64,000 bases of DNA. It comes from Patiriisocius marinus (lineage in GTDB: Bacteria; Bacteroidota; Bacteroidia; Flavobacteriales; Flavobacteriaceae). Made by a program: the position numbers and the translations under genes. Positions 1 to 64,000 of this stretch are shown here, piece after piece (the first letter of the stretch is position 1; every line of letters starts with the position of its first letter). A model generated the notes under the pieces. It made no database searches and was not told where the DNA came from. It saw only the letters and a list, made by a program, of their open reading frames with translations. The DNA is taken from assembly GCF_008974325.1 (NCBI RefSeq), contig NZ_BKCG01000009.1, positions 62,001-126,000 on the forward strand. Direction: 5' to 3'.

Positions 1-356
1 AGCAGATTACTCCTGAAACTTTAGCACAAATGACGGTTGATTTAAAAATACGTGTTGAAGAAGGTGATGAGGTAGAGTTCAAAAATAAATTGAATACATT
101 ACGTACTAAAATAGATGTAATGGATCATCAATTAATTGAGACCCTTGGAAAGAGAATGCGTATTGCAGATGAAATAGGGGGGTTGAAAAAGAAGCAAAAT
201 GTTTCAATTTTACAAACTAGAAGATGGAACGAGGTACTTGGTAAGATGATTTTAGAAGGAGAAGAGTATAAACTAAGCGAAGAGTTTATCCTTAAAATCT
301 ATAAAGCAATACACCAAGAATCGATAAATCATCAGAAAAAAGTGATAATTGGTTAA
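1..356 (+). CDS. Chorismate mutase domain (C-terminal part of a probable DAHP synthase/chorismate mutase), 5' truncated
   Basis: The reading frame is open from the window edge, so this is the 3' part of a longer gene. The visible 117 or so residues form an AroQ-type chorismate mutase domain: a long first helix (LRTKIDVMDHQLIETLGKR), then RMRIADEIGGLKK and an arginine-containing third helix (ILQTRRWNEVL). This fold converts chorismate to prephenate for Phe/Tyr synthesis. In Bacteroidetes the domain is usually fused behind a DAHP synthase; the preceding acidic linker (RVEEGDEVEF) fits such a fusion, but the N-terminal enzyme lies outside the window. The gene opens a plus-strand run that ends with aroA, another shikimate-pathway gene. 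The domain assignment is good; the fusion is inference. Confidence 0.8.
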   Translation, partial: QITPETLAQMTVDLKIRVEEGDEVEFKNKLNTLRTKIDVMDHQLIETLGKRMRIADEIGGLKKKQNVSILQTRRWNEVLGKMILEGEEYKLSEEFILKIYKAIHQESINHQKKVIIG

Positions 357-410
357 AAAAGTGATAATAGCTTCGTGTATTTAAAGATATTTTAATCAAT
401 TTTACACCGT

Positions 411-1376
411 ATGAAAGGAACCGTTTATAAATCTACTGGAAGTTGGTACACTGTTAAATCTGAACAGGGAACATTTTATGAGTGCCGTATTAAAGGCCGA
501 TTTAGAATGGAAGGTATTAAAAGTACTAATCCTGTTGCAGTAGGAGACCATGTTCAATTTGACGTGGAGAAAAAAGGAGATGAGACACTTGGTATTATTC
601 ATACAATAGAGCCAAGAGAGAATTACATTATCCGTAAATCGGTTAACCTTTCTAAACAAACGCATATTATAGCAGCAAATATTGATGTAGCTTTTTTGCT
701 TGTAACATTAAACAATCCACCCACTTTTACCTCTTTTATAGATAGATTTCTGGTTACTGCAGAAGCCTATCATATTAAGGCAGTGTTACTTTTCAATAAA
801 ATTGACACTTATAATGAGGAAGAAATTTTAGAGATAAAATACCTAGCTGCTCTTTATAGAAGCATAGGGTATGAGTGTGTGGGTATTTCGGCTACAACTG
901 GAAAAAATATAGAGAAAGTGAAAGCTATGATGCAAGGGAAAGTGAGTATGTTTTCTGGTCATAGTGGTGTTGGGAAATCTACGTTGGTGAATATCATCGA
1001 GCCAGGCTTAAGTATAAAAACTACGGAAATTTCAAGTCAACATAAACAAGGACAACATACAACAACTTTTGCTGAAATGTATGATCTTTCATTTGATGCT
1101 CAGATAATTGACACACCGGGAATTAAAGGATTTGGAATTGTTGAAGTTGAAAAAGAAGAATTAGGAGATTATTTCCCTGAATTTTTTGAACTCAAACAGT
1201 ATTGTAAATTTAATAATTGTCTTCATGTAGAGGAACCAAAATGTGCTGTAAAAGCGGCATTAGAAAACGATGAGTTGGCTTGGTCTCGTTATAAGAGTTA
1301 CTTGCAAATAATGGAAGGAGAAGAAGATCATTTCAGAAAAGATATATACGAAAAACAACAACCGCCTCAGGAATGA
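411..1376 (+). CDS. rsgA: Ribosome small subunit-dependent GTPase A (30S maturation)
   Basis: RsgA is a circularly permuted GTPase that acts late in 30S subunit assembly. The permuted motif order is visible: G4 NKID at residues 129-132, then the P-loop GHSGVGKST at 183-191, then G3 DTPG at 234-237. An N-terminal OB-fold-like part precedes the G domain. The C-terminal zinc site is intact (C265, C270, H272, C278, spacing C-x4-C-x-H-x5-C). At 321 residues it is of normal family length. The next gene overlaps by 4 bases (ATGA), so the two are probably translationally coupled. The start at 411 gives the expected N-terminus. Confidence 0.96.
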   Translation: MKGTVYKSTGSWYTVKSEQGTFYECRIKGRFRMEGIKSTNPVAVGDHVQFDVEKKGDETLGIIHTIEPRENYIIRKSVNLSKQTHIIAANIDVAFLLVTLNNPPTFTSFIDRFLVTAEAYHIKAVLLFNKIDTYNEEEILEIKYLAALYRSIGYECVGISATTGKNIEKVKAMMQGKVSMFSGHSGVGKSTLVNIIEPGLSIKTTEISSQHKQGQHTTTFAEMYDLSFDAQIIDTPGIKGFGIVEVEKEELGDYFPEFFELKQYCKFNNCLHVEEPKCAVKAALENDELAWSRYKSYLQIMEGEEDHFRKDIYEKQQPPQE

Positions 1377-1825
1377 AAATAGTATTGCAACGTGTTAAAG
1401 AAGCGTCTGTAACGGTTAACAATACTACCGTAGCTGAAATTAAACAAGGCTTATTAATTTTAGTTGGAATTGAACCTGAAGATTCTGATGAAGATATTGC
1501 TTGGCTTTCAACAAAAATTTATAAATTACGCATCTTTAATGATGAGGCTGGTGTAATGAATAAATCTATTAAAGATATTGATGGAGATATTATAGTTGTA
1601 AGTCAATTTACATTACACGCAAGTACAAAAAAAGGCAATCGTCCTTCATATTTAAAAGCTGCTAAACCAGATATTGCACTCCCCCTGTATCACAATTTTG
1701 TAGCCCAAATTGAAAAAATTATGGGCAAGAAAATTCAAACTGGCATTTTTGGCGCAACAATGAATGTTGCCCTCATTAATGATGGTCCTGTGACTATAAT
1801 TATTGATTCAAAGAATAAAGAATAA
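1373..1825 (+). CDS. dtd: D-aminoacyl-tRNA deacylase
   Basis: Dtd hydrolyses D-amino acids mischarged on tRNA (and Gly-tRNA-Ala), a cytosolic proofreading step. The N-terminus is typical (MKIVLQRVKEASVTV), and both family signatures are present: SQFTL at residues 77-81 and the cross-subunit proline loop NDGPVT at 136-141. At 150 residues it has the standard length. Its ATG overlaps the rsgA stop codon by 4 bases. rsgA and dtd together make a small translation-quality pair inside the operon. Confidence 0.96.
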   Translation: MKIVLQRVKEASVTVNNTTVAEIKQGLLILVGIEPEDSDEDIAWLSTKIYKLRIFNDEAGVMNKSIKDIDGDIIVVSQFTLHASTKKGNRPSYLKAAKPDIALPLYHNFVAQIEKIMGKKIQTGIFGATMNVALINDGPVTIIIDSKNKE

Positions 1826-1875
1826 TGCTGTAATGCAAGTATTACTTTGCAGCAATTAGAAGATTTAATGTGCTT

Positions 1876-3765
1876 ATGAGGCTCTTTTTATTACTCCTGT
1901 GTTTAAGTGTTCAAACCTTTACCCTAGCTCAATATGCTGTGAGCGAAATTCCAGAAAATTTAAAAAAAGACGCAAATGCTGTCATTAGATATCAAGAAAC
2001 ATCCATAACATTGGACGATTTTGATTTAATGACAACGTATGAGAGGGTTGTTATTACGGTTCTTAATAGGGATGGTATGTCCGCCATACATCCGTATGCA
2101 TTTTATGATGACGATTCTTCAATCAAAGAGATTAGAGCATTTGTTTATAATTCAAACGGGAAAGTTGTCGAAAAGTTTAAAGAGAGAGATTTTACTGATA
2201 TGAGTGCCTCTGCAGGTGATTTGTATTCAGATAATAGAATAAAAGCTATTGAGTATATTCCTGTGAAAATCCCTTATACTTTTGAGTTTATTTCCAAAAC
2301 CAGAAGCAAATCTACAGCATTCTTACCGCAATGGAACCCATCTCCTTTTTATGGAGTTAGCACTGAAAAATCTGTATACCGACTTGTAAACGAAAAGGAA
2401 GTTCCGTTACTTACTAAGAAATATAATTTGGAGAAGTTTGGCGCTACAATAAAAGAAACTCCAAGTTTAAACGAATATATAATAGAAAATATTTCGGCAA
2501 CTGAAGAGGAGTTGATGAGTCCTCATTATACGCAGTTTTCTCCAGTAGTAAAGTTAGCGCTCAAGCAATTTAGATTGTCAGGACAAGATGTTTCTATATC
2601 TTCTTGGGAGGACTTTGGAAAGTGGCATAATGAACATCTATTAAATGATAAAGGAGAGTTGCCACAGGAAACAATAAATGAAGTTGAAAAAATTGTAGCA
2701 GGAGTTGTCGATCCAAAAGAAAAGGCTCGAATTATTTACGAGTATATGCAGGATAATACTCGCTACATCAGTGTTCAGGTTGGTATTGGTGGATGGCAGC
2801 CATCTCCAGCAAATGAAGTAGCAAAATTGGGCTATGGAGATTGTAAAGCGCTTGTTAATTATACAAAAGCGCTACTTAAAACTCAGGATATTGAAAGTTA
2901 CTATACTATTGTAAATTCAGGAGAAGAAAAGCGTGATATTGATGAGGACTTTATTGCTGTACAAGGGGATCATGTTATTTTGACGGTTCCATTGGAGAAT
3001 GAAAATTTATTTTTAGAATGTACAAATCAACAAATTCCTTTTAATTATTTAGGTGATTTTACTGATGACCGAAAAGTTGTTATGATTACTGAAAATGGAG
3101 GTGTAGTTAACACAACAAAAGCATTTTCTCCTGATGAAAACCTTCAAAGTATATCGGCTAAAATTGCTATTCGAGAAGATCAAAGTATAGGCGGATCACT
3201 TCAACAAGTTTCTAAAGGAATAATGTATGGTGATAGATATGAGCTGGCTAATATTGAATACGATAAAACCGAAAATTATTATAAAAATAATTGGTCGTAT
3301 TTAAATAATCTTACTATTTCAGATATCAACTTCGATAACAATAAAAAAGAAGTAGTTTTTACTGAAGAAATATCTTTTGAAGCCTCTAGTTATATTTCTA
3401 AAGCAGGAGAGAGATTGTTGTTTGTACCTAATGTTTTTGATAGAATGGAATATATACCAACCACAAAAAAAGCTCGAACTCAAGATTTAATTATTAGAAG
3501 AGGTAAAACCTATACAGATACTGTTGAGTTAACCTTACCAGATGGATATGAAATTGAAGCTGCTTTTGAGCCTATTGAAATGACAACTGAATTTGGAATT
3601 TATACTGCTAGTGTGGAATCTATTAATGCAACGAAAGTTAAATATGTTCGCAATTTTTCATATTTAAATGGAGTGTATGGTAAGGATAAATATGATGCAT
3701 TTGTGGATTTTATAAATGCCGTAACAAAAGCAGACAATAGTAAAGTGGTTTTAACTAGAAAATAA
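1876..3765 (+). CDS. Exported DUF3857/transglutaminase-like protein, paralogue 1 (catalytic Cys present)
   Basis: The protein has a Sec signal peptide (MRLFLLLLCLSVQTFTLAQ), a DUF3857-type beta domain over roughly residues 40-230, and a papain-like transglutaminase core. The core keeps the nucleophile in GYGDCKAL (Cys 323 counted from this start), a His in GDHVIL, and an ECTNQ motif in place of the usual Asp strand. A beta-rich C-terminal domain follows. I chose ATG at 1876 over the in-frame GTG at 1870, because it gives a cleaner signal peptide. It is the first of three tandem paralogues. The substrate is unknown; the family is common in Bacteroidetes envelopes, probably periplasmic or surface-exposed. 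Confidence 0.85.
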   Translation: MRLFLLLLCLSVQTFTLAQYAVSEIPENLKKDANAVIRYQETSITLDDFDLMTTYERVVITVLNRDGMSAIHPYAFYDDDSSIKEIRAFVYNSNGKVVEKFKERDFTDMSASAGDLYSDNRIKAIEYIPVKIPYTFEFISKTRSKSTAFLPQWNPSPFYGVSTEKSVYRLVNEKEVPLLTKKYNLEKFGATIKETPSLNEYIIENISATEEELMSPHYTQFSPVVKLALKQFRLSGQDVSISSWEDFGKWHNEHLLNDKGELPQETINEVEKIVAGVVDPKEKARIIYEYMQDNTRYISVQVGIGGWQPSPANEVAKLGYGDCKALVNYTKALLKTQDIESYYTIVNSGEEKRDIDEDFIAVQGDHVILTVPLENENLFLECTNQQIPFNYLGDFTDDRKVVMITENGGVVNTTKAFSPDENLQSISAKIAIREDQSIGGSLQQVSKGIMYGDRYELANIEYDKTENYYKNNWSYLNNLTISDINFDNNKKEVVFTEEISFEASSYISKAGERLLFVPNVFDRMEYIPTTKKARTQDLIIRRGKTYTDTVELTLPDGYEIEAAFEPIEMTTEFGIYTASVESINATKVKYVRNFSYLNGVYGKDKYDAFVDFINAVTKADNSKVVLTRK

Positions 3766-3775
3766 TAAATAATAA

Positions 3776-5623
3776 ATGCAAAAAGCTATATTATTACTCT
3801 TAGTCTTTATTTTTTCTCAATTAAGTGCACAAGATTACGAATTTGGAGATGTTTCATTTAAAGAATTAAAAGAAACAAAGGACGACGTATTTGGGGAAGC
3901 AAATGCCAAACTAATTTATAGAGAGATAGAATTTGAGTTTGGAAAAGTTCTTTATGTTTTTGAAAGAATTAAAATCTATAATAAAGAAGGTTTTAATCAC
4001 GCAAAATGGGAAATAAACTTCGATGATGTAGAGTCTTTAAAAGCATACACGCATAATTTAGAAAATGGTCAAATTGTAAGTGTCAAGGTAGATAAAGGTA
4101 GTGTCTTCAAAGAGGATGTTGGTAATGGCGTAGAAATAAGTAAAATATCATTCCCAAATGTAAAAGAAGGTTCTGTTTTAGAACTTAAATATAAAGTTAG
4201 GGATATTGGTTTAAGATCTATAAATACTCAAGCAACAATTCCAATTAAGAATCTCTTTGTTCTTCTGAAAAACCCATATTCATATGAGTTAAAAATAACC
4301 GAAAACCCACTTAGTAAAGTTGATTTAAAAGTTAATCAAAAACCTTATGAAATTAGATACAGAGGGACTAATATAAAAGGTATTAAAGAGGAGAGGTTTG
4401 TGGAAAACACAGACTCGTATCTTGGTAAATTATATATAGAACAAGTAGTAGGGAAAGGGAAAGGGAAGTTAGATGATTGGGGTGATGTAGCAGAAACATA
4501 TAATGATTGGTTGCCTTTTGGTCAAGAATTGAAAAAAAATCATTTTTTTAGGGACGATTTACGTGCTTTTATTGATGATTCAATGAGTCCTATGGAAAAG
4601 GCTAAAGCAGTTTATTATTACCTACAAGAAAGGATGCAGTGGAATTACAATTATTCATTAGGTAGTGAGAATATAAGAGCATCCTATAACGATAAAAAAG
4701 GGAGTGTTTCAGATATAAATTTAACATTAACATCTATGCTTCGTTGGGTGGGACTAGAAGCTAATCCATTATTGTTAGCGTCTGTGAATAGAGGTTATGT
4801 TTTGTTCCCTACTGTTAAAGGGTTTAATAATACTATAACAGCATTAGAAATAGATGACCAGATTTATTACTTAGATGCGTCATCTAAATATGCTAATTTT
4901 GGGGAAATTCGTAATGCCTTTATTAATGGGAATGCACTTATAGTTTATAAAGACGATACTTATAAAATTGTACAAACATCTCCAACTAAAATATCTAAGG
5001 AATTTTCAATAGTTTCTGTTGATCTTGATCTTGAAAATGCTACTGCAGTAGGTAGTTTGAAGAGTCGTTATAATGATTATTCAGCATATAACTTTAGAGG
5101 AAAATATTTACTTAAAAGTAAAGATGCTTATCGTGATTTCCTAACTGAAGAGCATCCAAAGTTAACACCGTCCAACATTGAATTTAAAGATCTAAGTAAC
5201 GGAAAAAAACCAGTTACCATATCGTATAACTTTAGTTACAAAGATTGTCTAGAGAAAATAGGTGATAATATATACGTAGAACCATTACTCTATTTTGGTA
5301 TGTATGAAAATCAATTCAATGAAACAGAAAGACTTTACCCTATTGATTTTAGATATCCATATTCTAAAACTATTACTATAAACATTAATTTGCCAGAGGG
5401 CTACAAAATTGATGAGTTGCCTGAGCCTAAAAAAATATCATTAGAAGAAAATAACGCTTCGTTTAGTTTCAATACAACTCAAGTAGGTTCAGTATTGCAA
5501 ATTTCATATCAACTAGATATAAACTACGCATTAGTTAATGCTGGCTATTATGATAGCTACAAACAAATGTTTACTGAAATTCTAAAAACATCACAATCAA
5601 AAATAATTCTTTCAAAAAAATAA
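3776..5623 (+). CDS. Exported DUF3857/transglutaminase-like protein, paralogue 2 (catalytic Cys replaced)
   Basis: This 615-residue protein has a signal peptide (MQKAILLLLVFIFSQLSAQ) and the same two-domain layout as its upstream neighbour. At the active-site helix the motif is GSVSDINLTL, where the enzyme version would read G-x-C, so the catalytic Cys is absent. The His strand reads FNNTITALEI, also without His; the later Asp strand YYLDASS is kept. It is probably a non-catalytic, possibly carbohydrate- or peptide-binding member. It is followed by the third paralogue after only 2 bases and is surely in the same operon. Confidence 0.85.
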   Translation: MQKAILLLLVFIFSQLSAQDYEFGDVSFKELKETKDDVFGEANAKLIYREIEFEFGKVLYVFERIKIYNKEGFNHAKWEINFDDVESLKAYTHNLENGQIVSVKVDKGSVFKEDVGNGVEISKISFPNVKEGSVLELKYKVRDIGLRSINTQATIPIKNLFVLLKNPYSYELKITENPLSKVDLKVNQKPYEIRYRGTNIKGIKEERFVENTDSYLGKLYIEQVVGKGKGKLDDWGDVAETYNDWLPFGQELKKNHFFRDDLRAFIDDSMSPMEKAKAVYYYLQERMQWNYNYSLGSENIRASYNDKKGSVSDINLTLTSMLRWVGLEANPLLLASVNRGYVLFPTVKGFNNTITALEIDDQIYYLDASSKYANFGEIRNAFINGNALIVYKDDTYKIVQTSPTKISKEFSIVSVDLDLENATAVGSLKSRYNDYSAYNFRGKYLLKSKDAYRDFLTEEHPKLTPSNIEFKDLSNGKKPVTISYNFSYKDCLEKIGDNIYVEPLLYFGMYENQFNETERLYPIDFRYPYSKTITININLPEGYKIDELPEPKKISLEENNASFSFNTTQVGSVLQISYQLDINYALVNAGYYDSYKQMFTEILKTSQSKIILSKK

Positions 5624-5625
5624 CT

Positions 5626-7659
5626 ATGAAAATTAAATCACTTACGTTGTTAATGGTTTTAAGTTGTGTCTTGTTTGTAAATGGACAAAACTACAAACCA
5701 GGAAAAGTTTCAAAAGAAGAGCTTAAGCAAACTCAAGATCCATTGTTTCCTGATGCAGATGCAGCTATATTATACAGAGAGTACATTGTAAAATATGACT
5801 ATAGCCAATCTAAAGGATTTGAACTTTCAACCACTGTTTTTGAGAGAATCAAAATTTACAATCCGGAAGGTTTCGATTGGGGAACAAAGCGTATAAAAAC
5901 TTACAACTATAATGCAGATAGAGAACAAGTGGGAGGCATTAAAGCTGTAACATATAATCTTGTTGATGGTTCTATAGAAAAGGATAAATTAAAAACGGCG
6001 CAAATTTTTGAAGAGCGCATTAATAATTATTATGTAGCAACAACATTTACAATGCCTAATTTAAAAGCAGGAAGTGTTATTGAAGTTGAATATATATTAG
6101 AATCACCTTTTAGTTCCATTGATGATATAGATTTACAATATACTATTCCTGTTAAAAAAATAGTAGTAGATGTTAAAGTACCAGACTTTTTTGTGTACAA
6201 ACAATACCCTAATCCACAAGCTGCGCTTGCCTATACATTTGCTGAATCTGATAAGAATATTGAATTGAAATTTAGGGAACAATCAGGTCTTGGGACACTA
6301 AATAGAAACGGTAATATTGGTTCTAGTGATGGTAGACAATTAAAAGATAGAACTGCAAGCTATCAAGAGAGACGCTACTTGTTAGAGGAAGTTAATATTC
6401 CACCACTTAAAAATCAAGGCTATGTTGATAATATACGTAATTATCAAGCGAGGTCAATTTGGGAGTTATCCCTTATTAAAAACCCGAATGGAATACCTAA
6501 AAACTATTCAACTTCTTGGGAAGCAGTTACAAAGTCTATTTACGAAAACGACAAATTTGTAAATCAATTAAACAAAGAAGATTACTATAAAGACGAGCTT
6601 TCCGCACTGTTAAGTGGAGTGTCTGATCCAATGGAGAAAATGGGTATTATTTATAATTTTGTTCAGAAAAAAGTTTCTTGGAATGGGAGCTACGGTTATT
6701 TTCCTGAGAATGGTGTAAAACAAGCATATAAAGCTGGACAAGGAAATGTAGGTGATATAAACATTATGCTTACATCTATGTTACAAAGTCAAAATATACC
6801 TGCAACACCAGTTTTAGTGAGTGTTAAAAATTATGGAGTTCCATTGTTTCCTACTAGATATGGATTTAATTATTTAGTAGTAAAAGCTAATGTTTCAGGA
6901 AAGAGCTTTTTAATGGATGCAACTGACCCTTATTCATATATAGGTCTATTGCCAGAAAGAGCAATGAACTGGCAAGGAAGAGCTATTAACAGAGACGGAA
7001 CATCTAATTGGGTTCCATTATATCCTAGTTTTGCTTCAAATGCACTTACATATGTACAAGCTGAAATAAAAGATGGAGCTTTTGAAATCAAAACTAGAGA
7101 GCGTCTTTCGCAACATTATGCAAGAGATTATAGATCTGAATTTCGCGCTAAATCAAATGAAAGCCAAATGAGTAGTTTAGATAAAAATGGAGAAGATGTT
7201 TCTTTTTCAGAATTTGATGTGAAGGATTTAGATACAAATAAAGAGCACTTAACAAGAAGTTTTAAAGCAACAAGTCCATCATTAATTGAAGAGATAAACG
7301 GTGATTTATATTTTTCTCCAATGTTGATTTTTGCACAAAAAGAAAATCCTTTGAAGGATGATAATAGGTTGTATCCATTATTCTTTGACTATCCAAAGTC
7401 GCGTAAATATAATATCACAATTAAAATTCCTGAAGGGTATAAAGTCAATTCATTGCCAGAACAATCTAAAGCGCAACTTGCGGGTGGAGCAGCAGAATAT
7501 TCTTATTTAATTTCTGAAGCTGGATCAAACCTTCAACTAGCAGTAACTTTAGATATAAATAATCCCATCTTTGTAGCTGATGATTATCAATACGTGAAAG
7601 CTATGTTTTCACAAATAGTTGAGAAAGAAACAGAAAAAGTTGTATTATCTAAAATATAA
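5626..7659 (+). CDS. Exported DUF3857/transglutaminase-like protein, paralogue 3 (catalytic Cys replaced)
   Basis: This 677-residue protein has a signal peptide (MKIKSLTLLMVLSCVLFVNGQ). It is clearly related to paralogue 2: the N-termini align (VSKEELKQTQDPLFPDAD against VSFKELKETKDDVFGEAN), and the inactive-site helix reads GNVGDINIML with no Cys. The His position is also lost (FNYLVVKANV), while SFLMDATD keeps the Asp strand. About 60 extra residues sit in the N-terminal half. It starts 2 bases after paralogue 2 and ends 2 bases before the MazG-like gene. Function unknown; export is well supported and a lack of protease/transglutaminase activity is inferred. Confidence 0.85.
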   Translation: MKIKSLTLLMVLSCVLFVNGQNYKPGKVSKEELKQTQDPLFPDADAAILYREYIVKYDYSQSKGFELSTTVFERIKIYNPEGFDWGTKRIKTYNYNADREQVGGIKAVTYNLVDGSIEKDKLKTAQIFEERINNYYVATTFTMPNLKAGSVIEVEYILESPFSSIDDIDLQYTIPVKKIVVDVKVPDFFVYKQYPNPQAALAYTFAESDKNIELKFREQSGLGTLNRNGNIGSSDGRQLKDRTASYQERRYLLEEVNIPPLKNQGYVDNIRNYQARSIWELSLIKNPNGIPKNYSTSWEAVTKSIYENDKFVNQLNKEDYYKDELSALLSGVSDPMEKMGIIYNFVQKKVSWNGSYGYFPENGVKQAYKAGQGNVGDINIMLTSMLQSQNIPATPVLVSVKNYGVPLFPTRYGFNYLVVKANVSGKSFLMDATDPYSYIGLLPERAMNWQGRAINRDGTSNWVPLYPSFASNALTYVQAEIKDGAFEIKTRERLSQHYARDYRSEFRAKSNESQMSSLDKNGEDVSFSEFDVKDLDTNKEHLTRSFKATSPSLIEEINGDLYFSPMLIFAQKENPLKDDNRLYPLFFDYPKSRKYNITIKIPEGYKVNSLPEQSKAQLAGGAAEYSYLISEAGSNLQLAVTLDINNPIFVADDYQYVKAMFSQIVEKETEKVVLSKI

Positions 7660-7661
7660 GT

Positions 7662-7988
7662 ATGAATATTCAAGATTCCCAAAAAGCAGTTGACGATTGG
7701 ATTAAGGCCCATGGCGTTCGTTATTTCAATGAACTAACTAATATGGCTCAGCTTACTGAAGAGGTAGGCGAAGTAGCACGCATTATAGCAAGACGCTATG
7801 GTGAGCAAAGTGAAAAGGAAAGCGATAAAGGGAAAGATCTAGGTGAAGAGCTGGCAGATGTTATGTTTGTAGTCTTGTGTTTAGCAAACCAAACAGGTGT
7901 TGATTTACAAGAGGCTTTTGATAAAAAGTTAGATATCAAAACTAAGAGAGATCACGATAGACACCACAATAACGAAAAGCTTAAATAA
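7662..7988 (+). CDS. MazG-like nucleotide pyrophosphohydrolase
   Basis: This is a compact 108-residue all-alpha NTP pyrophosphatase of the MazG superfamily. The Mg-binding motifs EEVGE and, about 38 residues on, EELAD are both present, followed by the basic tail DIKTKRDHDRHH. Such enzymes hydrolyse non-canonical NTPs to NMP and PPi in the cytosol. A single MazG domain of this size matches the small flavobacterial homologues, not the two-domain E. coli MazG. The stop codon overlaps the next start by one base. Confidence 0.85.
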   Translation: MNIQDSQKAVDDWIKAHGVRYFNELTNMAQLTEEVGEVARIIARRYGEQSEKESDKGKDLGEELADVMFVVLCLANQTGVDLQEAFDKKLDIKTKRDHDRHHNNEKLK

Positions 7989-8227
7989 TGTTTAAAAGAG
8001 TTGTAACCCACAAAGGGTTTTGGAAGTCAGTACTGTTTTTGACAATTACAGCTATGGTTGTATTGTTTGTAATAAACTGGGGGCTTTCAGGATTTGGTTC
8101 AGAATATTTTAATGGAGTTTTCCGTAAGTTGCTCGCCTTTCTTGTAGGAGGTGCTATTTATGGATTTACCATAACATATATTAAGTTTTGGTCTAAACTA
8201 AAGCAGCAAGAAAATAGAAGTAAATGA
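7988..8227 (+). CDS. Small two-helix membrane protein, function unknown
   Basis: This 79-residue protein has two hydrophobic segments, about residues 15-33 (SVLFLTITAMVVLFVINWG) and 46-64 (LLAFLVGGAIYGFTITYI), with a lysine-rich C-terminus that would face the cytosol. It overlaps the MazG-like gene by one base upstream and aroA by 4 bases downstream (ATGA), so expression is tightly tied to both. I do not recognise the family; the conserved operon position next to aroA is the only functional hint. Confidence 0.75.
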   Translation: MFKRVVTHKGFWKSVLFLTITAMVVLFVINWGLSGFGSEYFNGVFRKLLAFLVGGAIYGFTITYIKFWSKLKQQENRSK

Positions 8228-9459
8228 TAGGTCAACTCTTATTTAAACAAGAAATACTAAAAGCAGCAATAACTATTACAGGATCTAAAAGCGAGAGTAA
8301 TAGATTGCTTATTTTACGTGCGCTTTATCCTAATCTTAAAATTGATAATCTATCAAATAGTGATGACACTAAAGTTTTAAATAACGCTTTAGTGTCATCA
8401 GATAGTTTAATCGATGTTCATCACGCAGGAACAGCAATGCGTTTTTTAACAGCTTACCTCGCTATTACCACTATAAAAAGTGTGACGTTAACTGGTAGTA
8501 AACGTATGCAAGAGCGTCCCATTAAAATTTTAGTTGATGCTCTTAATTCAATAGGAGCATCAATAACTTACCAAACAAAAGAAGGCTATCCTCCTTTACT
8601 AATAAACCCGCCAGTTCAGTTGGAGTCTAATGTAACATTAGATGCGGGAGTTAGTAGTCAGTATATTTCAGCTTTAATATTAGTAGCGCCATTACTTGAT
8701 AACGGACTAAACATTACGTTAGATGGAACAATTACCTCAAGACCCTATATAGAGATGACACTGCAACTACTTAAACAAGTAGGTGTACAAGCAAATTTCA
8801 AAAATCAAGAACTTACAATCGCAGCTACTACTTCAATTAAAAACCATACAACTGTTGTGGAAAGTGATTGGAGCTCTGCATCATACTATTATAGCATAGT
8901 TGCGCTTTCCCAAGCAATGACCATAAAATTATCTTCATATAAAGAAAACAGTTTACAAGGTGATTCAGCTTTAGTTGCTATTTATAGTAAACTTGGAGTT
9001 GTCACTACGTTTAACAATGATAATAGCGTTACGTTATCTAAACACAGTAAAAGTGTTCCACAACACATTGAATTAGATTTATCTAAAACTCCAGATATAG
9101 CTCAAACCATCGCGGTAACTTGTTTTGGTTTAGGGATTAGTTGTCATTTAACAGGGCTTCATACTCTAAAAATTAAAGAGACCGATAGGCTTGAGGCTTT
9201 GAAAATTGAGCTTTCAAGGTTCGATGCTCCTATAACCATTACCGAAAATTCCCTATCACTAGCTAAGCGAGAAAAGGATTTTGATAATACAAGGTCTATC
9301 ACTATTAAAACATATCAAGATCATAGAATGGCTATGGCATTTGCGCCTTTGGCATTCTTAGCTAATATTGCTATTGAAAACCCAATGGTTGTTACAAAAT
9401 CCTACCCAGATTTCTATAAAGATTTAGAAAAAGTAGGATTGTTTTTAGAGCTTAATTGA
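8224..9459 (+). CDS. aroA: 3-phosphoshikimate 1-carboxyvinyltransferase (EPSP synthase)
   Basis: AroA joins shikimate-3-phosphate and PEP in the sixth step of the shikimate pathway. Visible signatures: the substrate loop SKSESNRLLIL near the N-terminus, HAGTAMRFL, SSQYISALIL, the C-terminal KETDRLEAL and YQDHRMAMAFAPLA. At 411 residues it is slightly short against the 427 of E. coli, as is usual for flavobacteria. It closes the operon that opens with a chorismate mutase domain, so two aromatic-biosynthesis genes flank unrelated passengers. Confidence 0.96.
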   Translation: MIGQLLFKQEILKAAITITGSKSESNRLLILRALYPNLKIDNLSNSDDTKVLNNALVSSDSLIDVHHAGTAMRFLTAYLAITTIKSVTLTGSKRMQERPIKILVDALNSIGASITYQTKEGYPPLLINPPVQLESNVTLDAGVSSQYISALILVAPLLDNGLNITLDGTITSRPYIEMTLQLLKQVGVQANFKNQELTIAATTSIKNHTTVVESDWSSASYYYSIVALSQAMTIKLSSYKENSLQGDSALVAIYSKLGVVTTFNNDNSVTLSKHSKSVPQHIELDLSKTPDIAQTIAVTCFGLGISCHLTGLHTLKIKETDRLEALKIELSRFDAPITITENSLSLAKREKDFDNTRSITIKTYQDHRMAMAFAPLAFLANIAIENPMVVTKSYPDFYKDLEKVGLFLELN

Positions 9460-9648
9460 AAGTAAATACGCTTTTTTTTACTTCGGAAATTTTAATAATT
9501 TAATAACAGTGCGAGCTATTAATATGTTGTGAAAGCAAAGTCGCTGTTTAAAATTTCGGCTTTATGCCTAAAATTGAGTTCTATCCTTATTTATTTCACT
9601 TTTTTATAGTAAAAATGGCCAATTTATAAAAGATAAATGGCGTTTTAC
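9460..9648 (+). other. Intergenic region aroA-queA
   Basis: Directly after aroA there is a weak AT-only hairpin (AAGTAAA at 9460-9466 with TTTACTT at 9477-9483) that could act as a terminator but is not convincing. The rest is AT-rich sequence without an open frame or a repeat that I can recognise. The queA promoter follows. Confidence 0.4.
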
Positions 9649-9680
9649 TTGACAACGCCTATCGCCAGATTGTATATTTG
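9649..9680 (+). promoter_or_regulatory. Bacteroidetes-type promoter of queA
   Basis: TTG at 9649-9651 (the -33 element) and TATATTTG at 9673-9680 (matching the -7 consensus TAnnTTTG) are separated by 21 bases. The predicted start of transcription is a few bases after 9685, which leaves a leader of about 20 nt before the queA ATG. Confidence 0.7.
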
Positions 9681-9708
9681 CAGCTATTAATCCTAAATAT
9701 AGAAACCT

Positions 9709-10764
9709 ATGGGGATGAAACTCTCTAATTTTGGCTTTGAATTACCTGAAGAGCTACTTGCTGAATATCCAGCAGAAAATCGCGACGAAGCTCGCTTAAT
9801 GGTCTTAAATCGTAAAGAAAAAACCATCGAGCACAAGATGTTCAAAGATTTAATTAACTACTTTGATGAGGACGATGTACTCGTTTTAAATAACACGAAA
9901 GTTTTTCCTGCCAGATTATATGGTAACAAAGAAAAAACTGGTGCGAGAATTGAAGTTTTTTTATTGAGAGAACTTAATAGCGAAACTCGCTTATGGGACG
10001 TACTTGTAGACCCAGCGAGAAAAATTCGTATAGGAAATAAACTTTATTTTGGGGATGATGAAACGTTAGTAGCTGAGGTTATTGACAATACAACATCACG
10101 AGGTAGAACATTACGTTTCTTATTTGATGGTTCGTATGAAGAGTTTAGAAATAAACTTACCGAGCTAGGAGAAACACCTTTGCCTAAATACATTAAAAGA
10201 GAAGTAGAACCAGATGATGCAGAAAGATATCAAACTATTTTTGCAAAGGAAGAAGGAGCTGTAGCGGCACCTACTGCTGGATTACACTTTTCAAAGCACT
10301 TATTAAAGCGTCTAGAAATTAAAGGAGTTGATTTTGCCGAAGTTACATTACACGTAGGTTTAGGTACTTTCAGCCCTGTGGAAGTAGAAGATCTTTCTAA
10401 ACACAAAATGGATAGTGAAGAGATGAGTATTGGTGATGAAACTGTTGAAATTATCAATAATGCTTTAGCTAAAAAGAAACGTATTTGTGCAGTAGGTACA
10501 ACAGCAATGCGAGCTCTTGAGAGTTCAGTGTCCTCTAAACACACATTAAATGCATATTCTGGATGGACTAATAAATTTATTTTCCCTCCTTACGATTTTA
10601 GTATTGCTAATGCTATGGTTACAAATTTCCATACACCTAAATCAACTTTAATGATGATGGTTAGTGCATTTGCAGGACACGAGTTTATTAAAGAAGCTTA
10701 TGCTGAAGCAATCAAAGAAAAATATCGCTTCTTCTCTTATGGAGACGCAATGTTGATTATTTAA
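9709..10764 (+). CDS. queA: S-adenosylmethionine:tRNA ribosyltransferase-isomerase (queuosine synthesis)
   Basis: QueA transfers and isomerises the ribosyl moiety of SAM onto preQ1-modified tRNA to make epoxyqueuosine. Characteristic stretches are [14 protein letters not shown] at the start, [14 protein letters not shown], the catalytic-domain motif [24 protein letters not shown] and the C-terminal [18 protein letters not shown]. At 351 residues it matches the family. Two in-frame ATGs exist (9709 and 9715); either works with the promoter. It is transcribed alone and followed by a strong terminator. Confidence 0.96.
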
Positions 10765-10786
10765 ATAGATCACAACACAATAATTA

Positions 10787-10817
10787 AAAATCCCGATGCT
10801 TCATCGGGATTTTTTGG
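10787..10817 (+). terminator. Rho-independent terminator after queA
   Basis: A 10-bp perfect stem (AATCCCGATG at 10789-10798, CATCGGGATT at 10802-10811) with a 3-nt loop is followed by a T run. Confidence 0.92.
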
Positions 10818-10884
10818 TTTATAACGATTTTGTTTGTTATTATACTTATTTAGAGTATTTTAGTTGTACTAATTAATCTTTATT

Positions 10885-12534
10885 GTGATTCAAAAAATAC
10901 TCATTTGTCTATTGTTTCTTTGCAGTACTTCGCTTTTAATGGCGCAAGAACCTGCGAGCTGGACTTATGCAACAGAAGCAGTTTCAACAATAATTGAGCT
11001 ACCTGCTTTAGATCACGCAGCAATTGCCCAAGAAGATGCTATTAATGATCTTGATAAAAGCCTGCCTTGGCGTTACGGCATAAGTAGACCTATAGATATC
11101 GATATTACTATAGATGGAGAGTGGACGGATATTCCAGATTTAAATGGAAGGATATGGCGTGCAGGAATTCAGTCTAAAAATGCGGTGAATTTAAGCGTTA
11201 ATTTTAATGAATTTTATATCCCTTTAGGTGCAAGCTTATACTTGTATAACGAAGATAAAACTGATGTTACTCGTGCTTATGGGCATAATGAAAATAATGA
11301 TTCTGGAGCTATTGGTTCTTGGTTTGTTGAAGGTGATTTAATTTGGATTGAATATTTTGAGCCTTACGGAATTAATGAAGATGCTACATTAGCAATAGAA
11401 AATATTATCCACGGATATAGAATGGGAAAAGTAGTGACTTTTCTAGATGGTCAAAGAGGATTGAATGATAGTGGTGCGTGTAATTACGATGTAAATTGTG
11501 ATACTGGTGAAGATTTCAACGATCATAAAAACATTGTAAAAAAAGCTGTTGCTTTATTAAATTTAGGGAATGGCTATTTATGTTCTGCATCATTGATGAA
11601 TAATACTGGCGATGATAAACGCCCTTTTCTTCTTACGGCAAATCATTGCTTACAAAACAGTAATCCTGCTATGTGGAGTGTGCGTTTTAATTGGATGAGC
11701 CCAAGCCCAATCTGTGGCGAGGAAGATGAAACGTTAGATATACAAACAAACTTCACGATGAGTGGTGCGGTTCTTAAAGCTTCGAGTGCTTTAAGTGATT
11801 TTGCTTTAGTAGAATTAAACACTACAATTCCACTATCTTGGGATGTAACTTTTGCGGGTTGGGATATGAGTGATGATAATCCTGAGTTTGAAGTAGGGAT
11901 TCATCATCCTAACGGTGATATAATGAAAGTTTGTAGAGATAATGATGGAGCTGTAAAGGAAAATGCTAATGGTACCGAAGTCTGGTTGATAGGTGGAGGT
12001 GCTGTAGGAGAAGGAGACGGTTGGGAAATAGGAACAACCGAAAGTGGTTCTTCAGGTTCACCATTGTTTAATGAAGATGGTAGAGTGATTGGACAATTGT
12101 ATGCAGGGCAATCGTCTTGTAATGGTAATGAAACAAATAACGATTATGATATTTACGGTAGGTTAGGGGTTTCTTGGAATTCTGGGGTTGATGAACAAAC
12201 TCGTTTAAAAGATTGGCTTGACCCCTTAAATACTGGGCAAACAACTATTAATTCGAAACAGAATGTTTTGAGTATTCCAGATAATGAACTTACAGGTAAA
12301 TTAGAGATTTATCCTAATCCAGCGAGTACTTATATTACTATTACAAATAGTCGTTTCCCAAATTTGACGTATAATTTTTATAATGCTTTTGGTCAACGTT
12401 TAATGGGAGGTTCATTATCTAATACGGATAATTTACTCGATATTAATTCGTGCGCAGATGGCATTTATTTTTTACATTTAGTTGATGAAGATTCTAATCA
12501 AGAAATAACTAAGAAGATTCTAATCTCTAAATAA
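10885..12534 (+). CDS. Secreted trypsin-like serine endopeptidase with T9SS sorting domain
   Basis: A signal peptide (IQKILICLLFLCSTSLLMAQ) precedes a pro-region and a chymotrypsin-fold protease resembling lysyl endopeptidases. The triad is readable: H254 in TANHC, D305 in SDFALVEL, S390 in GSSGSPLF. Paired cysteines fit disulfides of an exported enzyme. From about residue 470 there is a type A T9SS C-terminal domain (LEIYPNPASTYITI ... ADGIYFLHL ... KKILISK), which directs crossing of the outer membrane. The start is GTG at 10885; no in-frame ATG would keep the signal peptide. The segment 12130-12276 of this gene is also found, decayed, at 16008-16129. Confidence 0.9.
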   Translation: MIQKILICLLFLCSTSLLMAQEPASWTYATEAVSTIIELPALDHAAIAQEDAINDLDKSLPWRYGISRPIDIDITIDGEWTDIPDLNGRIWRAGIQSKNAVNLSVNFNEFYIPLGASLYLYNEDKTDVTRAYGHNENNDSGAIGSWFVEGDLIWIEYFEPYGINEDATLAIENIIHGYRMGKVVTFLDGQRGLNDSGACNYDVNCDTGEDFNDHKNIVKKAVALLNLGNGYLCSASLMNNTGDDKRPFLLTANHCLQNSNPAMWSVRFNWMSPSPICGEEDETLDIQTNFTMSGAVLKASSALSDFALVELNTTIPLSWDVTFAGWDMSDDNPEFEVGIHHPNGDIMKVCRDNDGAVKENANGTEVWLIGGGAVGEGDGWEIGTTESGSSGSPLFNEDGRVIGQLYAGQSSCNGNETNNDYDIYGRLGVSWNSGVDEQTRLKDWLDPLNTGQTTINSKQNVLSIPDNELTGKLEIYPNPASTYITITNSRFPNLTYNFYNAFGQRLMGGSLSNTDNLLDINSCADGIYFLHLVDEDSNQEITKKILISK

Positions 12535-12564
12535 TATATAGTTGTAAATTTTAGATATTAATAG

Positions 12565-12590
12565 ACCGTTCTTTTGAAACGGTTTTTTTG
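12565..12590 (+). terminator. Terminator after the protease gene
   Basis: Stem ACCGTT (12565-12570) with AACGGT (12578-12583), a 7-nt loop, then a run of seven T. Confidence 0.8.
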
Positions 12591-12615
12591 TGGGTTAAAG
12601 TCATTTAATTAGCTG

Positions 12616-12623
12616 TATTTTTG
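12616..12623 (+). promoter_or_regulatory. TAnnTTTG promoter box of rlmN, 7 nt from the start codon
   Basis: TATTTTTG matches the -7 consensus. Only 7 bases separate it from the rlmN ATG, so the transcript would be leaderless or nearly so. No TTG lies at the ideal -33 distance. Confidence 0.55.
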
Positions 12624-12630
12624 TGCCATT

Positions 12631-13671
12631 ATGAGTGATGTAAAACAAGATATTAGATCATTGTCTAAGGAAGAGCTGCGTAGTTTTTTTATAGAGCAAG
12701 GTGATCAAGCGTTTAGGGGAAATCAAGTGTATGAGTGGCTTTGGAAAAAAGGAGCTCATAACTTTGATGGAATGACTAATTTATCAAAGCAAACTAGAGA
12801 TCAACTAGAGGCTAATTTTGTAATTAACCACATTGAGGTTGATACTATGCAGCAGAGTACTGATGGAACAATTAAAAATGGAGTGAAACTTCATGACGGA
12901 CTTATAGTTGAGTCTGTTTTGATACCTACAAATAAAAGAACCACAGCTTGTGTTTCTTCTCAAGTTGGTTGTAGTCTTGATTGTAAGTTTTGTGCTACTG
13001 CGAGATTAAAAAGGATGCGTAATTTGAATCCAGATGAAATTTATGACCAAGTTGTAGCAATTGATAAGGAAAGTCGCTTATATCATAAAAGGCCCCTTTC
13101 TAACATTGTGTTTATGGGAATGGGAGAACCGTTAATGAATTATAAAAACGTTCTCGCATCTATTGATAAAATAACATCGGAAGAGGGTTTAGGAATGTCG
13201 CCAAAGCGTATCACTGTTTCTACTTCTGGAGTGCCTAAAATGATTCGTAAGCTTGCAGATGATGAGGTGAAATTTCATTTGGCTGTTTCACTACATTCAG
13301 CCATTCAATCTACTAGAGAAGAAATTATGCCATTCGCTAAATCATTTACATTAGTTGATTTAAAAGAATCACTTCTATATTGGTATGAAAAAACGGAACG
13401 AAAAATTACATATGAATATGTAGTTTGGGATGGTATAAATGACAATGCAGCGCATATACAAGCACTCGTTAAGTTTTGTCATCTTGTACCGTGTAAGGTC
13501 AATTTAATTGAATATAACCCTATTGACGACGGCATATTTCAGCAAGCAAATGCTCAAGCTATTGATGAGTATATACTCGCTTTAGAGAAAGCTCGTATTC
13601 CTGTAACAGTAAGGAGGAGTAGAGGGAAAGATATAGATGCTGCTTGTGGGCAATTAGCAAATAAGCAATAA
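12631..13671 (+). CDS. rlmN: Dual-specificity 23S rRNA A2503 / tRNA A37 C2-methyltransferase
   Basis: RlmN is a radical SAM methyltransferase. The iron-sulfur motif is CSLDCKFC, with cysteines at residues 114, 118 and 121. The mechanistic Cys is near the C-terminus (AACGQL), and GMGEPLMNY and STSGVPKMIRKLA are family signatures. Length 346 is normal. The N-terminus (DIRSLSKEELRSFFIEQG) supports the ATG at 12631. It has its own promoter box and ends in a bidirectional terminator. Its 3' end plus terminator occurs again as a degraded copy at 16154-16343. Confidence 0.96.
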   Translation: MSDVKQDIRSLSKEELRSFFIEQGDQAFRGNQVYEWLWKKGAHNFDGMTNLSKQTRDQLEANFVINHIEVDTMQQSTDGTIKNGVKLHDGLIVESVLIPTNKRTTACVSSQVGCSLDCKFCATARLKRMRNLNPDEIYDQVVAIDKESRLYHKRPLSNIVFMGMGEPLMNYKNVLASIDKITSEEGLGMSPKRITVSTSGVPKMIRKLADDEVKFHLAVSLHSAIQSTREEIMPFAKSFTLVDLKESLLYWYEKTERKITYEYVVWDGINDNAAHIQALVKFCHLVPCKVNLIEYNPIDDGIFQQANAQAIDEYILALEKARIPVTVRRSRGKDIDAACGQLANKQ

Positions 13672-13702
13672 AAAAAGCGGTTCAAAAAGAACCGCTTTTT
13701 TT
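13671..13702. terminator. Bidirectional terminator between rlmN and the convergent lipoprotein gene
   Basis: A long stem (AAAAAGCGGTTC with GAACCGCTTTTT) around a 5-nt A loop, with A and T runs on either side so it works in both directions. The same hairpin recurs at 16311-16343. Confidence 0.93.
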
Positions 13703-13709
13703 GTAAATT

Positions 13710-15065
13710 TTATTCTTCGATAATTAATCCATCACCAAGTATTGGTAAAACATTTCCATTGAATAATGGAAAGTCGCTGGCATATCTATAACATTTAAAA
13801 ACATCGTTTACTTCTAAAGGAATTGTGTATTTCCATACTACAGTTCCAGAAGCATCTATTTCATGAAGGGTACCTTCAGTTCCTTGAGTTATTAGTGTGT
13901 TTCCATTAGCTAAACGCTTAGCTCCTGAAACACGAGGTGCGTAGATGTCACTTGATACGTATGACCAAGAATAATCAGAAGGCTCATTTGCAATAGAAGG
14001 TGAGAGGGTGTAGCTTCCATCAGTTGACATTGGAATTGCGATTTCATCTACACTAGATTCAGTAGTTGATCTAGAATTGTTGAAACACATGAAGTTTCCT
14101 CCTTGATTCGGGCTATTCCCAATGTATGTAACATCGTGTTGCCCAAAAAGTAATTTGTCTGTTTCTAAAGCAGATTTATAAGCATTGGGGTTTCCCCATC
14201 TGTAAAGTAAATCACCACCTTTACCGTAAGTACCGCCATTACTTGTTTTGGCTTCAGCAATTGTTGTTGAATGATCAATAATCATCAATTCATCAAATCG
14301 CCTAGAGCTAAAAACTATTTGATCAAATTCTTCAATATAGAATAATGAGTTTACGTGACTAAGGTTAGCAATTCCAGATGTGTAATTAAGGTCAACTTTT
14401 TGAGGATTTTCAGATACAACTCCAAAATTCTGTTTAGTAGCATCGTAATCTTGTATTATATGATCCCATAGTTCCCATTGCCAAACAATTTCGGCATCAT
14501 TTGTTCCTATTGGTTTAACCTCAATAATTCTTTCACCCCATACAGCATCATCAGTTAATAAGTTGATGTCTCTACCGTTTTCAATAGCCTCGTTAGCATC
14601 TTTTAAGTCCCAAACTGAAGCGAGAAAATTACCGTTAGGTAGTGCGTGAATGTCGTGATGTAGAGTGTATTGTGGAGATGAATATTCCCAATTCCAAATT
14701 AGATTACCTTCAAAGTCAAATTTTTCAATTCCTCCAGTTCTACCTCCAAAAGAGAAAACAGGGTTTATTACTTCGTAAGATCTAATTAATTCCCCCTGCT
14801 CATTTAATGTCGCTGATATTGTTCTGTGTTCAGATTCCCATTTTTTCACAACAAATCCTTCCATATTTATTAAATAGGAATTTGTTGAGTTTACAGGTGC
14901 GATTAAAGTATATCCATTGTAAAAGCCGTCACTTTGATAAACTGAAACGTCTTCCGAAACTATTAATTCAATTGGTTGTTCAATAATGTTGTCATCTAAA
15001 TCATCACTACATGAAATTATAAGTGACAAAAGAGCTAAACAAATAAGATTTACACGATTCTTCAT
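13710..15065 (-). CDS. Arylsulfotransferase (ASST)-like lipoprotein
   Basis: The frame is open further upstream, but the ATG at 15065 gives a proper lipoprotein signal (MKNRVNLICLALLSLIISC, lipid-anchored Cys 19); the longer start would bury it. The mature part looks like an arylsulfotransferase beta-propeller: KKWESEHR, LIWNWEYSS, YTLHHDIHALPNGNFLA, LYRWGNPNAY, GQHDVTYI, MCFNNSRS and VSGAKRLANGNTLI. Blades alternating W and HD/H motifs are typical of ASST, which moves sulfate between phenolic compounds in the periplasm. Actual sulfotransferase activity is not proven by sequence; it may bind or process sulfated matter. It faces rlmN convergently. Confidence 0.75.
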   Translation of the reverse strand: MKNRVNLICLALLSLIISCSDDLDDNIIEQPIELIVSEDVSVYQSDGFYNGYTLIAPVNSTNSYLINMEGFVVKKWESEHRTISATLNEQGELIRSYEVINPVFSFGGRTGGIEKFDFEGNLIWNWEYSSPQYTLHHDIHALPNGNFLASVWDLKDANEAIENGRDINLLTDDAVWGERIIEVKPIGTNDAEIVWQWELWDHIIQDYDATKQNFGVVSENPQKVDLNYTSGIANLSHVNSLFYIEEFDQIVFSSRRFDELMIIDHSTTIAEAKTSNGGTYGKGGDLLYRWGNPNAYKSALETDKLLFGQHDVTYIGNSPNQGGNFMCFNNSRSTTESSVDEIAIPMSTDGSYTLSPSIANEPSDYSWSYVSSDIYAPRVSGAKRLANGNTLITQGTEGTLHEIDASGTVVWKYTIPLEVNDVFKCYRYASDFPLFNGNVLPILGDGLIIEE

Positions 15066-15080
15066 AACACAATTATAATT

Positions 15081-15110
15081 AAAAAAAAAGCACCATAAAA
15101 ATGGTGCTTT
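15081..15110 (-). terminator. Terminator of the minus-strand T9SS gene at 15135
   Basis: Stem AAAGCACCAT / ATGGTGCTTT around a 4-nt loop. The A run at 15081-15089 becomes a T run on the minus strand, so it terminates transcription arriving from 15135. Confidence 0.85.
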
Positions 15111-15134
15111 CAAATTTAAATCGAAATTTAAAAA

Positions 15135-15941
15135 TTATTTTTTGATAACTTTAAAAGTACTAGTTTGACCATTAACGTTAGCTTTTACTACATATACACC
15201 AGCAGCGTAAGCGTTAAGATCAAGTGATGCGCTTGAGTTCTCAATAGAAGAAGTCAATACATTTTGTCCTAAAGTGTTATAGATAGAAACAGTTTCGATG
15301 TTACCATTAACAGAAGAAAGTCTTAAGTTATTATTAGCATCTACAAACTGGTTGAAACCTGCAATAGCGTTATCATCAGTTCCTAATAAACCATCAAGAG
15401 TTACATCGTCAAAGTTGATGATAAATTGATCAGAAACATCGTGGTGTCTGAAAGCAATATATACAGTAGTTGCTCCATCTAAATCAGAAACATCTAAACT
15501 TCTGTCAACAAGCTCACCAGCAGCAGCAGGATCGTTACCTAAGTCTTCATTGAAGCTTACAGTAATGGTATCATCCATAAAATCTGCAACAGTGTTTCCT
15601 GTTGAAACGTATACAGTGTAAACTTCTTGTGAGTATAATGGATCTTGTCCACCAGCGAAATAAGTTAATAATAGATCAGTTGCTCCAGTTACATCGATAG
15701 CAGGAGAAACAACGTAGTTATCTGGAGTTAATGGAGCACCGTTCCATGATTCAGAAGATAAGTGGTAAACTGCACCGTCCATAGCTGTACTTGGATCATA
15801 AGCAGTAAAGTTTTCACCATCACCATCTACATCGATAGTAGTCCAATCAGAGATTTCACCGTCTTGGAAATCGTCAGAAAATAACTGAGCATTCATTGAA
15901 AATGAAGCAACTAAAGCTGCTAAAATTGTAATTTTTTTCAT
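15135..15941 (-). CDS. T9SS-exported protein with choice-of-anchor J (MAM-like) domain
   Basis: A short Sec signal (MKKITILAALVASFSMNAQ) is followed by a jelly-roll domain that opens LFSDDFQDGEISDWTTID and continues with PDNYVVSPAID and FIINFDDVTL, typical of cleaved-adhesin/choice-of-anchor J modules. The last 75 residues are a type A sorting domain (VSIYNTLGQNVL ... LNAYAAGVYVVKAN ... FKVIKK). The gene stands alone with its own terminator. A role in adhesion or substrate binding on the cell surface is likely, but the ligand is unknown. Confidence 0.85.
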   Translation of the reverse strand: MKKITILAALVASFSMNAQLFSDDFQDGEISDWTTIDVDGDGENFTAYDPSTAMDGAVYHLSSESWNGAPLTPDNYVVSPAIDVTGATDLLLTYFAGGQDPLYSQEVYTVYVSTGNTVADFMDDTITVSFNEDLGNDPAAAGELVDRSLDVSDLDGATTVYIAFRHHDVSDQFIINFDDVTLDGLLGTDDNAIAGFNQFVDANNNLRLSSVNGNIETVSIYNTLGQNVLTSSIENSSASLDLNAYAAGVYVVKANVNGQTSTFKVIKK

Positions 15942-16007
15942 AGTAATTTTTATTAGTTTATTTATTTTGTAAATGTAATTGAATCTTAGAGTATATAAAG
16001 AACTTTT

Positions 16008-16343
16008 GAAAAAATTAACAAATATGGTTAGGACGCTAGGTTAGGTGTTATTTGAAATTCTAGGTCTGATGAAAAAACTAATTTGTAAGAAAGGCTTCGA
16101 TTAATTCTAAACAAAATGTTTTGAGTATTTTGAATGATAAATAAACAGGCATATTTAATTGAATATAAGTCTCTTGACGACGGAGTATTTCAGAAAGGAA
16201 ATACTCAAGGAGTTGATGGTTATATAGTCGTGTTATAAAATCTTGAATTACTGAAGCGTTAAGAAAGAGAAGAGAGAGATAAAATACAACCTGAAAAATT
16301 TTTAAAACGCAAAAAAAAAGCGGTTCGAAAGAACCGCTTTTTA
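16008..16343 (+). pseudogene. Decayed duplicate of protease 3' part + rlmN 3' end + terminator
   Basis: No open frame remains, but the DNA aligns with two parts of the 12-13.7 kb region in the same order and strand. 16008-16099 lines up without gaps with 12130-12221 (43 of 59 matches over 16041-16099). 16100-16129 matches 12247-12276 at 28 of 30. 16154 onward matches rlmN from 13503 (shared blocks TTTAATTGAATATAA, TTGACGACGG, TATTTCAG, CTCAAG, TTGATG, TATATA). It ends in the same GCGGTTC/GAACCGC hairpin as 13671-13702. About 1.2 kb between the two blocks is missing. It fills most of the 420-base gap between two minus-strand genes; the first 65 bases of that gap hold nothing I recognise. Confidence 0.85.
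16311..16343 (-). terminator. Terminator for the T9SS gene at 16362, derived from the rlmN terminator copy
   Basis: Stem AAAAAGCGGTTC / GAACCGCTTTTT with a 4-nt GAAA loop. The A run on the plus strand supplies the T run for minus-strand transcription. The stem is intact although the surrounding copy has decayed. Confidence 0.85.
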
Positions 16344-16361
16344 ATCTTTATATAAGTAAAA

Positions 16362-17192
16362 TTATTTTTTTACAATTTTAATAGAGCGTTGTACGCCATC
16401 AACAGTTATGTTCGCAACATACATCCCTGCTGCTAAACTAGAAATATCTACAGCACCGTCATTTCCTGATAAGTTTTTGTTAGAAACTTGTTGTCCAGTT
16501 AAGCTATAAAGTGTGATGTTTTCTAGGTTGCCTTGAGTACTTACATTTAATTTTGAATCAGCTACAAAATATACTAAAGGAGCAAAGTCATTATCATTTA
16601 ATCCTAAAACACCTTCACCAGCTTCAAGTCCTTCACCAGCAACAGTGTTAAAAGCGTAATCTTTTATTGTAATACTAGATGCGTCTGCAGGAATATCCAT
16701 TCTTACCCATCCATAAAGTTGATCACCATCAACATTAACTCTTAATGCAGCATATTTATCAACTTGTCCATCACACCATTGGCTATTTGTGTATGCACAA
16801 CCTTGCCAGTTTAAAGTTTGGTAATTTGCATTTGCAATCCAATCAGCTTCAGCTCCATCAATTGGAGAGCCTTCACTCAATGCAAATGGATAGTTGTAAT
16901 TTCCACCAGCATTCATACCTAATACTGAATTTGCATTTCCTGTACTAGTGTAAATACGAGCTGTTGTACCTGGAGTAGCTCCAGAAAGAACACCGTCATT
17001 ACTAATTTCATAGTCCACAATAGCATCTCCATTTAAATCTAACATAAAACGAGTTCCAGTTAAAGTTTCATCAGGATCTACATCTGTGTATTGAATTTGA
17101 CCAGTGGCGTCAGATACACCTGCAATTGCTACAGTCAAAGCTCCATAAGAGGCTAATTTTTTACCTAAATTTTTAGAAGTAATTTTTTTCAT
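16362..17192 (-). CDS. T9SS-exported protein of unknown function
   Basis: The N-terminus (MKKITSKNLGKKLASYGALTVAIAGVSDATGQ) is a long signal-like segment. The body has a DLNGDAIVDYEI stretch resembling a Ca-binding loop, then aromatic-rich sequence with two Cys (WQGCAYTNSQWCDG). The C-terminal 75 residues are a type A sorting domain (ITLYSLTGQQVSNKN ... DISSLAAGMYVANI ... RSIKIVKK). I do not recognise the central domain; proteins of this layout are common secreted products in marine flavobacteria. It is monocistronic and ends at the hairpin at 16311-16343. Confidence 0.75.
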   Translation of the reverse strand: MKKITSKNLGKKLASYGALTVAIAGVSDATGQIQYTDVDPDETLTGTRFMLDLNGDAIVDYEISNDGVLSGATPGTTARIYTSTGNANSVLGMNAGGNYNYPFALSEGSPIDGAEADWIANANYQTLNWQGCAYTNSQWCDGQVDKYAALRVNVDGDQLYGWVRMDIPADASSITIKDYAFNTVAGEGLEAGEGVLGLNDNDFAPLVYFVADSKLNVSTQGNLENITLYSLTGQQVSNKNLSGNDGAVDISSLAAGMYVANITVDGVQRSIKIVKK

Positions 17193-17292
17193 AATTAGAA
17201 TTTTAATTGTTATTCGTTTTATTGAAAGAAATATCTATAAAGTATTAAATTCGTCATAAATTTAGTTATTATATACAAAATATACAAATAAC

Positions 17293-17445
17293 ATGTCTGA
17301 AAGTAAAGAAATACTTCCTGGAAAAAAAGTTGAAATCACTAAAGATGGCTCGTTAGGGTTACTAGCTTTGGGCGATGTGGGACTTCGCGCTTGGAGAGAA
17401 GTAAGAAATAAAATAACGAAAGAGAAATCATATGAAGAAGAATAA
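17293..17445 (+). CDS. 50-aa micro-protein overlapping the phosphodiesterase fusion gene
   Basis: A short frame (MSESKEILPGKKVEITKDGS, then LGLLALGDVGLRAWREVRNK and an acidic/basic tail) ends 14 bases inside the next gene. The overlap, the same strand and the uninterrupted frame with ordinary amino-acid content suggest a real, translationally coupled gene. No signal peptide or membrane segment. I do not know a family for it. Confidence 0.55.
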   Translation: MSESKEILPGKKVEITKDGSLGLLALGDVGLRAWREVRNKITKEKSYEEE

Positions 17446-19969
17446 ATTATTATTAATAGGTTGGGATGCTGCAGATTGGAAAATAATTGGGCCTTTACTT
17501 GCTAAAGGAGAAATGCCTGCATTGAAAAAACTAATTGATAATGGAGTTTATGGAAATATGAGCACAATGAACCCTCCATTTTCACCAATGCTTTGGACTA
17601 GTGTAGCTACGGGTAAAACCCCAGATAAGCACGGAGTTCTTGGTTTTATTGAATTAGCTCCAGATTTAAAAGGAGTACGTCCTGTAACTACAAATTCAAG
17701 AAAAACTAGAGCTGTTTGGAATATGCTTCATAATAAAGGTTATAAAAGTAATCTTGTTGGATGGTGGCCTAGTTTTCCTGCTGAACCAATAAATGGAGTT
17801 GTCGTTTCTGAAAAATTTCAAAAAATTCAGAAAGATCCTAAAAAGAAAAATCCTATTCATAATGATACTATTCATCCTACGAGTTATAGAGGACAAATTA
17901 AGGATTTAAGATTGCGCCCATACGAAGTTACAGGTCAGCACATTCTTCCATTTATGCCAAATGCAAGTAAAGTTGATCAGGAAAATGACCAATCTATTTC
18001 AACTTTTTCTAAGTTATTTGCCGAGAATGTATCTGTTCATTCTGCTGCAACCTATATAATGAAAAATACAGAGTGGGATTTTATGGCAGTTTATTATGAT
18101 TTAATTGATCATATGTCCCATGCTTTCATGAAATACCATCCTCCAAGACTTCCAGAAGTACCTCCGCATTTATATGAAATATATAAAGACGTAGTGGTAG
18201 GCTCTTACAAATTTCAAGATATGATGCTTGAAAGAACAATGGATTTAGTTGATGAGGATACTACAATTATGGTAGTTTCAGACCATGGGTTTGAATCAGG
18301 ACCAAACAGGATATTAAAAATGCCCAAGTATCCAGCAGCTCCAGCTTTAGAGCATAGACAATTTGGAATGTTTGTAGCAAGTGGCCCTAATATTAAAAAA
18401 GGCGAAAAAATATTTGGTTTAGGATTGATTGATATAGCTCCAACGATACTGCATCATTTTAATCTTCCAGTTGGAAAAGATATGGATGGTAAGGTAGCTT
18501 TAGATATTTTTAAAAACCCAGGAAAGGTTGAATATATCGATAGTTGGGATGATCTTGAAGGTGATTTTGGGGAGTTGAAAAAAGAAAGAGAAACAGATCA
18601 ATTATCCGATAGCGAAACTATGGAGCAGTTAATTGAACTAGGTTATATTGAGAGACCAGATGAGAAAATTGAAGACGCTATCATTAAAACTAGAAGTGAT
18701 TTAAAACATAATTTAGCAAGAGTTTATTTAGGAAAAAAAGATTACGAAAATGCTCGTGAAATTTTACTTGAATTAATTGAAGAACCTGAACCTATAGATG
18801 TAATTCCATTTTACATGGATTTATTAACTATTGAGCTGAAATATTCAAACTTTGATAAAGCCCAAGAATATTTAAATAAGTTACGTTCCTTAGACAGTGA
18901 ATTTAATTTAACAACATATTTTCCCGAATCACAAATATTATTAGGTAAAGGAGATGTGGATGGAGCTTTAAGTCTACTTAAAATAGCTGTTGAAAAGAAA
19001 CCAAGTCCAGAAATATGGTTTCAAATAGGTAAAATATATAGAAGAACAAGTCAATATCAAAAAGCAAGAGAAGCTTTTGAAATGGCAATTAAATTTGAGC
19101 CAGACAGAGCTAAGTATCATAGAGCTTTAGCAGAAGTTTTTGTTAGGCTAGGAGAGTATGAAGAAGCGGCTGAAACAGCACTAACAAGTATAGAATTAGT
19201 AAAGTATTTTCCCGGCGCACATTATACTTTAGGTGAAGCTTTAGAAAAACTAGGTGATTTGGAAAATGCTAAATTAGCGTATGAAACTGCAAATAGATTA
19301 AAGCCTAAAGCATTTCCTCGAGTGGAAAAAGCGCTTGAAAATATTAAAGAAAAACTAGCTCAGCCATTAGAACTTAGGGATAAGGCTGTGAATAAATATC
19401 GAGAGAATCAAATTGTGCTTGTTTCAGGTCTACCAAGAAGTGGTACATCTGTGATGATGCAAATGCTTGACAAAGGTGGTGTTTCTGTTTTACAAGATGG
19501 TAAAAGAGAAGCTGATGTAAATAACCCTAAAGGATATTATGAATATGAACCTGTAATGAGGCTTCATCGAGATAATAAATGGATGGGCGATGCACAGAAT
19601 AAAGTTGTGAAAGTAGTCGCTCCTCTTTTAAAACATATTGATCCAAAGTACAGATATAAAATTATTTTTATGAAACGTGATTTGCACGAAGTTGTTAAGT
19701 CACAACAAAAAATGATTGGCAGAAATACAGACACTTTGCCTATTAATTTATTGAATTCTTATCAAGAACAACTTAACCAAATTGAAATTTGGAAAGAAAG
19801 AGAGCCTGGAGTTGAACTTGTTTATATAGATTATAAAGATGTATTAAATAATATAGACGAGGTTACTAGCAAGGTTTCTTCATTTTTAGGTACTGATCTT
19901 AATAAGGAAGCAATGGCTTCTTGTGTAGATAAATCGCTGTATAGAAATCAAGTTTCGGTTAATAAATAG
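17432..19969 (+). CDS. AlkP-superfamily phosphodiesterase - TPR - sulfotransferase fusion protein
   Basis: Three parts can be read in 845 residues. Residues 1-400: an alkaline-phosphatase-superfamily phosphohydrolase/phosphodiesterase with metal and nucleophile motifs LIGWDAADWK, SPMLWTSVATGKTPDKHG and VVSDHGFESG. Residues 430-645: TPR-like helical repeats (for example IWFQIGKIYRRTSQYQKARE, YHRALAEVFVRLGEYEEAAE). Residues 660-845: a sulfotransferase with the PAPS 5'-phosphosulfate loop SGLPRSGTS (665-673) and a later RDLHEVVKSQ element. No signal peptide, so it is cytosolic. The pairing of a phosphoester/sulfoester-type hydrolase with a sulfotransferase suggests handling of sulfated metabolites or glycans, but the substrate is unknown. 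Confidence 0.85.
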   Translation: MKKNKLLLIGWDAADWKIIGPLLAKGEMPALKKLIDNGVYGNMSTMNPPFSPMLWTSVATGKTPDKHGVLGFIELAPDLKGVRPVTTNSRKTRAVWNMLHNKGYKSNLVGWWPSFPAEPINGVVVSEKFQKIQKDPKKKNPIHNDTIHPTSYRGQIKDLRLRPYEVTGQHILPFMPNASKVDQENDQSISTFSKLFAENVSVHSAATYIMKNTEWDFMAVYYDLIDHMSHAFMKYHPPRLPEVPPHLYEIYKDVVVGSYKFQDMMLERTMDLVDEDTTIMVVSDHGFESGPNRILKMPKYPAAPALEHRQFGMFVASGPNIKKGEKIFGLGLIDIAPTILHHFNLPVGKDMDGKVALDIFKNPGKVEYIDSWDDLEGDFGELKKERETDQLSDSETMEQLIELGYIERPDEKIEDAIIKTRSDLKHNLARVYLGKKDYENAREILLELIEEPEPIDVIPFYMDLLTIELKYSNFDKAQEYLNKLRSLDSEFNLTTYFPESQILLGKGDVDGALSLLKIAVEKKPSPEIWFQIGKIYRRTSQYQKAREAFEMAIKFEPDRAKYHRALAEVFVRLGEYEEAAETALTSIELVKYFPGAHYTLGEALEKLGDLENAKLAYETANRLKPKAFPRVEKALENIKEKLAQPLELRDKAVNKYRENQIVLVSGLPRSGTSVMMQMLDKGGVSVLQDGKREADVNNPKGYYEYEPVMRLHRDNKWMGDAQNKVVKVVAPLLKHIDPKYRYKIIFMKRDLHEVVKSQQKMIGRNTDTLPINLLNSYQEQLNQIEIWKEREPGVELVYIDYKDVLNNIDEVTSKVSSFLGTDLNKEAMASCVDKSLYRNQVSVNK

Positions 19970-19988
19970 GGAGGGTTTTTATTCAAAA

Positions 19989-20022
19989 AGCCACGGTAAT
20001 AAAAAACTATTACCGTGGCTCT
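19989..20022 (+). terminator. Terminator after the fusion gene
   Basis: A 12-13 bp stem (GCCACGGTAAT / ATTACCGTGGC) with a short A-rich loop; the following T tract is weak (CTTTAAT). Confidence 0.75.
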
Positions 20023-20051
20023 TTAATAAATTTTAGCAACTAAAAATACCG

Positions 20052-20059
20052 TATTTTTG
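20052..20059 (+). promoter_or_regulatory. TAnnTTTG promoter box of the polyprenyl synthase gene, 8 nt from the start codon
   Basis: TATTTTTG is followed after 8 bases by the ATG, implying a leaderless or nearly leaderless mRNA, as for rlmN. No clear -33 TTG. Confidence 0.55.
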
Positions 20060-20067
20060 AACCTATA

Positions 20068-21045
20068 ATGAAAGTAGTAGCGCAAATAAAACTTCCCATT
20101 GAAGAAGAAATGGAACTTTTTGAAAAGAAATTTTCAAGTTCTATGTCCTCTAAAGTTTCTCTACTTAATCGAATTACTCATTACGTGGTTAATAGAAAGG
20201 GAAAACAAATGCGTCCCATGTTTGTTTTTCTTATTGCTAAAATGCATCATAATGGTGCTATTAATGAACGTACGTATCGTGGAGCCTCAGTAATAGAATT
20301 AATCCATACTGCAACCTTAGTTCACGATGATGTGGTTGATGATAGTGATCGTCGAAGAGGATTCTTCTCTATTAATGCCCTGTGGAAAAATAAAATTGCT
20401 GTTTTAGTAGGAGATTTTCTACTTTCAAAAGGTTTATTGTTGTCAATTGATAATGGTGATTTCGATTTACTTAAAATAATTTCAGTCGCAGTACGTGAAA
20501 TGAGTGAAGGAGAGTTACTTCAAATTGAAAAAGCAAGAAGGTTAGACATTACCGAGGAGATTTACTTCGAAATTATCCGTCAAAAAACAGCTACACTCAT
20601 TGCAGCCTGTTGTGCAATGGGAGCTCAATCTGTCCATGCGCCTGACGAAGTTGTGGAGCAAATGCGAGAATTTGGTGAATTGATAGGTATTGCATTCCAA
20701 ATTAAGGATGACCTCTTTGACTATGGAACCGATTCAATAGGTAAACCCACAGGTATTGATATTAAAGAACAGAAAATGACGCTACCTTTAATCTATACCT
20801 TGAATAATGTAACCGATAAAGAAAAACGCTGGTTGATAAATTCGGTTAAAAATCATAATACAGACAAAAAGCGTGTTAAAGAAGTTATCAATTTTGTGAA
20901 AAACAAAGGAGGGCTAGAGTATGCTGTTGAGCAAATGAAGGACTATCAACAAAAAGCACTTTCCATTCTTAAAAAATTCCCTACTTCCCCATATAGAGCC
21001 TCATTAGAACTAATGGTTAATTATGTTATTGAACGTAAAAAGTAA
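20068..21045 (+). CDS. ispB: Long-chain trans-polyprenyl diphosphate synthase
   Basis: This isoprenoid chain-elongating enzyme has both Asp-rich motifs: DDVVD at residues 87-91 (within LVHDDVVDDSDRRRG) and DDLFD at 214-218 (within FQIKDDLFDYG), plus GKQMRPM and GDFLLSKG. Length 325 fits octaprenyl/solanesyl-type synthases, and the product is probably the menaquinone side chain (in Bacteroidetes menaquinone is the main quinone). The chain length cannot be set by eye. Monocistronic, with a weak AT-only hairpin after it (about 21046-21078). Confidence 0.9.
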   Translation: MKVVAQIKLPIEEEMELFEKKFSSSMSSKVSLLNRITHYVVNRKGKQMRPMFVFLIAKMHHNGAINERTYRGASVIELIHTATLVHDDVVDDSDRRRGFFSINALWKNKIAVLVGDFLLSKGLLLSIDNGDFDLLKIISVAVREMSEGELLQIEKARRLDITEEIYFEIIRQKTATLIAACCAMGAQSVHAPDEVVEQMREFGELIGIAFQIKDDLFDYGTDSIGKPTGIDIKEQKMTLPLIYTLNNVTDKEKRWLINSVKNHNTDKKRVKEVINFVKNKGGLEYAVEQMKDYQQKALSILKKFPTSPYRASLELMVNYVIERKK

Positions 21046-21146
21046 AAATAAATTAAAAATTAGTTAAATTTATTTAAACTTTAATCACCTCATTTTCAGT
21101 TATTTTTATAGTATTCTGAAATTTTATTTGCTTTTTTAATTTGTGC

Positions 21147-21174
21147 AGGCAACCTTAATAAGAAATCTTGCGTC
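21147..21174 (+). promoter_or_regulatory. Candidate ECF-sigma (autoregulatory) promoter
   Basis: AACC at 21151-21154 and CGTC at 21171-21174, with 17 bases between AAC and CGTC, match the usual ECF pattern (AAC at -35, CGTC at -10). It lies just upstream of the ECF sigma gene, which suggests autoregulation. Confidence 0.5.
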
Positions 21175-21204
21175 TATATAATTGAACCCATCGCGTAGCA
21201 TATT

Positions 21205-21771
21205 TTGAAACTAATATCACTACATAAAAATTACACAAAACTTATTGCCAAATCGGCAAAAGGAGATCGAAGAGCGCAACAACAATTGTTTGAACTTTTC
21301 TCTCCTAAAATGATGAGTGTTTGTAGAAAATATATGAAATCAAAAGAGCGCGCCGAAGAAGTTATGATTGGAGGTTTCTTTAAAGTATTTACTAATCTAA
21401 ATTCATTTAAAGACCAAGGTAGTTTTGAAGGGTGGATTAGAAGAATAATGGTAAACGAATGTATTTCTCAATTACGAAAAGAAAAGAAGTTTGAATTTAA
21501 TGACACATTTGTTTTAGAAAATTCCATGGACCACGTTTCGCATATTGAAACTGAATTTGAAGTAGAAGAAATACAGAAATTAATTGACAATTTACCACAA
21601 GGGTATCGAACCGTATTTGTGTTGTATGCAATAGAAGGATATAAACATAGTGAAATAAGTGAGCTCCTTAATATAAGTGAGAGCACTTCTAAAACACAAG
21701 TTTTTAAAGCCCGAAAATTGTTGAAAAATGCAATAGAACTACAAGAAAATAGACAGTATGGAACCAACTAA
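21205..21771 (+). CDS. RNA polymerase sigma factor, ECF subfamily
   Basis: A 188-residue sigma-70-family protein with region 2 (AQQQLFELFSPKMMSVCRKYMKS, in parts, and GSFEGWIRRIMVNECIS) and region 4 with its helix-turn-helix (LPQGYRTVFVLYAIEGYKHSE, in parts, then ISELLNISESTSKTQVFKARKLL). The only suitable start is TTG at 21205. It overlaps the next gene by 14 bases, a common arrangement for a sigma factor and its membrane-bound partner. A matching ECF promoter lies upstream. The target regulon is unknown; cell-envelope stress is a reasonable guess. Confidence 0.88.
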   Translation: MKLISLHKNYTKLIAKSAKGDRRAQQQLFELFSPKMMSVCRKYMKSKERAEEVMIGGFFKVFTNLNSFKDQGSFEGWIRRIMVNECISQLRKEKKFEFNDTFVLENSMDHVSHIETEFEVEEIQKLIDNLPQGYRTVFVLYAIEGYKHSEISELLNISESTSKTQVFKARKLLKNAIELQENRQYGTN

Positions 21772-22669
21772 TTTTGAACAACAAAGCAGAGAGAAGTTTG
21801 AAGAGCGCGAGATGCAACCTTCAAATGGAGCTTGGGGTAAGCTAGAGCAAATGCTCGATGAGGCTCAACCCAAAAAGAAAAAATCGGCATTTCCATGGTT
21901 TGCTATTGCAGCTTCATTTGTTGGAATTGCAATAATAGCGACAGTGTTTTTTAATAGAAATACAACAGAGGAAAACAAGTTTGTAGAACAAGATATTAAC
22001 TCGGAAATTTTAAAAACTGAAACACCGCTAAGAGACAAAACAATTATTAATGATTTGAAAGAAGGCAACGAATCAGTGGCGATTACTGAAGATGATAATA
22101 AAGAAAATATTGTTGAATTGGTTGAGAAAAATTCAGATAGTAAATCGCTAAAAGCTACTAAACAAAAAAGCCTAATTGCAAGTACAACTAGTGAAAAACC
22201 TTTCGTTAAGAGTAGTCAAGATTCAAAAGTGGCTTATAAGAAAGAATCGGCAATTGCTTATAATAATGTGCAAAACACAAATAGAAGTGATGACAAAAAG
22301 CAAATCACTACTCAAAATGCAATTGCCCAAAATGGTCAAGTGTTGAACATTTCCGAAGGGAAAAATACTAATTCAAAAACACTTAATAATTTGAATTTAG
22401 ACAAACAGGTTGATGCGGTAATTGCTCAAGTAAAACAATTGAAGGAAGATAAGAAAGTAATCACAGAAAGCGATATTGATGCTTTGTTGATGACAGCGCA
22501 AAAAGAACTTCAATTAAATAGAATTTTGAATAATAAAAAGGTAGATGCAATGGCGCTTTTAGGCGATGTTGAAATGGAGCTTAATCACAGTTTAAGGGAT
22601 AAGGTTTTCTTTGCTTTAGGAGAAGGTTTCGATTATTTAAAATCAACAATAGTAATGCGTGCCGATTAA
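21758..22669 (+). CDS. Membrane-anchored protein, probable anti-sigma partner
   Basis: The layout is a soluble N-terminus of about 44 residues (with FEEREMQPSNGAWGKLEQML, a short helical stretch typical of flavobacterial sigma-partner proteins), one membrane helix at about residues 45-65 (FPWFAIAASFVGIAIIATVFF), and a 235-residue low-complexity Lys/Glu/Asn-rich periplasmic region ending in a more ordered segment (DIDALLMTAQKELQLNRIL). No zinc-finger anti-sigma motif is seen. The 14-base overlap with the sigma gene supports regulatory pairing; this is inferred from context, not from homology. Confidence 0.7.
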   Translation: MEPTNFEQQSREKFEEREMQPSNGAWGKLEQMLDEAQPKKKKSAFPWFAIAASFVGIAIIATVFFNRNTTEENKFVEQDINSEILKTETPLRDKTIINDLKEGNESVAITEDDNKENIVELVEKNSDSKSLKATKQKSLIASTTSEKPFVKSSQDSKVAYKKESAIAYNNVQNTNRSDDKKQITTQNAIAQNGQVLNISEGKNTNSKTLNNLNLDKQVDAVIAQVKQLKEDKKVITESDIDALLMTAQKELQLNRILNNKKVDAMALLGDVEMELNHSLRDKVFFALGEGFDYLKSTIVMRAD

Positions 22670-22778
22670 AACAGTCTTTTTTTAATAAATTAAAAATCCA
22701 ATAATAAACACTAAAGTTGCAGGCTTTCATTAACCGGAAGTGGGGGTATGCTACGCTTAATTTTAAAATTTAGAAACT

Positions 22779-23825
22779 ATGAGAATAATTTTATTTACAC
22801 TAACAGCAGCATTGTGGCTAACTGGAAATTTTGTAGCCAATGCGCAAGAAACAACATCAGAAAATAGTATTGAAATTCAAGAGCAAATTACAGATTTACA
22901 TGCTGATAAAGAAACTATAATTGCAAATGAAAAAGATCAATTGCGTAGCGAAGTAGCTAAAATAAATTCAAGGCTTGAAAACAATGAGATTACAAATGTT
23001 GAAGCTGAACAATTAAAAGTGCAAGCTGCAGAGAAAACGGCTTTAAATATTGAAAATAAGGTGGCTATTGTTGATAATCGTATAGCGCTTTTAGAGCGAA
23101 ATGGAGAAGATGATAATGGGTTTACAGTGAGTCTTCAATTAGGGAAAAATCGCTCAAGTGAAAGAATAAAGCAAAACAGCCATTTTGCACGAACACATAG
23201 TTCATTAACTTTTGCATTTGGGTTAAATAATGCAATTATTGAAGGACAATCTATTGATGATTCGCCTTACAGAGTAGGTGGAAGTAGGTTTGTGGAGTTA
23301 GGTTATGCTTGGACAACACGTGTGTTTGATAATAGTAACTGGTTGCGAGTAAAGTATGGTTTTTCGTTTCAGTTTAATGGTTTGAAGTTTGAAGACAATA
23401 ACTATTTAGTGGATAATGGTGATGGAACTAATAGTTTAGAAGAATTTTCTGAAAACTTAGATAAAGCTAAGTTTAGAATGGACAATCTAGTACTTCCTGT
23501 TCATTTTGAGTTTGGACCTTCTAAAACGTATGAGAAAGACGGTAAAAAGTCATTCAGTTCTCATGAGCAGTTTAAAATTGGTTTAGGAGGTTATGCGGGT
23601 CTTAATTTATCTACAATACAAAAACTGAAGTATGAAAAGGAAGGAACTGATGTTAAGGAGAAATTGAAAGGTGATTATAATACAAATAATTTTGTGTACG
23701 GGCTTAGTGGTTATGTAGGTTGGGATACTATGTCTTTGTATGTAAAATATGATTTAAACCCAATTTTTAAAAACGGACCTGAGCAACGAAATGTATCAGC
23801 AGGTGTTAGATTCGATTTCGATTAA
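22779..23825 (+). CDS. Outer-membrane beta-barrel protein with N-terminal coiled coil
   Basis: A Sec signal peptide (MRIILFTLTAALWLTGNFVANAQ) precedes a Glu/Lys-rich coiled coil over about residues 25-110 (LRSEVAKINSRLENNEITN). The rest has alternating strands and ends in VSAGVRFDFD, typical of an outer-membrane barrel. At 348 residues a barrel of 8-10 strands is possible. It follows the sigma and anti-sigma-like genes by 110 bases and may be a target or sensor of that system. Family not recognised. Confidence 0.7.
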   Translation: MRIILFTLTAALWLTGNFVANAQETTSENSIEIQEQITDLHADKETIIANEKDQLRSEVAKINSRLENNEITNVEAEQLKVQAAEKTALNIENKVAIVDNRIALLERNGEDDNGFTVSLQLGKNRSSERIKQNSHFARTHSSLTFAFGLNNAIIEGQSIDDSPYRVGGSRFVELGYAWTTRVFDNSNWLRVKYGFSFQFNGLKFEDNNYLVDNGDGTNSLEEFSENLDKAKFRMDNLVLPVHFEFGPSKTYEKDGKKSFSSHEQFKIGLGGYAGLNLSTIQKLKYEKEGTDVKEKLKGDYNTNNFVYGLSGYVGWDTMSLYVKYDLNPIFKNGPEQRNVSAGVRFDFD

Positions 23826-23849
23826 ATAATTTTTTAAGTGTGTTAGCTA

Positions 23850-23889
23850 AAAAGGGATCTTCTTAACTCAAGAAGGTCCCTTTTTTTTA
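23850..23889 (+). terminator. Terminator before dnaG
   Basis: Stem AAAGGGATCTTCTT / AAGAAGGTCCCTTT with one G-U wobble and a 5-nt loop, followed by a T run. Confidence 0.9.
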
Positions 23890-23950
23890 AAAAATTAAAT
23901 TAAGCAAAGCTGAAATGTCAATTCTATTTTTAATCTTTGAGCTATAGATT

Positions 23951-25933
23951 ATGATATCACGTACCACCATAGATAATGTATTTGAAACCGCTCGAGTAGA
24001 GGAGGTTATAGGTGATTTTGTGCAATTGAGAAAATCGGGAAGTAACTTTAAAGGGCTTAGTCCTTTTACAGATGAGCGCTCTCCTAGTTTTATGGTTTCT
24101 CCCGTAAAGCAAATTTGGAAAGATTTTTCAAGTGGAAAAGGAGGTAATGCTGTTACATTTTTAATGGAACACGAGCATTTTACATATCCAGAAGCAATAA
24201 AATACCTCGCAAAAAAATATGGAATTGAAATAGAAGAAACCGTACAGAGCGATGAGGAAAAAGAGCAGGCAGGCGAGCGCGAGAGTTTATATTTAGTAAA
24301 TGAATATGCTAAAAACTACTTTCATTCTACAATGCTAAAAACAGAATTAGGAAAAGCCATTGGGCTTTCCTATTTCAAAGAAAGAGGCTTTACTGATGAA
24401 ACTATTGATACGTTTCAGTTAGGGTATTCATTAGATGAATGGTCTGCTTTTACTGATACAGCAATTAAAAAAGGATACAAATTAGAGTTTCTATCTAAAA
24501 CAGGACTTACCATTGTAAAAGAAGATGCTTTAACAGCAGCAGCGACTAAAACTTTCGATAGATTTAAGGGGAGAGTAATGTTCCCTATTTTAAGTATGAG
24601 TGGCCGTACCTTGGGTTTTGGTGGGCGTATTCTAACTAGTGATAAAAAAGCAGCCAAGTATTTAAACTCGCCAGAGAGTGACGTGTATCATAAAAGTAAA
24701 GTACTTTATGGTATCTATAATGCTAAGCAGTCTATTGCAAAGGAAGATAGATGTTATCTTGTAGAGGGATATACTGATGTTATTCAGTTTTACCAACGTG
24801 GAGTGAAAAATGTTGTTTCTTCTTCGGGAACGGCGCTTACACCAGAGCAAATAAGGCTCATTAATAGACTTACAAAAAACATTACAGTACTTTTTGATGG
24901 TGATGCTGCAGGATTACGAGCTTCAATTAGAGGAGTTGATTTAATTCTTGAACAAGGAATGAATGTGCGTATCTGTACCTTCCCAGAAGGAGAGGATCCA
25001 GATAGTTTTGCTAAAAATAATTCGCTTGATGCTCTTCAGGAATATTTAGATTCACAATCTCAAGATTTTATAGCGTTCAAAGCTTCGTTATTAGCAAAAG
25101 AAGCTGCGAATGATCCAATTAAAAAGGCTGAGACTATCCGTGATATGGTAGTGAGTATCTCAAAAATACCAGATACTATAAAACGAGAAGTTTATATTAA
25201 GGAGTGTTCTCGAATTATGGATATTAGCGAGGAGGTATTATTTAATACCCTTGCACAATTATTAAATAAAAGTTCAAAAGAATCTTCTAAAAGTGCGCCG
25301 CCTACATCTCAACCTTTTGATGTAATTCCTTCACCAAAGGAACAAGTAAAAAAAGTAGATGCTCTATATGAGTTAGAGCGAAAAATTATCGAACTACTTT
25401 TATTGTACGGTACAAAGGAGGAAGAATTTGAGGATTTAATTTTAGAAACTGACGAGAAAGGGAATATTGCATTTACTCCTGAAGTGGTGTCGAGCAAAGT
25501 TTTTGAGAAGATATATTTAGATCTTCAAGAGGATGAAATTGAATTCGCAAATGAAGATTTTAAAGTATTATATTCTGAAATTATAAGTAAATTGAATATA
25601 GCGCAAGACTTTCAGGTAAACACTTTTATTAATGATCTTGAAGCGGATAAGGCAAATGCTGTTTCAGATATATTAATGAATGAAGAAAAATATGTTTTAC
25701 ACGATTGGGCGCGAAACTTAATTTACGTAAAGGAAAAGGAAGAAGGGGTTTCTCAAATGGTAAATGAGACTATTTTAAACTTGCGCCGACACCTAATCAC
25801 ACTAAAGATAAAAGAATTAATAAGTACGCCGATTGTTAATGGTGCTTATGAAGACAAAAGCGTGTTAGAGACCGTTAGGGACTATAACACGCTACATAGT
25901 ATTTTATCTGAAAAGCTGAGAAGGGTACTCTAG
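23951..25933 (+). CDS. dnaG: DNA primase, zinc ligands replaced
   Basis: DnaG makes RNA primers for replication. The catalytic core is clear: CYLVEGYTDVIQFYQRGV, then SSSGTALT, and LFDGDAAG of the TOPRIM fold. The N-terminal CHC2 zinc domain keeps its shape (KGLSPFTDERSPSF, WKDFSSGKGGN), but the four zinc ligands of the family are S37, T40, D58 and S61 here, so it cannot bind zinc in the usual way. I recall the same in other flavobacterial primases, so it is lineage-typical, not decay. Length 660. The last bases overlap the convergent response regulator gene by 4. Confidence 0.95.
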   Translation: MISRTTIDNVFETARVEEVIGDFVQLRKSGSNFKGLSPFTDERSPSFMVSPVKQIWKDFSSGKGGNAVTFLMEHEHFTYPEAIKYLAKKYGIEIEETVQSDEEKEQAGERESLYLVNEYAKNYFHSTMLKTELGKAIGLSYFKERGFTDETIDTFQLGYSLDEWSAFTDTAIKKGYKLEFLSKTGLTIVKEDALTAAATKTFDRFKGRVMFPILSMSGRTLGFGGRILTSDKKAAKYLNSPESDVYHKSKVLYGIYNAKQSIAKEDRCYLVEGYTDVIQFYQRGVKNVVSSSGTALTPEQIRLINRLTKNITVLFDGDAAGLRASIRGVDLILEQGMNVRICTFPEGEDPDSFAKNNSLDALQEYLDSQSQDFIAFKASLLAKEAANDPIKKAETIRDMVVSISKIPDTIKREVYIKECSRIMDISEEVLFNTLAQLLNKSSKESSKSAPPTSQPFDVIPSPKEQVKKVDALYELERKIIELLLLYGTKEEEFEDLILETDEKGNIAFTPEVVSSKVFEKIYLDLQEDEIEFANEDFKVLYSEIISKLNIAQDFQVNTFINDLEADKANAVSDILMNEEKYVLHDWARNLIYVKEKEEGVSQMVNETILNLRRHLITLKIKELISTPIVNGAYEDKSVLETVRDYNTLHSILSEKLRRVL

Positions 25934-26562
25934 CTAAATTGAAACATTCTTGCTTGATGTATTAAATCTGCAAGATTGTCTACTTTCAATTTTTTCAATA
26001 ATCTAGTTTTATAAGTACTTACAGTTTTTTCGTTAATGTCAAGAGCATTGGCAATATCTTTATTTCTTTTTCCACTTGACAACAAGTTAAGAACTTCAAT
26101 TTCTCTAGACGACAATTTTTTATATCTACTAATTGCATTGCTTTCGCCTACATTTCTACTTGTAAAAGTAGAAGTGAGTTCCTCGTTTAAGAAAATACCT
26201 CCTTTAGCAATTTGCTTCATCGCCTTCATCAAGGTTTTTATTGGAGCTGTTTTAGGGACATAACCAGCAGCGCCAGACTTAATGCTTCTTAGTGCGTAAA
26301 TTTCTTCTGGATGACAAGAGAAAATTAAAACACGCATTCCGGGAAATTCTGTTTTAATATTTCTTAGAGCATTGATCCCATTTATTTGAGGCATATCAAT
26401 CTCCATTATTAAAATGTCTGGAGTTTTTATTCTTAGGCTTTCGTATAATTCGTCAGCGGTACTAGCTTTTCCAATTATAGAAAAGTTATCGTTCTTTTTA
26501 AGCATGCAGGAAATACCCTTTCTTGCAACCGGATGGTGATCCGCGATAAAAACAGTCTTCAT
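25930..26562 (-). CDS. NarL/LuxR-type response regulator with Glu at the phosphorylation site
   Basis: An N-terminal receiver (VFIADHHPVARKG ... GAAGYVPKTAPIKTL) is followed by a LuxR/NarL helix-turn-helix (LSSREIEVLNLLSSGKRNKD, then IANALDINEKTVSTYKTRLL). The position of the phospho-acceptor Asp in the LxxxDxxMP motif reads IMEIDMP, so it is Glu54. The acid pair near the start is also partial (ADHH). The protein may thus be always in the active-like state or controlled in another way. No histidine kinase gene is adjacent. It converges on dnaG with a 4-base overlap. The DNA-binding role is firm; targets are unknown. Confidence 0.85.
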   Translation of the reverse strand: MKTVFIADHHPVARKGISCMLKKNDNFSIIGKASTADELYESLRIKTPDILIMEIDMPQINGINALRNIKTEFPGMRVLIFSCHPEEIYALRSIKSGAAGYVPKTAPIKTLMKAMKQIAKGGIFLNEELTSTFTSRNVGESNAISRYKKLSSREIEVLNLLSSGKRNKDIANALDINEKTVSTYKTRLLKKLKVDNLADLIHQARMFQFS

Positions 26563-26703
26563 AAAGTTGTATTTTTTAGTAACCTTTTTATATTGAAGAT
26601 AAGAAGGGTGAGATTGTAATATAAATACTACAATTCAAATGTATTGAATACATATTTGCTAAAGATTACTTTTCGTTGTAAGACGTTTAAATTCGTTGTA
26701 GGA

Positions 26704-27498
26704 CTACAAATCGAGTAAATCTAGAGGGATTTTACAAATAGGTATTGGGTTCATCTTGTGTTGGTTCGCCCTGTTTAGCCTTGTGAAGATGTCGTAAACT
26801 TCTTTTTCTCTACCTACAAAATCACCAGATACTTTTCCTACATCTTTCATTTTCATAGCCCATTCGAGTTCGTCGTAACTTGCGCCTATTTGATCTTCGT
26901 CAGTTCTGCTGTCACCAAAAAGCCCATCAGTAGGGGCTGCATTGATAATTGAGTTTGGGACATTAGTGTGTCTACCAATAGCGTAGACTTCACTTTTAAC
27001 TAAATCTGCAATTGGACTTAAGTCTACACCACCATCACCATATTTTGTGTAAAAACCTACTCCGAAATCTTCTACTTTGTTTCCTGTACCTGCAACTAAA
27101 TAGCGATGTAATCCGGCAAAATAGTATAAAGTTGTCATACGTAGTCTTGCTCTAGTGTTAGCAAGTGAAAGGTCTAAAAACTCATCTTCCGCTGTAAATG
27201 GCACTTGGTTTTTAAAGCTTTCAAATACTGGAGTTAATTCAATTTCTACATTACTTACATTGGCATAACGTTTCTTTAGTTGTTCAATATGTTCACGACC
27301 TCTACTTACTTGATTAGGTGCTTGGTGTATTGGCATTTCAACACAAAGAGTTCTGAGTCCTGTCATAGCGCATAAGGTTGAGGTTACTGCGCTATCAATA
27401 CCGCCGCTAATACCAAGAACAAAACCATCCATTTTAGCGTTCGTTGCATATTCTTTTAGCCAATTCACAATGTGGTCTGTTACTTGAGGGACTTTCAT
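26704..27498 (-). CDS. nadE: NH3-dependent NAD+ synthetase
   Basis: NadE amidates nicotinic acid adenine dinucleotide to NAD+ using ATP and ammonia. The PP-loop SGGIDSAV (residues 31-38) is intact, with later ATP/NaAD-site segments GTGNKVEDFGVGFYTKYGDG, in parts, and LSPIADLVKSEVYAIG. At 264 residues it lacks a glutaminase domain, so it depends on ammonia. The gene is divergent from gldB; nadE next to gldB and gldC is an arrangement I recall from other flavobacteria. Confidence 0.93.
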   Translation of the reverse strand: MKVPQVTDHIVNWLKEYATNAKMDGFVLGISGGIDSAVTSTLCAMTGLRTLCVEMPIHQAPNQVSRGREHIEQLKKRYANVSNVEIELTPVFESFKNQVPFTAEDEFLDLSLANTRARLRMTTLYYFAGLHRYLVAGTGNKVEDFGVGFYTKYGDGGVDLSPIADLVKSEVYAIGRHTNVPNSIINAAPTDGLFGDSRTDEDQIGASYDELEWAMKMKDVGKVSGDFVGREKEVYDIFTRLNRANQHKMNPIPICKIPLDLLDL

Positions 27499-27547
27499 AT
27501 TAATAGTATGTATGGTTTAAACTTTTTTTTTGACGTAATGATCTTAA

Positions 27548-27575
27548 ACCCTTCAAGGGTAAAAGTGTATTTTTG
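27548..27575 (+). promoter_or_regulatory. gldB promoter box with overlapping palindrome
   Basis: TATTTTTG at 27568-27575 matches TAnnTTTG. Just upstream, 27548-27560 is a perfect 6-1-6 palindrome (ACCCTT C AAGGGT) in the promoter spacer, which would suit a repressor or activator site. The leader to gldB would be about 75 nt. Confidence 0.5.
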
Positions 27576-27654
27576 CATTAAAATTGTAAATAACGCTTTC
27601 TCCGTAAAATTAATAAAAAGGAATCGCGTTTTCGAATGAGAAACTCTTTTTTAT

Positions 27655-28614
27655 ATGCAAAAAATACTAGTACTTCTTTTTTCGTCTTTTATATTAATTA
27701 GTTGTGGTGGCGAAAGTGAGCTTGAAACTGAAATTTCTAAAATTCCAGTCGATCTTTCTGTTATTAGGTTTGAACAAGAATTCGCTTCTTCTAATGCGGC
27801 CGATTTGCCAAGGCTTAAGAGAGAGTTTCCAATGTTCTTTTCGCTTAGTACGCCAGACAGTATTTGGCTAAACAGAATGCAGGAGCCATTACAGCAAGAG
27901 GTTACCAGTGAGATTGCTAAGAAATTTCCTGATGCATCCATATTAGTGGATGGGGTAGGCCCATTGTTGCAGCATATAAAGTATTATTTTCCGCGAACTA
28001 AAACACCTACTATAGTTACACTAAATAATGATGTGGATTATGCAAATAGGGTGATTGTGGCGGACACACTTCTTTTACTTTCATTAGACAATTTTTTAGG
28101 CGAAGATCATTTCTTCTATACGGATATGACTAAATTTATTGCCGCAAATTTGCGTCCAGAGCAATTGTTGCCTAGCATCGCTTCAAAATACGCAGATAAG
28201 TATGTTGCTCCACCTACGCAAAATGCTTTTTTAGAACAGCTTGTTTATCATGGAAAGAAACTTTATTTACAAGATTTATGGCTTCCAAATGTGGATGATG
28301 CTGATAAAATAGGCTACTCTCAGGAGCAATTAGATTGGGCGTATGCTAACGAAGAACAAATATGGCGCTACTTTATTGAAAAGGAATTGCTTTTTAGTAC
28401 AGACCCAAAGTTGGTTCCTCGATTTATAGCTCCTGCACCATTTTCAAAATTTTATTTAGAATTAGACAACAAATCTCCAGGTATGGTGGGTCGTTTCGTT
28501 GGTTGGCAGATAGTGCGTAGCTTTATGGAGAAAAACGATATAACACCACAACAATTAATGGTATATGATGCAAAAGCATTATATAATTTATCAAAATACA
28601 AACCCAAAAAATAG
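27655..28614 (+). CDS. gldB: Gliding motility lipoprotein GldB
   Basis: GldB is a lipoprotein needed for flavobacterial gliding. The signal ends in a lipobox (LISC, lipid-anchored Cys 17), followed by sequence I recognise from GldB: VIRFEQEF near the start, LKREFPMFF, ADKYVAPPTQ, DEEQIWRYFIE-like NEEQIWRYFIE and the C-terminal PGMVGRFVGWQIVRSFM. Length 319 matches the family. The gene is followed after 3 bases by gldC. GldB may relate to DUF2268-type metalloprotease folds, but I see no HExxH here. Confidence 0.92.
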   Translation: MQKILVLLFSSFILISCGGESELETEISKIPVDLSVIRFEQEFASSNAADLPRLKREFPMFFSLSTPDSIWLNRMQEPLQQEVTSEIAKKFPDASILVDGVGPLLQHIKYYFPRTKTPTIVTLNNDVDYANRVIVADTLLLLSLDNFLGEDHFFYTDMTKFIAANLRPEQLLPSIASKYADKYVAPPTQNAFLEQLVYHGKKLYLQDLWLPNVDDADKIGYSQEQLDWAYANEEQIWRYFIEKELLFSTDPKLVPRFIAPAPFSKFYLELDNKSPGMVGRFVGWQIVRSFMEKNDITPQQLMVYDAKALYNLSKYKPKK

Positions 28615-28617
28615 CTC

Positions 28618-28956
28618 ATGGCTCAAAATAAATCACAAATAGCAATAGATGTAACTTTAGATGATAATAAAGTTCCGGAAAAATTAAATTGGACAGCTAA
28701 AGATGGCGGTATTAATAATGCAGCGACAAAGGCAATGATGCTTTCTGTTTGGGATCATACAGCAAAGGAATCATTGCGAATTGATCTTTGGACAAAAGAT
28801 ATGCCGCTTGATGAAATGAAAATATTTTTTCATCAAACATTAAGTGCTATGGCAGATACTTTTTATCGTGCAACTAATGATGAAAAAATGACTGATACCA
28901 TGAAAGATTTTTGCGACTACTTTGCAGAAAAATTAGATCTTAAGAATAAGTCTTAA
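28618..28956 (+). CDS. gldC: Gliding motility protein GldC
   Basis: This 112-residue acidic protein matches GldC: IAIDVTLDDNKVPEKLNWTA, in parts, then AKAMMLSVWD-like TKAMMLSVWDHTAKESLRID, in parts, and DMPLDEMKIFFHQTL. No signal peptide, so it is cytosolic or peripheral. GldC is needed for efficient gliding, and its molecular role is not settled. It sits 3 bases after gldB and directly before an uncharacterised small gene, all on the same strand. Confidence 0.93.
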   Translation: MAQNKSQIAIDVTLDDNKVPEKLNWTAKDGGINNAATKAMMLSVWDHTAKESLRIDLWTKDMPLDEMKIFFHQTLSAMADTFYRATNDEKMTDTMKDFCDYFAEKLDLKNKS

Positions 28957-28962
28957 TTGTTA

Positions 28963-29346
28963 ATGTCTAAAAAGCTCATCTTTGTTTACAATGCAAATTC
29001 TGGCGCTGTAAATTCGCTTATAGGTACGGCTCATAAAATAATAAGCCCGCAAACTTATGAGTGTAATTTATGTGCGCTTACTTTCGGAAATTTTACTGAA
29101 AACCTAATTTGGAAAGAATTTAGAAATTCTAGCAATGTGGAAATGGAGTTTCTTCACAAAGATGAGTTTTTAAAACAATATCGTTCTAAATGGTTGCCTA
29201 AATATGAATTTCCAATAGTTCTAATTGCTACGGATAATGAGTTGGGTGTGTTTATGCTTCCTAAATTTTTAAAAGTATTTGATACTACAGAAAATTTAAT
29301 AGAGGCAATAGAAGTTAAACTGAAATTATTAAGTCAGTTAGGATAA
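28963..29346 (+). CDS. Conserved-looking 127-aa protein of unknown function downstream of gldC
   Basis: The frame reaches back to a TTG at 28957, but the ATG at 28963 (MSKKLIFVYNANSG) is preferred. The protein looks like a small alpha/beta fold: an N-terminal strand ending in NANSGAVNSLIGTAHKI, a CNLCALTFG segment with a CxxC pair, an acidic middle and ELGVFMLPKFLKVFDTTENL, in parts. No signal peptide or membrane helix. I do not recognise a named family. It follows gldC by 6 bases and its 3' end overlaps the convergent engB gene by 9 bases. Confidence 0.75.
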   Translation: MSKKLIFVYNANSGAVNSLIGTAHKIISPQTYECNLCALTFGNFTENLIWKEFRNSSNVEMEFLHKDEFLKQYRSKWLPKYEFPIVLIATDNELGVFMLPKFLKVFDTTENLIEAIEVKLKLLSQLG

Positions 29347-29943
29347 ATTCATTTCGTTATTAAGGCTGTCGATATATTCAAGCAGCTCCTCGCGTCCTAT
29401 ATAATTAGATGCTGACGTTGTAAAATATGGAGGCATTTCTTCCCAAGTTTCTAACATTTTCTGCTTATATGCAGCGATATTTCTTAAAAGAGCATTTGGT
29501 TTTAGTTTGTCACCCTTTGTAAATACAATTTGAAACGGAATTTCTTGTTCACCTAAATAGGCCATAAATTCCATATCTATAGGTTGTGGTTCATGGCGAC
29601 AATCTACTAATACAAATGCAAGAACTAATTGTTCGCGAGTTTCAAAATAATCTGTGATAAACTTCTGAAAAGTCTTCTTAGCTTTTTTAGAAACTCTTGC
29701 ATATCCATATCCTGGTAAATCTACTAAATGCCAGTTTCCATTAATGATAAAGTGATTTATCAACTGAGTTTTTCCTGGTCTACCTGATGTTTTAGCAAGA
29801 TTTTTACGATCCATCAACATGTTAATAAGTGAGGATTTACCAACATTACTACGACCAATAAAGGCATACTCTGGCAAGCGATCTTTGGGGCATTTTGAAA
29901 CCTCACTATTGCTCATTAAAAATTCTGCCGATTTGATTTTCAC
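29338..29943 (-). CDS. engB: Ribosome biogenesis GTPase YsxC/EngB
   Basis: This is a 201-residue TrmE-Era-EngA-like GTPase involved in large-subunit maturation and essential in many bacteria. Motifs: G1 GRSNVGKSS, G2 area TSGRPGKTQ, G3 DLPGYGYA, G4 TKGDK (the usual TKAD has Gly here). The N-terminus (MKIKSAEFLMSNSEVSKCP) is the expected one. It is separated by about 60 bases from the minus-strand hydrolase gene upstream of it and may be co-transcribed. Confidence 0.94.
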   Translation of the reverse strand: MKIKSAEFLMSNSEVSKCPKDRLPEYAFIGRSNVGKSSLINMLMDRKNLAKTSGRPGKTQLINHFIINGNWHLVDLPGYGYARVSKKAKKTFQKFITDYFETREQLVLAFVLVDCRHEPQPIDMEFMAYLGEQEIPFQIVFTKGDKLKPNALLRNIAAYKQKMLETWEEMPPYFTTSASNYIGREELLEYIDSLNNEMNLS

Positions 29944-30005
29944 AATACTAAAAATAAAGGATTATGGCTTTCGCCGAAATATTATATTAAAAAGAAAAGT
30001 TCTTT

Positions 30006-30773
30006 CTAGTTAAACTTGCGTTCTTGTAGCCAAGCGTAAAGAATGTCATTAAATTGATCTGGGTGTTCCATCATAGCGGCATGACCGCATTTGTCAATCC
30101 AAAATAAATCACTATCTGGTAGTTTTTCTTGAAATTCGTCTGCTACTTCAGGTGGTGTTACATTATCATTACGGCCCCAAATAATACACGTAGGCGTGTT
30201 CATTAGTGGAAGATCTTTACCCATATTATGTCTAATAGCGCTCTTAGCAATGGCAAGTGTGCGTATAAGTTTGTTGCGGTCATTTACAGTTTCGTACACC
30301 TCGTCAACAATTTCTTTGGTCGCAATTTTTGGGTCATAAAAAACATTTTCTGCTTTTTTCTGAATATAATCACGATCTCCACGTTTTGGATAGCTTTCGC
30401 CCATCGCGCTTTCGTATAGTCCTGAGCTACCTGTGATTACAAGTGCTTTTACATACTCTGGATATAATTTTGTGCAAAGTAAACCTATGTGCCCTCCCAG
30501 AGAATTTCCAAGCAAAATAACATCTTTCAATTGTTTGTGATCTAAAAATGCTTTCACATATTTAGCAAACGTTTTGACATTAGTTTTGAGTATAGGCATC
30601 TCATAGATAGGAAGTTCTGGTATAATAACCTTATATCCTTTTGGAGGGAAAAAGTTTCCCACGCCATCAAAGTTGCTTAGGCCACCCATTAAGCCGTGTA
30701 ATATTACGATGGGCGTACCTTCACCAAGCTCGATGTAGCTAAATTTACCTTCTTGCTTAAGTTGATTTGTCAT
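30006..30773 (-). CDS. Alpha/beta hydrolase
   Basis: The frame extends upstream to 30806, but the ATG at 30773 (MTNQLKQEGKFSYIELGEG) fits better. Hallmarks: the oxyanion region VILHGLMGG, the nucleophile elbow GNSLGG, an acid in WGRNDNVTPP and the catalytic His in CGHAAMMEHP. About 255 residues, no signal peptide, so cytosolic. The substrate is unknown; the small lid and GNSLGG elbow resemble esterase/C-C hydrolases such as MhpC-like proteins. Confidence 0.85.
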   Translation of the reverse strand: MTNQLKQEGKFSYIELGEGTPIVILHGLMGGLSNFDGVGNFFPPKGYKVIIPELPIYEMPILKTNVKTFAKYVKAFLDHKQLKDVILLGNSLGGHIGLLCTKLYPEYVKALVITGSSGLYESAMGESYPKRGDRDYIQKKAENVFYDPKIATKEIVDEVYETVNDRNKLIRTLAIAKSAIRHNMGKDLPLMNTPTCIIWGRNDNVTPPEVADEFQEKLPDSDLFWIDKCGHAAMMEHPDQFNDILYAWLQERKFN

Positions 30774-30945
30774 TGAATAGGTTAGGTTACAATAGCAAAA
30801 ATACACTTTTTTTATTCAACAAATAGCAATCTTTTATCGAGCATTTCAATGGCTTAAATCTTTAAAATTTCAGAAGCAAAATAACTGTAGTTCTATAATG
30901 CAACTTGCATAAAACCATAAACTTAACTCCTGTTAGGTGTTGTGA

Positions 30946-30991
30946 GTGGTAAAACTTATTAACAATGTGGTAAATAGTGGTAAAAAGTGGT
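30946..30991 (+). promoter_or_regulatory. MraZ-box array: four GTGGT repeats in 10-bp phase
   Basis: GTGGTAAA-type repeats start at 30946, 30967, 30977 and 30987, spaced 21, 10 and 10 bases. MraZ is known to bind short G-rich repeats in 10-bp phase upstream of its own operon; here the motif reads GTGGT-N5. The repeats cover the -33 region of the mraZ promoter. Confidence 0.75.
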
Positions 30992-31001
30992 AAATACTTT
31001 T

Positions 31002-31009
31002 TATATTTG
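31002..31009 (+). promoter_or_regulatory. TAnnTTTG promoter box of the dcw cluster
   Basis: TATATTTG follows the last GTGGT repeat by about 10 bases. The -33 element is replaced by the repeat array, as expected for a promoter controlled by MraZ. Predicted leader about 25 nt to the GTG at 31040. Confidence 0.65.
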
Positions 31010-31039
31010 GACTTTCACAATCCAAATTCTAAGTATTTA

Positions 31040-31507
31040 GTGCTCAATTTAATAGGGACATACGAGTGTAAAGCAGATGCAAAAGGAAGGCTGATGATGC
31101 CGTCTCCTTTGAAAAAGCAACTGGCTCCAGCTATGGCTAACGGTTTCGTGATTAAGCGAGCGGTTTTTCAGCCCTGCTTGGAATTGTACCCTATGGAGCA
31201 ATGGAATATGTTGATGGAAAAGATGGGGAAACTCAATCGTTTTAGTCGTAAAAACAATGATTTTATACGTCGCTTTACGGCTGGTGTTAAAACAGTGGAG
31301 TTAGATGCGACTGGAAGGTTGTTAATTCCTAAAGATTTGCAGGCTTTTGCAGGAATCACAAAAGAAGTTGTGGTTTCATCTGCAATTGATATTGTGGAAA
31401 TCTGGGATAAATCTAAATATGAAGAAGCGATAGAAGACGCAGCAGGCGATTTTGCTGATTTAGCTGAGGAAGTAATGGGAGATACAGATAGCGATGGAAT
31501 ATCATAA
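31040..31507 (+). CDS. mraZ: Transcriptional regulator MraZ, first gene of the dcw cluster
   Basis: MraZ is an AbrB-like double swapped-hairpin DNA-binding protein that controls the division/cell-wall cluster. Both repeats are seen: IGTYECKADAKGRLMMPSPL and VELDATGRLLIPKDLQAF. The frame is open back to 30977, but that GTG lies inside the operator array upstream of the promoter box. The GTG at 31040 gives the usual short N-terminus before the first repeat (155 residues). The last 14 bases overlap rsmH. Confidence 0.93.
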   Translation: MLNLIGTYECKADAKGRLMMPSPLKKQLAPAMANGFVIKRAVFQPCLELYPMEQWNMLMEKMGKLNRFSRKNNDFIRRFTAGVKTVELDATGRLLIPKDLQAFAGITKEVVVSSAIDIVEIWDKSKYEEAIEDAAGDFADLAEEVMGDTDSDGIS

Positions 31508-32405
31508 TCCAGTTTTATTACACCCAACGGTGGACGGGCTCGATATTAAGGAGGACGGAGTTTATGTAGATGTCACATTTGGAGGTGGTGGTCATTCTCG
31601 GGAGATTCTTAATAGGCTTGGGCCAAAAGGAAAGCTTTTCGCTTTTGATCAAGATGCTGATGCATTGGAGAATATTATTGATGACTCTAGATTTACTTTG
31701 ATTCCGGAAAATTTCAGATTCTTGAAGCGTTTTTTGAGGTTTCACGGTGTTAAAGAGGTTGATGGAATATTAGGCGATTTTGGTGTTTCATCTCATCAAT
31801 TTGATGTTGCTGAGCGTGGTTTTTCAACAAGGTTTGAAGCAGATCTTGATATGAGGATGAATCAGAATAGTGCTTTTTCTGCATACGATGTGGTTAATAA
31901 TTATGAAGAAGGCCAGTTGAGAAATGTTTTGTTTCAATATGGGGAGTTAAGGGCTGCAGCGGGTATGGCACGAATTATTTGTGAATCTAGAAAAGCTACT
32001 CCTATTAAAACTAGTGAGCAATTAAAAGAAGCGTTGGGTAGATTTTTACCTAAGCACAGGGAGAATAAAATATTAGCTCAGATTTATCAAGCAATTCGTA
32101 TTGAGGTAAATCAAGAGCTTGAGGCTTTAAAGGAGTTTTTACTTCAAACAATTGAGGTGATTAAGCCAGGCGGAAGGTTGAGTTTAATCAGTTATCACAG
32201 TCTTGAAGATCGATTGGTTAAGCGATATATGCGTAATGGCATGTTTGAAGGAGAGCCAGAAAAAGATGTTTTTGGAAGGGTAGATGTTCCTCTTAAACCT
32301 GTAGGGAAATTTATCATTCCTGATGCAGCCGAAATAAAACAGAATAACAGAGCTCGTAGTGCTAAACTTCGAATAGCTGAACGTTTAGCTCCAAAGCTGA
32401 AGTAG
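31494..32405 (+). CDS. rsmH: 16S rRNA (cytosine-1402-N4)-methyltransferase
   Basis: RsmH (MraW) methylates C1402 in the ribosomal P site. The N-terminal HNPVLLHPTVDGL, SAM-binding VTFGGGGHSREIL, LGDFGVSSHQFD, then GRLSLISYHSLEDRLVK and the C-terminal RARSAKLRIAERL are standard. Length 303 is normal. It overlaps mraZ by 14 bases and is followed after 17 bases by ftsL. Confidence 0.96.
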   Translation: MEYHNPVLLHPTVDGLDIKEDGVYVDVTFGGGGHSREILNRLGPKGKLFAFDQDADALENIIDDSRFTLIPENFRFLKRFLRFHGVKEVDGILGDFGVSSHQFDVAERGFSTRFEADLDMRMNQNSAFSAYDVVNNYEEGQLRNVLFQYGELRAAAGMARIICESRKATPIKTSEQLKEALGRFLPKHRENKILAQIYQAIRIEVNQELEALKEFLLQTIEVIKPGGRLSLISYHSLEDRLVKRYMRNGMFEGEPEKDVFGRVDVPLKPVGKFIIPDAAEIKQNNRARSAKLRIAERLAPKLK

Positions 32406-32422
32406 TTTCTTTTAAGCAACAA

Positions 32423-32740
32423 ATGAAGCAAAGTATAGCTAACATATTGAAAGGGAAATTCCTTGTAAGTGATGATGCCTTTAAAAACTGGAGGTTTATC
32501 ATTTTTCTAAGTTTTCTTGCTTTGGTGATGATTGGAAGTAGTCATACAGCAGATAAAAAAGTACATAAAATAGCTCAATTGAATAATGATGTAAAGGAGT
32601 TAAAGAGTGAGTATTTGGATATACGTAAGCAAGTAACCCAAATAAAAATGGAGAGTAAAATAACACAAGCGATGGCAAAGCGAGGTTTACAACCAAGCGA
32701 AACGCCACCACAAAAAATAAGTATCATAAAAAAACAGTAG
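32423..32740 (+). CDS. ftsL: FtsL-like cell division protein
   Basis: This 105-residue bitopic protein has one membrane helix (about residues 24-42, WRFIIFLSFLALVMIGSSH) followed by a short coiled coil (IAQLNNDVKELKSEYLDIRK). Size, topology and position between rsmH and ftsI are those of FtsL, although sequence conservation in this family is low. It would act in the divisome with FtsQ and activate FtsWI. Confidence 0.85.
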   Translation: MKQSIANILKGKFLVSDDAFKNWRFIIFLSFLALVMIGSSHTADKKVHKIAQLNNDVKELKSEYLDIRKQVTQIKMESKITQAMAKRGLQPSETPPQKISIIKKQ

Positions 32741-32744
32741 TGCG

Positions 32745-34748
32745 GTGCCCATAGAACAAAAAAACATATTAAACCGCTTATATTTTGTCGCCGGAGGTAT
32801 GTTTCTCTTTGCGCTGCTTATTGCTGTAAAATTGTTAGACATTCAGTTTAATGAGGGTGATAAGTATCGTGAACTTGCCGCTAAAAACACTACTAAAAAC
32901 TTTACTATTCCAGCTAACAGAGGTAATGTGTATGCAGATGATGGTAGTCTTTTGGCAAGTTCAGTTCCTAAGTATGAAATTAGATTTGATGCGGTTACAG
33001 TAAAAGAAGAAAATTTCAAAGAAAATATAGTTCCATTATCTAAAGAGCTTTCTAAAATGTTTGGGAAGCCTGCTTCATATTACCAAAACTTATTTAGAAA
33101 AGCACGATCAAATAAAAATAGGTATTTATTAGTTGCTCGCGATTTAGGGTATTCAGATTATATACGAGTAAAGAAAATGCCGCTGTTTAGGTTAGGTCCT
33201 AATCGTGGTGGTTTTATTGCTGAACCAAGAACGGTTCGCGAACACCCGATGGGAAAAATAGCTGAAAGATTAGTAGGGAATGAGGATCGAAATACGCCTG
33301 GATATTATGCTGTAGGATTAGAAGGAGCATTTCATAAACAATTAAGTGGTAAAGAAGGACATCGATTAAAACAGAAAATTTCTAAAGGAAGATGGAAACC
33401 TGTTTATGACGAAAATGAAATTGAACCTCAAGATGGATATGATGTAATTTCTACAATCAATGTGAATATGCAAGACATAGCTCATCACGCATTGCTGAAG
33501 CAGTTGACAGATTATGAAGCAGATCACGGAAGTGTAATTGTAATGGAAGTAGCAACTGGTGATATTAAAGCTGTTGCTAATTTAGGTAAGAGTAAAAACG
33601 GAAGTTATTACGAACGATTAAACTATGCAGTTGGAGAGTCTAGTGAGCCTGGGTCCACCTTTAAAACTGTAGCGTTGACGGTTGCCTTAGAGCAAAAAGT
33701 GATTGATACTGCTACGGTAGTGAATACTGAACAGGGTAGAGTGAGAATGTATGGAAGAAATATTACTGATTCTAAACGTGGTGGTTATGGTGAGATTTCA
33801 GCAGCAAGAGCTTTAGAGGTATCATCGAATATTGGTTTTGCGCGTTTAATTGATGGTGCTTATAAAGATGATCCTAAAAAGTTTACTGATAAAGTGAAAT
33901 CGTGGGGATTAGATAAGAAAATTGGAATTTCAATAAAGGGAGAGGGAGCGCCAATTATTCCCGAAGTGGGAGATGAAATATGGAGTCGAAATGCACTCCC
34001 ATCTATGGCTTATGGATATAATGTGAGTATGACACCCTTACAAATATTGACTTTTTACAATGCTATTGCTAATAATGGTGTAATGGTGAAGCCACAATTT
34101 ATTAAGGAAATTAAATCGTGGAATGAGCAAATTGCTTTTTATGATACTGAAATATTAAATAAGAAAATAGCATCTCAAAATACCATTAATCAAATACAAG
34201 AGGTTCTGAAAAATATTGTGCAAAGAGGAACAGGAAGAAGTTTGTATTCTGAAAATTTTTCAATGGCAGGGAAAACAGGTACGGCAAGAACGGATTATAG
34301 TGATGCTAGTGCTTGGGCTAAAGATCCAAAATATGTTTCATCATTTGCAGGATATTTTCCGGCAGAGAATCCTAAGTATTCTTGCATAGTTGTAATCCAT
34401 AAACCAAGTACTAAAAAAGGGTATTATGGAGCCGATGTTACAGGTCCTGTGTTTAAACGTATCGCTCAAAAAATATTTACTGACAGCCCATTAAAAGCAG
34501 AAATAGCAGATATCAATGCTGTAGAGAAAATAGTAAATGCAGACTACGAGAGTTACTATACGAAAGTGCAAAAGCGTATTGATAAGGTTCCTAATGTTAA
34601 AGGTATGGCTGGAATGGATGCAGTTTCTTTATTAGAAAACTTAGGATATAGAGTAATTGTAGCTGGTAATGGAACTGTGAAAAATCAATCAATACCTGCT
34701 GGAGAATCTCCAAAAAAAGGAACTGAAATAACACTTAATTTATCGTGA
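32745..34748 (+). CDS. ftsI: Penicillin-binding protein 3-type transpeptidase with PASTA domain
   Basis: FtsI cross-links septal peptidoglycan. An N-terminal anchor helix (FVAGGMFLFALLIAVKLLDI) precedes the dimerisation domain and the transpeptidase: active-site SxxK with S304 (EPGSTFKT), SSN in EVSSNIGFAR, and KTGT with K510 (AGKTGTART). A C-terminal PASTA domain (VPNVKGMAGMDAVSLLENLG, in parts) is present, as is common in Bacteroidetes. The start is GTG at 32745, 4 bases after ftsL. 667 residues. Confidence 0.94.
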   Translation: MPIEQKNILNRLYFVAGGMFLFALLIAVKLLDIQFNEGDKYRELAAKNTTKNFTIPANRGNVYADDGSLLASSVPKYEIRFDAVTVKEENFKENIVPLSKELSKMFGKPASYYQNLFRKARSNKNRYLLVARDLGYSDYIRVKKMPLFRLGPNRGGFIAEPRTVREHPMGKIAERLVGNEDRNTPGYYAVGLEGAFHKQLSGKEGHRLKQKISKGRWKPVYDENEIEPQDGYDVISTINVNMQDIAHHALLKQLTDYEADHGSVIVMEVATGDIKAVANLGKSKNGSYYERLNYAVGESSEPGSTFKTVALTVALEQKVIDTATVVNTEQGRVRMYGRNITDSKRGGYGEISAARALEVSSNIGFARLIDGAYKDDPKKFTDKVKSWGLDKKIGISIKGEGAPIIPEVGDEIWSRNALPSMAYGYNVSMTPLQILTFYNAIANNGVMVKPQFIKEIKSWNEQIAFYDTEILNKKIASQNTINQIQEVLKNIVQRGTGRSLYSENFSMAGKTGTARTDYSDASAWAKDPKYVSSFAGYFPAENPKYSCIVVIHKPSTKKGYYGADVTGPVFKRIAQKIFTDSPLKAEIADINAVEKIVNADYESYYTKVQKRIDKVPNVKGMAGMDAVSLLENLGYRVIVAGNGTVKNQSIPAGESPKKGTEITLNLS

Positions 34749-36208
34749 TAGTATTAAAAGACATATTGTACAAAGTTCCTCTAGAGAAAGTGCTAGGGAA
34801 TACGAGTGTGGCTATTCGTGATATTAATTTTGATAGTCGTAAAGTTGGTCTTGATGATGTTTTTGTTGCTATCAATGGTTCATTAAGTGATGGTCATAAC
34901 TATATAAAAGGTGCTGTTGATAAAGGTGTGATTGCTATTGTTTGTGAAATACTTCCTCTAGAAACTGTAAATGGTGTTACGTATATCCAAGTGAAAGATA
35001 GTCAGGAGGCCTTAGCAATGATGGCTTCTAACTTTTACGATAATCCTTCGACAGAATTAAAGTTAGTTGGGATTACTGGTACAAACGGGAAAACAACAAT
35101 AGCTACATTGCTATATAATTTGTTTTCAAAAGCAGGTTATGTTGCTGGATTGTTGTCAACGGTTAAAATAATGGTTGGGAATACGCAGCTTAATGCATCA
35201 CACACTACACCAGATAGTTTAACAATAAATAAGTTTTTGCGTGAAATGGTGGATGCTGGAGTTTCCTTTTGTTTTATGGAAGTTAGCTCTCACGGGATAG
35301 ATCAAAAACGAACCTCAGGATTAGAGTTTGCTGGAGGTGTTTTTACTAATTTATCACACGACCATCTTGATTATCATAAAGATTTTAAAGAATACCGAGA
35401 TGTTAAAAAGTTGTTTTTTGATCAATTGCCAAAAACTGCTTTTGCATTAACGAATGCCGATGATAAAAATGGCGATGTGATGCTACAGAATACCGTAGCA
35501 AGAAAATATAGCTATGCAGCAAAAACTGTTGCAGATTATAAAGTTCAGATTTTAGAAAATCAGTTTCAAGGTTTGTTACTTAAGATAAATAACCAAGAAT
35601 TGTGGGTTAAGCTTATCGGAAATTTTAATGCGTATAATTTATTAGCAATTTATGCTACAGCTGAATTATTAGGATTAGAGCAGCTTGAAATTTTACAATT
35701 GATAAGTACTCTTGAAAGTGTTGATGGAAGATTTCAGTTTAAAATTTCAGAAAAAAATATTACTGCAATTGTAGACTATGCTCATACGCCAGATGCATTG
35801 AAAAATGTATTAGGAACAATTAATACTATCAGAACTGGAAATGAAGAATTGATTACCGTGGTAGGTTGTGGTGGTGATAGAGATACTGCTAAACGTCCTA
35901 AAATGGGGCACATTGCATCACAACTTAGTACTAAAGTGATTTTTACAAGTGATAATCCAAGAACTGAAAACCCTGAAGCTATTATTGAAGAAATAGAAAA
36001 AGGAGTGTCGCCAGAAAATTTCAGAAAGACACTTTCAATAACAGATAGAAAACAGGCGATTAAAACTGCTTGTCAAATGGCTGCTGAAAATGATATCATT
36101 TTAATTGCAGGAAAAGGACACGAAACGTATCAAGAAGTTAACGGAGAACGAACAGATTTTGATGATTTCAAAATTGTAAACGAACTATTAATCGCCCTAA
36201 ATAAGTAA
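34745..36208 (+). CDS. murE: UDP-MurNAc-tripeptide synthetase, meso-DAP type
   Basis: MurE adds the third amino acid to the peptidoglycan stem. ATP site GTNGKTTIATL, then SSHGIDQKRTSGLEF, HTPDALKN and the DNPR signature (residues 403-406), which marks specificity for meso-diaminopimelate. So the cell wall is of the DAP type. The GTG start overlaps the ftsI stop (GTGA). 487 residues. Confidence 0.95.
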   Translation: MIVLKDILYKVPLEKVLGNTSVAIRDINFDSRKVGLDDVFVAINGSLSDGHNYIKGAVDKGVIAIVCEILPLETVNGVTYIQVKDSQEALAMMASNFYDNPSTELKLVGITGTNGKTTIATLLYNLFSKAGYVAGLLSTVKIMVGNTQLNASHTTPDSLTINKFLREMVDAGVSFCFMEVSSHGIDQKRTSGLEFAGGVFTNLSHDHLDYHKDFKEYRDVKKLFFDQLPKTAFALTNADDKNGDVMLQNTVARKYSYAAKTVADYKVQILENQFQGLLLKINNQELWVKLIGNFNAYNLLAIYATAELLGLEQLEILQLISTLESVDGRFQFKISEKNITAIVDYAHTPDALKNVLGTINTIRTGNEELITVVGCGGDRDTAKRPKMGHIASQLSTKVIFTSDNPRTENPEAIIEEIEKGVSPENFRKTLSITDRKQAIKTACQMAAENDIILIAGKGHETYQEVNGERTDFDDFKIVNELLIALNK

Positions 36209-36212
36209 GTAA

Positions 36213-37445
36213 ATGTTATATTATTTATTCGAATTTTTAGAGAAAGAATATCAAATGCCAGGGGCGAGCCTTTTTGGGTTTATCACCTTTAGGGCGGCAC
36301 TTGCTGTTATTACATCTTTAATAATCGCTACAATATTTGGAAAAAAAATCATTCGCATATTACAGCGAAAGCAAATGGGCGAAACTATTCGCGATTTAGG
36401 ATTAGAAGGTCAGGTTGAGAAAGCAGGAACTCCTACAATGGGTGGGATAATAATTATTCTTGCGACACTTATTCCTGTATTGTTATTTGCTAAGCTCGAA
36501 AATATCTATGTCATCATGTTGATTGTAACGACATTGTGGATGGGAATCATTGGTTTTATTGATGATTACTTAAAAAAGTTTAAAAATGATAAAGCTGGAT
36601 TGCCTGGAAAGTTCAAAGTTTTAGGGCAAGTAGGATTAGGGATTTTTGTCGGTTCAATTATGTTTTTTCACCCTGATGTAACCGTTAAGAGAGAGAAAGT
36701 CAACCCGGTGAATTCTGTTGAAAGTATTACACAGAGTTCGGCAAGAGAGTTTTATCCAGAGGAGCAAACATTACTAACTACAATACCTTTTGTTAAGGAA
36801 AACGAATTCAATTATGAGAGTCTTATTTCTTGGGCTGGCGAAGAGTACAAATCGTACATCTGGATCATATTTATTCCAATAGTAATTTTTATAATTACGG
36901 CAGTGTCAAACGGAGCAAATTTGACAGATGGTATTGATGGTCTTGCGGCGGGGACTTCAGCTATAATAGTAATAACACTTGCCTTATTTGCTTGGGTTTC
37001 AGGGAATCTTGTCTTTTCAGATTACCTCAATGTAATGTATATACCAAACACTGGAGAAGTCACAATTTTTACAATGGCATTTGTGGGAGCGCTCATAGGG
37101 TTTTTGTGGTATAATGCATACCCCGCTCAAGTTTTTATGGGAGATACCGGGAGTTTGACAATAGGAGGAATTATCGCTGTAATCGCTATCATTATTAGAA
37201 AAGAACTATTAATTCCATTGTTGTGCGGAATCTTTTTTATGGAAACACTGTCAGTAATGTTACAGGTGAGTTGGTTCAAGTATACAAAAAAGAAGTTTGG
37301 TGAAGGACGAAGAATATTTAAGATGTCACCATTACATCACCATTATCAAAAAGGTGGTTTTCACGAGAGTAAAATTGTAGTTCGATTTTGGATTGTTGGA
37401 ATTTTTCTAGCAATACTAACGGTTGTGACATTAAAAATTAGATAA
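36213..37445 (+). CDS. mraY: Phospho-MurNAc-pentapeptide transferase
   Basis: MraY makes lipid I at the inner membrane. Motifs: [21 protein letters not shown] (Asp pair), [27 protein letters not shown] and the His loop [12 protein letters not shown]. About ten membrane helices. At 410 residues it is about 50 longer than the E. coli protein; the extra length is a periplasmic loop around residues 155-205, as usual in Bacteroidetes. Confidence 0.95.
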
Positions 37446-37458
37446 ATAATTAAAGGTC

Positions 37459-38817
37459 ATGGAATCCAATATAGAACATCAAGCGCCTAAAAAATTAGTA
37501 ATCCTCGGAGGAGGAGAAAGTGGTGTTGGTACAGCTGTTTTAGGGATGCAGAAAGGTTTTGAAGTTTTTGTTTCAGACTTCGGAAATATTAAAGAAAAGT
37601 ACAAGCAAGTTCTTATAAATAATGCGATTGAGTTTGAAGATGGAGGTCACACATCAGAAAGGATTTTAACAGCAGATTTAGTAATGAAAAGTCCGGGAAT
37701 TCCTGAAAAAGCACCTATAGTTAAAGCGCTTTTAGAAAAGGGAGTGAAAGTTATTTCTGAAATCGAATTCGCTTCAGCTTATACAAATGCTACCATAGTT
37801 GGTATCACAGGAAGTAACGGAAAAACAACAACGGCTACTTTAGTGTACGAGCTGTTAAAAAAGGATTTAAATGTAGCGCTTGGAGGGAACATTGGCGACA
37901 GTTTTGCACTTCAAGTTTCAGAAGGAAAATTTGAAAACTATGTGCTTGAGTTGAGTAGTTTTCAGCTAGATGGAATTGTAGCTTTTGCGCCGCATATTTC
38001 GGTGTTAACAAATTTAAGTCCAGATCATTTAGATCGCTATGAGTACGATTATAATAAGTATATCGCATCAAAATTCAGGATAACTGAAAATCAGACAGAA
38101 GATGATTATTTCATCTATGATGCAGATGATGTTGAAATAAATAAGTGGTTAGATAGTCACGAGATTAAAGCGAAAAAAATACCTTTTTCAATAAAACGAA
38201 AAATTGAAGAAGGTGCCTATTTAGAAGATAATAATATAATAATAACCTTACATAATAACATATTCACTATGCCATTAGCAACATTAGGAGTACAAGGACA
38301 ACACAATACAAAAAATGCCATGGCAGCTAGTACAGTAGCCACATTATTAAAAATTAGAAAACAAACAATACGTGAGTGTTTAGAAAAGTTTCAAGGTGTT
38401 GAACACCGTCTTGAAAAAGTGCTTAAAATTAACAACGTGATGTATATCAACGATAGTAAAGCAACAAATGTAAATGCTACATTTTATGCTTTAGATAGTA
38501 TGACAACACCAACGGTATGGATTGTTGGTGGAGTTGATAAAGGAAATGATTATTCAGAGTTACTTCCTCTTGTTAATGAGAAAGTAAAAGCGATAGTTTG
38601 TCTTGGTGTTGATAACGAAAAGATTAAGGCGGCTTTCGGTAATATAAGTGATATGATTGTTGAAACTGCAGGTATGCAAGAGGCTGTGAAAGTGGCGTAC
38701 AAATTAGCAGACCGCAATGATACAGTACTTTTAAGTCCGGCTTGTGCAAGTTTCGATTTGTTTACAAGTTATGAGGATCGTGGAAGACAATTTAAAGAAG
38801 CTGTAAGACATTTGTAG
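37459..38817 (+). CDS. murD: UDP-MurNAc-L-alanine:D-glutamate ligase
   Basis: MurD adds D-Glu to UDP-MurNAc-Ala. Rossmann start KLVILGGGESGVGTAVLG, ATP loop GITGSNGKTTTATL, ELSSFQLDGI, NLSPDHLDRYE, the ligase motif NDSKATNVNAT and VLLSPACASFDLFTSYEDRG, in parts, near the end. 452 residues, normal. It follows mraY by 13 bases. Confidence 0.95.
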   Translation: MESNIEHQAPKKLVILGGGESGVGTAVLGMQKGFEVFVSDFGNIKEKYKQVLINNAIEFEDGGHTSERILTADLVMKSPGIPEKAPIVKALLEKGVKVISEIEFASAYTNATIVGITGSNGKTTTATLVYELLKKDLNVALGGNIGDSFALQVSEGKFENYVLELSSFQLDGIVAFAPHISVLTNLSPDHLDRYEYDYNKYIASKFRITENQTEDDYFIYDADDVEINKWLDSHEIKAKKIPFSIKRKIEEGAYLEDNNIIITLHNNIFTMPLATLGVQGQHNTKNAMAASTVATLLKIRKQTIRECLEKFQGVEHRLEKVLKINNVMYINDSKATNVNATFYALDSMTTPTVWIVGGVDKGNDYSELLPLVNEKVKAIVCLGVDNEKIKAAFGNISDMIVETAGMQEAVKVAYKLADRNDTVLLSPACASFDLFTSYEDRGRQFKEAVRHL

Positions 38818-38882
38818 TAGAATTAAAATTGTGTAAGTAAGGTTGAAGAGTAGGAATTAGTACATATAAATTAATAAGTAGC

Positions 38883-40076
38883 TTGAGAGCTTTTTTTAAA
38901 AACATACAAGGAGATAGATATATATGGGCAGTAGCTGGGCTACTCGCTATATTTTCGTTTATGCCAGTTTATAGCGCAAGTAGTAACCTTGCGTATTTGT
39001 ACGGTGACGGAAACACTATCAAGTTTTTGTTTAAACATTTTGCTCACTTGATGTTAGGTTTTGCAATTCTTTATGGAGTGCATAAAATACCATATCATTA
39101 TTTTAGGGGGCTATCGATAATTGCATTGCCATTGGTTTTTGTCTTGTTGTTGGTTACCTTAGCTCAAGGCACAACCATAGGCGGAGCAAATGCAAGTAGA
39201 TGGATACGTGTGCCGCTTGTGGGCTTTACATTTCAAACATCTACGCTCGCTGGAGTGGTGCTAATGACTTATGTGGCGCGCTATTTATCACGAATTAAGG
39301 ATAAGGCAATCACTTTTAAAGAAACATTGCTTCCATTGTGGGGTCCTGTTTTTTTAATACTTGCACTTATTTTACCGGCCAATTTTTCAACTACCGCAAT
39401 CATATTTGCAATGGTTACTTTGTTGGTTTTTGTAGGAGGTTATCCTCTACGTTATTTAGGAATAGTACTAGGTGCGGGTTTGCTAATGCTCACGCTATTT
39501 GTACTTTCTGCTAAGGCGTTTCCTGGGGTTTTTCCAAATAGGGTAGATACATGGATAAGTAGGGTTGAGAATTTTTCGGACAAAACAGATACGGAAGGAG
39601 ATTACCAAATTGAAAGATCTAAGATAGCAATAGCTTCTGGAGGAATTAAAGGGCTTGGCCCTGGTAAAAGTGTTCAAAAAAACTTTTTACCTCAGTCTTC
39701 TTCAGATTTCATTTTTGCTATTATCGTTGAAGAATGGGGGCTCGTTGGTGGTTTTATATTAATGGGGCTTTATCTCTTTTTGTTATATCGACTAGTTTTA
39801 GTGGCGCATAAATCTGAAGGAATGTTCTCTAAGCTTTTAGTGATAGGAGTGGGGCTTCCTATTGTTTTTCAGGCGTTAATAAATATGGCTGTAGCAGTAG
39901 AGTTGTTTCCTGTTACTGGACAAACATTGCCGCTTGTAAGTAGTGGAGGGACGAGTATATGGATGACGTGTTTAGCATTAGGAATGATATTGAGCGTGAG
40001 TGCTAAAAGAGAAATAAAAGAAAAAGATATTGAAGAGAATGATAACCCATTAGCGGTTTTATCTGAAGCACTATAA
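38883..40076 (+). CDS. ftsW: Septal lipid II polymerase / SEDS protein FtsW
   Basis: FtsW is the SEDS glycosyltransferase that works with FtsI at the septum. It has about ten helices and the SEDS motifs GANASRWIRVPLVGFTFQTS, in parts, GGIKGLGPGKSVQKNFLPQS, in parts, and DFIFAIIVEEWG, plus PLVSSGGTS near the end. No ATG is available at the family N-terminus: the start is TTG at 38883, giving RAFFKNIQGDRYIWAVAG. 397 residues, normal length. Confidence 0.93.
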   Translation: MRAFFKNIQGDRYIWAVAGLLAIFSFMPVYSASSNLAYLYGDGNTIKFLFKHFAHLMLGFAILYGVHKIPYHYFRGLSIIALPLVFVLLLVTLAQGTTIGGANASRWIRVPLVGFTFQTSTLAGVVLMTYVARYLSRIKDKAITFKETLLPLWGPVFLILALILPANFSTTAIIFAMVTLLVFVGGYPLRYLGIVLGAGLLMLTLFVLSAKAFPGVFPNRVDTWISRVENFSDKTDTEGDYQIERSKIAIASGGIKGLGPGKSVQKNFLPQSSSDFIFAIIVEEWGLVGGFILMGLYLFLLYRLVLVAHKSEGMFSKLLVIGVGLPIVFQALINMAVAVELFPVTGQTLPLVSSGGTSIWMTCLALGMILSVSAKREIKEKDIEENDNPLAVLSEAL

Positions 40077-40105
40077 TGCTGAAATTTTAATAAAAGAATA
40101 AATAT

Positions 40106-41206
40106 ATCGCAGCAAATAAAACATACAAGTTTATAATTTCAGGAGGAGGAACTGGAGGGCATATTTACCCTGCAGTTGCTATTGCAAATGAATTGAAATC
40201 TCGTTACCCGGGATCGGATTTTTTATTTGTAGGTGCGAATGATAGAATGGAGATGGAGAAAGTTCCACAAGCGGGCTATAAAATTGAAGGGCTTTGGATT
40301 AGTGGTATTCAACGAAACTTAAGTTTTAAAAATTTAATGTTTCCGTTTAAGCTTATTTCCAGTTTAATGAAATCTAGAAAATTGATTTCTAAGTTTAAAC
40401 CCGATGTTGCCATTGGTACAGGAGGTTATGCAAGTGCATCTGTGTTAAAGGTAGCGTCAATGAAACGAATTCCTTGTTTAATACAAGAGCAAAATAGTCA
40501 CGCCGGAATTACAAACAAGTGGTTGGGTAAAAGTGTTCAACGCATTTGTACTGCTTATGATGGAATGGATAAATTTTTTCCGAAAGATAAAGTAGTACTA
40601 ACGGGCAATCCTGTTAGGAAAGATTTGATTGCAATAAAAGAAACTAAAGCTGATGCACTAGACTTTTTTAAACTTTCATCAACAAAAAAAACAGTTTTAG
40701 TTTTAGGAGGAAGTTTAGGGGCTAGACGCATTAATCAAATTATCGAAAAAGCGTTACCATTTTTTGATAAAGAACAAGTACAAGTTATCTGGCAATGTGG
40801 AAAATTGTATGAAGATCAATATATATTAAAAGGAACAGAAACAGTAAAAGTGCATACATTTCTAAACAGAATGGACTTAGCGTATACAGCTGCAGATATA
40901 ATAATCTCTAGAGCTGGGGCACTTTCGGTATCTGAGGTTTGTTTGGTTGGTAAGCCTGTTATGTTTATTCCTTCCCCTAATGTGGCGGAAGATCATCAAA
41001 CAAAAAATGCCTTGAGTATTTCAGAAAAAGATGCGGCTATTTTACTTAGAGAGAAAGAGGCAGATGAAAACTTTGAGCCATTGCTTAAGTCGTTGCTTGA
41101 TGATAAGGAGAGACAGCAAAAGCTTAGTGAAAACATTAAAAGTTTAGCCAAACCAAATGCTACAAACCATATTGTAGATGAGATTGAAAAATTATTAAAG
41201 AACTAA
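40106..41206 (+). CDS. murG: UDP-GlcNAc:lipid I N-acetylglucosaminyltransferase, non-standard start
   Basis: MurG makes lipid II. The frame is open from 40094 and encodes the conserved N-terminus [20 protein letters not shown], then [36 protein letters not shown] and a C-terminal [11 protein letters not shown]. The first standard start codon in frame (TTG at 40193) lies after the essential GGGTGGH loop, so it cannot be the real start. Between the stop at 40091 and the first strand the only plausible initiator is ATC at 40106 (or a single-base change of an ATG there). From 40106 the protein has 366 residues, the normal length. The start is therefore inferred; the gene itself is certain. Confidence 0.9.
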
Positions 41207-41222
41207 TAATATTAAAATTAAA

Positions 41223-42590
41223 GTGAACATACTTAACAACATATCAACGGTATACTTTGTGGGCATTGGCGGCATAGGGATGAGTGCGCTTGCTCGTTTT
41301 GCAGCGCTCAAAGAACTTGATGTGATGGGGTATGATAAAACCGAAACTAAGCTTACAAAAAAATTAGTTGTTGAGGGGATAACACTTAATTATGTGGATG
41401 CGGTTGACCAGTTGCCGTTGCAGAAAATTTCAGCAGAAAACACATTAGTTGTTTACACACCGGCGATACCAAACGACAGTGAAATATTAAACTACTTTAT
41501 TAACAATAAGTACCAAGTTATTAAGCGCTCTAAGTTTTTAGGCGCGGTAACTCAAGATACCTTATGTCTTGCGGTTGCAGGAACACATGGGAAGACAACA
41601 ACCTCTGCTATTTTAGGGCATTTAATGGTAGCTTGCGATATGCCTGTTACTGCCTTTTTAGGCGGAATTGCAGAGAATTATCATTCTAATTTTATTAGCA
41701 ATGGAACGGAAATTACAGTAGTTGAGGCAGACGAGTTTGATCGATCTTTTTTAACATTGAGCCCTGATATAGCTTGTATTACTTCAATGGATGCAGATCA
41801 TCTAGATATCTACGGAAATGCTACAGAAATTGAAAATTCATTTAGAGATTTTGCTGCTTTAGTATCTAATTCGGATAATTTATTGTTTAAAAAAGGGTTG
41901 CCATTAAAAGGGAAAGACGTTGCTATTGAAGTAGAGGCACAATATAAAGCTGAAAACGTACGTATAGAAAATGGAGCGTATAAATTTGATTTAAAAACTC
42001 CAACTGAAACTATTGATAATTTAGTGTTTTATTTACCGGGTCATCACAATTTACACAATGCAGTTACCGCTTTAGGGATGGCATTGTTGGCAGGGACTCC
42101 AGTGAGTAAAATTCCTAAAGCATTAGCTTCTTTCAAAGGAGTTGAGCGTCGTTTTAGTTATAAAATAAATAATAAAAATTTAGTGTTAATTGATGATTAT
42201 GCACATCACCCAACAGAGTTGAATGCACTTTATCAAGCAGTAACTGAAATGTACCCAAACGAGAAAAAGTGCATTGTTTTTCAACCGCATTTGTTCACTC
42301 GTACGCGCGATTTTATCGACGGTTTTGCAGAAAGTTTAGCGCAATTTGACGAAGTATATATTTTAGATATTTATCCGGCTCGCGAAAAACCTCTAGAAGG
42401 TGTTGATTCAACGTGGTTGTTAGCTGAAATATTAAAGCGGAAAAATGACGCGAAAGCACAATTAATAACGAAAGAAGAAATATTAGAAAGTATTAAAATT
42501 TCGGCATTAAAAGTTAATCTTTTAGTGGGTGCCGGAGACATAGGTGTTGAAGTTGAATCAGTTACAAAAGCTTTAGCGTATGAAAGTTAA
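41223..42590 (+). CDS. murC: UDP-MurNAc-L-alanine ligase
   Basis: MurC attaches L-Ala to UDP-MurNAc. Visible: YFVGIGGIGMSALARFA, the ATP loop AGTHGKTTTSAILG, VEADEFDRSFL, GHHNLHNAVTALGM, DDYAHHPTEL and FQPHLFTRTRDF. The start is GTG at 41223. 455 residues. The end overlaps ftsQ by 11 bases. Confidence 0.95.
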   Translation: MNILNNISTVYFVGIGGIGMSALARFAALKELDVMGYDKTETKLTKKLVVEGITLNYVDAVDQLPLQKISAENTLVVYTPAIPNDSEILNYFINNKYQVIKRSKFLGAVTQDTLCLAVAGTHGKTTTSAILGHLMVACDMPVTAFLGGIAENYHSNFISNGTEITVVEADEFDRSFLTLSPDIACITSMDADHLDIYGNATEIENSFRDFAALVSNSDNLLFKKGLPLKGKDVAIEVEAQYKAENVRIENGAYKFDLKTPTETIDNLVFYLPGHHNLHNAVTALGMALLAGTPVSKIPKALASFKGVERRFSYKINNKNLVLIDDYAHHPTELNALYQAVTEMYPNEKKCIVFQPHLFTRTRDFIDGFAESLAQFDEVYILDIYPAREKPLEGVDSTWLLAEILKRKNDAKAQLITKEEILESIKISALKVNLLVGAGDIGVEVESVTKALAYES

Positions 42591-43296
42591 TTGGGCACTA
42601 TTGAAGTTTGTGTTGTTGACATCACTAATAGTGTTGCTGTTTGGCTTTACTAAAAAGCGAAATCAAGAACGCAAATTGACTAAAATAGACATTGAGTTTT
42701 TAGACCAAAATGCGCCATTTATAACACGTAATTCGGTTAATAAGATGTTAATACAAAATCACGACAGTGTTACGAGCCTGAGTAAAGAAACCTTAGTTTT
42801 GAAAGAGATGGAATCTAGACTGCTCCAAAACGAGATGATTCGTGATGCAAATGTATTTGTAACAGTTGATGGGCAATTAGGAGCAAAAATTGAACAAAGA
42901 AATCCGATAGCGAGGGTATCAGCTTCACCGGATTATTACATAGATGAAGATGGGGAGAAAATGCCATTGTCTTCGGTGTATACAGCAAGAGTGCCTTTAG
43001 TAACTGGGAATGTTACTAAAATTCAATCTCAATTAACACATTTAGTGCAGAACATACGAGCGGATGAGTTTATGAATAAGAGTGTTGTTGGTATTGATGT
43101 GGCAAATGAAGAAATGGTGCTACTGAGAATGCGAAAGCATAATTATAAAGTGCTTTTTGGAGACACAAATGCCATAGATTTGAAATTTCAGAATTATAAA
43201 GCATTTTATCAAAAAGCAAAACAAGATAAAACATTAGAAGATTATAAAACAGTCGATTTAAGATTTGGGAGCCAAGTGGTTGCAACAAAAAAGTAA
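42580..43296 (+). CDS. ftsQ: Cell division protein FtsQ
   Basis: A bitopic divisome protein: a short cytosolic N-terminus, one helix (about residues 6-23, LLKFVLLTSLIVLLFGFT), and a periplasmic POTRA/FtsQ beta region (RDANVFVTVDGQLGAKIEQR, in parts, PIARV, YYIDEDGEKMPLS). 238 residues, typical for Bacteroidetes, and correctly placed between murC and ftsA. Confidence 0.9.
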   Translation: MKVNWALLKFVLLTSLIVLLFGFTKKRNQERKLTKIDIEFLDQNAPFITRNSVNKMLIQNHDSVTSLSKETLVLKEMESRLLQNEMIRDANVFVTVDGQLGAKIEQRNPIARVSASPDYYIDEDGEKMPLSSVYTARVPLVTGNVTKIQSQLTHLVQNIRADEFMNKSVVGIDVANEEMVLLRMRKHNYKVLFGDTNAIDLKFQNYKAFYQKAKQDKTLEDYKTVDLRFGSQVVATKK

Positions 43297-43299
43297 GGT

Positions 43300-44646
43300 A
43301 TGGAAGATACTAGTATTGCTGTAGGATTAGATATTGGGACAACTAAAATTGTCGCAATGATTGGTCGCAAGAATGAATATGGGAAAATGGAGATTTTAGG
43401 CATAGGAAAGTCTAAAAGTATGGGGGTGCACCGTGGCGTTGTAAATAATATCACGCAAACCATTCAATCCATTCAACAAGCTGTTACCGATGCAGAAACA
43501 TCTTCGGGTATAAAAATAGAAGATGTAGTTGTAGGTATTGCAGGGCAACACATACGCAGCTTACAACATAGCGATTACATTACCCGTGCAGATAGCGACG
43601 AGGTTATTGACGTAGATGATATTGATAGATTGTGTAACCAAGTTCACAAGCTTGTAATGTTACCTGGAGAAGAAATTATTCACGTTCTACCACAAGATTT
43701 TAAAGTTGATGGTCAAGCTGAAATAAAAGAACCTATAGGAATGTATGGTGGACGTCTTGAGGCAAATTTTCACGTAGTTGTGGGACAAGTAGCGTCAATT
43801 AAAAATATAGGACGTTGTGTAAAAAGTTCAGGATTAGAGTTAAGTGGAATTACACTTGAGCCTCTAGCATCAGCTAATGCTGTATTAAGCCAAGAGGAGA
43901 AAGAAGCTGGTGTTGCGTTAATTGATATAGGCGGTGGAACAACTGACTTAGCAATTTTTAAAGATGGAATTATTAGACATACAGCTGTAATTCCTTTTGG
44001 AGGAAATGTAATTACTGAAGATATAAAAGCTGGTTGTAGTATTATAGAGAAACAAGCCGAACTTTTAAAAGTGAAATTTGGATCTGCATGGCCTGGAGAA
44101 AATAAGGATAATGAAATAGTTTCAATTCCTGGTTTACGAGGTCGCGAACCAAAAGAAATTACGCTTAAAAATCTATCTAAAATTATACACGCTCGCGTTG
44201 TGGAAATTATAGATCAAGTGTATTTAGAGATTAAAAATTATGGTCATGAAGATCAGAAAAAACAGCTTATAGCTGGAATTGTTTTGACAGGTGGTGGTGC
44301 ACAACTATCGCATTTAAAACAATTAGTAGAATATATAACTGGAATGGATACCCGTATAGGTTATCCTAATGAGCATTTAGCTGGTGACAGCGATGCCGAA
44401 ACAACAAGTCCGTTATATGCTACTGCAGTTGGATTAGTGATGAACAGTCTTGAAAATAAAGCAAGAATGCAATCTATTAAATCACAAGTTGAAGCAGCTC
44501 CAAAGGTTGTAGAAACTACTGAAACTGTAATTACGGAAGAAATTGAAGAAACAGAAGTTGAACCTCCTACAGTAAGTCAACCTCGAAAGGGGTTCTTTGA
44601 AAAATGGGGTGAGAAATTTAAAGAATTTCTTGACAACGCTGAGTAA
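43300..44646 (+). CDS. ftsA: Cell division protein FtsA
   Basis: FtsA is the actin-like ATPase that tethers FtsZ to the membrane. Phosphate-1 motif GLDIGTTKIVAMIG, phosphate-2 ALIDIGGGTTDLAIF, adenosine motif VLTGGGAQLSHL. The last 15 residues (GFFEKWGEKFKEFLDNAE, in parts) form an amphipathic helix suited to membrane binding, after a Glu/Thr/Val-rich linker. 448 residues. Confidence 0.95.
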   Translation: MEDTSIAVGLDIGTTKIVAMIGRKNEYGKMEILGIGKSKSMGVHRGVVNNITQTIQSIQQAVTDAETSSGIKIEDVVVGIAGQHIRSLQHSDYITRADSDEVIDVDDIDRLCNQVHKLVMLPGEEIIHVLPQDFKVDGQAEIKEPIGMYGGRLEANFHVVVGQVASIKNIGRCVKSSGLELSGITLEPLASANAVLSQEEKEAGVALIDIGGGTTDLAIFKDGIIRHTAVIPFGGNVITEDIKAGCSIIEKQAELLKVKFGSAWPGENKDNEIVSIPGLRGREPKEITLKNLSKIIHARVVEIIDQVYLEIKNYGHEDQKKQLIAGIVLTGGGAQLSHLKQLVEYITGMDTRIGYPNEHLAGDSDAETTSPLYATAVGLVMNSLENKARMQSIKSQVEAAPKVVETTETVITEEIEETEVEPPTVSQPRKGFFEKWGEKFKEFLDNAE

Positions 44647-44758
44647 GAAAGTACAATTGAAACAATAATATAGTTCGCTAAAGCGAAATAAGAAATAAAA
44701 AAGACTTGATTGACTTAGGTTAATCAATTAGGATATTAAACCTCGCAAAATAACGTAT
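44647..44758. other. ftsA-ftsZ intergenic region with small inverted repeat
   Basis: 112 bases. A short perfect inverted repeat (TTCGCT AA AGCGAA, 44673-44686) and an imperfect one further on (TTGATTGAC ... GTTAATCAA) occur. No TAnnTTTG box is evident, so ftsZ is probably read through from upstream. Confidence 0.4.
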
Positions 44759-46912
44759 ATGAGTAATAGCACAGAATTTGACAACATTTCATTTGATTTG
44801 CCTAAAAACCAATCGAACGTCATCAAAGTAATTGGTGTTGGTGGTGGTGGGAGCAATGCTATCAACCACATGTTTAATCAAGGTATTAAAGGAGTAGATT
44901 TTGTAATCTGCAATACCGACGCACAAGCATTAGAAAACAGTTCAGTTCCTATAAAGATTCAATTAGGAATGGACCTTACAGAAGGACTTGGAGCCGGTGC
45001 AAATCCTAAAATAGGGGAACAATCTGCCGTAGAAAGTATGTCAGACATTAAAAGTATGTTAACCTCTAATACTAAAATGATTTTTATTACTGCAGGAATG
45101 GGTGGTGGTACCGGTACAGGTGCGGCTCCTATTATTGCACGTATGGCAAAAGATATGGATATCTTAACTGTGGGTATTGTAACAATCCCATTTCAGTTTG
45201 AAGGTAAAATTAGAAATGAACAGGCTCTTTTAGGAGTTGAGAATTTACGTCAAAACGTCGATAGTCTTGTTGTAATTAACAATAATAAATTACGTGAAGT
45301 ATATGGAAATTTAGGTTTTAAAGCTGGATTTTCAAAAGCGGATGAAGTTTTAGCTACTGCAGCGCGAGGAATTGCAGAGGTAATTACACATCATTATACA
45401 CAAAACATCGATTTACGTGACGCTAAAACAGTACTCTCTAATAGTGGTACTGCTATTATGGGTAGTGCAACAGCTTCAGGTGCAAATCGAGCAAATGAAG
45501 CTATTACTAGAGCTTTAGATTCTCCATTATTAAATGATAATAAAATTGCTGGTGCTAAAAACGTACTATTATTAATAGTGTCTGGTACTGAGGAAATTAC
45601 TATTGATGAAATAGGGGAAATTAGTGATCACATTCAGAATGAAGCAGGACACAGTGCTAACATTATTATGGGTGTAGGTGATGATGATACTTTAGAAGGA
45701 TCTATATCTATTACTGTTATTGCGACGGGTTTTGATGCAGAACAACAAAATGAAATAACAAATACAGAGACAAAAAAAATTATTCACACACTTGGTGATG
45801 AGCATAAAGCAGAGTTAGATTTAACACCAAAAGTTACGGCAACACCTGTTGAGCTTCCTAAGGAAACTCCTCCAACAATTGTGGACGAAAAACCAGCTCC
45901 TCCTCCAATTATTCGTCATACATTATTTGAAGAGGAAGAGGAGAAAATCACTTTTAAATCTGAAATACCAACACCTACATTAACGGAAGAGGTTAAAGAA
46001 CAAACTGTGATTACTGAAACGCCTTATAAGGAACCAATTGTATCTCGTGAAATACCTTTTGAGGATTATATTGAAACTTCAGAATTAATTAAAAATATTA
46101 ATGTTGAAGCCAATGTAATTGATATTCATCATTTAGCTGAATTCGAGCAATTAGTAATTAACGAAATTGATGTTAACGATTTTGTTATTGTTGAACCCAA
46201 AGCACCAGTTCAAAACACAGAGATTACTTTTAATGAAAAAGAAGAGGCAACAGCCTTTACAATTTCAGAAATGCCCAAAGAGGTAGAGAAAGAAGTCGAA
46301 GCAGTACAAGATCAAATGTTGATGTTTGATATGCCAATGCAAGCTGCTGAGGAAATGACAGAAGTAAAACGTTTTAGTCTTGAAGCAGAAGAAGAGGTAG
46401 ACGAAGTGATCACTTCAAGTGTGGAGGAAATTGAAGTTCGAGATCACGTGGAAGTTGTACCAGTTAGTGAAGTATCTAGAGAAGGCGTTAAACGTTACAG
46501 TCTTGATGATTATACGGAAAAAGAGGACGAGTTAATAAACGCTAAACCAACTGTAAAAGAAGAAAAAGTGGCTGAAGAAGAGATCGCTTTTGAAACTAGA
46601 ACAGTTCCTGCTAAAGAAACTGAGCAAACAGAAAATGCTCCTTTTGATCCAATGAATAGTCCTATTTCTAAAATGTTGCGTGACCGTACGGAAGACCGTA
46701 AAAGAAAGATGAAGGATTTTAATTATAAGTTTAGAAATAGTGCTTCTAAAATTGATGATATTGAAAAAGAACCGGCTTATAAGCGTATGGGGATTGACGT
46801 TGAAACTTCAAATGATGAAGCGGTTAATTTGTCTAGAACATCAGTTAACACAGATGATGACGATATCGATTTAAGAAGTAATAATAGTTTTTTACATGAT
46901 AATGTAGATTAA
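44759..46912 (+). CDS. ftsZ: Cell division protein FtsZ with long acidic C-terminal linker
   Basis: FtsZ is the tubulin-like GTPase that forms the division ring. GTP-binding loop GGGTGTGA at residues 115-122, VIGVGGGGSNAINHM near the N-terminus, NNNKL and DLRDAKTVLSNSGTAIMG, in parts. The fold ends near residue 325; the remaining 390 residues are mostly an acidic linker rich in Glu, Pro and Thr, ending in a conserved peptide (PAYKRMGIDVE) and an Asp-rich tail. The linker holds two copies of a short motif, VKRFSLE at 536-542 and VKRYSLD at 577-583. At 717 residues it is far longer than E. coli FtsZ (383); long linkers are usual in flavobacteria. Confidence 0.96.
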   Translation: MSNSTEFDNISFDLPKNQSNVIKVIGVGGGGSNAINHMFNQGIKGVDFVICNTDAQALENSSVPIKIQLGMDLTEGLGAGANPKIGEQSAVESMSDIKSMLTSNTKMIFITAGMGGGTGTGAAPIIARMAKDMDILTVGIVTIPFQFEGKIRNEQALLGVENLRQNVDSLVVINNNKLREVYGNLGFKAGFSKADEVLATAARGIAEVITHHYTQNIDLRDAKTVLSNSGTAIMGSATASGANRANEAITRALDSPLLNDNKIAGAKNVLLLIVSGTEEITIDEIGEISDHIQNEAGHSANIIMGVGDDDTLEGSISITVIATGFDAEQQNEITNTETKKIIHTLGDEHKAELDLTPKVTATPVELPKETPPTIVDEKPAPPPIIRHTLFEEEEEKITFKSEIPTPTLTEEVKEQTVITETPYKEPIVSREIPFEDYIETSELIKNINVEANVIDIHHLAEFEQLVINEIDVNDFVIVEPKAPVQNTEITFNEKEEATAFTISEMPKEVEKEVEAVQDQMLMFDMPMQAAEEMTEVKRFSLEAEEEVDEVITSSVEEIEVRDHVEVVPVSEVSREGVKRYSLDDYTEKEDELINAKPTVKEEKVAEEEIAFETRTVPAKETEQTENAPFDPMNSPISKMLRDRTEDRKRKMKDFNYKFRNSASKIDDIEKEPAYKRMGIDVETSNDEAVNLSRTSVNTDDDDIDLRSNNSFLHDNVD

Positions 46913-46955
46913 ATTATCAAAAGTAATTAGCCGTCTTGTACGGGATTAATTCATT

Positions 46956-46985
46956 AAAGGCTCTTCGTTCGAAGCGCCTTTTTTG
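46956..46985 (+). terminator. Terminator of the dcw cluster
   Basis: Stem AAAGGC-CTTCG / CGAAG-GCCTTT with one internal mismatch and a 2-nt TT apex, followed by T's. Confidence 0.8.
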
Positions 46986-47040
46986 TTTCGTGTAATTTTA
47001 AAATTAGGTATCTTCGCAATTCATTAAAAAGACAGAATTT

Positions 47041-47493
47041 ATGGGTTTATCAGCACAGATTATGGACGCTATGAAAGTAGCAATGAAGGCGAAAGATTCG
47101 CAGTCTTTACAAGCACTTAGAAGTGTAAAGAGTGCAATTTTATTGGCACAAACAGAAAGTGGAGCAAAAGAAGACCTAACTGAAGAAGCAGAGCTTAAGT
47201 TGTTGCAAAAGTTAGTTAAACAACGCAAGGATAGTGCAGCTATCTACAAGGAGCAAAATAGAGAAGATTTAGCTGAACCAGAATTAGTAGAAGCAGCAGT
47301 GATTGAACAATTTTTACCAGAGCAATTAGGTGAAGAAGAAGTTACTAAGCTAGTTGAGGATGCTATAGCGCTAACAGGAGCTTCTTCTATGGCAGATATG
47401 GGTAAAGTAATGGGTATTGTAAATAGCAAAGCTGCGGGTAGAGCAGACGGTAAAACAATTAGCACTATTGTAAAGCAGAAGCTAGCAAACTAA
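47041..47493 (+). CDS. GatB/YqeY domain protein
   Basis: A 150-residue YqeY-like protein, helical, related to the tRNA-interacting C-terminal domain of GatB. Characteristic parts: MDAMKVAMKAKDSQSLQALR, in parts, then SAILLAQTESGAKEDLT, KQRKDSAAIYKEQNREDLAE, in parts, and MGKVMGIVNSKAAGRADGKT, in parts. Role in tRNA amidation or other RNA metabolism is not settled. It stands between ftsZ and a tRNA gene. Confidence 0.92.
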   Translation: MGLSAQIMDAMKVAMKAKDSQSLQALRSVKSAILLAQTESGAKEDLTEEAELKLLQKLVKQRKDSAAIYKEQNREDLAEPELVEAAVIEQFLPEQLGEEEVTKLVEDAIALTGASSMADMGKVMGIVNSKAAGRADGKTISTIVKQKLAN

Positions 47494-47522
47494 ATATGTT
47501 CTCTTTTTAAAGAGATTAATTA

Positions 47523-47596
47523 GGCCTCGTGGCGCAACTGAATAGCGCATCAGATTTCGGCTCTGAGGGTTGGGGGTTTGAATCCCTTCGAGGTCA
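47523..47596 (+). tRNA. tRNA-Arg (anticodon UCG)
   Basis: 74 nt fold into a full cloverleaf: acceptor GGCCTCG / CGAGGTC, D stem GCGC / GCGC, anticodon stem TCAGA / TCTGA with loop TTTCGGC (anticodon TCG), T stem GGGGG / CCCTT. Discriminator is A; CCA is not encoded. Unusual: position 19 is A and position 56 is T, replacing the near-universal G19-C56 elbow pair with A19-U56. A metal-resistance island starts about 200 bases downstream. Confidence 0.95.
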
Positions 47597-47607
47597 CAAT
47601 TTCACTT

Positions 47608-47647
47608 AAAGCTATTTTAACTAAATGTTTAAATAGCTTTTTTTTAT
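47608..47647 (+). terminator. Terminator after tRNA-Arg
   Basis: Stem AAAGCTATTT (47608-47617) / AAATAGCTTT (47631-47640) followed by a T run. Confidence 0.85.
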
Positions 47648-47779
47648 CTAAAAAGTTTGATTAATAGTCTGATTATTAAATGTATAAAAAATGATTTAAT
47701 GTTGGGGGTATAAAACTATTTTTTAAAAAATTGACAAATAATGTTATGTTAAAAGGGAATATAAAGTTGAAATAATATT

Positions 47780-47787
47780 TAACTTTG
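47780..47787 (+). promoter_or_regulatory. TAnnTTTG promoter box 6 nt before the HYC_CC_PP gene
   Basis: TAACTTTG ends 6 bases before the ATG at 47794, a third case in this window of a predicted leaderless transcript. No good -33 TTG. Confidence 0.45.
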
Positions 47788-47793
47788 TTTTAA

Positions 47794-48213
47794 ATGAAAC
47801 AATTCATCCACAAATTAATAGCTGTTTTTATGGCAACTGTAGTTCTTATGACTACAATGTCATTCACTATTGATATGCATTATTGTGGAGATACGCTTGT
47901 AGATTTTTCTTTTGTGCAACAAGTAAAAACTTGCGGAATGGAAAAAGAGCAATTGACTACTTCTTGTAAAAAACCAATGGTATCGCAAAAATCTTGCTGC
48001 TCTGATGAACAAATGGTAAAGCAAGGGCAAGATGATTTAAAGGTTTCTTTTGACTCACTCAGTTTTGAACAACAAGTTTTTGTTGCATCATTTACATATT
48101 CTTATTTAAATTTATTTGAAGGAACTGCAACTACAGATGTTCCTTTTGTTGCTTACTCGCCGCCCTTTGTTAAACAGGACGTGCAAGTGATGCACCAGAC
48201 TTTTCTTATTTGA
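47794..48213 (+). CDS. HYC_CC_PP family exported protein, metal-efflux associated
   Basis: This 139-residue protein has an N-terminal signal/anchor (KLIAVFMATVVLMTTMSFT) and the three marks that name the family: HYC at 29-31, CC at 68-69 and PP at 123-124. Four further Cys/His make a metal-binding role plausible. Members typically sit next to CusA-type pumps in Bacteroidetes, as here. The function is not established; a periplasmic metal chaperone or sensor is inference from context. Confidence 0.8.
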   Translation: MKQFIHKLIAVFMATVVLMTTMSFTIDMHYCGDTLVDFSFVQQVKTCGMEKEQLTTSCKKPMVSQKSCCSDEQMVKQGQDDLKVSFDSLSFEQQVFVASFTYSYLNLFEGTATTDVPFVAYSPPFVKQDVQVMHQTFLI

Positions 48214-48234
48214 TCTATTGAATTTTTGAAACGA

Positions 48235-48261
48235 AGCCCAGCAGTTAACCTGTAGTGGGCT
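48235..48261 (+). other. Small hairpin in the leader of the efflux operon
   Basis: Stem AGCCCA (48235-48240) / TGGGCT (48256-48261) with a 15-nt loop lies between the HYC_CC_PP gene and the pump gene. No T run follows, so it is not a clear terminator; it might be a partial attenuator or mRNA stability element. Confidence 0.35.
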
Positions 48262-48321
48262 AAATCTCGTGTACGGTATTTTATACTTCGCACAATTTCA
48301 ACTATCTAATAATCAAATCGT

Positions 48322-51300
48322 ATGCTTAATAAGGCGATTAAATTTCTTATTGAAAACAAACTTGTAGCGGTACTTCTTTTAACTCTTTTTGTAGGTTGGG
48401 GTATTGTAAATGCACCCTTTAGTTGGGATACTGGGTTTCTACCTACGAATCCAGTAGCGGTAGACGCTATTCCAGATATAGGCGAGAATCAACAAATTGT
48501 CTTTACAAAATGGCAAGGTCGTTCTCCGCAGGATATCGAAGACCAAATTACCTACCCACTTACGACTTCACTTCTGGGTATTCCTGGAGTTAAAACCATT
48601 CGTAGTTCTTCTATGTTTGGTTTCTCCAGTATCTACATCATTTTTGAAGAAGACGTAGATTTTTATTGGTCGCGCAGCCGTATTCTTGAAAAACTAAATT
48701 CACTTCCAGCAAACTTGTTACCTGATGGTGTAAATCCTTCTTTGGGACCAGATGCTACAGGACTAGGGCAGATTTTTTGGTACACGCTCGAAGGTCGTGA
48801 CCAAGACGGTAATGTAACTGGTGGTTGGGATTTACAAGAGCTACGTAGCATTCAGGATTATTATGTGAAATATGGATTGTCTTCTGCAGGCGGTGTTTCA
48901 GAAGTAGCATCAATCGGTGGATATGTTCAAGAATATCAAGTGGATATTGACCCAGAAAAAATGCGTCAATATCATATAAGTCTCTCTCAGATAGCAAAAG
49001 CTGTCAAAGAAAGCAATCAAGACATCGGTGCTCAAACCTTAGAAATTAATCAAGCTGAATATCTTGTGCGTGGTTTGGGGTATGTGAAATCGATAGCAGA
49101 TATAGAAAATGCAGTTGTAGATTCAGAAAATTTCACTTCGATTCGTATAAAGGATGTTGCAAATGTTCATTTAGGGCCAGCGACAAGGCGTGGTATTTTA
49201 GATAAAGAAGGTGCCGAAGTTGTAGGTGGTGTTGTGGTAGCACGATACGGAGCAAATCCAATGAAAGTAATTACTAATGTCAAAGAGCAAATAGCAGAAT
49301 TAAGTTCTGGTTTACCTACAAAAACACTCTCAGATGGTACCATCTCTCAACTGACCATTGTTCCTTTTTACGACCGTACAGAGCTTATCCAAGAAACTTT
49401 ACACACTCTAAATGAGGCCTTAACCTTAGAAATATTGATTACCATTTTGGTAATTATCATTATGGTTTTCAATCTACGCGCATCTATCCTTATTTCTGGA
49501 TTACTGCCTGTTGCGGTTTTGATGGTATTTATTGCGATGAAACTGTTTGATGTAGATGCAAACATTGTTGCATTATCAGGTATTGCCATCGCCATTGGAA
49601 CAATGGTAGATGTAGGCGTCATACTTGCCGAAAATATGATACGGCATCTGGACGACGAGAAATTACGATTGCAAGAAGATGGCACGCCTTACACAATGAA
49701 CGAGGTTATTTATAACGCTACTGCAGAAGTTTCAGGTGCGATTTTAACAGCCGTTCTTACTACGATTATCAGTTTTGTTCCCGTATTTACAATGATAGGT
49801 GCAGAAGGTAAATTATTCCGTCCATTGGCGTTTACAAAAACAATGGCGCTGTCTGCATCATTAGTTATAGCACTCTTTGTAATTCCGCCATTTGCAGCCT
49901 TCTTATTTAAGAAGTCAAGCATCCGTGAGCGTTCTAGATACGCTCTTAACGGCATACTTATTTTATTGGGAATCGCAGCAATAGTCTATGGATACTGGCT
50001 CGGTCTTATTCTCATTGGTTTTGCTATTACTGCATTGTTGACTATGCGGGGTACGCTTTCGCGAAAGCGTGCAAACCTCATTAACATCATCATATCTGCA
50101 ACAGCGATAATCATACTTCTTGCAGAGTACTGGCGACCATTGGGTTTTGACCGAAGTATTATTCTGAATTTGATATTTGTATCAATTATCTGTTTTGGAA
50201 CACTTGGGATTTTCTCTGTTTTCAGAATGTATTATGATAGAATATTACGCTGGGCATTAGTAAATAAGCTACTGTTTTTGATTATTCCAGCAACCGTATT
50301 GACGTTTGGGCTCTTAATTATGCGTAACACTGGTAAAGAATTTATGCCGGCACTTAATGAAGGGTCATTTCTATTAATGCCTACTTCTTTGCCACACGCA
50401 GGAGTTGAAGAAAATAAACGTGTATTGCAACAACTCGATATGGCAGTGGCAAGTATTCCAGAAATTGAAACCGTAGTAGGTAAATCAGGAAGAACCGAAT
50501 CTGCCCTCGATCCAGCACCGCTCTCGATGTATGAGAATGTGATTCAGTACAAATCTGAGTTTATGCGTAATGCTCAAGGCGATAGACAACGCTATAAGGT
50601 AAATAATGATGGGCTTTTTGTACTTAAAAATAATAGGTTCATCATAAACCCTAATAATGAAGGTGAGAATGACGCAAATTATGATAAAGCAAGTCTACAG
50701 TCTTCCGCTAATCGAGATGATTTAATTGAAGATAATGATGGCGAGTATTACCGAAACTGGCGACCAAACATCAATAGCCCAGATGATATCTGGAATGATA
50801 TAGTTGAGGTCACTAAATTCCCAGGAGTTACATCTGCGCCAAAATTGCAACCTATTGAGACAAGACTCGTGATGCTTCAGACAGGAATGCGAGCGCCTAT
50901 GGGAATTAAGGTTAAAGGGACTGATTTAAAAACGATTGAAGATTTCGGCTTACAATTAGAAGGTATTTTAAAACAAGCCGAAGGTGTAAAAGAACAAGCA
51001 GTCTTTGCAGATCGCATTGTTGGAAAACCTTATTTACTTATTGATATCAAACGAGAACAACTCGCTAGATATGGCATTTCTGTAATGGATGTGCAGGAGG
51101 TTCTTAAAGTAGCTGTTGGTGGGATGCCACTTACTCAAACAGTAGAAGGTCGAGAACGTTATGCGGTGAGAGTGCGCTACCCAAGAGAACTGCGAGCTAA
51201 TCCTGATGACCTTAAAAAGATTTACGTGCCCGTTGAGAAAGGTAGCCCAGTTCCTTTAGGCGAATTGGTAGAGATACGCTACGAGCAAGGACCGCAAGTT

Positions 51301-52074
51301 ATAAAAAGTGAAGACACGTTCTTAATTGGTTATGTGCTCTTTGATAAGCTCGAAGGCTTTGCTGAAGTGGATGTGGTAGAAAATGCACAAGCATTAATTC
51401 AAAAGAACATTGATAATGGAAAATTGATTGTTCCCTCAGGAATAAGCTATCGTTTTACAGGAACGTATGAAAATCAATTACGAGCAGAAAAAACGCTTTC
51501 TGTAGTCGTGCCGCTGGCACTGGTCATCATCTTTTTAATTCTGTATTTTCAGTTTAAATCGTTTGCTACATCGCTTATGGTTTTTACGGGAATCACAGTT
51601 GCCTTTGCAGGTGGCTTTATTATGATATGGCTATACGGTCAAGACTGGTTTTTCAACTTTAGTCTCTTTGGTGAGAATATGAGAGATCTTTTTAATATGA
51701 AGACCATCAATTTAAGTGTGGCGGTTTGGGTAGGTTTTATAGCGCTGTTTGGTATCGCAACAGATGATGGAGTCGTAATGGCGACGTATCTCACACAAAC
51801 ATTTGACCGAGAAAACCCAACAGATATAAAAGGAATAAGACACGCAACTCTTGAGGCTGCTGGTAAACGAATTCGCCCTTGTCTGATGACAACAGTAACC
51901 ACAATTCTTGCCTTACTTCCAGTATTGACATCTACAGGGAAAGGAAGTGATATAATGATTCCTATGGCGATCCCCATTTTTGGTGGAATGGTCATCGACA
52001 TCACGTCTTATTTTATACTTCCTGTACTATATAGCTGGAAAAAAGAATACCAACTTAAAAAAGCGAATAAATGA
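48322..52074 (+). CDS. cusA: CusA-type Cu(I)/Ag(I) efflux RND transporter
   Basis: The inner-membrane proton-driven pump of a tripartite efflux system. The proton-relay motif in helix 4 reads AIAIGTMVDVGVILAEN (D430, E437), the Cu/Ag form of heavy-metal RND pumps. The three metal-relay methionines of CusA align to M686 (LLMPTSLP), M736 (LSMYENV) and M851 (LVMLQTGM). At 1250 residues it exceeds E. coli CusA (1047): the extra parts are more membrane helices around 535-630 and an Asn/Asp-rich insert around 755-815, as often seen in Bacteroidetes. An 18-bp palindrome (50053-50070) lies within the extra-helix region. It overlaps tolC by 4 bases. Confidence 0.92.
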   Translation: MLNKAIKFLIENKLVAVLLLTLFVGWGIVNAPFSWDTGFLPTNPVAVDAIPDIGENQQIVFTKWQGRSPQDIEDQITYPLTTSLLGIPGVKTIRSSSMFGFSSIYIIFEEDVDFYWSRSRILEKLNSLPANLLPDGVNPSLGPDATGLGQIFWYTLEGRDQDGNVTGGWDLQELRSIQDYYVKYGLSSAGGVSEVASIGGYVQEYQVDIDPEKMRQYHISLSQIAKAVKESNQDIGAQTLEINQAEYLVRGLGYVKSIADIENAVVDSENFTSIRIKDVANVHLGPATRRGILDKEGAEVVGGVVVARYGANPMKVITNVKEQIAELSSGLPTKTLSDGTISQLTIVPFYDRTELIQETLHTLNEALTLEILITILVIIIMVFNLRASILISGLLPVAVLMVFIAMKLFDVDANIVALSGIAIAIGTMVDVGVILAENMIRHLDDEKLRLQEDGTPYTMNEVIYNATAEVSGAILTAVLTTIISFVPVFTMIGAEGKLFRPLAFTKTMALSASLVIALFVIPPFAAFLFKKSSIRERSRYALNGILILLGIAAIVYGYWLGLILIGFAITALLTMRGTLSRKRANLINIIISATAIIILLAEYWRPLGFDRSIILNLIFVSIICFGTLGIFSVFRMYYDRILRWALVNKLLFLIIPATVLTFGLLIMRNTGKEFMPALNEGSFLLMPTSLPHAGVEENKRVLQQLDMAVASIPEIETVVGKSGRTESALDPAPLSMYENVIQYKSEFMRNAQGDRQRYKVNNDGLFVLKNNRFIINPNNEGENDANYDKASLQSSANRDDLIEDNDGEYYRNWRPNINSPDDIWNDIVEVTKFPGVTSAPKLQPIETRLVMLQTGMRAPMGIKVKGTDLKTIEDFGLQLEGILKQAEGVKEQAVFADRIVGKPYLLIDIKREQLARYGISVMDVQEVLKVAVGGMPLTQTVEGRERYAVRVRYPRELRANPDDLKKIYVPVEKGSPVPLGELVEIRYEQGPQVIKSEDTFLIGYVLFDKLEGFAEVDVVENAQALIQKNIDNGKLIVPSGISYRFTGTYENQLRAEKTLSVVVPLALVIIFLILYFQFKSFATSLMVFTGITVAFAGGFIMIWLYGQDWFFNFSLFGENMRDLFNMKTINLSVAVWVGFIALFGIATDDGVVMATYLTQTFDRENPTDIKGIRHATLEAAGKRIRPCLMTTVTTILALLPVLTSTGKGSDIMIPMAIPIFGGMVIDITSYFILPVLYSWKKEYQLKKANK
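50053..50070. repeat. 18-bp perfect palindrome inside cusA
   Basis: ACGCTTTCGCGAAAGCGT is self-complementary and GC-rich against its surroundings. A near copy lies in tolC at 53125-53142, read in another frame. No other copies were noticed in the window. Confidence 0.8.
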
Positions 52075-53369
52075 AAAAAACACTCATATTTCTTTCTCTT
52101 TTGTTTGTTTCCGCAGAAGTTTATGCTGATCGGAGCCGAAGTGTGAAAGCTCGCTTGAACGCCTTCCTAATCTTAATGATTGGACTATTTTCAATTGGCG
52201 GACAAGCACAACAACTACAAGCGTATATAGACGAAGCACAATCTAATAATCCAGAAATTCAAGCTTTTGAATTGCGCTACAATAGAGCCGAAGAAAAGGT
52301 TAATGAGGCCGACTGGATTCCTAATACAGAGATAAGCGCAGGCTATTTTGTGAGCACACCAGAAACCAGAACAGGAGCGCAACAAGCGCGTATAGGTGTA
52401 AAACAAATGCTGCCTTGGTTTGGAACCATCACAGCACGTGAAAATTATGCCACTTCAATGGCAGATGCTGAGTATGTTGAAATCTCGATTGCAAAACGAA
52501 CGTTAGCGCTTTCAGTTTCTCAATCGTATTATAGACTATACGCCATTCGGGCAAAGCAAGAAGTGCTTGAAGAGAATATTCAGCTTTTAAATACTTACGA
52601 GCGATTAGCGTTGACATCTGTTGAAGTAGGAAAAGCCAGTGCGGTAGATGTACTGCGTTTACAAATACGCCAGAACGAAATGCAACAGAAAATAGAGGTG
52701 CTGGAAGAAGAATATAGCGCAGAGCAAACTGTACTTAATAATTTATTAAATAAAGAAAAAAATGCACTGATTACTATTCCTACAGAGATGAATATTCCAG
52801 AAATAGACTCAATAAATACTTTAGACGGTTTAGCATTAAATCCCGAATTACTCAAGTACGATAAGCTTTATGAATCTGTAGCGAAATCAGAATTACTCAA
52901 TCAGCGCGAAGGATTGCCAATGATAGGTTTTGGTGTGGATTACTTACCTGTAAGTGAGCGTACAGATGCATTTCCTAGCGATAATGGTAAAGATATTTTA
53001 ATGCCGATGGTTTCGGTGTCTATTCCCATTTTCAACAATCGTTATAAATCTATTTCTAAGCAAAATGAACTGCGACAGCAAGAAATCAACTTGCAAAAGG
53101 ACGAGCGATTAAATGCGTTAGAATCCGTTTTCGCGAAAGCGGTATCACAACGCAATCAGTCCAGAATAGCATATAACACACAAGCTAAAAATTTAAAGCA
53201 AGCTATATATGCTGAGCAAATTCTCATTAAGAACTATGAAACGGGAACTATCGATTTTAATGATGTGCTTGATATACAAGAATTACAATTAAAGTTTCAA
53301 ATCAATCAAATTGAAGCTATTAATAACTACTACCTGCAGAGTGCGATAGTGAATTATCTAATAAATTAA
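52071..53369 (+). CDS. TolC-family outer-membrane efflux protein
   Basis: The outer-membrane duct of the efflux system. Helical heptads run over most of the length (LQAYIDEAQSNNPEIQAFEL, in parts; NYETGTIDFNDVLDIQELQL, in parts). The N-terminus is odd: from the ATG at 52071, coupled to cusA by 4 bases, there are two signal-like segments in a row (MKKTLIFLSLLFVSAEVYA, then KARLNAFLILMIGLFSIGGQAQ, in parts). An in-frame GTG at 52143 would give only the second, which matches the normal family layout (about 408 residues). I keep the longer frame because of the coupling; the true start could be 52143. Confidence 0.87.
   Translation: MKKTLIFLSLLFVSAEVYADRSRSVKARLNAFLILMIGLFSIGGQAQQLQAYIDEAQSNNPEIQAFELRYNRAEEKVNEADWIPNTEISAGYFVSTPETRTGAQQARIGVKQMLPWFGTITARENYATSMADAEYVEISIAKRTLALSVSQSYYRLYAIRAKQEVLEENIQLLNTYERLALTSVEVGKASAVDVLRLQIRQNEMQQKIEVLEEEYSAEQTVLNNLLNKEKNALITIPTEMNIPEIDSINTLDGLALNPELLKYDKLYESVAKSELLNQREGLPMIGFGVDYLPVSERTDAFPSDNGKDILMPMVSVSIPIFNNRYKSISKQNELRQQEINLQKDERLNALESVFAKAVSQRNQSRIAYNTQAKNLKQAIYAEQILIKNYETGTIDFNDVLDIQELQLKFQINQIEAINNYYLQSAIVNYLIN
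53125..53142. repeat. Near-copy of the cusA palindrome inside tolC
   Basis: CCGTTTTCGCGAAAGCGG has 8 of 9 paired positions and shares the core TTTCGCGAAAGCG with 50053-50070. Confidence 0.75.
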
Positions 53370-53382
53370 TAAAAACAGAACA

Positions 53383-53622
53383 ATGAATTTCAAATCAATT
53401 TTAGTAATAATGGTATTAATTACCGCAGTAACAATGGTTTCTTGTAAAGAAAACACAACCGAAACTAAAACACAAACCACAGAAAAACAAGGAAAAGATG
53501 ATACTTCTGTTTACGTATGTCCTATGCATTGCAAAGATAGTGGTAGTGATAAAGAAGGAAAATGTGACACCTGTGGAATGGCTCTTGTGAAAAATGAAGA
53601 TCACACTGGCAATGAGTTTTAG
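53383..53622 (+). CDS. Small lipoprotein with heavy-metal-binding (YHS-like) domain
   Basis: A 79-residue lipoprotein (lipobox MVSC, Cys 21). The mature part has a Lys/Thr linker and one metal-binding domain, with CPMHC (C46, C50) and CDTCGM (C61, C64). The same domain type sits at the N-terminus of the CusB-like adaptor downstream. It probably buffers or presents copper/silver in the periplasm for the pump. It follows tolC by 13 bases. Confidence 0.8.
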   Translation: MNFKSILVIMVLITAVTMVSCKENTTETKTQTTEKQGKDDTSVYVCPMHCKDSGSDKEGKCDTCGMALVKNEDHTGNEF

Positions 53623-53699
53623 CTCAGTTTCGGTAATTGCAAATGCCTTAAGATTAAGAACAAAATCAATTAATTAAATATAACTTAAAAACCAAAATT

Positions 53700-54188
53700 A
53701 TGAATTCAAACCAACACAACAACAAAGAGGGGATGAGTCAGTACACTACGTTTTTTTTGATGCTAGGAGCATCATTTATAGCAATGTACATTACAATGTA
53801 TTTAAATACTTATGAATTTGATCACGTTCGATTTAGTCTTACTCGATTTTATATGGTTTGTTTAGGTATTTCAACTATGGCTGTAATAATGCTCCTATTT
53901 ATGCTTAATATGTATAAAAATAAGAAGAAGAATATCGCTATTTTGATAGGTAGTTCAGTATTGTTTCTAGGAGCTTTAGGATTAGTACGTGAGCAAAAGT
54001 CTACAGTAGGTGATATACTCTGGATGAAAGCAATGATACCACACCATTCAATAGCTATATTAACAAGTGAACGTGCAGATATACAAGACCCAGAGGTTAA
54101 AAAGCTGGCAGATGACATTATCAAAGCTCAAAAGAAAGAGATTGAAGAAATGAAGCAAATGATAAAACGGTTAGAGAATAATAATTAA
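53700..54188 (+). CDS. DUF305 domain membrane protein
   Basis: 162 residues: three probable membrane helices (about 19-37, 49-68, 78-94), then a soluble helical DUF305 module with the signature WMKAMIPHHSIAIL and a charged amphipathic tail (KKEIEEMKQMIKRLENNN). DUF305 proteins resemble four-helix metal-binding proteins and commonly sit in copper-resistance operons. The Met/His content of the motif is consistent with a metal role. Function is inferred from context. Confidence 0.82.
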   Translation: MNSNQHNNKEGMSQYTTFFLMLGASFIAMYITMYLNTYEFDHVRFSLTRFYMVCLGISTMAVIMLLFMLNMYKNKKKNIAILIGSSVLFLGALGLVREQKSTVGDILWMKAMIPHHSIAILTSERADIQDPEVKKLADDIIKAQKKEIEEMKQMIKRLENNN

Positions 54189-54196
54189 AATAATTA

Positions 54197-54277
54197 TGGC
54201 GCTCGAGCGGGCTTTACGCTAAATCTTTTTTGTGCAGAAAAAGCACAAAAAAGGATACCGCTTCAATCCCTAGCGCA
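54197..54277 (+). other. Structured intergenic element (nested hairpin) before cusB
   Basis: Outer arms GCGCT (54199-54203) and AGCGC (54272-54276) enclose a central 11-bp stem (CTTTTTTGTGC at 54225-54235, GCACAAAAAAG at 54243-54253) with a 7-nt loop. Flanking segments GGGCTTTACGCT and CCGCTTCAATCCC complete a compact design. I recall similar intergenic elements in other Bacteroidetes, but cannot confirm it here. It could be a small mobile palindromic element, an ncRNA or a processing site within the operon. Confidence 0.55.
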
Positions 54278-54321
54278 AAAGAAACAAACCTGTTAGGTTT
54301 CATCACGTAAAATAAAATATT

Positions 54322-56097
54322 ATGAAAAAGAACATTTTATATATAGCAATAGCGTTAATCTTGGGATTAGTTGGGGGTTATTTTTTCTTCGGAAATGATT
54401 CTGATACCGCTAATCAAAAGTCACCTACCCACAATCATTCTAGTGAGAACACCAAACAAATGTGGACGTGCTCGATGCACCCTCAAATTATGCAACCAGA
54501 ACCAAGCGATTGTCCTATATGTGGAATGGACTTAATTCCTGCCGAAACTGGTGCGGAAGGTTTAGCTGCTAATGAGATTAAAATGACCGAGAATGCTATG
54601 GCTTTAGCTAACATTCAAACTACGATTGTTGGTAATGGCGCAGCTTCTGAGGATGACGGAATAATTTCACTTTCAGGAAAAATAGCTACTAATGAAGAAA
54701 ATAATTCCGTACAGGCAAGCTATTTTGATGGTCGTATAGAAAGGCTGAATGTTAATTATGAAGGGCAAAAAGTAAATAGAGGACAATTGTTAGCTACTAT
54801 TTATGCGCCTAATCTAGTAGCAGCACAGCAAGAACTTTTAACTACGGCGTCATTAAAAGAATCGCAGCCAGCCCTTTATAAAGCTGTTCGTAACAAGTTG
54901 AAACTCTGGAAACTTTCTGAAAAGCAAATTGAGGCTATTGAGACCTCTGGACAAGTGCGTGAGAACTTCCCAATATACGCCACAGTTTCTGGAACGGTAA
55001 CTATGGTTATGGCCGCAGAAGGTGACTATGTCAAACAAGGACAGCCTATTTTAAAAGTAAGTAATTTGAATTCTGTTTGGGCAGAGTTTAATGTCTATGA
55101 AAATCAAATATCACAATTTAAAAAAGGTCAAAAGATTAAGGTTTCTACAAATGCTTATGTCAATAAAGAGTTTGACGCAACTATTTCATTTATAGACCCA
55201 GTTTTAAATAACGCAACGAGAACGGTAACTTTAAGAGCAACTTTGAGCAACAAAGAAGATTTATTTAAACCAGGAATGTTTGTTACTGGAAAAATTGAAG
55301 GTATTACTCAAGCAACATCTTCTGGTACTGTAACCATTCCAGCGAGTGCTGTTTTATGGACAGGTGAACGTTCTCTTGTGTATATCAAAACTAACCCCAA
55401 TGAGCCTGTTTTTGAAATGCGCGAAGTTACTTTAGAAAATAGACTTGGAGAAAATTATCAAGTTTCTTCTGGGTTAAATAACGGAGACGAAATTGTAACC
55501 AACGGGACGTTCACAGTTGATGCTGCTGCACAATTGCAAGGTAAAAAGTCTATGATGAATAAAACAGGAGGCAAAACAATGACGGGCCACGAAGGGCATG
55601 TAGGAATGCAAGATGGTGCAGATAATAAAGTAAATGAAACTTCTTCGATGGAGATCAAATTACCAAAAGAGTTTCAAGAAAAATTTCAATCAGTATTAAA
55701 TGCATATCTTAAGATGAAAGATGCCTTCGTAGCTAACGATACCAAACAGATTTCTATTTTGGCAAAAACTACATCAATAACATTGAAATCTACAGATAGA
55801 ACAAGTTTAGGAAAAATGGAGCAATCGCATATTAATAAAAGTATCGAAATGCTAGATGATATTGCTTCAAATGATAATTTGAAAATGCAACGTGAATATT
55901 TAGTAGTACTTAATAAAAATATGGTTCCTATTGCGATGAGTCTGGAAGATATTGCCCCTATGCTTTATGTTCAAAAATGTCCAATGGCTAACAAGAATAA
56001 AGGTGCTGTTTGGTTAAGTGCTGATAGAGATATTCGTAATCCTTACTACGGTGACAAAATGTTAACTTGTGGTAGTGTAATTGAAGAAATCAAATAA
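54322..56097 (+). CDS. CusB-type periplasmic adaptor with metal-binding and DUF3347 domains
   Basis: The membrane-fusion subunit linking pump and duct. After an N-terminal anchor (ILYIAIALILGLVGGYFFF) comes a heavy-metal-binding domain (C50, H53, C64, C67 in CSMHPQIM ... CPICGMDLIP), then the adaptor core (GRIERLNVNYEGQKVNRGQ, then VYENQISQFKKGQKIKVST, and WTGERSLVYIK). From about residue 455 a DUF3347 domain (FQEKFQSVLNAYLKMKDAFV, in parts, KCPMANKNKGAVWLS, MLTCGSVIEE) adds more Cys/Met. It lies after the DUF305 gene and the structured element, so the three-part pump is complete. Confidence 0.9.
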   Translation: MKKNILYIAIALILGLVGGYFFFGNDSDTANQKSPTHNHSSENTKQMWTCSMHPQIMQPEPSDCPICGMDLIPAETGAEGLAANEIKMTENAMALANIQTTIVGNGAASEDDGIISLSGKIATNEENNSVQASYFDGRIERLNVNYEGQKVNRGQLLATIYAPNLVAAQQELLTTASLKESQPALYKAVRNKLKLWKLSEKQIEAIETSGQVRENFPIYATVSGTVTMVMAAEGDYVKQGQPILKVSNLNSVWAEFNVYENQISQFKKGQKIKVSTNAYVNKEFDATISFIDPVLNNATRTVTLRATLSNKEDLFKPGMFVTGKIEGITQATSSGTVTIPASAVLWTGERSLVYIKTNPNEPVFEMREVTLENRLGENYQVSSGLNNGDEIVTNGTFTVDAAAQLQGKKSMMNKTGGKTMTGHEGHVGMQDGADNKVNETSSMEIKLPKEFQEKFQSVLNAYLKMKDAFVANDTKQISILAKTTSITLKSTDRTSLGKMEQSHINKSIEMLDDIASNDNLKMQREYLVVLNKNMVPIAMSLEDIAPMLYVQKCPMANKNKGAVWLSADRDIRNPYYGDKMLTCGSVIEEIK

Positions 56098-56170
56098 TCA
56101 CCGCAAGTAATTAACTAACTTCAATAGATATTTTAAGATTTCCATATTATAGTATTGTTCTGTAATCTAG

Positions 56171-56178
56171 TAACTTTG
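56171..56178 (+). promoter_or_regulatory. TAnnTTTG promoter box of the histidine kinase gene
   Basis: TAACTTTG, 28 bases before the ATG at 56207. A TTG lies upstream but too close for the usual spacing, so the -33 element is uncertain. Confidence 0.5.
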
Positions 56179-56206
56179 TTTGTAATTGCAAATGATAAAA
56201 TAGATT

Positions 56207-57289
56207 ATGGGTATTACAGAAGAGGCTTTAAAAGAACGAATAAAAGAGCTTACTTGTCTTTATGATATTTCTTCTATCATTGTAAATGCAGATATTGAAC
56301 AGATGCCTCAAACGTTGAGTGCAATCGCTTTTAGTCTTAAAAAAGGATTTCAATATCCCAATCAAACCGAAATATCAATTAAAACCTCTATTTGTTCTAT
56401 TGAAACAGAATCTATTTACGATGGTTTAAATTTAATATCAGAAATTAAAGTATTCAATAAATTAGGGGGTTCAGTTATAGCCTCTTTAAAGGATGACAAA
56501 AGTTCTTTTCTAAAGGAAGAAAAACAACTTTTAGATAGTGTTGCTTTAAAAATTGGGAACCTATTAGAACGAATAGAAATTCAGCAAAATGAAACTTCTT
56601 TAAAAAGGCAAATGGAGCGAGCTGACAGGTTAGGTATTTTAGGTGAAATTACAGCGGGTATAGCACACGAATTAAATACACCACTAGCTAATATTCTTGG
56701 TTTTGCCGAACTTCTAAAAGATGATTTTTCCAAAAATAAACAAGCAACTGAGGATTTAGATAAAATTGTTCAGAATGCTATTTTTTCTCGCGAAGTAGTT
56801 AAAAAGCTTATGTTTTTTGCTTGTGAAATGCCACAAGAGATGCAGGAGGTTAATATTGTTCCAAGTATTAAAAATGCACTTACATTATTAGATGCTTCAT
56901 TTAAAAAAGCTAAGGTTAAGTATCTTGTTAAAATAGAAGACGACACACTTTTACTTAAAGCAGACACTATTCAGCTCACGCAAATAATTTTTAACCTAAT
57001 TATTAATGCTATTTATTTTTCTTCTGAAAATGGATTAGTTACCATTGAGGCAGGACAAACTAATAAGTATATACTTTTAAAAATTACAGATGAGGGTCCA
57101 GGTTTATCTGAAGAGGTTTTGGAAAAAATTTTTCAACCATTCTTCACTACTAAACCTACCGGCGATGGTTCTGGTCTTGGTTTGAGTGTTGTTCATGGTA
57201 TTGTAGCAAGTCATAAAGGGGCAATTACAGCAGAGAATAATAAAAATAAAGGTGCAACATTTACCGTAAAGCTTCCTAAATCCTTTTAA
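56207..57289 (+). CDS. Soluble sensor histidine kinase (NtrB-like)
   Basis: 360 residues without membrane helices. An N-terminal sensor region of about 120 residues (KERIKELTCLYDISSII ... FLKEEKQLLDSVALKIGNLL) resembles a GAF-like domain with a helical linker. The dimerisation domain holds the phospho-accepting H154 (GIAHELNTPLANILGFAELL, in parts), and the ATPase domain has N box LIINAIYF, G1 TDEGPGL, F box and G2 GDGSGLGLSVVHG. It is followed after 13 bases by a sigma-54-dependent response regulator, its obvious partner. The signal is unknown; a cytosolic cue such as redox or nitrogen status is likely. Confidence 0.92.
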   Translation: MGITEEALKERIKELTCLYDISSIIVNADIEQMPQTLSAIAFSLKKGFQYPNQTEISIKTSICSIETESIYDGLNLISEIKVFNKLGGSVIASLKDDKSSFLKEEKQLLDSVALKIGNLLERIEIQQNETSLKRQMERADRLGILGEITAGIAHELNTPLANILGFAELLKDDFSKNKQATEDLDKIVQNAIFSREVVKKLMFFACEMPQEMQEVNIVPSIKNALTLLDASFKKAKVKYLVKIEDDTLLLKADTIQLTQIIFNLIINAIYFSSENGLVTIEAGQTNKYILLKITDEGPGLSEEVLEKIFQPFFTTKPTGDGSGLGLSVVHGIVASHKGAITAENNKNKGATFTVKLPKSF

Positions 57290-57302
57290 ATTGAGATAAC
57301 CT

Positions 57303-58631
57303 ATGAAACTCAAAAAAGAAAACATATTAATAGTTGATGACGACATCAATATTCTAGAGTTGTTGCAGCGCCATTTAAAATCGTGGAGTTTTCATACTTA
57401 TAAGGCTGTTTCTGTAAAAGAGGCAGTACAAATACTACGAGATACTAATATCGATTTATTAATTACTGATTTGAAAATGCCGGAAATTGATGGCTCTGAG
57501 CTTATAAAATTTGTGTCAGAACATTATCCTAAACTTCCTAAACTTGTTGTTACTGGATATCCTTCAGTTCAAGATTCATTAGCTGCTATTAAGTCTGGTG
57601 TAGTTGATTATTTAACCAAACCATTTACAAAACAAGAGTTAGAAAATGCTATTGAAAAAACTTTAGGAAATAAAAATGAAATCACTAATGTTTCGGAAAG
57701 TTCAGTAGCTGCTAATGGAACAAATTATGGTGAAATTATTGGTGGTTCAGAAAAAATAAATAATGTCATTCAAATTATAGAGCGAGTTAAAAATAACAAG
57801 GCAACAATCTTCATTAAAGGGGAAAGTGGTACTGGGAAAGAACTAGTGGCTCGTGCAATACATTATCAAGGGAAGTTCTCTAGAGCGCCTTTTATTGCTG
57901 TTAACTGTGGTGGTATTCCAGAAAATTTATTGGAATCTGAATTGTTTGGATACACAAAAGGAGCATTTACTGGAGCAGATAAAAATAGGGATGGTTTTTT
58001 TCAAGCTGCAAATGGTGGAACTATATTTCTTGACGAAATAGGCAATGCATCTACAGCAGTACAATCTCGTTTACTAAGAGTGTTGCAAGAAAAAGAAGTT
58101 CTAAAAGTTGGTTCGCAAAAACCAGAGAAACTTGATGTTCGTATTATTGCTGCGACTAATAGTGACCTTAAGGAAATGATTAATAAAGGTACCTTTAGGG
58201 AGGATTTGTATTATCGACTTACGGTTGTTGAAATTGAGGTTGCTCCCTTAAGAAATCGAAAAGATGATATACCTTTATTGGTCGAAAAATTTCTCTTTAA
58301 ATACGGAGTTGAGTTTAAAGATCGATTTGTTAAAATAACTCCTGAAGCTTCGGCTGTTTTACAAAGGTATGATTGGCCAGGAAATATTAGAGAGTTAGAG
58401 AATGTGATACAGCGATCAGTAATAATGTGCGATAAAGTTGTGGATGTAAGTCACCTTCCTGATGCATTAAAATTCACTATAGATTTCCCGAAAGAAGAAC
58501 TTCTTCCTCTAAAAGAAATTGAAAAAAAGTACATACAGAAAGTCCTTAATGCGACTAATAATAATAAAACCAAAGCTGCCGAAATTTTGGGTATCGATAG
58601 AAAAACGATTAGGTTAAAATTATCAGATTAA
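57303..58631 (+). CDS. Sigma-54-dependent response regulator (NtrC family)
   Basis: 442 residues in three domains. Receiver (ILIVDDDINIL, phospho-acceptor D56 in LLITDLKMP, KPF). AAA+ activator: Walker A GESGTGKE, the sigma-54 contact loop GAFTGA (ESELFGYTKGAFTGA), Walker B FLDEIGNAS, R-finger area NPDVRIIAATN-like LDVRIIAATNSDL. C-terminal Fis-type helix-turn-helix (NNNKTKAAEILGIDRKTIRL, in parts). It pairs with the kinase just upstream and is followed by inverted half-sites and a sigma-54 promoter, which strongly suggests direct control of the genes at 58815-62740. Confidence 0.95.
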   Translation: MKLKKENILIVDDDINILELLQRHLKSWSFHTYKAVSVKEAVQILRDTNIDLLITDLKMPEIDGSELIKFVSEHYPKLPKLVVTGYPSVQDSLAAIKSGVVDYLTKPFTKQELENAIEKTLGNKNEITNVSESSVAANGTNYGEIIGGSEKINNVIQIIERVKNNKATIFIKGESGTGKELVARAIHYQGKFSRAPFIAVNCGGIPENLLESELFGYTKGAFTGADKNRDGFFQAANGGTIFLDEIGNASTAVQSRLLRVLQEKEVLKVGSQKPEKLDVRIIAATNSDLKEMINKGTFREDLYYRLTVVEIEVAPLRNRKDDIPLLVEKFLFKYGVEFKDRFVKITPEASAVLQRYDWPGNIRELENVIQRSVIMCDKVVDVSHLPDALKFTIDFPKEELLPLKEIEKKYIQKVLNATNNNKTKAAEILGIDRKTIRLKLSD

Positions 58632-58646
58632 TACTTCTTTAAAATT

Positions 58647-58682
58647 GGGGTGAAACTACCCAACTGGGTAAATATATCCCAG
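58647..58682 (+). promoter_or_regulatory. Candidate enhancer sites for the NtrC-type regulator
   Basis: Four alternating half-sites: GGGGT at 58647, ACCC at 58658, GGGT at 58666, CCCA at 58678. The last two are part of CTGGG-N9-CCCAG. They lie 90-125 bases upstream of the sigma-54 promoter, the usual enhancer distance. Binding by this regulator is inference. Confidence 0.5.
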
Positions 58683-58714
58683 AAATCTACTTCAATAAAA
58701 TTTCATATAATCAC

Positions 58715-58750
58715 AAGAAACCCTTGCACCGTAAGGGTTTTCTTGTTTCT
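58715..58750 (+). terminator. Terminator of the kinase-regulator operon
   Basis: Stem AAGAAACCCTT (58715-58725) / AAGGGTTTTCTT (58733-58744, one bulged T), 7-nt loop, then T-rich sequence. Confidence 0.8.
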
Positions 58751-58771
58751 GTACATTTTTGGCATTGCTGC

Positions 58772-58787
58772 TGGCATATAGATTGCC
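58772..58787 (+). promoter_or_regulatory. Sigma-54 (-24/-12) promoter
   Basis: TGGCATATAGATTGCC has GG (58773-58774) and GC (58785-58786) exactly 10 bases apart, and good matches to TGGCA and TTGC. Transcription would start near 58798, 17 bases before the first small gene. It lies behind a sigma-54 activator gene. Confidence 0.75.
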
Positions 58788-58814
58788 TTTAGTATTGAAA
58801 AATAACTATGTACT

Positions 58815-58991
58815 ATGAATTTAAATGCTTTGAACATTTGTACCACATGTATCCATAGAAACATGTGTGTGCTAACTACTCAGAAAAGCCAAGTTTGGTG
58901 TTGTAGTGAGTATGATGAAGAAACTAATCAATTAAATGTAAAACCAGAAAATGAAAAAAAGAGTAGCGAACCACCCTTAGTTATGGCATAA
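58815..58991 (+). CDS. 58-aa Cys-rich protein, first gene of the sigma-54 unit
   Basis: Too short for many gene callers. It has five Cys: C9 and C12 (ICTTCIH), C18, then WCCSEY with C29 and C30. The pattern CxxC-x5-C-x10-CCxE(Y) resembles small zinc- or FeS-binding proteins of the form CxxC ... C ... CxEF that I recall in anaerobic/redox gene clusters. The tail is polar and looks unstructured. The ATG lies 17 bases after the predicted sigma-54 transcription start, strong support for a real gene. Confidence 0.7.
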   Translation: MNLNALNICTTCIHRNMCVLTTQKSQVWCCSEYDEETNQLNVKPENEKKSSEPPLVMA

Positions 58992-59031
58992 CTACAAAAT
59001 TTTAATTCAACACATATTTAATATTTATAAA

Positions 59032-59154
59032 ATGAATACACAATCATTATTAAACAACAAGAGAGATCAAAAGTCTGAACTTAAAAAGAGAAGAAGAAAA
59101 TATATAACAGATAAGTATAACGAAAGAAGTATTACTAACCGACTCTTCAAATAA
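59032..59154 (+). CDS. 40-aa very basic peptide
   Basis: A frame encoding MNTQSLLNNKRDQKSELKKR, then RRKYITDKYNERSITNRLFK; about 12 Lys/Arg in 40 residues. It lies between the Cys-rich gene and gdhA. It may bind nucleic acid or be a chance frame; uninterrupted placement within the operon slightly favours a gene. Confidence 0.4.
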   Translation: MNTQSLLNNKRDQKSELKKRRRKYITDKYNERSITNRLFK

Positions 59155-59189
59155 TCATAAAATTTTTTTCGCTTAAAAGCTAAATACAT

Positions 59190-60494
59190 ATGGCAACAAT
59201 AACTGCAACAATAAACGGTAAGAAAAAATCTGCGCCAGTAAGAGGTATGATGGATAATGTAATGGAGCAATTTAATAGTGCTGCTGATCACATTGAACTT
59301 CACCCTAATATTAAAAAAATATTGAGCATAACTAATAATGAACTTATAGTTCATTTCCCAGTTAAAATGGACAACGGAGAAGTGGAAATATTTACTGGAT
59401 ACCGTGTACAACATAATAATGCATTAGGGCCATATAAAGGTGGCTTACGTTATCACCCAACTGTAGATATTGATGCAGCTAGAGCTCTAGCGATGTGGAT
59501 GACGTGGAAAACATCCTTAGCTGGACTTCCATATGGAGGAGCTAAAGGTGGGATTAAAATAGATCCATCGCTTTATTCGCAAGGTGAATTAGAGCGAATT
59601 ACTAGACGATTCACATTTGCCTTAGCAGATAATATAGGTCCTGAACATGACATTCCTGCTCCAGACGTAAATACGAATAGCCAAACAATGGCGTGGATGG
59701 CAGACACCTATATGAGTACACGCCCGCCGGCAGAACGAACTGCAAATCAACATGTGGTGACTGGAAAACCTGATGGTAGTGGTGGACTAGAAGGTCGCGA
59801 TCGTGCTACCGGTTATGGCGTGTTTTTAACTATTAAATTTTGGGCTGAACGTAATAAACAGTCCTTAGTTGGAAAGAGGTTTATTGTTCAAGGTTTTGGA
59901 AATGTAGGCTATTGGGCTTCATATTTTTTAGAAAAAGAGGGAGCTAAATTAGTCGCGGTTCAAGATGCTTTTGGAAGTATAAGAAATGCTAGTGGAATTA
60001 AAGTTGAGGACTTATTTAATTATACAAAAGCTAATAATGGAAGTGTTAAAGGATTCCCAGAATCGTTTGACTTAGACCATGAAAAATTCTTTACAACTGA
60101 ATGCGATATCTGTATACCTGCAGCATTAGGAAATCAAATTACAAAGGAAAATGCATCGAAAATTAAAGCTGAAGTTATTGCTGAGGGTGCAAATGGACCT
60201 ACAAATGTTGAAGGAGAAAAGATATTGCTAGATCGGGGTATTACAATTATACCAGACATTTTATGTAATTCCGGAGGTGTTATAGGAAGTTATTTTGAAT
60301 GGCTACAAAACCGAAATGGTGAGCTATGGCAATTAGATGAAGTGATGGTGAAACTTGAGAAAAAGATGAAAGAATCTTTCGATAAGGTATATGCTTATTC
60401 TGAAAGTGAAGCAATGGACTTTAGAACAGCTGCGTATTGTATTGCCATAAAGCGTATTGAAAAAGCATACATACAACGAGGAATTTTTCCTTGA
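59190..60494 (+). CDS. Glutamate dehydrogenase (Glu/Leu/Phe/Val family)
   Basis: Interconverts glutamate and 2-oxoglutarate plus ammonia with NAD(P). Catalytic lysines lie in YKGGLRYHP and GGAKGGI; the Rossmann loop is GFGNVG; LCNSGGVIGSYFEW is a family signature. 434 residues, hexameric type. The N-terminus has extra residues before the usual core (ATITATINGKKKSAPVRGMM, in parts). It lies in a unit with a sigma-54 promoter, linking it to the NtrC-like regulator; a catabolic or redox-balancing role is likely. Confidence 0.9.
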   Translation: MATITATINGKKKSAPVRGMMDNVMEQFNSAADHIELHPNIKKILSITNNELIVHFPVKMDNGEVEIFTGYRVQHNNALGPYKGGLRYHPTVDIDAARALAMWMTWKTSLAGLPYGGAKGGIKIDPSLYSQGELERITRRFTFALADNIGPEHDIPAPDVNTNSQTMAWMADTYMSTRPPAERTANQHVVTGKPDGSGGLEGRDRATGYGVFLTIKFWAERNKQSLVGKRFIVQGFGNVGYWASYFLEKEGAKLVAVQDAFGSIRNASGIKVEDLFNYTKANNGSVKGFPESFDLDHEKFFTTECDICIPAALGNQITKENASKIKAEVIAEGANGPTNVEGEKILLDRGITIIPDILCNSGGVIGSYFEWLQNRNGELWQLDEVMVKLEKKMKESFDKVYAYSESEAMDFRTAAYCIAIKRIEKAYIQRGIFP

Positions 60495-60521
60495 TTTAAT
60501 CACATTTAAAAGAATAGGAAA

Positions 60522-60956
60522 ATGAAGTACGGTAGTTTAATAGTAGAAAAGAGTGAGTATGTGTACTTAAAACGCATACTCAATATCTCAGGATATGCTG
60601 AGGATTTTGAAGCTCAGAAATCATTACAGCGATTAAGTGATGAATTGAAAAATGCGCAAGTAGTGGATGAGTCTGATATTCCAGGTGATGTAATTCGCTT
60701 CAATAGTTTTATTGAGGTGAGTTCTCAAAATGGATGGAAAAATACTATTCAATTAGTTAAGCCTACTGAAAAAGATGCTAAGCAAAATAAAATTTCAATA
60801 CTAACCCCAATGGGAGCAGCGCTTTTTGGTTATTCGGAAGGAGATTCGATTGAATGGGATTTTCCGTCGGGTAAAAAGTTAATAAAGCTGGAAGCTGTAA
60901 AGCAGGTTGAAAAGAACAAACAATTAGAAACATCAATTTTAAAAACTAATTACTAA
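60522..60956 (+). CDS. Rnk/GreA-type transcription elongation factor-like protein
   Basis: 144 residues: an N-terminal helical part of about 60 residues and a GreA/GreB C-terminal FKBP-like domain (ISILTPMGAALFGYSEGDSI, in parts, then EWDFPSGKKLIKLEAV). It lacks the long GreA coiled coil, so it looks like Rnk (nucleoside diphosphate kinase regulator), which binds RNA polymerase. The stop and next start overlap by one base (60956). Confidence 0.85.
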   Translation: MKYGSLIVEKSEYVYLKRILNISGYAEDFEAQKSLQRLSDELKNAQVVDESDIPGDVIRFNSFIEVSSQNGWKNTIQLVKPTEKDAKQNKISILTPMGAALFGYSEGDSIEWDFPSGKKLIKLEAVKQVEKNKQLETSILKTNY

Positions 60957-61384
60957 TGAAAACTCTTCAGAACGAAATTTTTGATCACGATACAGATGTT
61001 GATGTAACCCATAAAATTAATTCAATTGAATTAGATAATTGGATTAATCATTTAAAATACATCAAGAAGGAGTTGAATAACTTAATAGGTCTTTGCGACG
61101 ATGCTTTGAGCCCTAAGTTAGAAGATGCACACGTGCTTCAGAAATTTAAAAAAAAGGATGTTGAAACAGATACATTATTAAATGCTTTAAATAAGTATAT
61201 GAATTCGAGGAGTGACATTGTTGAATGTGAAGACACTCAATGTGACATGGCTTACATTTCGGAACATGAAAGTTTCAGAAGAAGTTATTTGTATCACTTA
61301 GATAAGTATAGAAGGCTTAAAGATGAATTTTTTAGCAAAGTACAGGGTAAGTTTAGTTTAGTAAATATTACTTCTGAAGCATAA
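60956..61384 (+). CDS. Helical protein of unknown function, tandem pair member 1
   Basis: 142 residues, predicted all-alpha: LDNWINHLKYIKKELNNLIG, in parts; VLQKFKKKDVETDTLLNALN, in parts; then EDTQCDMAYISEHESFRRSY, in parts; and LYHLDKYRRLKDEFFSKV. It shares this order of elements (W-I-x-x-L, a KK/RK-x6-L segment, an EHE motif followed by R and Y, then LK and a K) with the next gene, so they are probably diverged paralogues. It may be a four-helix-bundle protein. No family recognised. Confidence 0.75.
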   Translation: MKTLQNEIFDHDTDVDVTHKINSIELDNWINHLKYIKKELNNLIGLCDDALSPKLEDAHVLQKFKKKDVETDTLLNALNKYMNSRSDIVECEDTQCDMAYISEHESFRRSYLYHLDKYRRLKDEFFSKVQGKFSLVNITSEA

Positions 61385-61390
61385 CAACTT

Positions 61391-61780
61391 TTGGAAATAG
61401 ATTTACACAACAAAATAGACGCGCATAGAAGGCTATGTATTAAAAAAGACCTTATTGAATTGAGCCAATGGATAGATTCTCTTTCTATTGTCAATGCTGA
61501 AATTGATTGTTTAAAACAAATAGAAAAACAGCTAATAAGAGATTTTAATATAGATAAAACCCTTCAGGGCTTACGACGGAAAAATACGTTGCTAATGGGA
61601 TTGCTCTGTAAATATGAACAAGAATTAAATGCAGAATATAGTTACGGTAAAAAGGAATATAATGTTATCCGAGCTAAGGAACATGAAAAGAAGCGTGATA
61701 CATATGCTGCATTTATTCTTGAGTTTACCCAATTAAAAAAGGGGATATACTTTAAGTTATCCAAGTATCAACGTAGATAA
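61391..61780 (+). CDS. Helical protein of unknown function, tandem pair member 2
   Basis: 129 residues from a TTG at 61391 (no ATG is available before the conserved part): LSQWIDSLSIVNAEIDCLKQ, in parts; LQGLRRKNTLLMGLLCKYEQ, in parts; then KEYNVIRAKEHEKKRDTYAA, in parts; and LEFTQLKKGIYFKLSKY. The matching pattern with the preceding gene points to duplication and divergence. It follows by 6 bases and precedes the stress-protein gene by 11 bases, so it belongs to the same unit. Confidence 0.7.
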   Translation: MEIDLHNKIDAHRRLCIKKDLIELSQWIDSLSIVNAEIDCLKQIEKQLIRDFNIDKTLQGLRRKNTLLMGLLCKYEQELNAEYSYGKKEYNVIRAKEHEKKRDTYAAFILEFTQLKKGIYFKLSKYQRR

Positions 61781-61791
61781 AACCGCAAAAG

Positions 61792-62634
61792 ATGAAAAAG
61801 ATATTAATACCAGTCAATTTTAATAACAACAGTCATGATGCTATTGATTATGCCATCAAGTTTTTTAAACACGAAGACTGTCATTTTTACTTTTTCAATA
61901 CATACACTTACAATGTGGATGGATTAAACGCAATTCATTTATTGCAAGCTGATATGGATTGGTTTGAAAAACCGAAGCTCGAATCTGAAAACAACTTAGG
62001 AGCGGTTATTTATAAATACACGTTTAATAACAGAAATAAGAAACATCGTTTTAACGCTATTTCAGAAAGTATAAACCTTATTGATGGAATTAAAAAGGCG
62101 ATCGATGAAATTAAAATTGATCTAGTTGTTATTCCAGGAAAAAAACTAAAGGACGATACTATTCAAGGTTATAGTAGAAATACTAGGCGAATAATTGAAA
62201 ATATTAGAGAGTGTCCTGTGATGATTATTCCTTCTTCGGCTAAATTACATAAGAGGCCTGAGTTTGTTCTTGTTTCTAATTTTGAAATAGAACTTCCTAA
62301 AGAGGAACTTCAAAATTGGTTCGAATTAGTTAAGATAGTAAACGGACGGATTAAGATAGTGACTCTTTTTAGTAAAAGTAAAATGACCGACATTCAAAAA
62401 ATACATCAAGATCTTGTTCGCTTTAATCTTGAAATAATGTCAGCGAGTTCAATTCCAATTGAAAATATAGATACTGTTAATGACTTAAAAGACTTTGCGA
62501 ATTATCATTCTGATTACATTATCTGTTTGATGGATAGAAAGCCTGATATCTGGAGAATTTGTGGAATTACCCAATCTAGAATTACCAATATGGGGCCTTT
62601 ACGTAGTACACCATTAATAGCTTTACACCATTAG
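61792..62634 (+). CDS. Universal stress protein-like, two-domain
   Basis: 280 residues. The first half has the UspA fold: KKILIPVNFNNNSHDAIDYA, in parts, with the strand LVVIPGK and RRIIENIRECPVMIIPSS, in parts. The usual G-x2-G-x9-G-S/T ATP loop is only partly present (GKKLKDDTIQGYSRNT), so ATP binding is doubtful. The second half is weaker but again strand-helix (FVLVSNFEIELP ... DYIICLMDRKPDIWRI). Such proteins are typical of redox or starvation regulons. Confidence 0.8.
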   Translation: MKKILIPVNFNNNSHDAIDYAIKFFKHEDCHFYFFNTYTYNVDGLNAIHLLQADMDWFEKPKLESENNLGAVIYKYTFNNRNKKHRFNAISESINLIDGIKKAIDEIKIDLVVIPGKKLKDDTIQGYSRNTRRIIENIRECPVMIIPSSAKLHKRPEFVLVSNFEIELPKEELQNWFELVKIVNGRIKIVTLFSKSKMTDIQKIHQDLVRFNLEIMSASSIPIENIDTVNDLKDFANYHSDYIICLMDRKPDIWRICGITQSRITNMGPLRSTPLIALHH

Positions 62635-62635
62635 T

Positions 62636-62740
62636 ATGAGAAGGATGAGTAACTTTAAGTTTACTATTATTTCTATAATAATAGGAGTACTTATTATAAC
62701 ATTGCTAGTATGGCTTGTGCCTACACCAATGCACTCTTAA
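62636..62740 (+). CDS. 34-aa single-span membrane peptide
   Basis: MRRMSNFKFTIISIIIGVLI, then ITLLVWLVPTPMHS: two Arg at the start, one membrane helix of about 20 residues and a short Pro-containing tail. It begins one base after the upstream stop codon and ends before the hairpin at 62748, so it fits as the last gene of the unit. Function unknown. Confidence 0.55.
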   Translation: MRRMSNFKFTIISIIIGVLIITLLVWLVPTPMHS

Positions 62741-62747
62741 AATAAAG

Positions 62748-62778
62748 AAGCCATTACATCTATGAAATGTAATGGCTT
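62748..62778. terminator. Bidirectional terminator between the stress unit and ric
   Basis: Perfect 12-bp stem AAGCCATTACAT / ATGTAATGGCTT with a 7-nt loop. T-rich sequence follows on the minus strand; on the plus strand the run is weaker. Confidence 0.75.
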
Positions 62779-62799
62779 AAAGAAAGTACAGCATATTAG

Positions 62800-63522
62800 T
62801 TATGCTGTTTTATGTTCTAACTTTAAAGCTTCAGGAAATAAAATATTATTTTCTAAATGTATATGTAAGTGTAAATCTTGTTCAAATTCCTGAAGCATTG
62901 AAAACGTTACTTTATAAGTATTACAAGCGTCAGTAGGAGGGGTGTAATTATTAGTTAAGCGAGCGATAGTCCTAAAAATCTCACCAGCACTATCGTGTTC
63001 GTGTTCCATCATTGAAATTGGATTTTGAACCGTCCCAAAATGTGCCATTTCTAATGGAGCATTATCTTCCAGACGTTCAGCCATTTTTTTAATTTGAGGA
63101 AATAGCAATTTTTCTTCTTTTTGCATATGTTGTAATAGTTCTTCAGCAACCTTAGTGAACTCTTCGTTAATTTTAAACAGTTCTGGGTGAAGTTCTCCGT
63201 GTACTTTACAAAGTTTAGCTAAAAACTGAAGCAATACTGGTATTTTAGTTTCCACATATTTATGGTGTGTTTTTTCAATATAAGTTGCTAATAAATCTAA
63301 TGGCCACGATTTATAATCAATCGATGGATGTACGTTTTTACTAACAGCAATATTTAATTTTTCTAAAATTTCATCTATAGCAATGCCATTTTTTTCGCAA
63401 ACAGTTGCTAATGGTCTATTTCCTTTACAGCAAAAATCAATACCATATTCAGAAAATACTGCTGCAGCTCTAAAGTCCTCAGCAACAAATTGTCCAATCT
63501 CTTGTTCTTTTAATGTATTCAT
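62800..63522 (-). CDS. ric: Iron-sulfur cluster repair di-iron protein Ric/ScdA
   Basis: 240 residues. The N-terminal ScdA domain has FCCKGNRPLATVC (C31, C32, C42); the C-terminal part is a hemerythrin-like four-helix bundle with HGELHPELF, HMQKEEKLLFPQI, MEHEHDSAGEIF and HLHIHLENNILFP providing the di-iron His and Glu. Ric repairs iron-sulfur clusters damaged by NO or peroxide. It is 20 bases downstream of an Rrf2-type regulator on the same strand, its probable controller. Confidence 0.93.
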   Translation of the reverse strand: MNTLKEQEIGQFVAEDFRAAAVFSEYGIDFCCKGNRPLATVCEKNGIAIDEILEKLNIAVSKNVHPSIDYKSWPLDLLATYIEKTHHKYVETKIPVLLQFLAKLCKVHGELHPELFKINEEFTKVAEELLQHMQKEEKLLFPQIKKMAERLEDNAPLEMAHFGTVQNPISMMEHEHDSAGEIFRTIARLTNNYTPPTDACNTYKVTFSMLQEFEQDLHLHIHLENNILFPEALKLEHKTA

Positions 63523-63542
63523 ATGTACGTTATTTAGTATTA

Positions 63543-63977
63543 TTATAATTTTAAAACAGCAGTTCCATCTTCGATTTGATCTGCTAAATTTTTCAAGCTA
63601 GTTTCTTGAAGCATTGTTTTTAGGTTGTTTCTTATATCTTGAAAACTGTCGTGAAGAGGGCAGGGCTTTTCTGCATTACATTTTTTAAGCCCTATTCCGC
63701 AACTAACATATATATCATCTCCATCAATTGTTTTGACAATATTAGAAAGCATTATTCCTGATGCTTTTTCTTCAGTTATATAAAAACCTCCGGTTGGTCC
63801 TTTAGCAGATGAAACTATATCTGCTTTTACAAGTTTTTGTAAAATTTTCGCATTAAAAGCTGTTGGTGCATCTATTTCTTCTGAAATATCAGTGATATTA
63901 AAACGCTGTTCTAGCTTTGATTTTGAGGTTAAAAAGATTACGGAGCGTATTGCGTATTCGCAGGCTTTTGAAAACAT
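63543..63977 (-). CDS. Rrf2-family (NsrR/IscR-like) transcriptional regulator
   Basis: 144 residues: an N-terminal winged helix (SKACEYAIRSVIFL ... DISEEIDAPTAFNAKILQKL, in parts, GPTGGFYI) and the three cysteines of an iron-sulfur site, C93, C100 and C106 (CGIGLKKC then CPLH). Members sense NO or Fe-S status. Sitting directly upstream of ric, it fits an NsrR-like NO-responsive repressor, though IscR-like function cannot be excluded. Confidence 0.9.
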   Translation of the reverse strand: MFSKACEYAIRSVIFLTSKSKLEQRFNITDISEEIDAPTAFNAKILQKLVKADIVSSAKGPTGGFYITEEKASGIMLSNIVKTIDGDDIYVSCGIGLKKCNAEKPCPLHDSFQDIRNNLKTMLQETSLKNLADQIEDGTAVLKL

Positions 63978-64000
63978 ACTTTTCTATAATTAATTTCTAC

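Follow-up and report, generated by a model that had tools for sequence, protein, structure and literature searches.

A decayed copy of the protease-rlmN junction, with its terminator retained, at the join of two gene cassettes in Patiriisocius marinus

The rlmN-ispB interval and the remnant within it

The window, by which we mean the whole 64,000-nucleotide stretch of Patiriisocius marinus DNA that was analysed (GCF_008974325.1, contig NZ_BKCG01000009.1, positions 62,001 to 126,000), belongs to a draft genome of 28 contigs. Its rlmN and ispB genes enclose a stack of genes in the order rlmN, ASST, Cleaved_Adhesin, a protease-rlmN-terminator remnant, Por276, PDE and ispB (Table 1). Counterparts of the protease lie immediately 5' of rlmN in eight relatives of the same genus, with 58-66% identity, and the genus member G006 has at the position of ASST a gene 75% identical to it, followed by a counterpart of ClvAdh (79% identity; sisters in the tree, support 100). 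Pfam recognized no integrase in the four larger genes of this interval in the window. Pfam was applied to the window genes alone; genes of relatives termed ClvAdh-type are named from their similarity to the window protein, which in some extends over the C-terminal sorting tail only.

Table 1. Features of the rlmN-ispB site and its left flank, in window coordinates.
Feature	Position	Strand	Family or fold	Remark
Trypsin-like protease, type IX secretion (Por_Secre_tail) C-terminus	10885-12534	+	Pfam PF00089/PF13365/PF18962	Parent of remnant part 1
rlmN (23S rRNA methyltransferase, radical SAM), intact	12631-13671	+	Pfam PF21016, PF04055	Parent of remnant part 2
Terminator-like hairpin of intact rlmN	13670-13702		-20.8 kcal/mol	A7-stem-T7; bidirectional use possible
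ASST (arylsulfotransferase-family) gene	13710-15068	-	Pfam PF05935	Cassette 1
Cleaved_Adhesin + Por_Secre_tail protein (ClvAdh)	15135-15941	-	Pfam PF07675, PF18962	Cassette 1
Join of cassette 1 and remnant	15999-16007			Likeness to G006 stops at about 15999; likeness to protease starts at 16007
Remnant part 1, protease 3' part	16007-16155	+		Parent 12129-12302; 25-nt internal deletion
Remnant part 2, rlmN 3' end	16153-16306	+		Parent 13502 onward
Remnant terminator	16312-16343		-17.5 kcal/mol	Stem same as that of intact rlmN; A9 before, T5 after (former rlmN side)
Por_Secre_tail protein (Por276)	16362-17192	-	Pfam PF18962	Cassette 2; same position in relatives
Phosphodiesterase/TPR/sulfotransferase-like protein (PDE)	17432-19969	+	Pfam PF01663, TPR families, PF13469	Cassette 2
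Polyprenyl synthetase (ispB)	20068-21045	+	Pfam PF00348	Right core flank of variable site

The original prediction, made from the letters of the sequence, had described the stretch between ClvAdh and Por276 as a fossil duplicate of the protease-rlmN junction that keeps order and strand, and our alignments agree with it. By local alignment, 16007-16097 matches protease positions 12129-12219 (67/91 identical) and 16098-16155 matches 12245-12302 (44/58), the two being separated by a 25-nt gap that corresponds to parent positions 12220-12244; 16153-16237 then matches rlmN at 13502-13586 (68/85), and the similarity runs on with small gaps through the terminator to 13702. Order and strand of the parents are preserved in both parts. 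The extent proposed earlier stood except for its first base, which is 16007 rather than 16008, and a block of 28 identities in 30 was recovered at 12247-12276 against 16100-16129. As had also been claimed, about 1.2 kb of the parent (12303-13501) is absent, with an ATT triplet common to both sides of the joint.

The similarity is statistically secure. With the terminator left out, the protease and rlmN parts gave scores of 115 and 131, whereas 1000 shuffles that preserved dinucleotides reached at most 67 and 57. When the genome was searched against itself by BLAST, the stretch matched, besides itself, solely the two parent places, with E = 1.5e-23 (74% identity) for the rlmN 3' end and terminator and E = 1.1e-6 (65%) for the protease part. 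The claim that no reading frame is open was upheld in the sense that no ORF of at least 60 amino acids with an ATG, GTG or TTG start is present; one minus-strand frame is open over 87 codons, yet without such an ORF, and all three forward frames contain stops. The stretch thus combines ordered, significant similarity to functional parents with the stops, indels and spread of changes over codon positions (see below) that denote absence of coding constraint.

Ancestry of the remnant and the site in relatives

Both parts of the remnant found their best match in the window's own copy, with scores of 117 (protease) and 131 (rlmN); the best scores of relatives were 48 and 83 among 105 loci (one pair being duplicate) and 43 and 71 among 21 further loci (one a duplicate). 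A tree of 27 rows, including 25 relatives and built on 129 rlmN sites, placed the remnant as sister to the window's intact rlmN with support of 98/98, in a bootstrap that had not fully converged. Over these sites the two copies differ by 0.30, 0.16 and 0.21 at the first, second and third codon positions. Over the whole of rlmN, the window differs from nine near relatives (eight genus members and G185) by about 0.2, 0.1 and 0.5, and at the same 129 sites the intact gene differs from them mainly at third positions (0.37-0.63). Polarising the changes by the majority base of these nine relatives assigned 16 to the remnant and 6 to the intact copy, with 7 undecided, and at codon positions 1 and 2 the division was 14 to 2. 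Remnant and intact copy descend from the same lineage, and the remnant is a decayed paralogue (a pseudogene remnant) of the window's own protease-rlmN with neutral-like decay. Its place in the tree, together with the lower third-position divergence, suggests a duplication that postdates the split from the compared relatives. A donor had been expected in the lineage that shares the window's PDE cassette (G102, G098, G138 and G368); this was rejected, the remnant being nearest to the window's own copy.

A gene order of aroA-queA-(protease)-rlmN-ispB is frequent among Flavobacteriaceae, and the rlmN-ispB interval is variable: in relatives it is empty or holds a Cleaved_Adhesin-like gene, ASST and such a gene, or a Por-tail gene and a phosphodiesterase. 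The window holds the last two contents together, with the remnant between them. From 142 candidates we retained 106 non-redundant intervals, after removing 4 duplicates and 32 stretches without a full rlmN or without ispB (among them those of G001, G002, G003 and G185); 40 intervals are shorter than 200 nt and 22 carry the PDE cassette. Each cassette occurs singly at the same site, ASST with a ClvAdh-type gene in G006, which has these two only, and in G298, where the ClvAdh-like gene is more distant, and Por276-PDE in G007, G008 and G010. Judged from these arrangements, the remnant marks the join of two cassettes that relatives have one at a time; its left joint has no counterpart in G006. That the ASST and Cleaved_Adhesin pair between the two copies is a separate cassette had been missed in the original prediction.

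Remnants were sought in the 66 intervals of at least 200 nt, the 40 shorter ones being set aside. Among the 22 PDE loci, a ClvAdh-type cassette precedes Por276 in the window's genome (G000) and in G004, and both have their own rlmN/protease remnant (best E of 1.9e-20 and 9.8e-42, respectively); the other 64 searched intervals gave no match better than 5.7e-5. Three weak matches, in L063 (37 nt), L198 (47 nt) and L225 (30 nt, in ispB on the minus strand), had E values from 5.7e-5 to 6.7e-4 and were treated as chance.

The two cassettes appear to have separate histories of their own, because in our quick single-gene trees, read against an equally quick core tree, the window PDE groups with other genera (G102, G098, G138 and G368) and ClvAdh with G006, so that the ASST-ClvAdh pair matches the genus. 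The window PDE is 73% identical to that of G102, from another genus, compared with 57-61% to those of genus mates, and the sister group of the window carries PDE genes of several lineages; exchange of this cassette between genera is probable. PDE is not confined to the vicinity of rlmN, 18 of the 28 stretches fetched around PDE having rlmN beside the cassette and 10 not. The 719 nt that separate rlmN from Por276 in G102 (L156) contain a small minus-strand ORF as well as two terminator-like hairpins, of which one follows rlmN and the other precedes Por276; by eye their stems look related. No rlmN remnant was detected in this gap, where the same erosion may have run its full course. In G121 (L165) an additional gene lies towards ispB, and neither an ispB nor an rlmN remnant was detected with it. 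As a separate observation, L088 (Bizionia arctica) has a remnant of the 3' part of a PDE (residues 788-841) at about 1180-1341 nt past rlmN, with a Cleaved_Adhesin-like gene on one side and ispB on the other, possibly the trace of a replaced PDE cassette.

A second case came from G004 and G003, in which a different Cleaved_Adhesin-like gene stands before Por276 and an rlmN remnant lies at the join (L038 8775-8957 in G004 and L036 131-549 in G003, in the coordinates of the loci as fetched); in G003 the arrangement is on split contigs and the inserted gene is cut by a contig end. The two remnants share a left border at about rlmN codon 19 and keep the 3' end and terminator, and they differ in their internal deletions. 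Between the two species, the inserted gene shows 97% identity over 124 bases at its 3' end; from the start of that gene into the remnant the identity is 89% (185/208), that of the intact rlmN genes being 86%. In its 5' part the G004 remnant shares 89% identity with the intact rlmN of G003 and only 69% with G004's own, and the remnant ends in the terminator of G001, G010 and G185, whereas the intact G004 rlmN has another. In the core tree G003 falls outside a group of G004 with G001, G007, G010 and G185, the last four of which are without the insert. Transfer of the stack between species and its loss in the others would both fit, and we lean towards transfer. Since left borders and inserts differ from those of the window, we count the window and G003/G004 as two independent events; the alternative is a common older event with a later change of insert. 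In G003, the intact copy (L037 12380-12460) and the remnant (L036 540-620) agree to within about one base over the last rlmN bases and the terminator, although a part farther upstream is 89% alike; gene conversion between the two is possible.

The suggestion that relatives might preserve an intact second copy was not borne out: no second full-length rlmN was found, among the matches listed, in 397 genomes of the family (8 of them without any match), nor in 11 genomes of the genus. Four of these 11 have no full rlmN or a completeness of 82% at most, and remnants were seen among the 11 in the window, G003 and G004. Two rlmN matches, again among those listed, were obtained in five of the 397 genomes, namely G000, G244, G326, G353 and G399. 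Those of G244 (C1:769354-770380) and G326 (C4:78439-79397) were rejected as remnants, the two pieces looking like adjacent parts of one frame-broken gene, through either a sequencing error or a real loss, and those of G353 and G399 were rejected for a second match that is weak (E of about 4e-4 to 6e-4) and lies elsewhere. This protein search, which short remnants can escape and whose sample held 2 of the 10 genus mates (G006 and G008), gave no further remnants.

Origin of the arrangement and fate of the terminator

We consider it probable that additive recombination anchored in protease-rlmN stacked the two cassettes, and that the displaced anchor then decayed towards its terminator. The rlmN-ispB interval is a variable site between core genes with alternative cassettes, and an ancestor of this genome would have gained a further cassette, which may be either of the two, beside the existing one instead of in its place. 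Homology in protease-rlmN may have joined a segment of protease, rlmN, terminator, ASST and Cleaved_Adhesin to a 5'-truncated protease-rlmN-terminator followed by Por276 and PDE, the partners presumably being two variants within the lineage of the window itself. The product has the form anchor, new cassette, truncated anchor, old cassette, which could have come from a single crossover with a circular intermediate or from the combination of a homologous with an illegitimate joint. The upstream copy would have remained complete while the downstream one, being redundant, took on substitutions and lost segments of 1.2 kb and 25 nt; the terminator probably stayed since Por276 still ends there. In the window, G004 and G003 alike, a truncated copy of the anchor that lies upstream is found where the modules meet. 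Against stacking stands the failure to find a genome with an intact second rlmN, and no close relative was found with one cassette and a near-identical flank, so that no intermediate was observed. One-step import from the G102 lineage is not supported, and a donor of the same lineage must be assumed, because the remnant resembles the window's own copy. Extra genes can evidently be present without a trace, as G102 and G121 have them without a detected remnant.

The alternative that survives best, although we think it unlikely, is a plain tandem duplication of protease-rlmN-terminator within one genome, with ASST-ClvAdh inserted between the copies later and independently. It would account for the closeness of the remnant to the window's own copy, but requires two unrelated events at one point, and the start of the remnant falls approximately where the similarity of the cassette ends. 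Furthermore, none of the 66 searched intervals has a clear duplicate without a stacked cassette, while both intervals with a ClvAdh-type cassette before Por276 carry a remnant.

The original prediction had read the remnant as a stray duplicated fragment whose perfect terminator was co-opted by the adjacent convergent minus-strand gene, and part of this reading is sound. The stem GCGGTTC/GAACCGC is indeed the same in both copies; the stem-loop occurs twice in the 3.56-Mb genome, in both cases at these copies, and is absent from the rlmN ends of relatives among those listed. For neither copy were any of 200 shuffles as stable as the plus-strand fold, and the longer flanking run of the remnant, T9 on the minus strand, serves the minus-strand gene. 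All 14 stem bases are kept where the rlmN part retains about 77% identity (chance 0.767^14 = 0.024), which suggests selection on the stem, although retention by itself is weak evidence. Recruitment, however, is largely refuted by synteny. Por276 adjoins rlmN directly in 19 of the 22 PDE-cassette intervals, the exceptions being the window, G004 and G102; in these 19 loci the end of the Por276 ORF lies 46-80 nt from the rlmN stop, and in 15 of them a terminator-like hairpin, identified by a crude rule, stands between the two genes. The window Por276 has only 33-54% identity to the gene taken as its positional counterpart in relatives. The gene was most likely beside rlmN before the duplication, as this synteny points to, and the terminator, kept in the remnants of the window, G003 and G004 alike, is on this comparison retained and not co-opted; new recruitment need not be invoked, because the remnant fills the usual place of rlmN beside Por276. 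We regard the earlier reading as very improbable.

Slightly less credible still is a site-specific mobile element that targets the rlmN 3' end and brings a replacement end, leaving the original as the displaced remnant. In the window and in G003 and G004 the border does fall at the rlmN 3' end, but the window duplicate also includes protease sequence from upstream of rlmN, the left ends (about protease codon 415 in the window and about rlmN codon 19 in G003/G004) give no fixed crossover site, albeit from two events only, and the Pfam search of the four larger window genes found no integrase. Chance similarity, or an assembly artefact of the kind that a draft genome might harbour, is scarcely conceivable, given scores far above those of the shuffles, a divergence of 20-26% that is unlike an assembly duplicate, and analogous remnants in other assemblies.

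Significance and relation to known systems

Our search of the open literature found no paper on a remnant at rlmN in Flavobacteriaceae. The locus clearly illustrates a class of event that is already known, with the unusual feature of a housekeeping anchor, and offers no new mechanism. At a site between core genes it captures a legible intermediate between the exchange and the stacking of cassettes, and it places the event in time with respect to the splits of species. It also supplies a simple signature for counting additive transfer in other genomes, namely a shortened copy of the anchor where cassettes meet. It also suggests that terminators between convergent genes may outlast the gene in which they originated. 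Tentatively, and at odds that we would not put high, the rlmN-ispB interval of Flavobacteriaceae may be a general integrase-free cassette site whose housekeeping anchors are repeatedly duplicated on entry and eroded to bidirectional terminators; if so, many of the 'extra' terminators that stand between convergent genes would be all that can still be seen of displaced genes.

By analogy, we infer that the event belongs to the same class as the displacement models proposed for Rhs and type VI secretion (T6SS) loci. For Rhs C-terminal displacement, a single crossover with a circular intermediate has been proposed (Jackson et al. 2009, PMC2935791). As in that model, the incoming variable part would use homology to a constant upstream part, and the old part would be shunted downstream with a fragment of the constant one. 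In Rhs the constant and variable parts form one gene, whereas the anchor here is a complete gene pair, protease-rlmN, and the cargo consists of convergent genes for mostly secreted proteins; and the core fragments are reported there as identical within a locus, while the displaced anchor here is decaying (PMC2935791). In the corresponding account of Vibrio T6SS effector modules, displacement is stepwise and perhaps due to homology-facilitated illegitimate recombination (Kirchberger et al. 2017, PMC5361080). That account shares with ours an additive insertion anchored on one side, with part of the older module kept downstream, but arrays of immunity genes are kept in Vibrio, compared with two unrelated cassettes and a non-coding anchor remnant in the window (PMC5361080). 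Finally, hotspots without integrases are described as exchanging their contents via recombination in the core genes on either side (Oliveira et al. 2017, PMC5635113), and the window resembles them in its variable content between the conserved rlmN and ispB, with no recognised mobile element among the window genes searched. The model set out for those hotspots is replacement by double recombination (PMC5635113), whereas the window would represent an addition that left a fossil behind.
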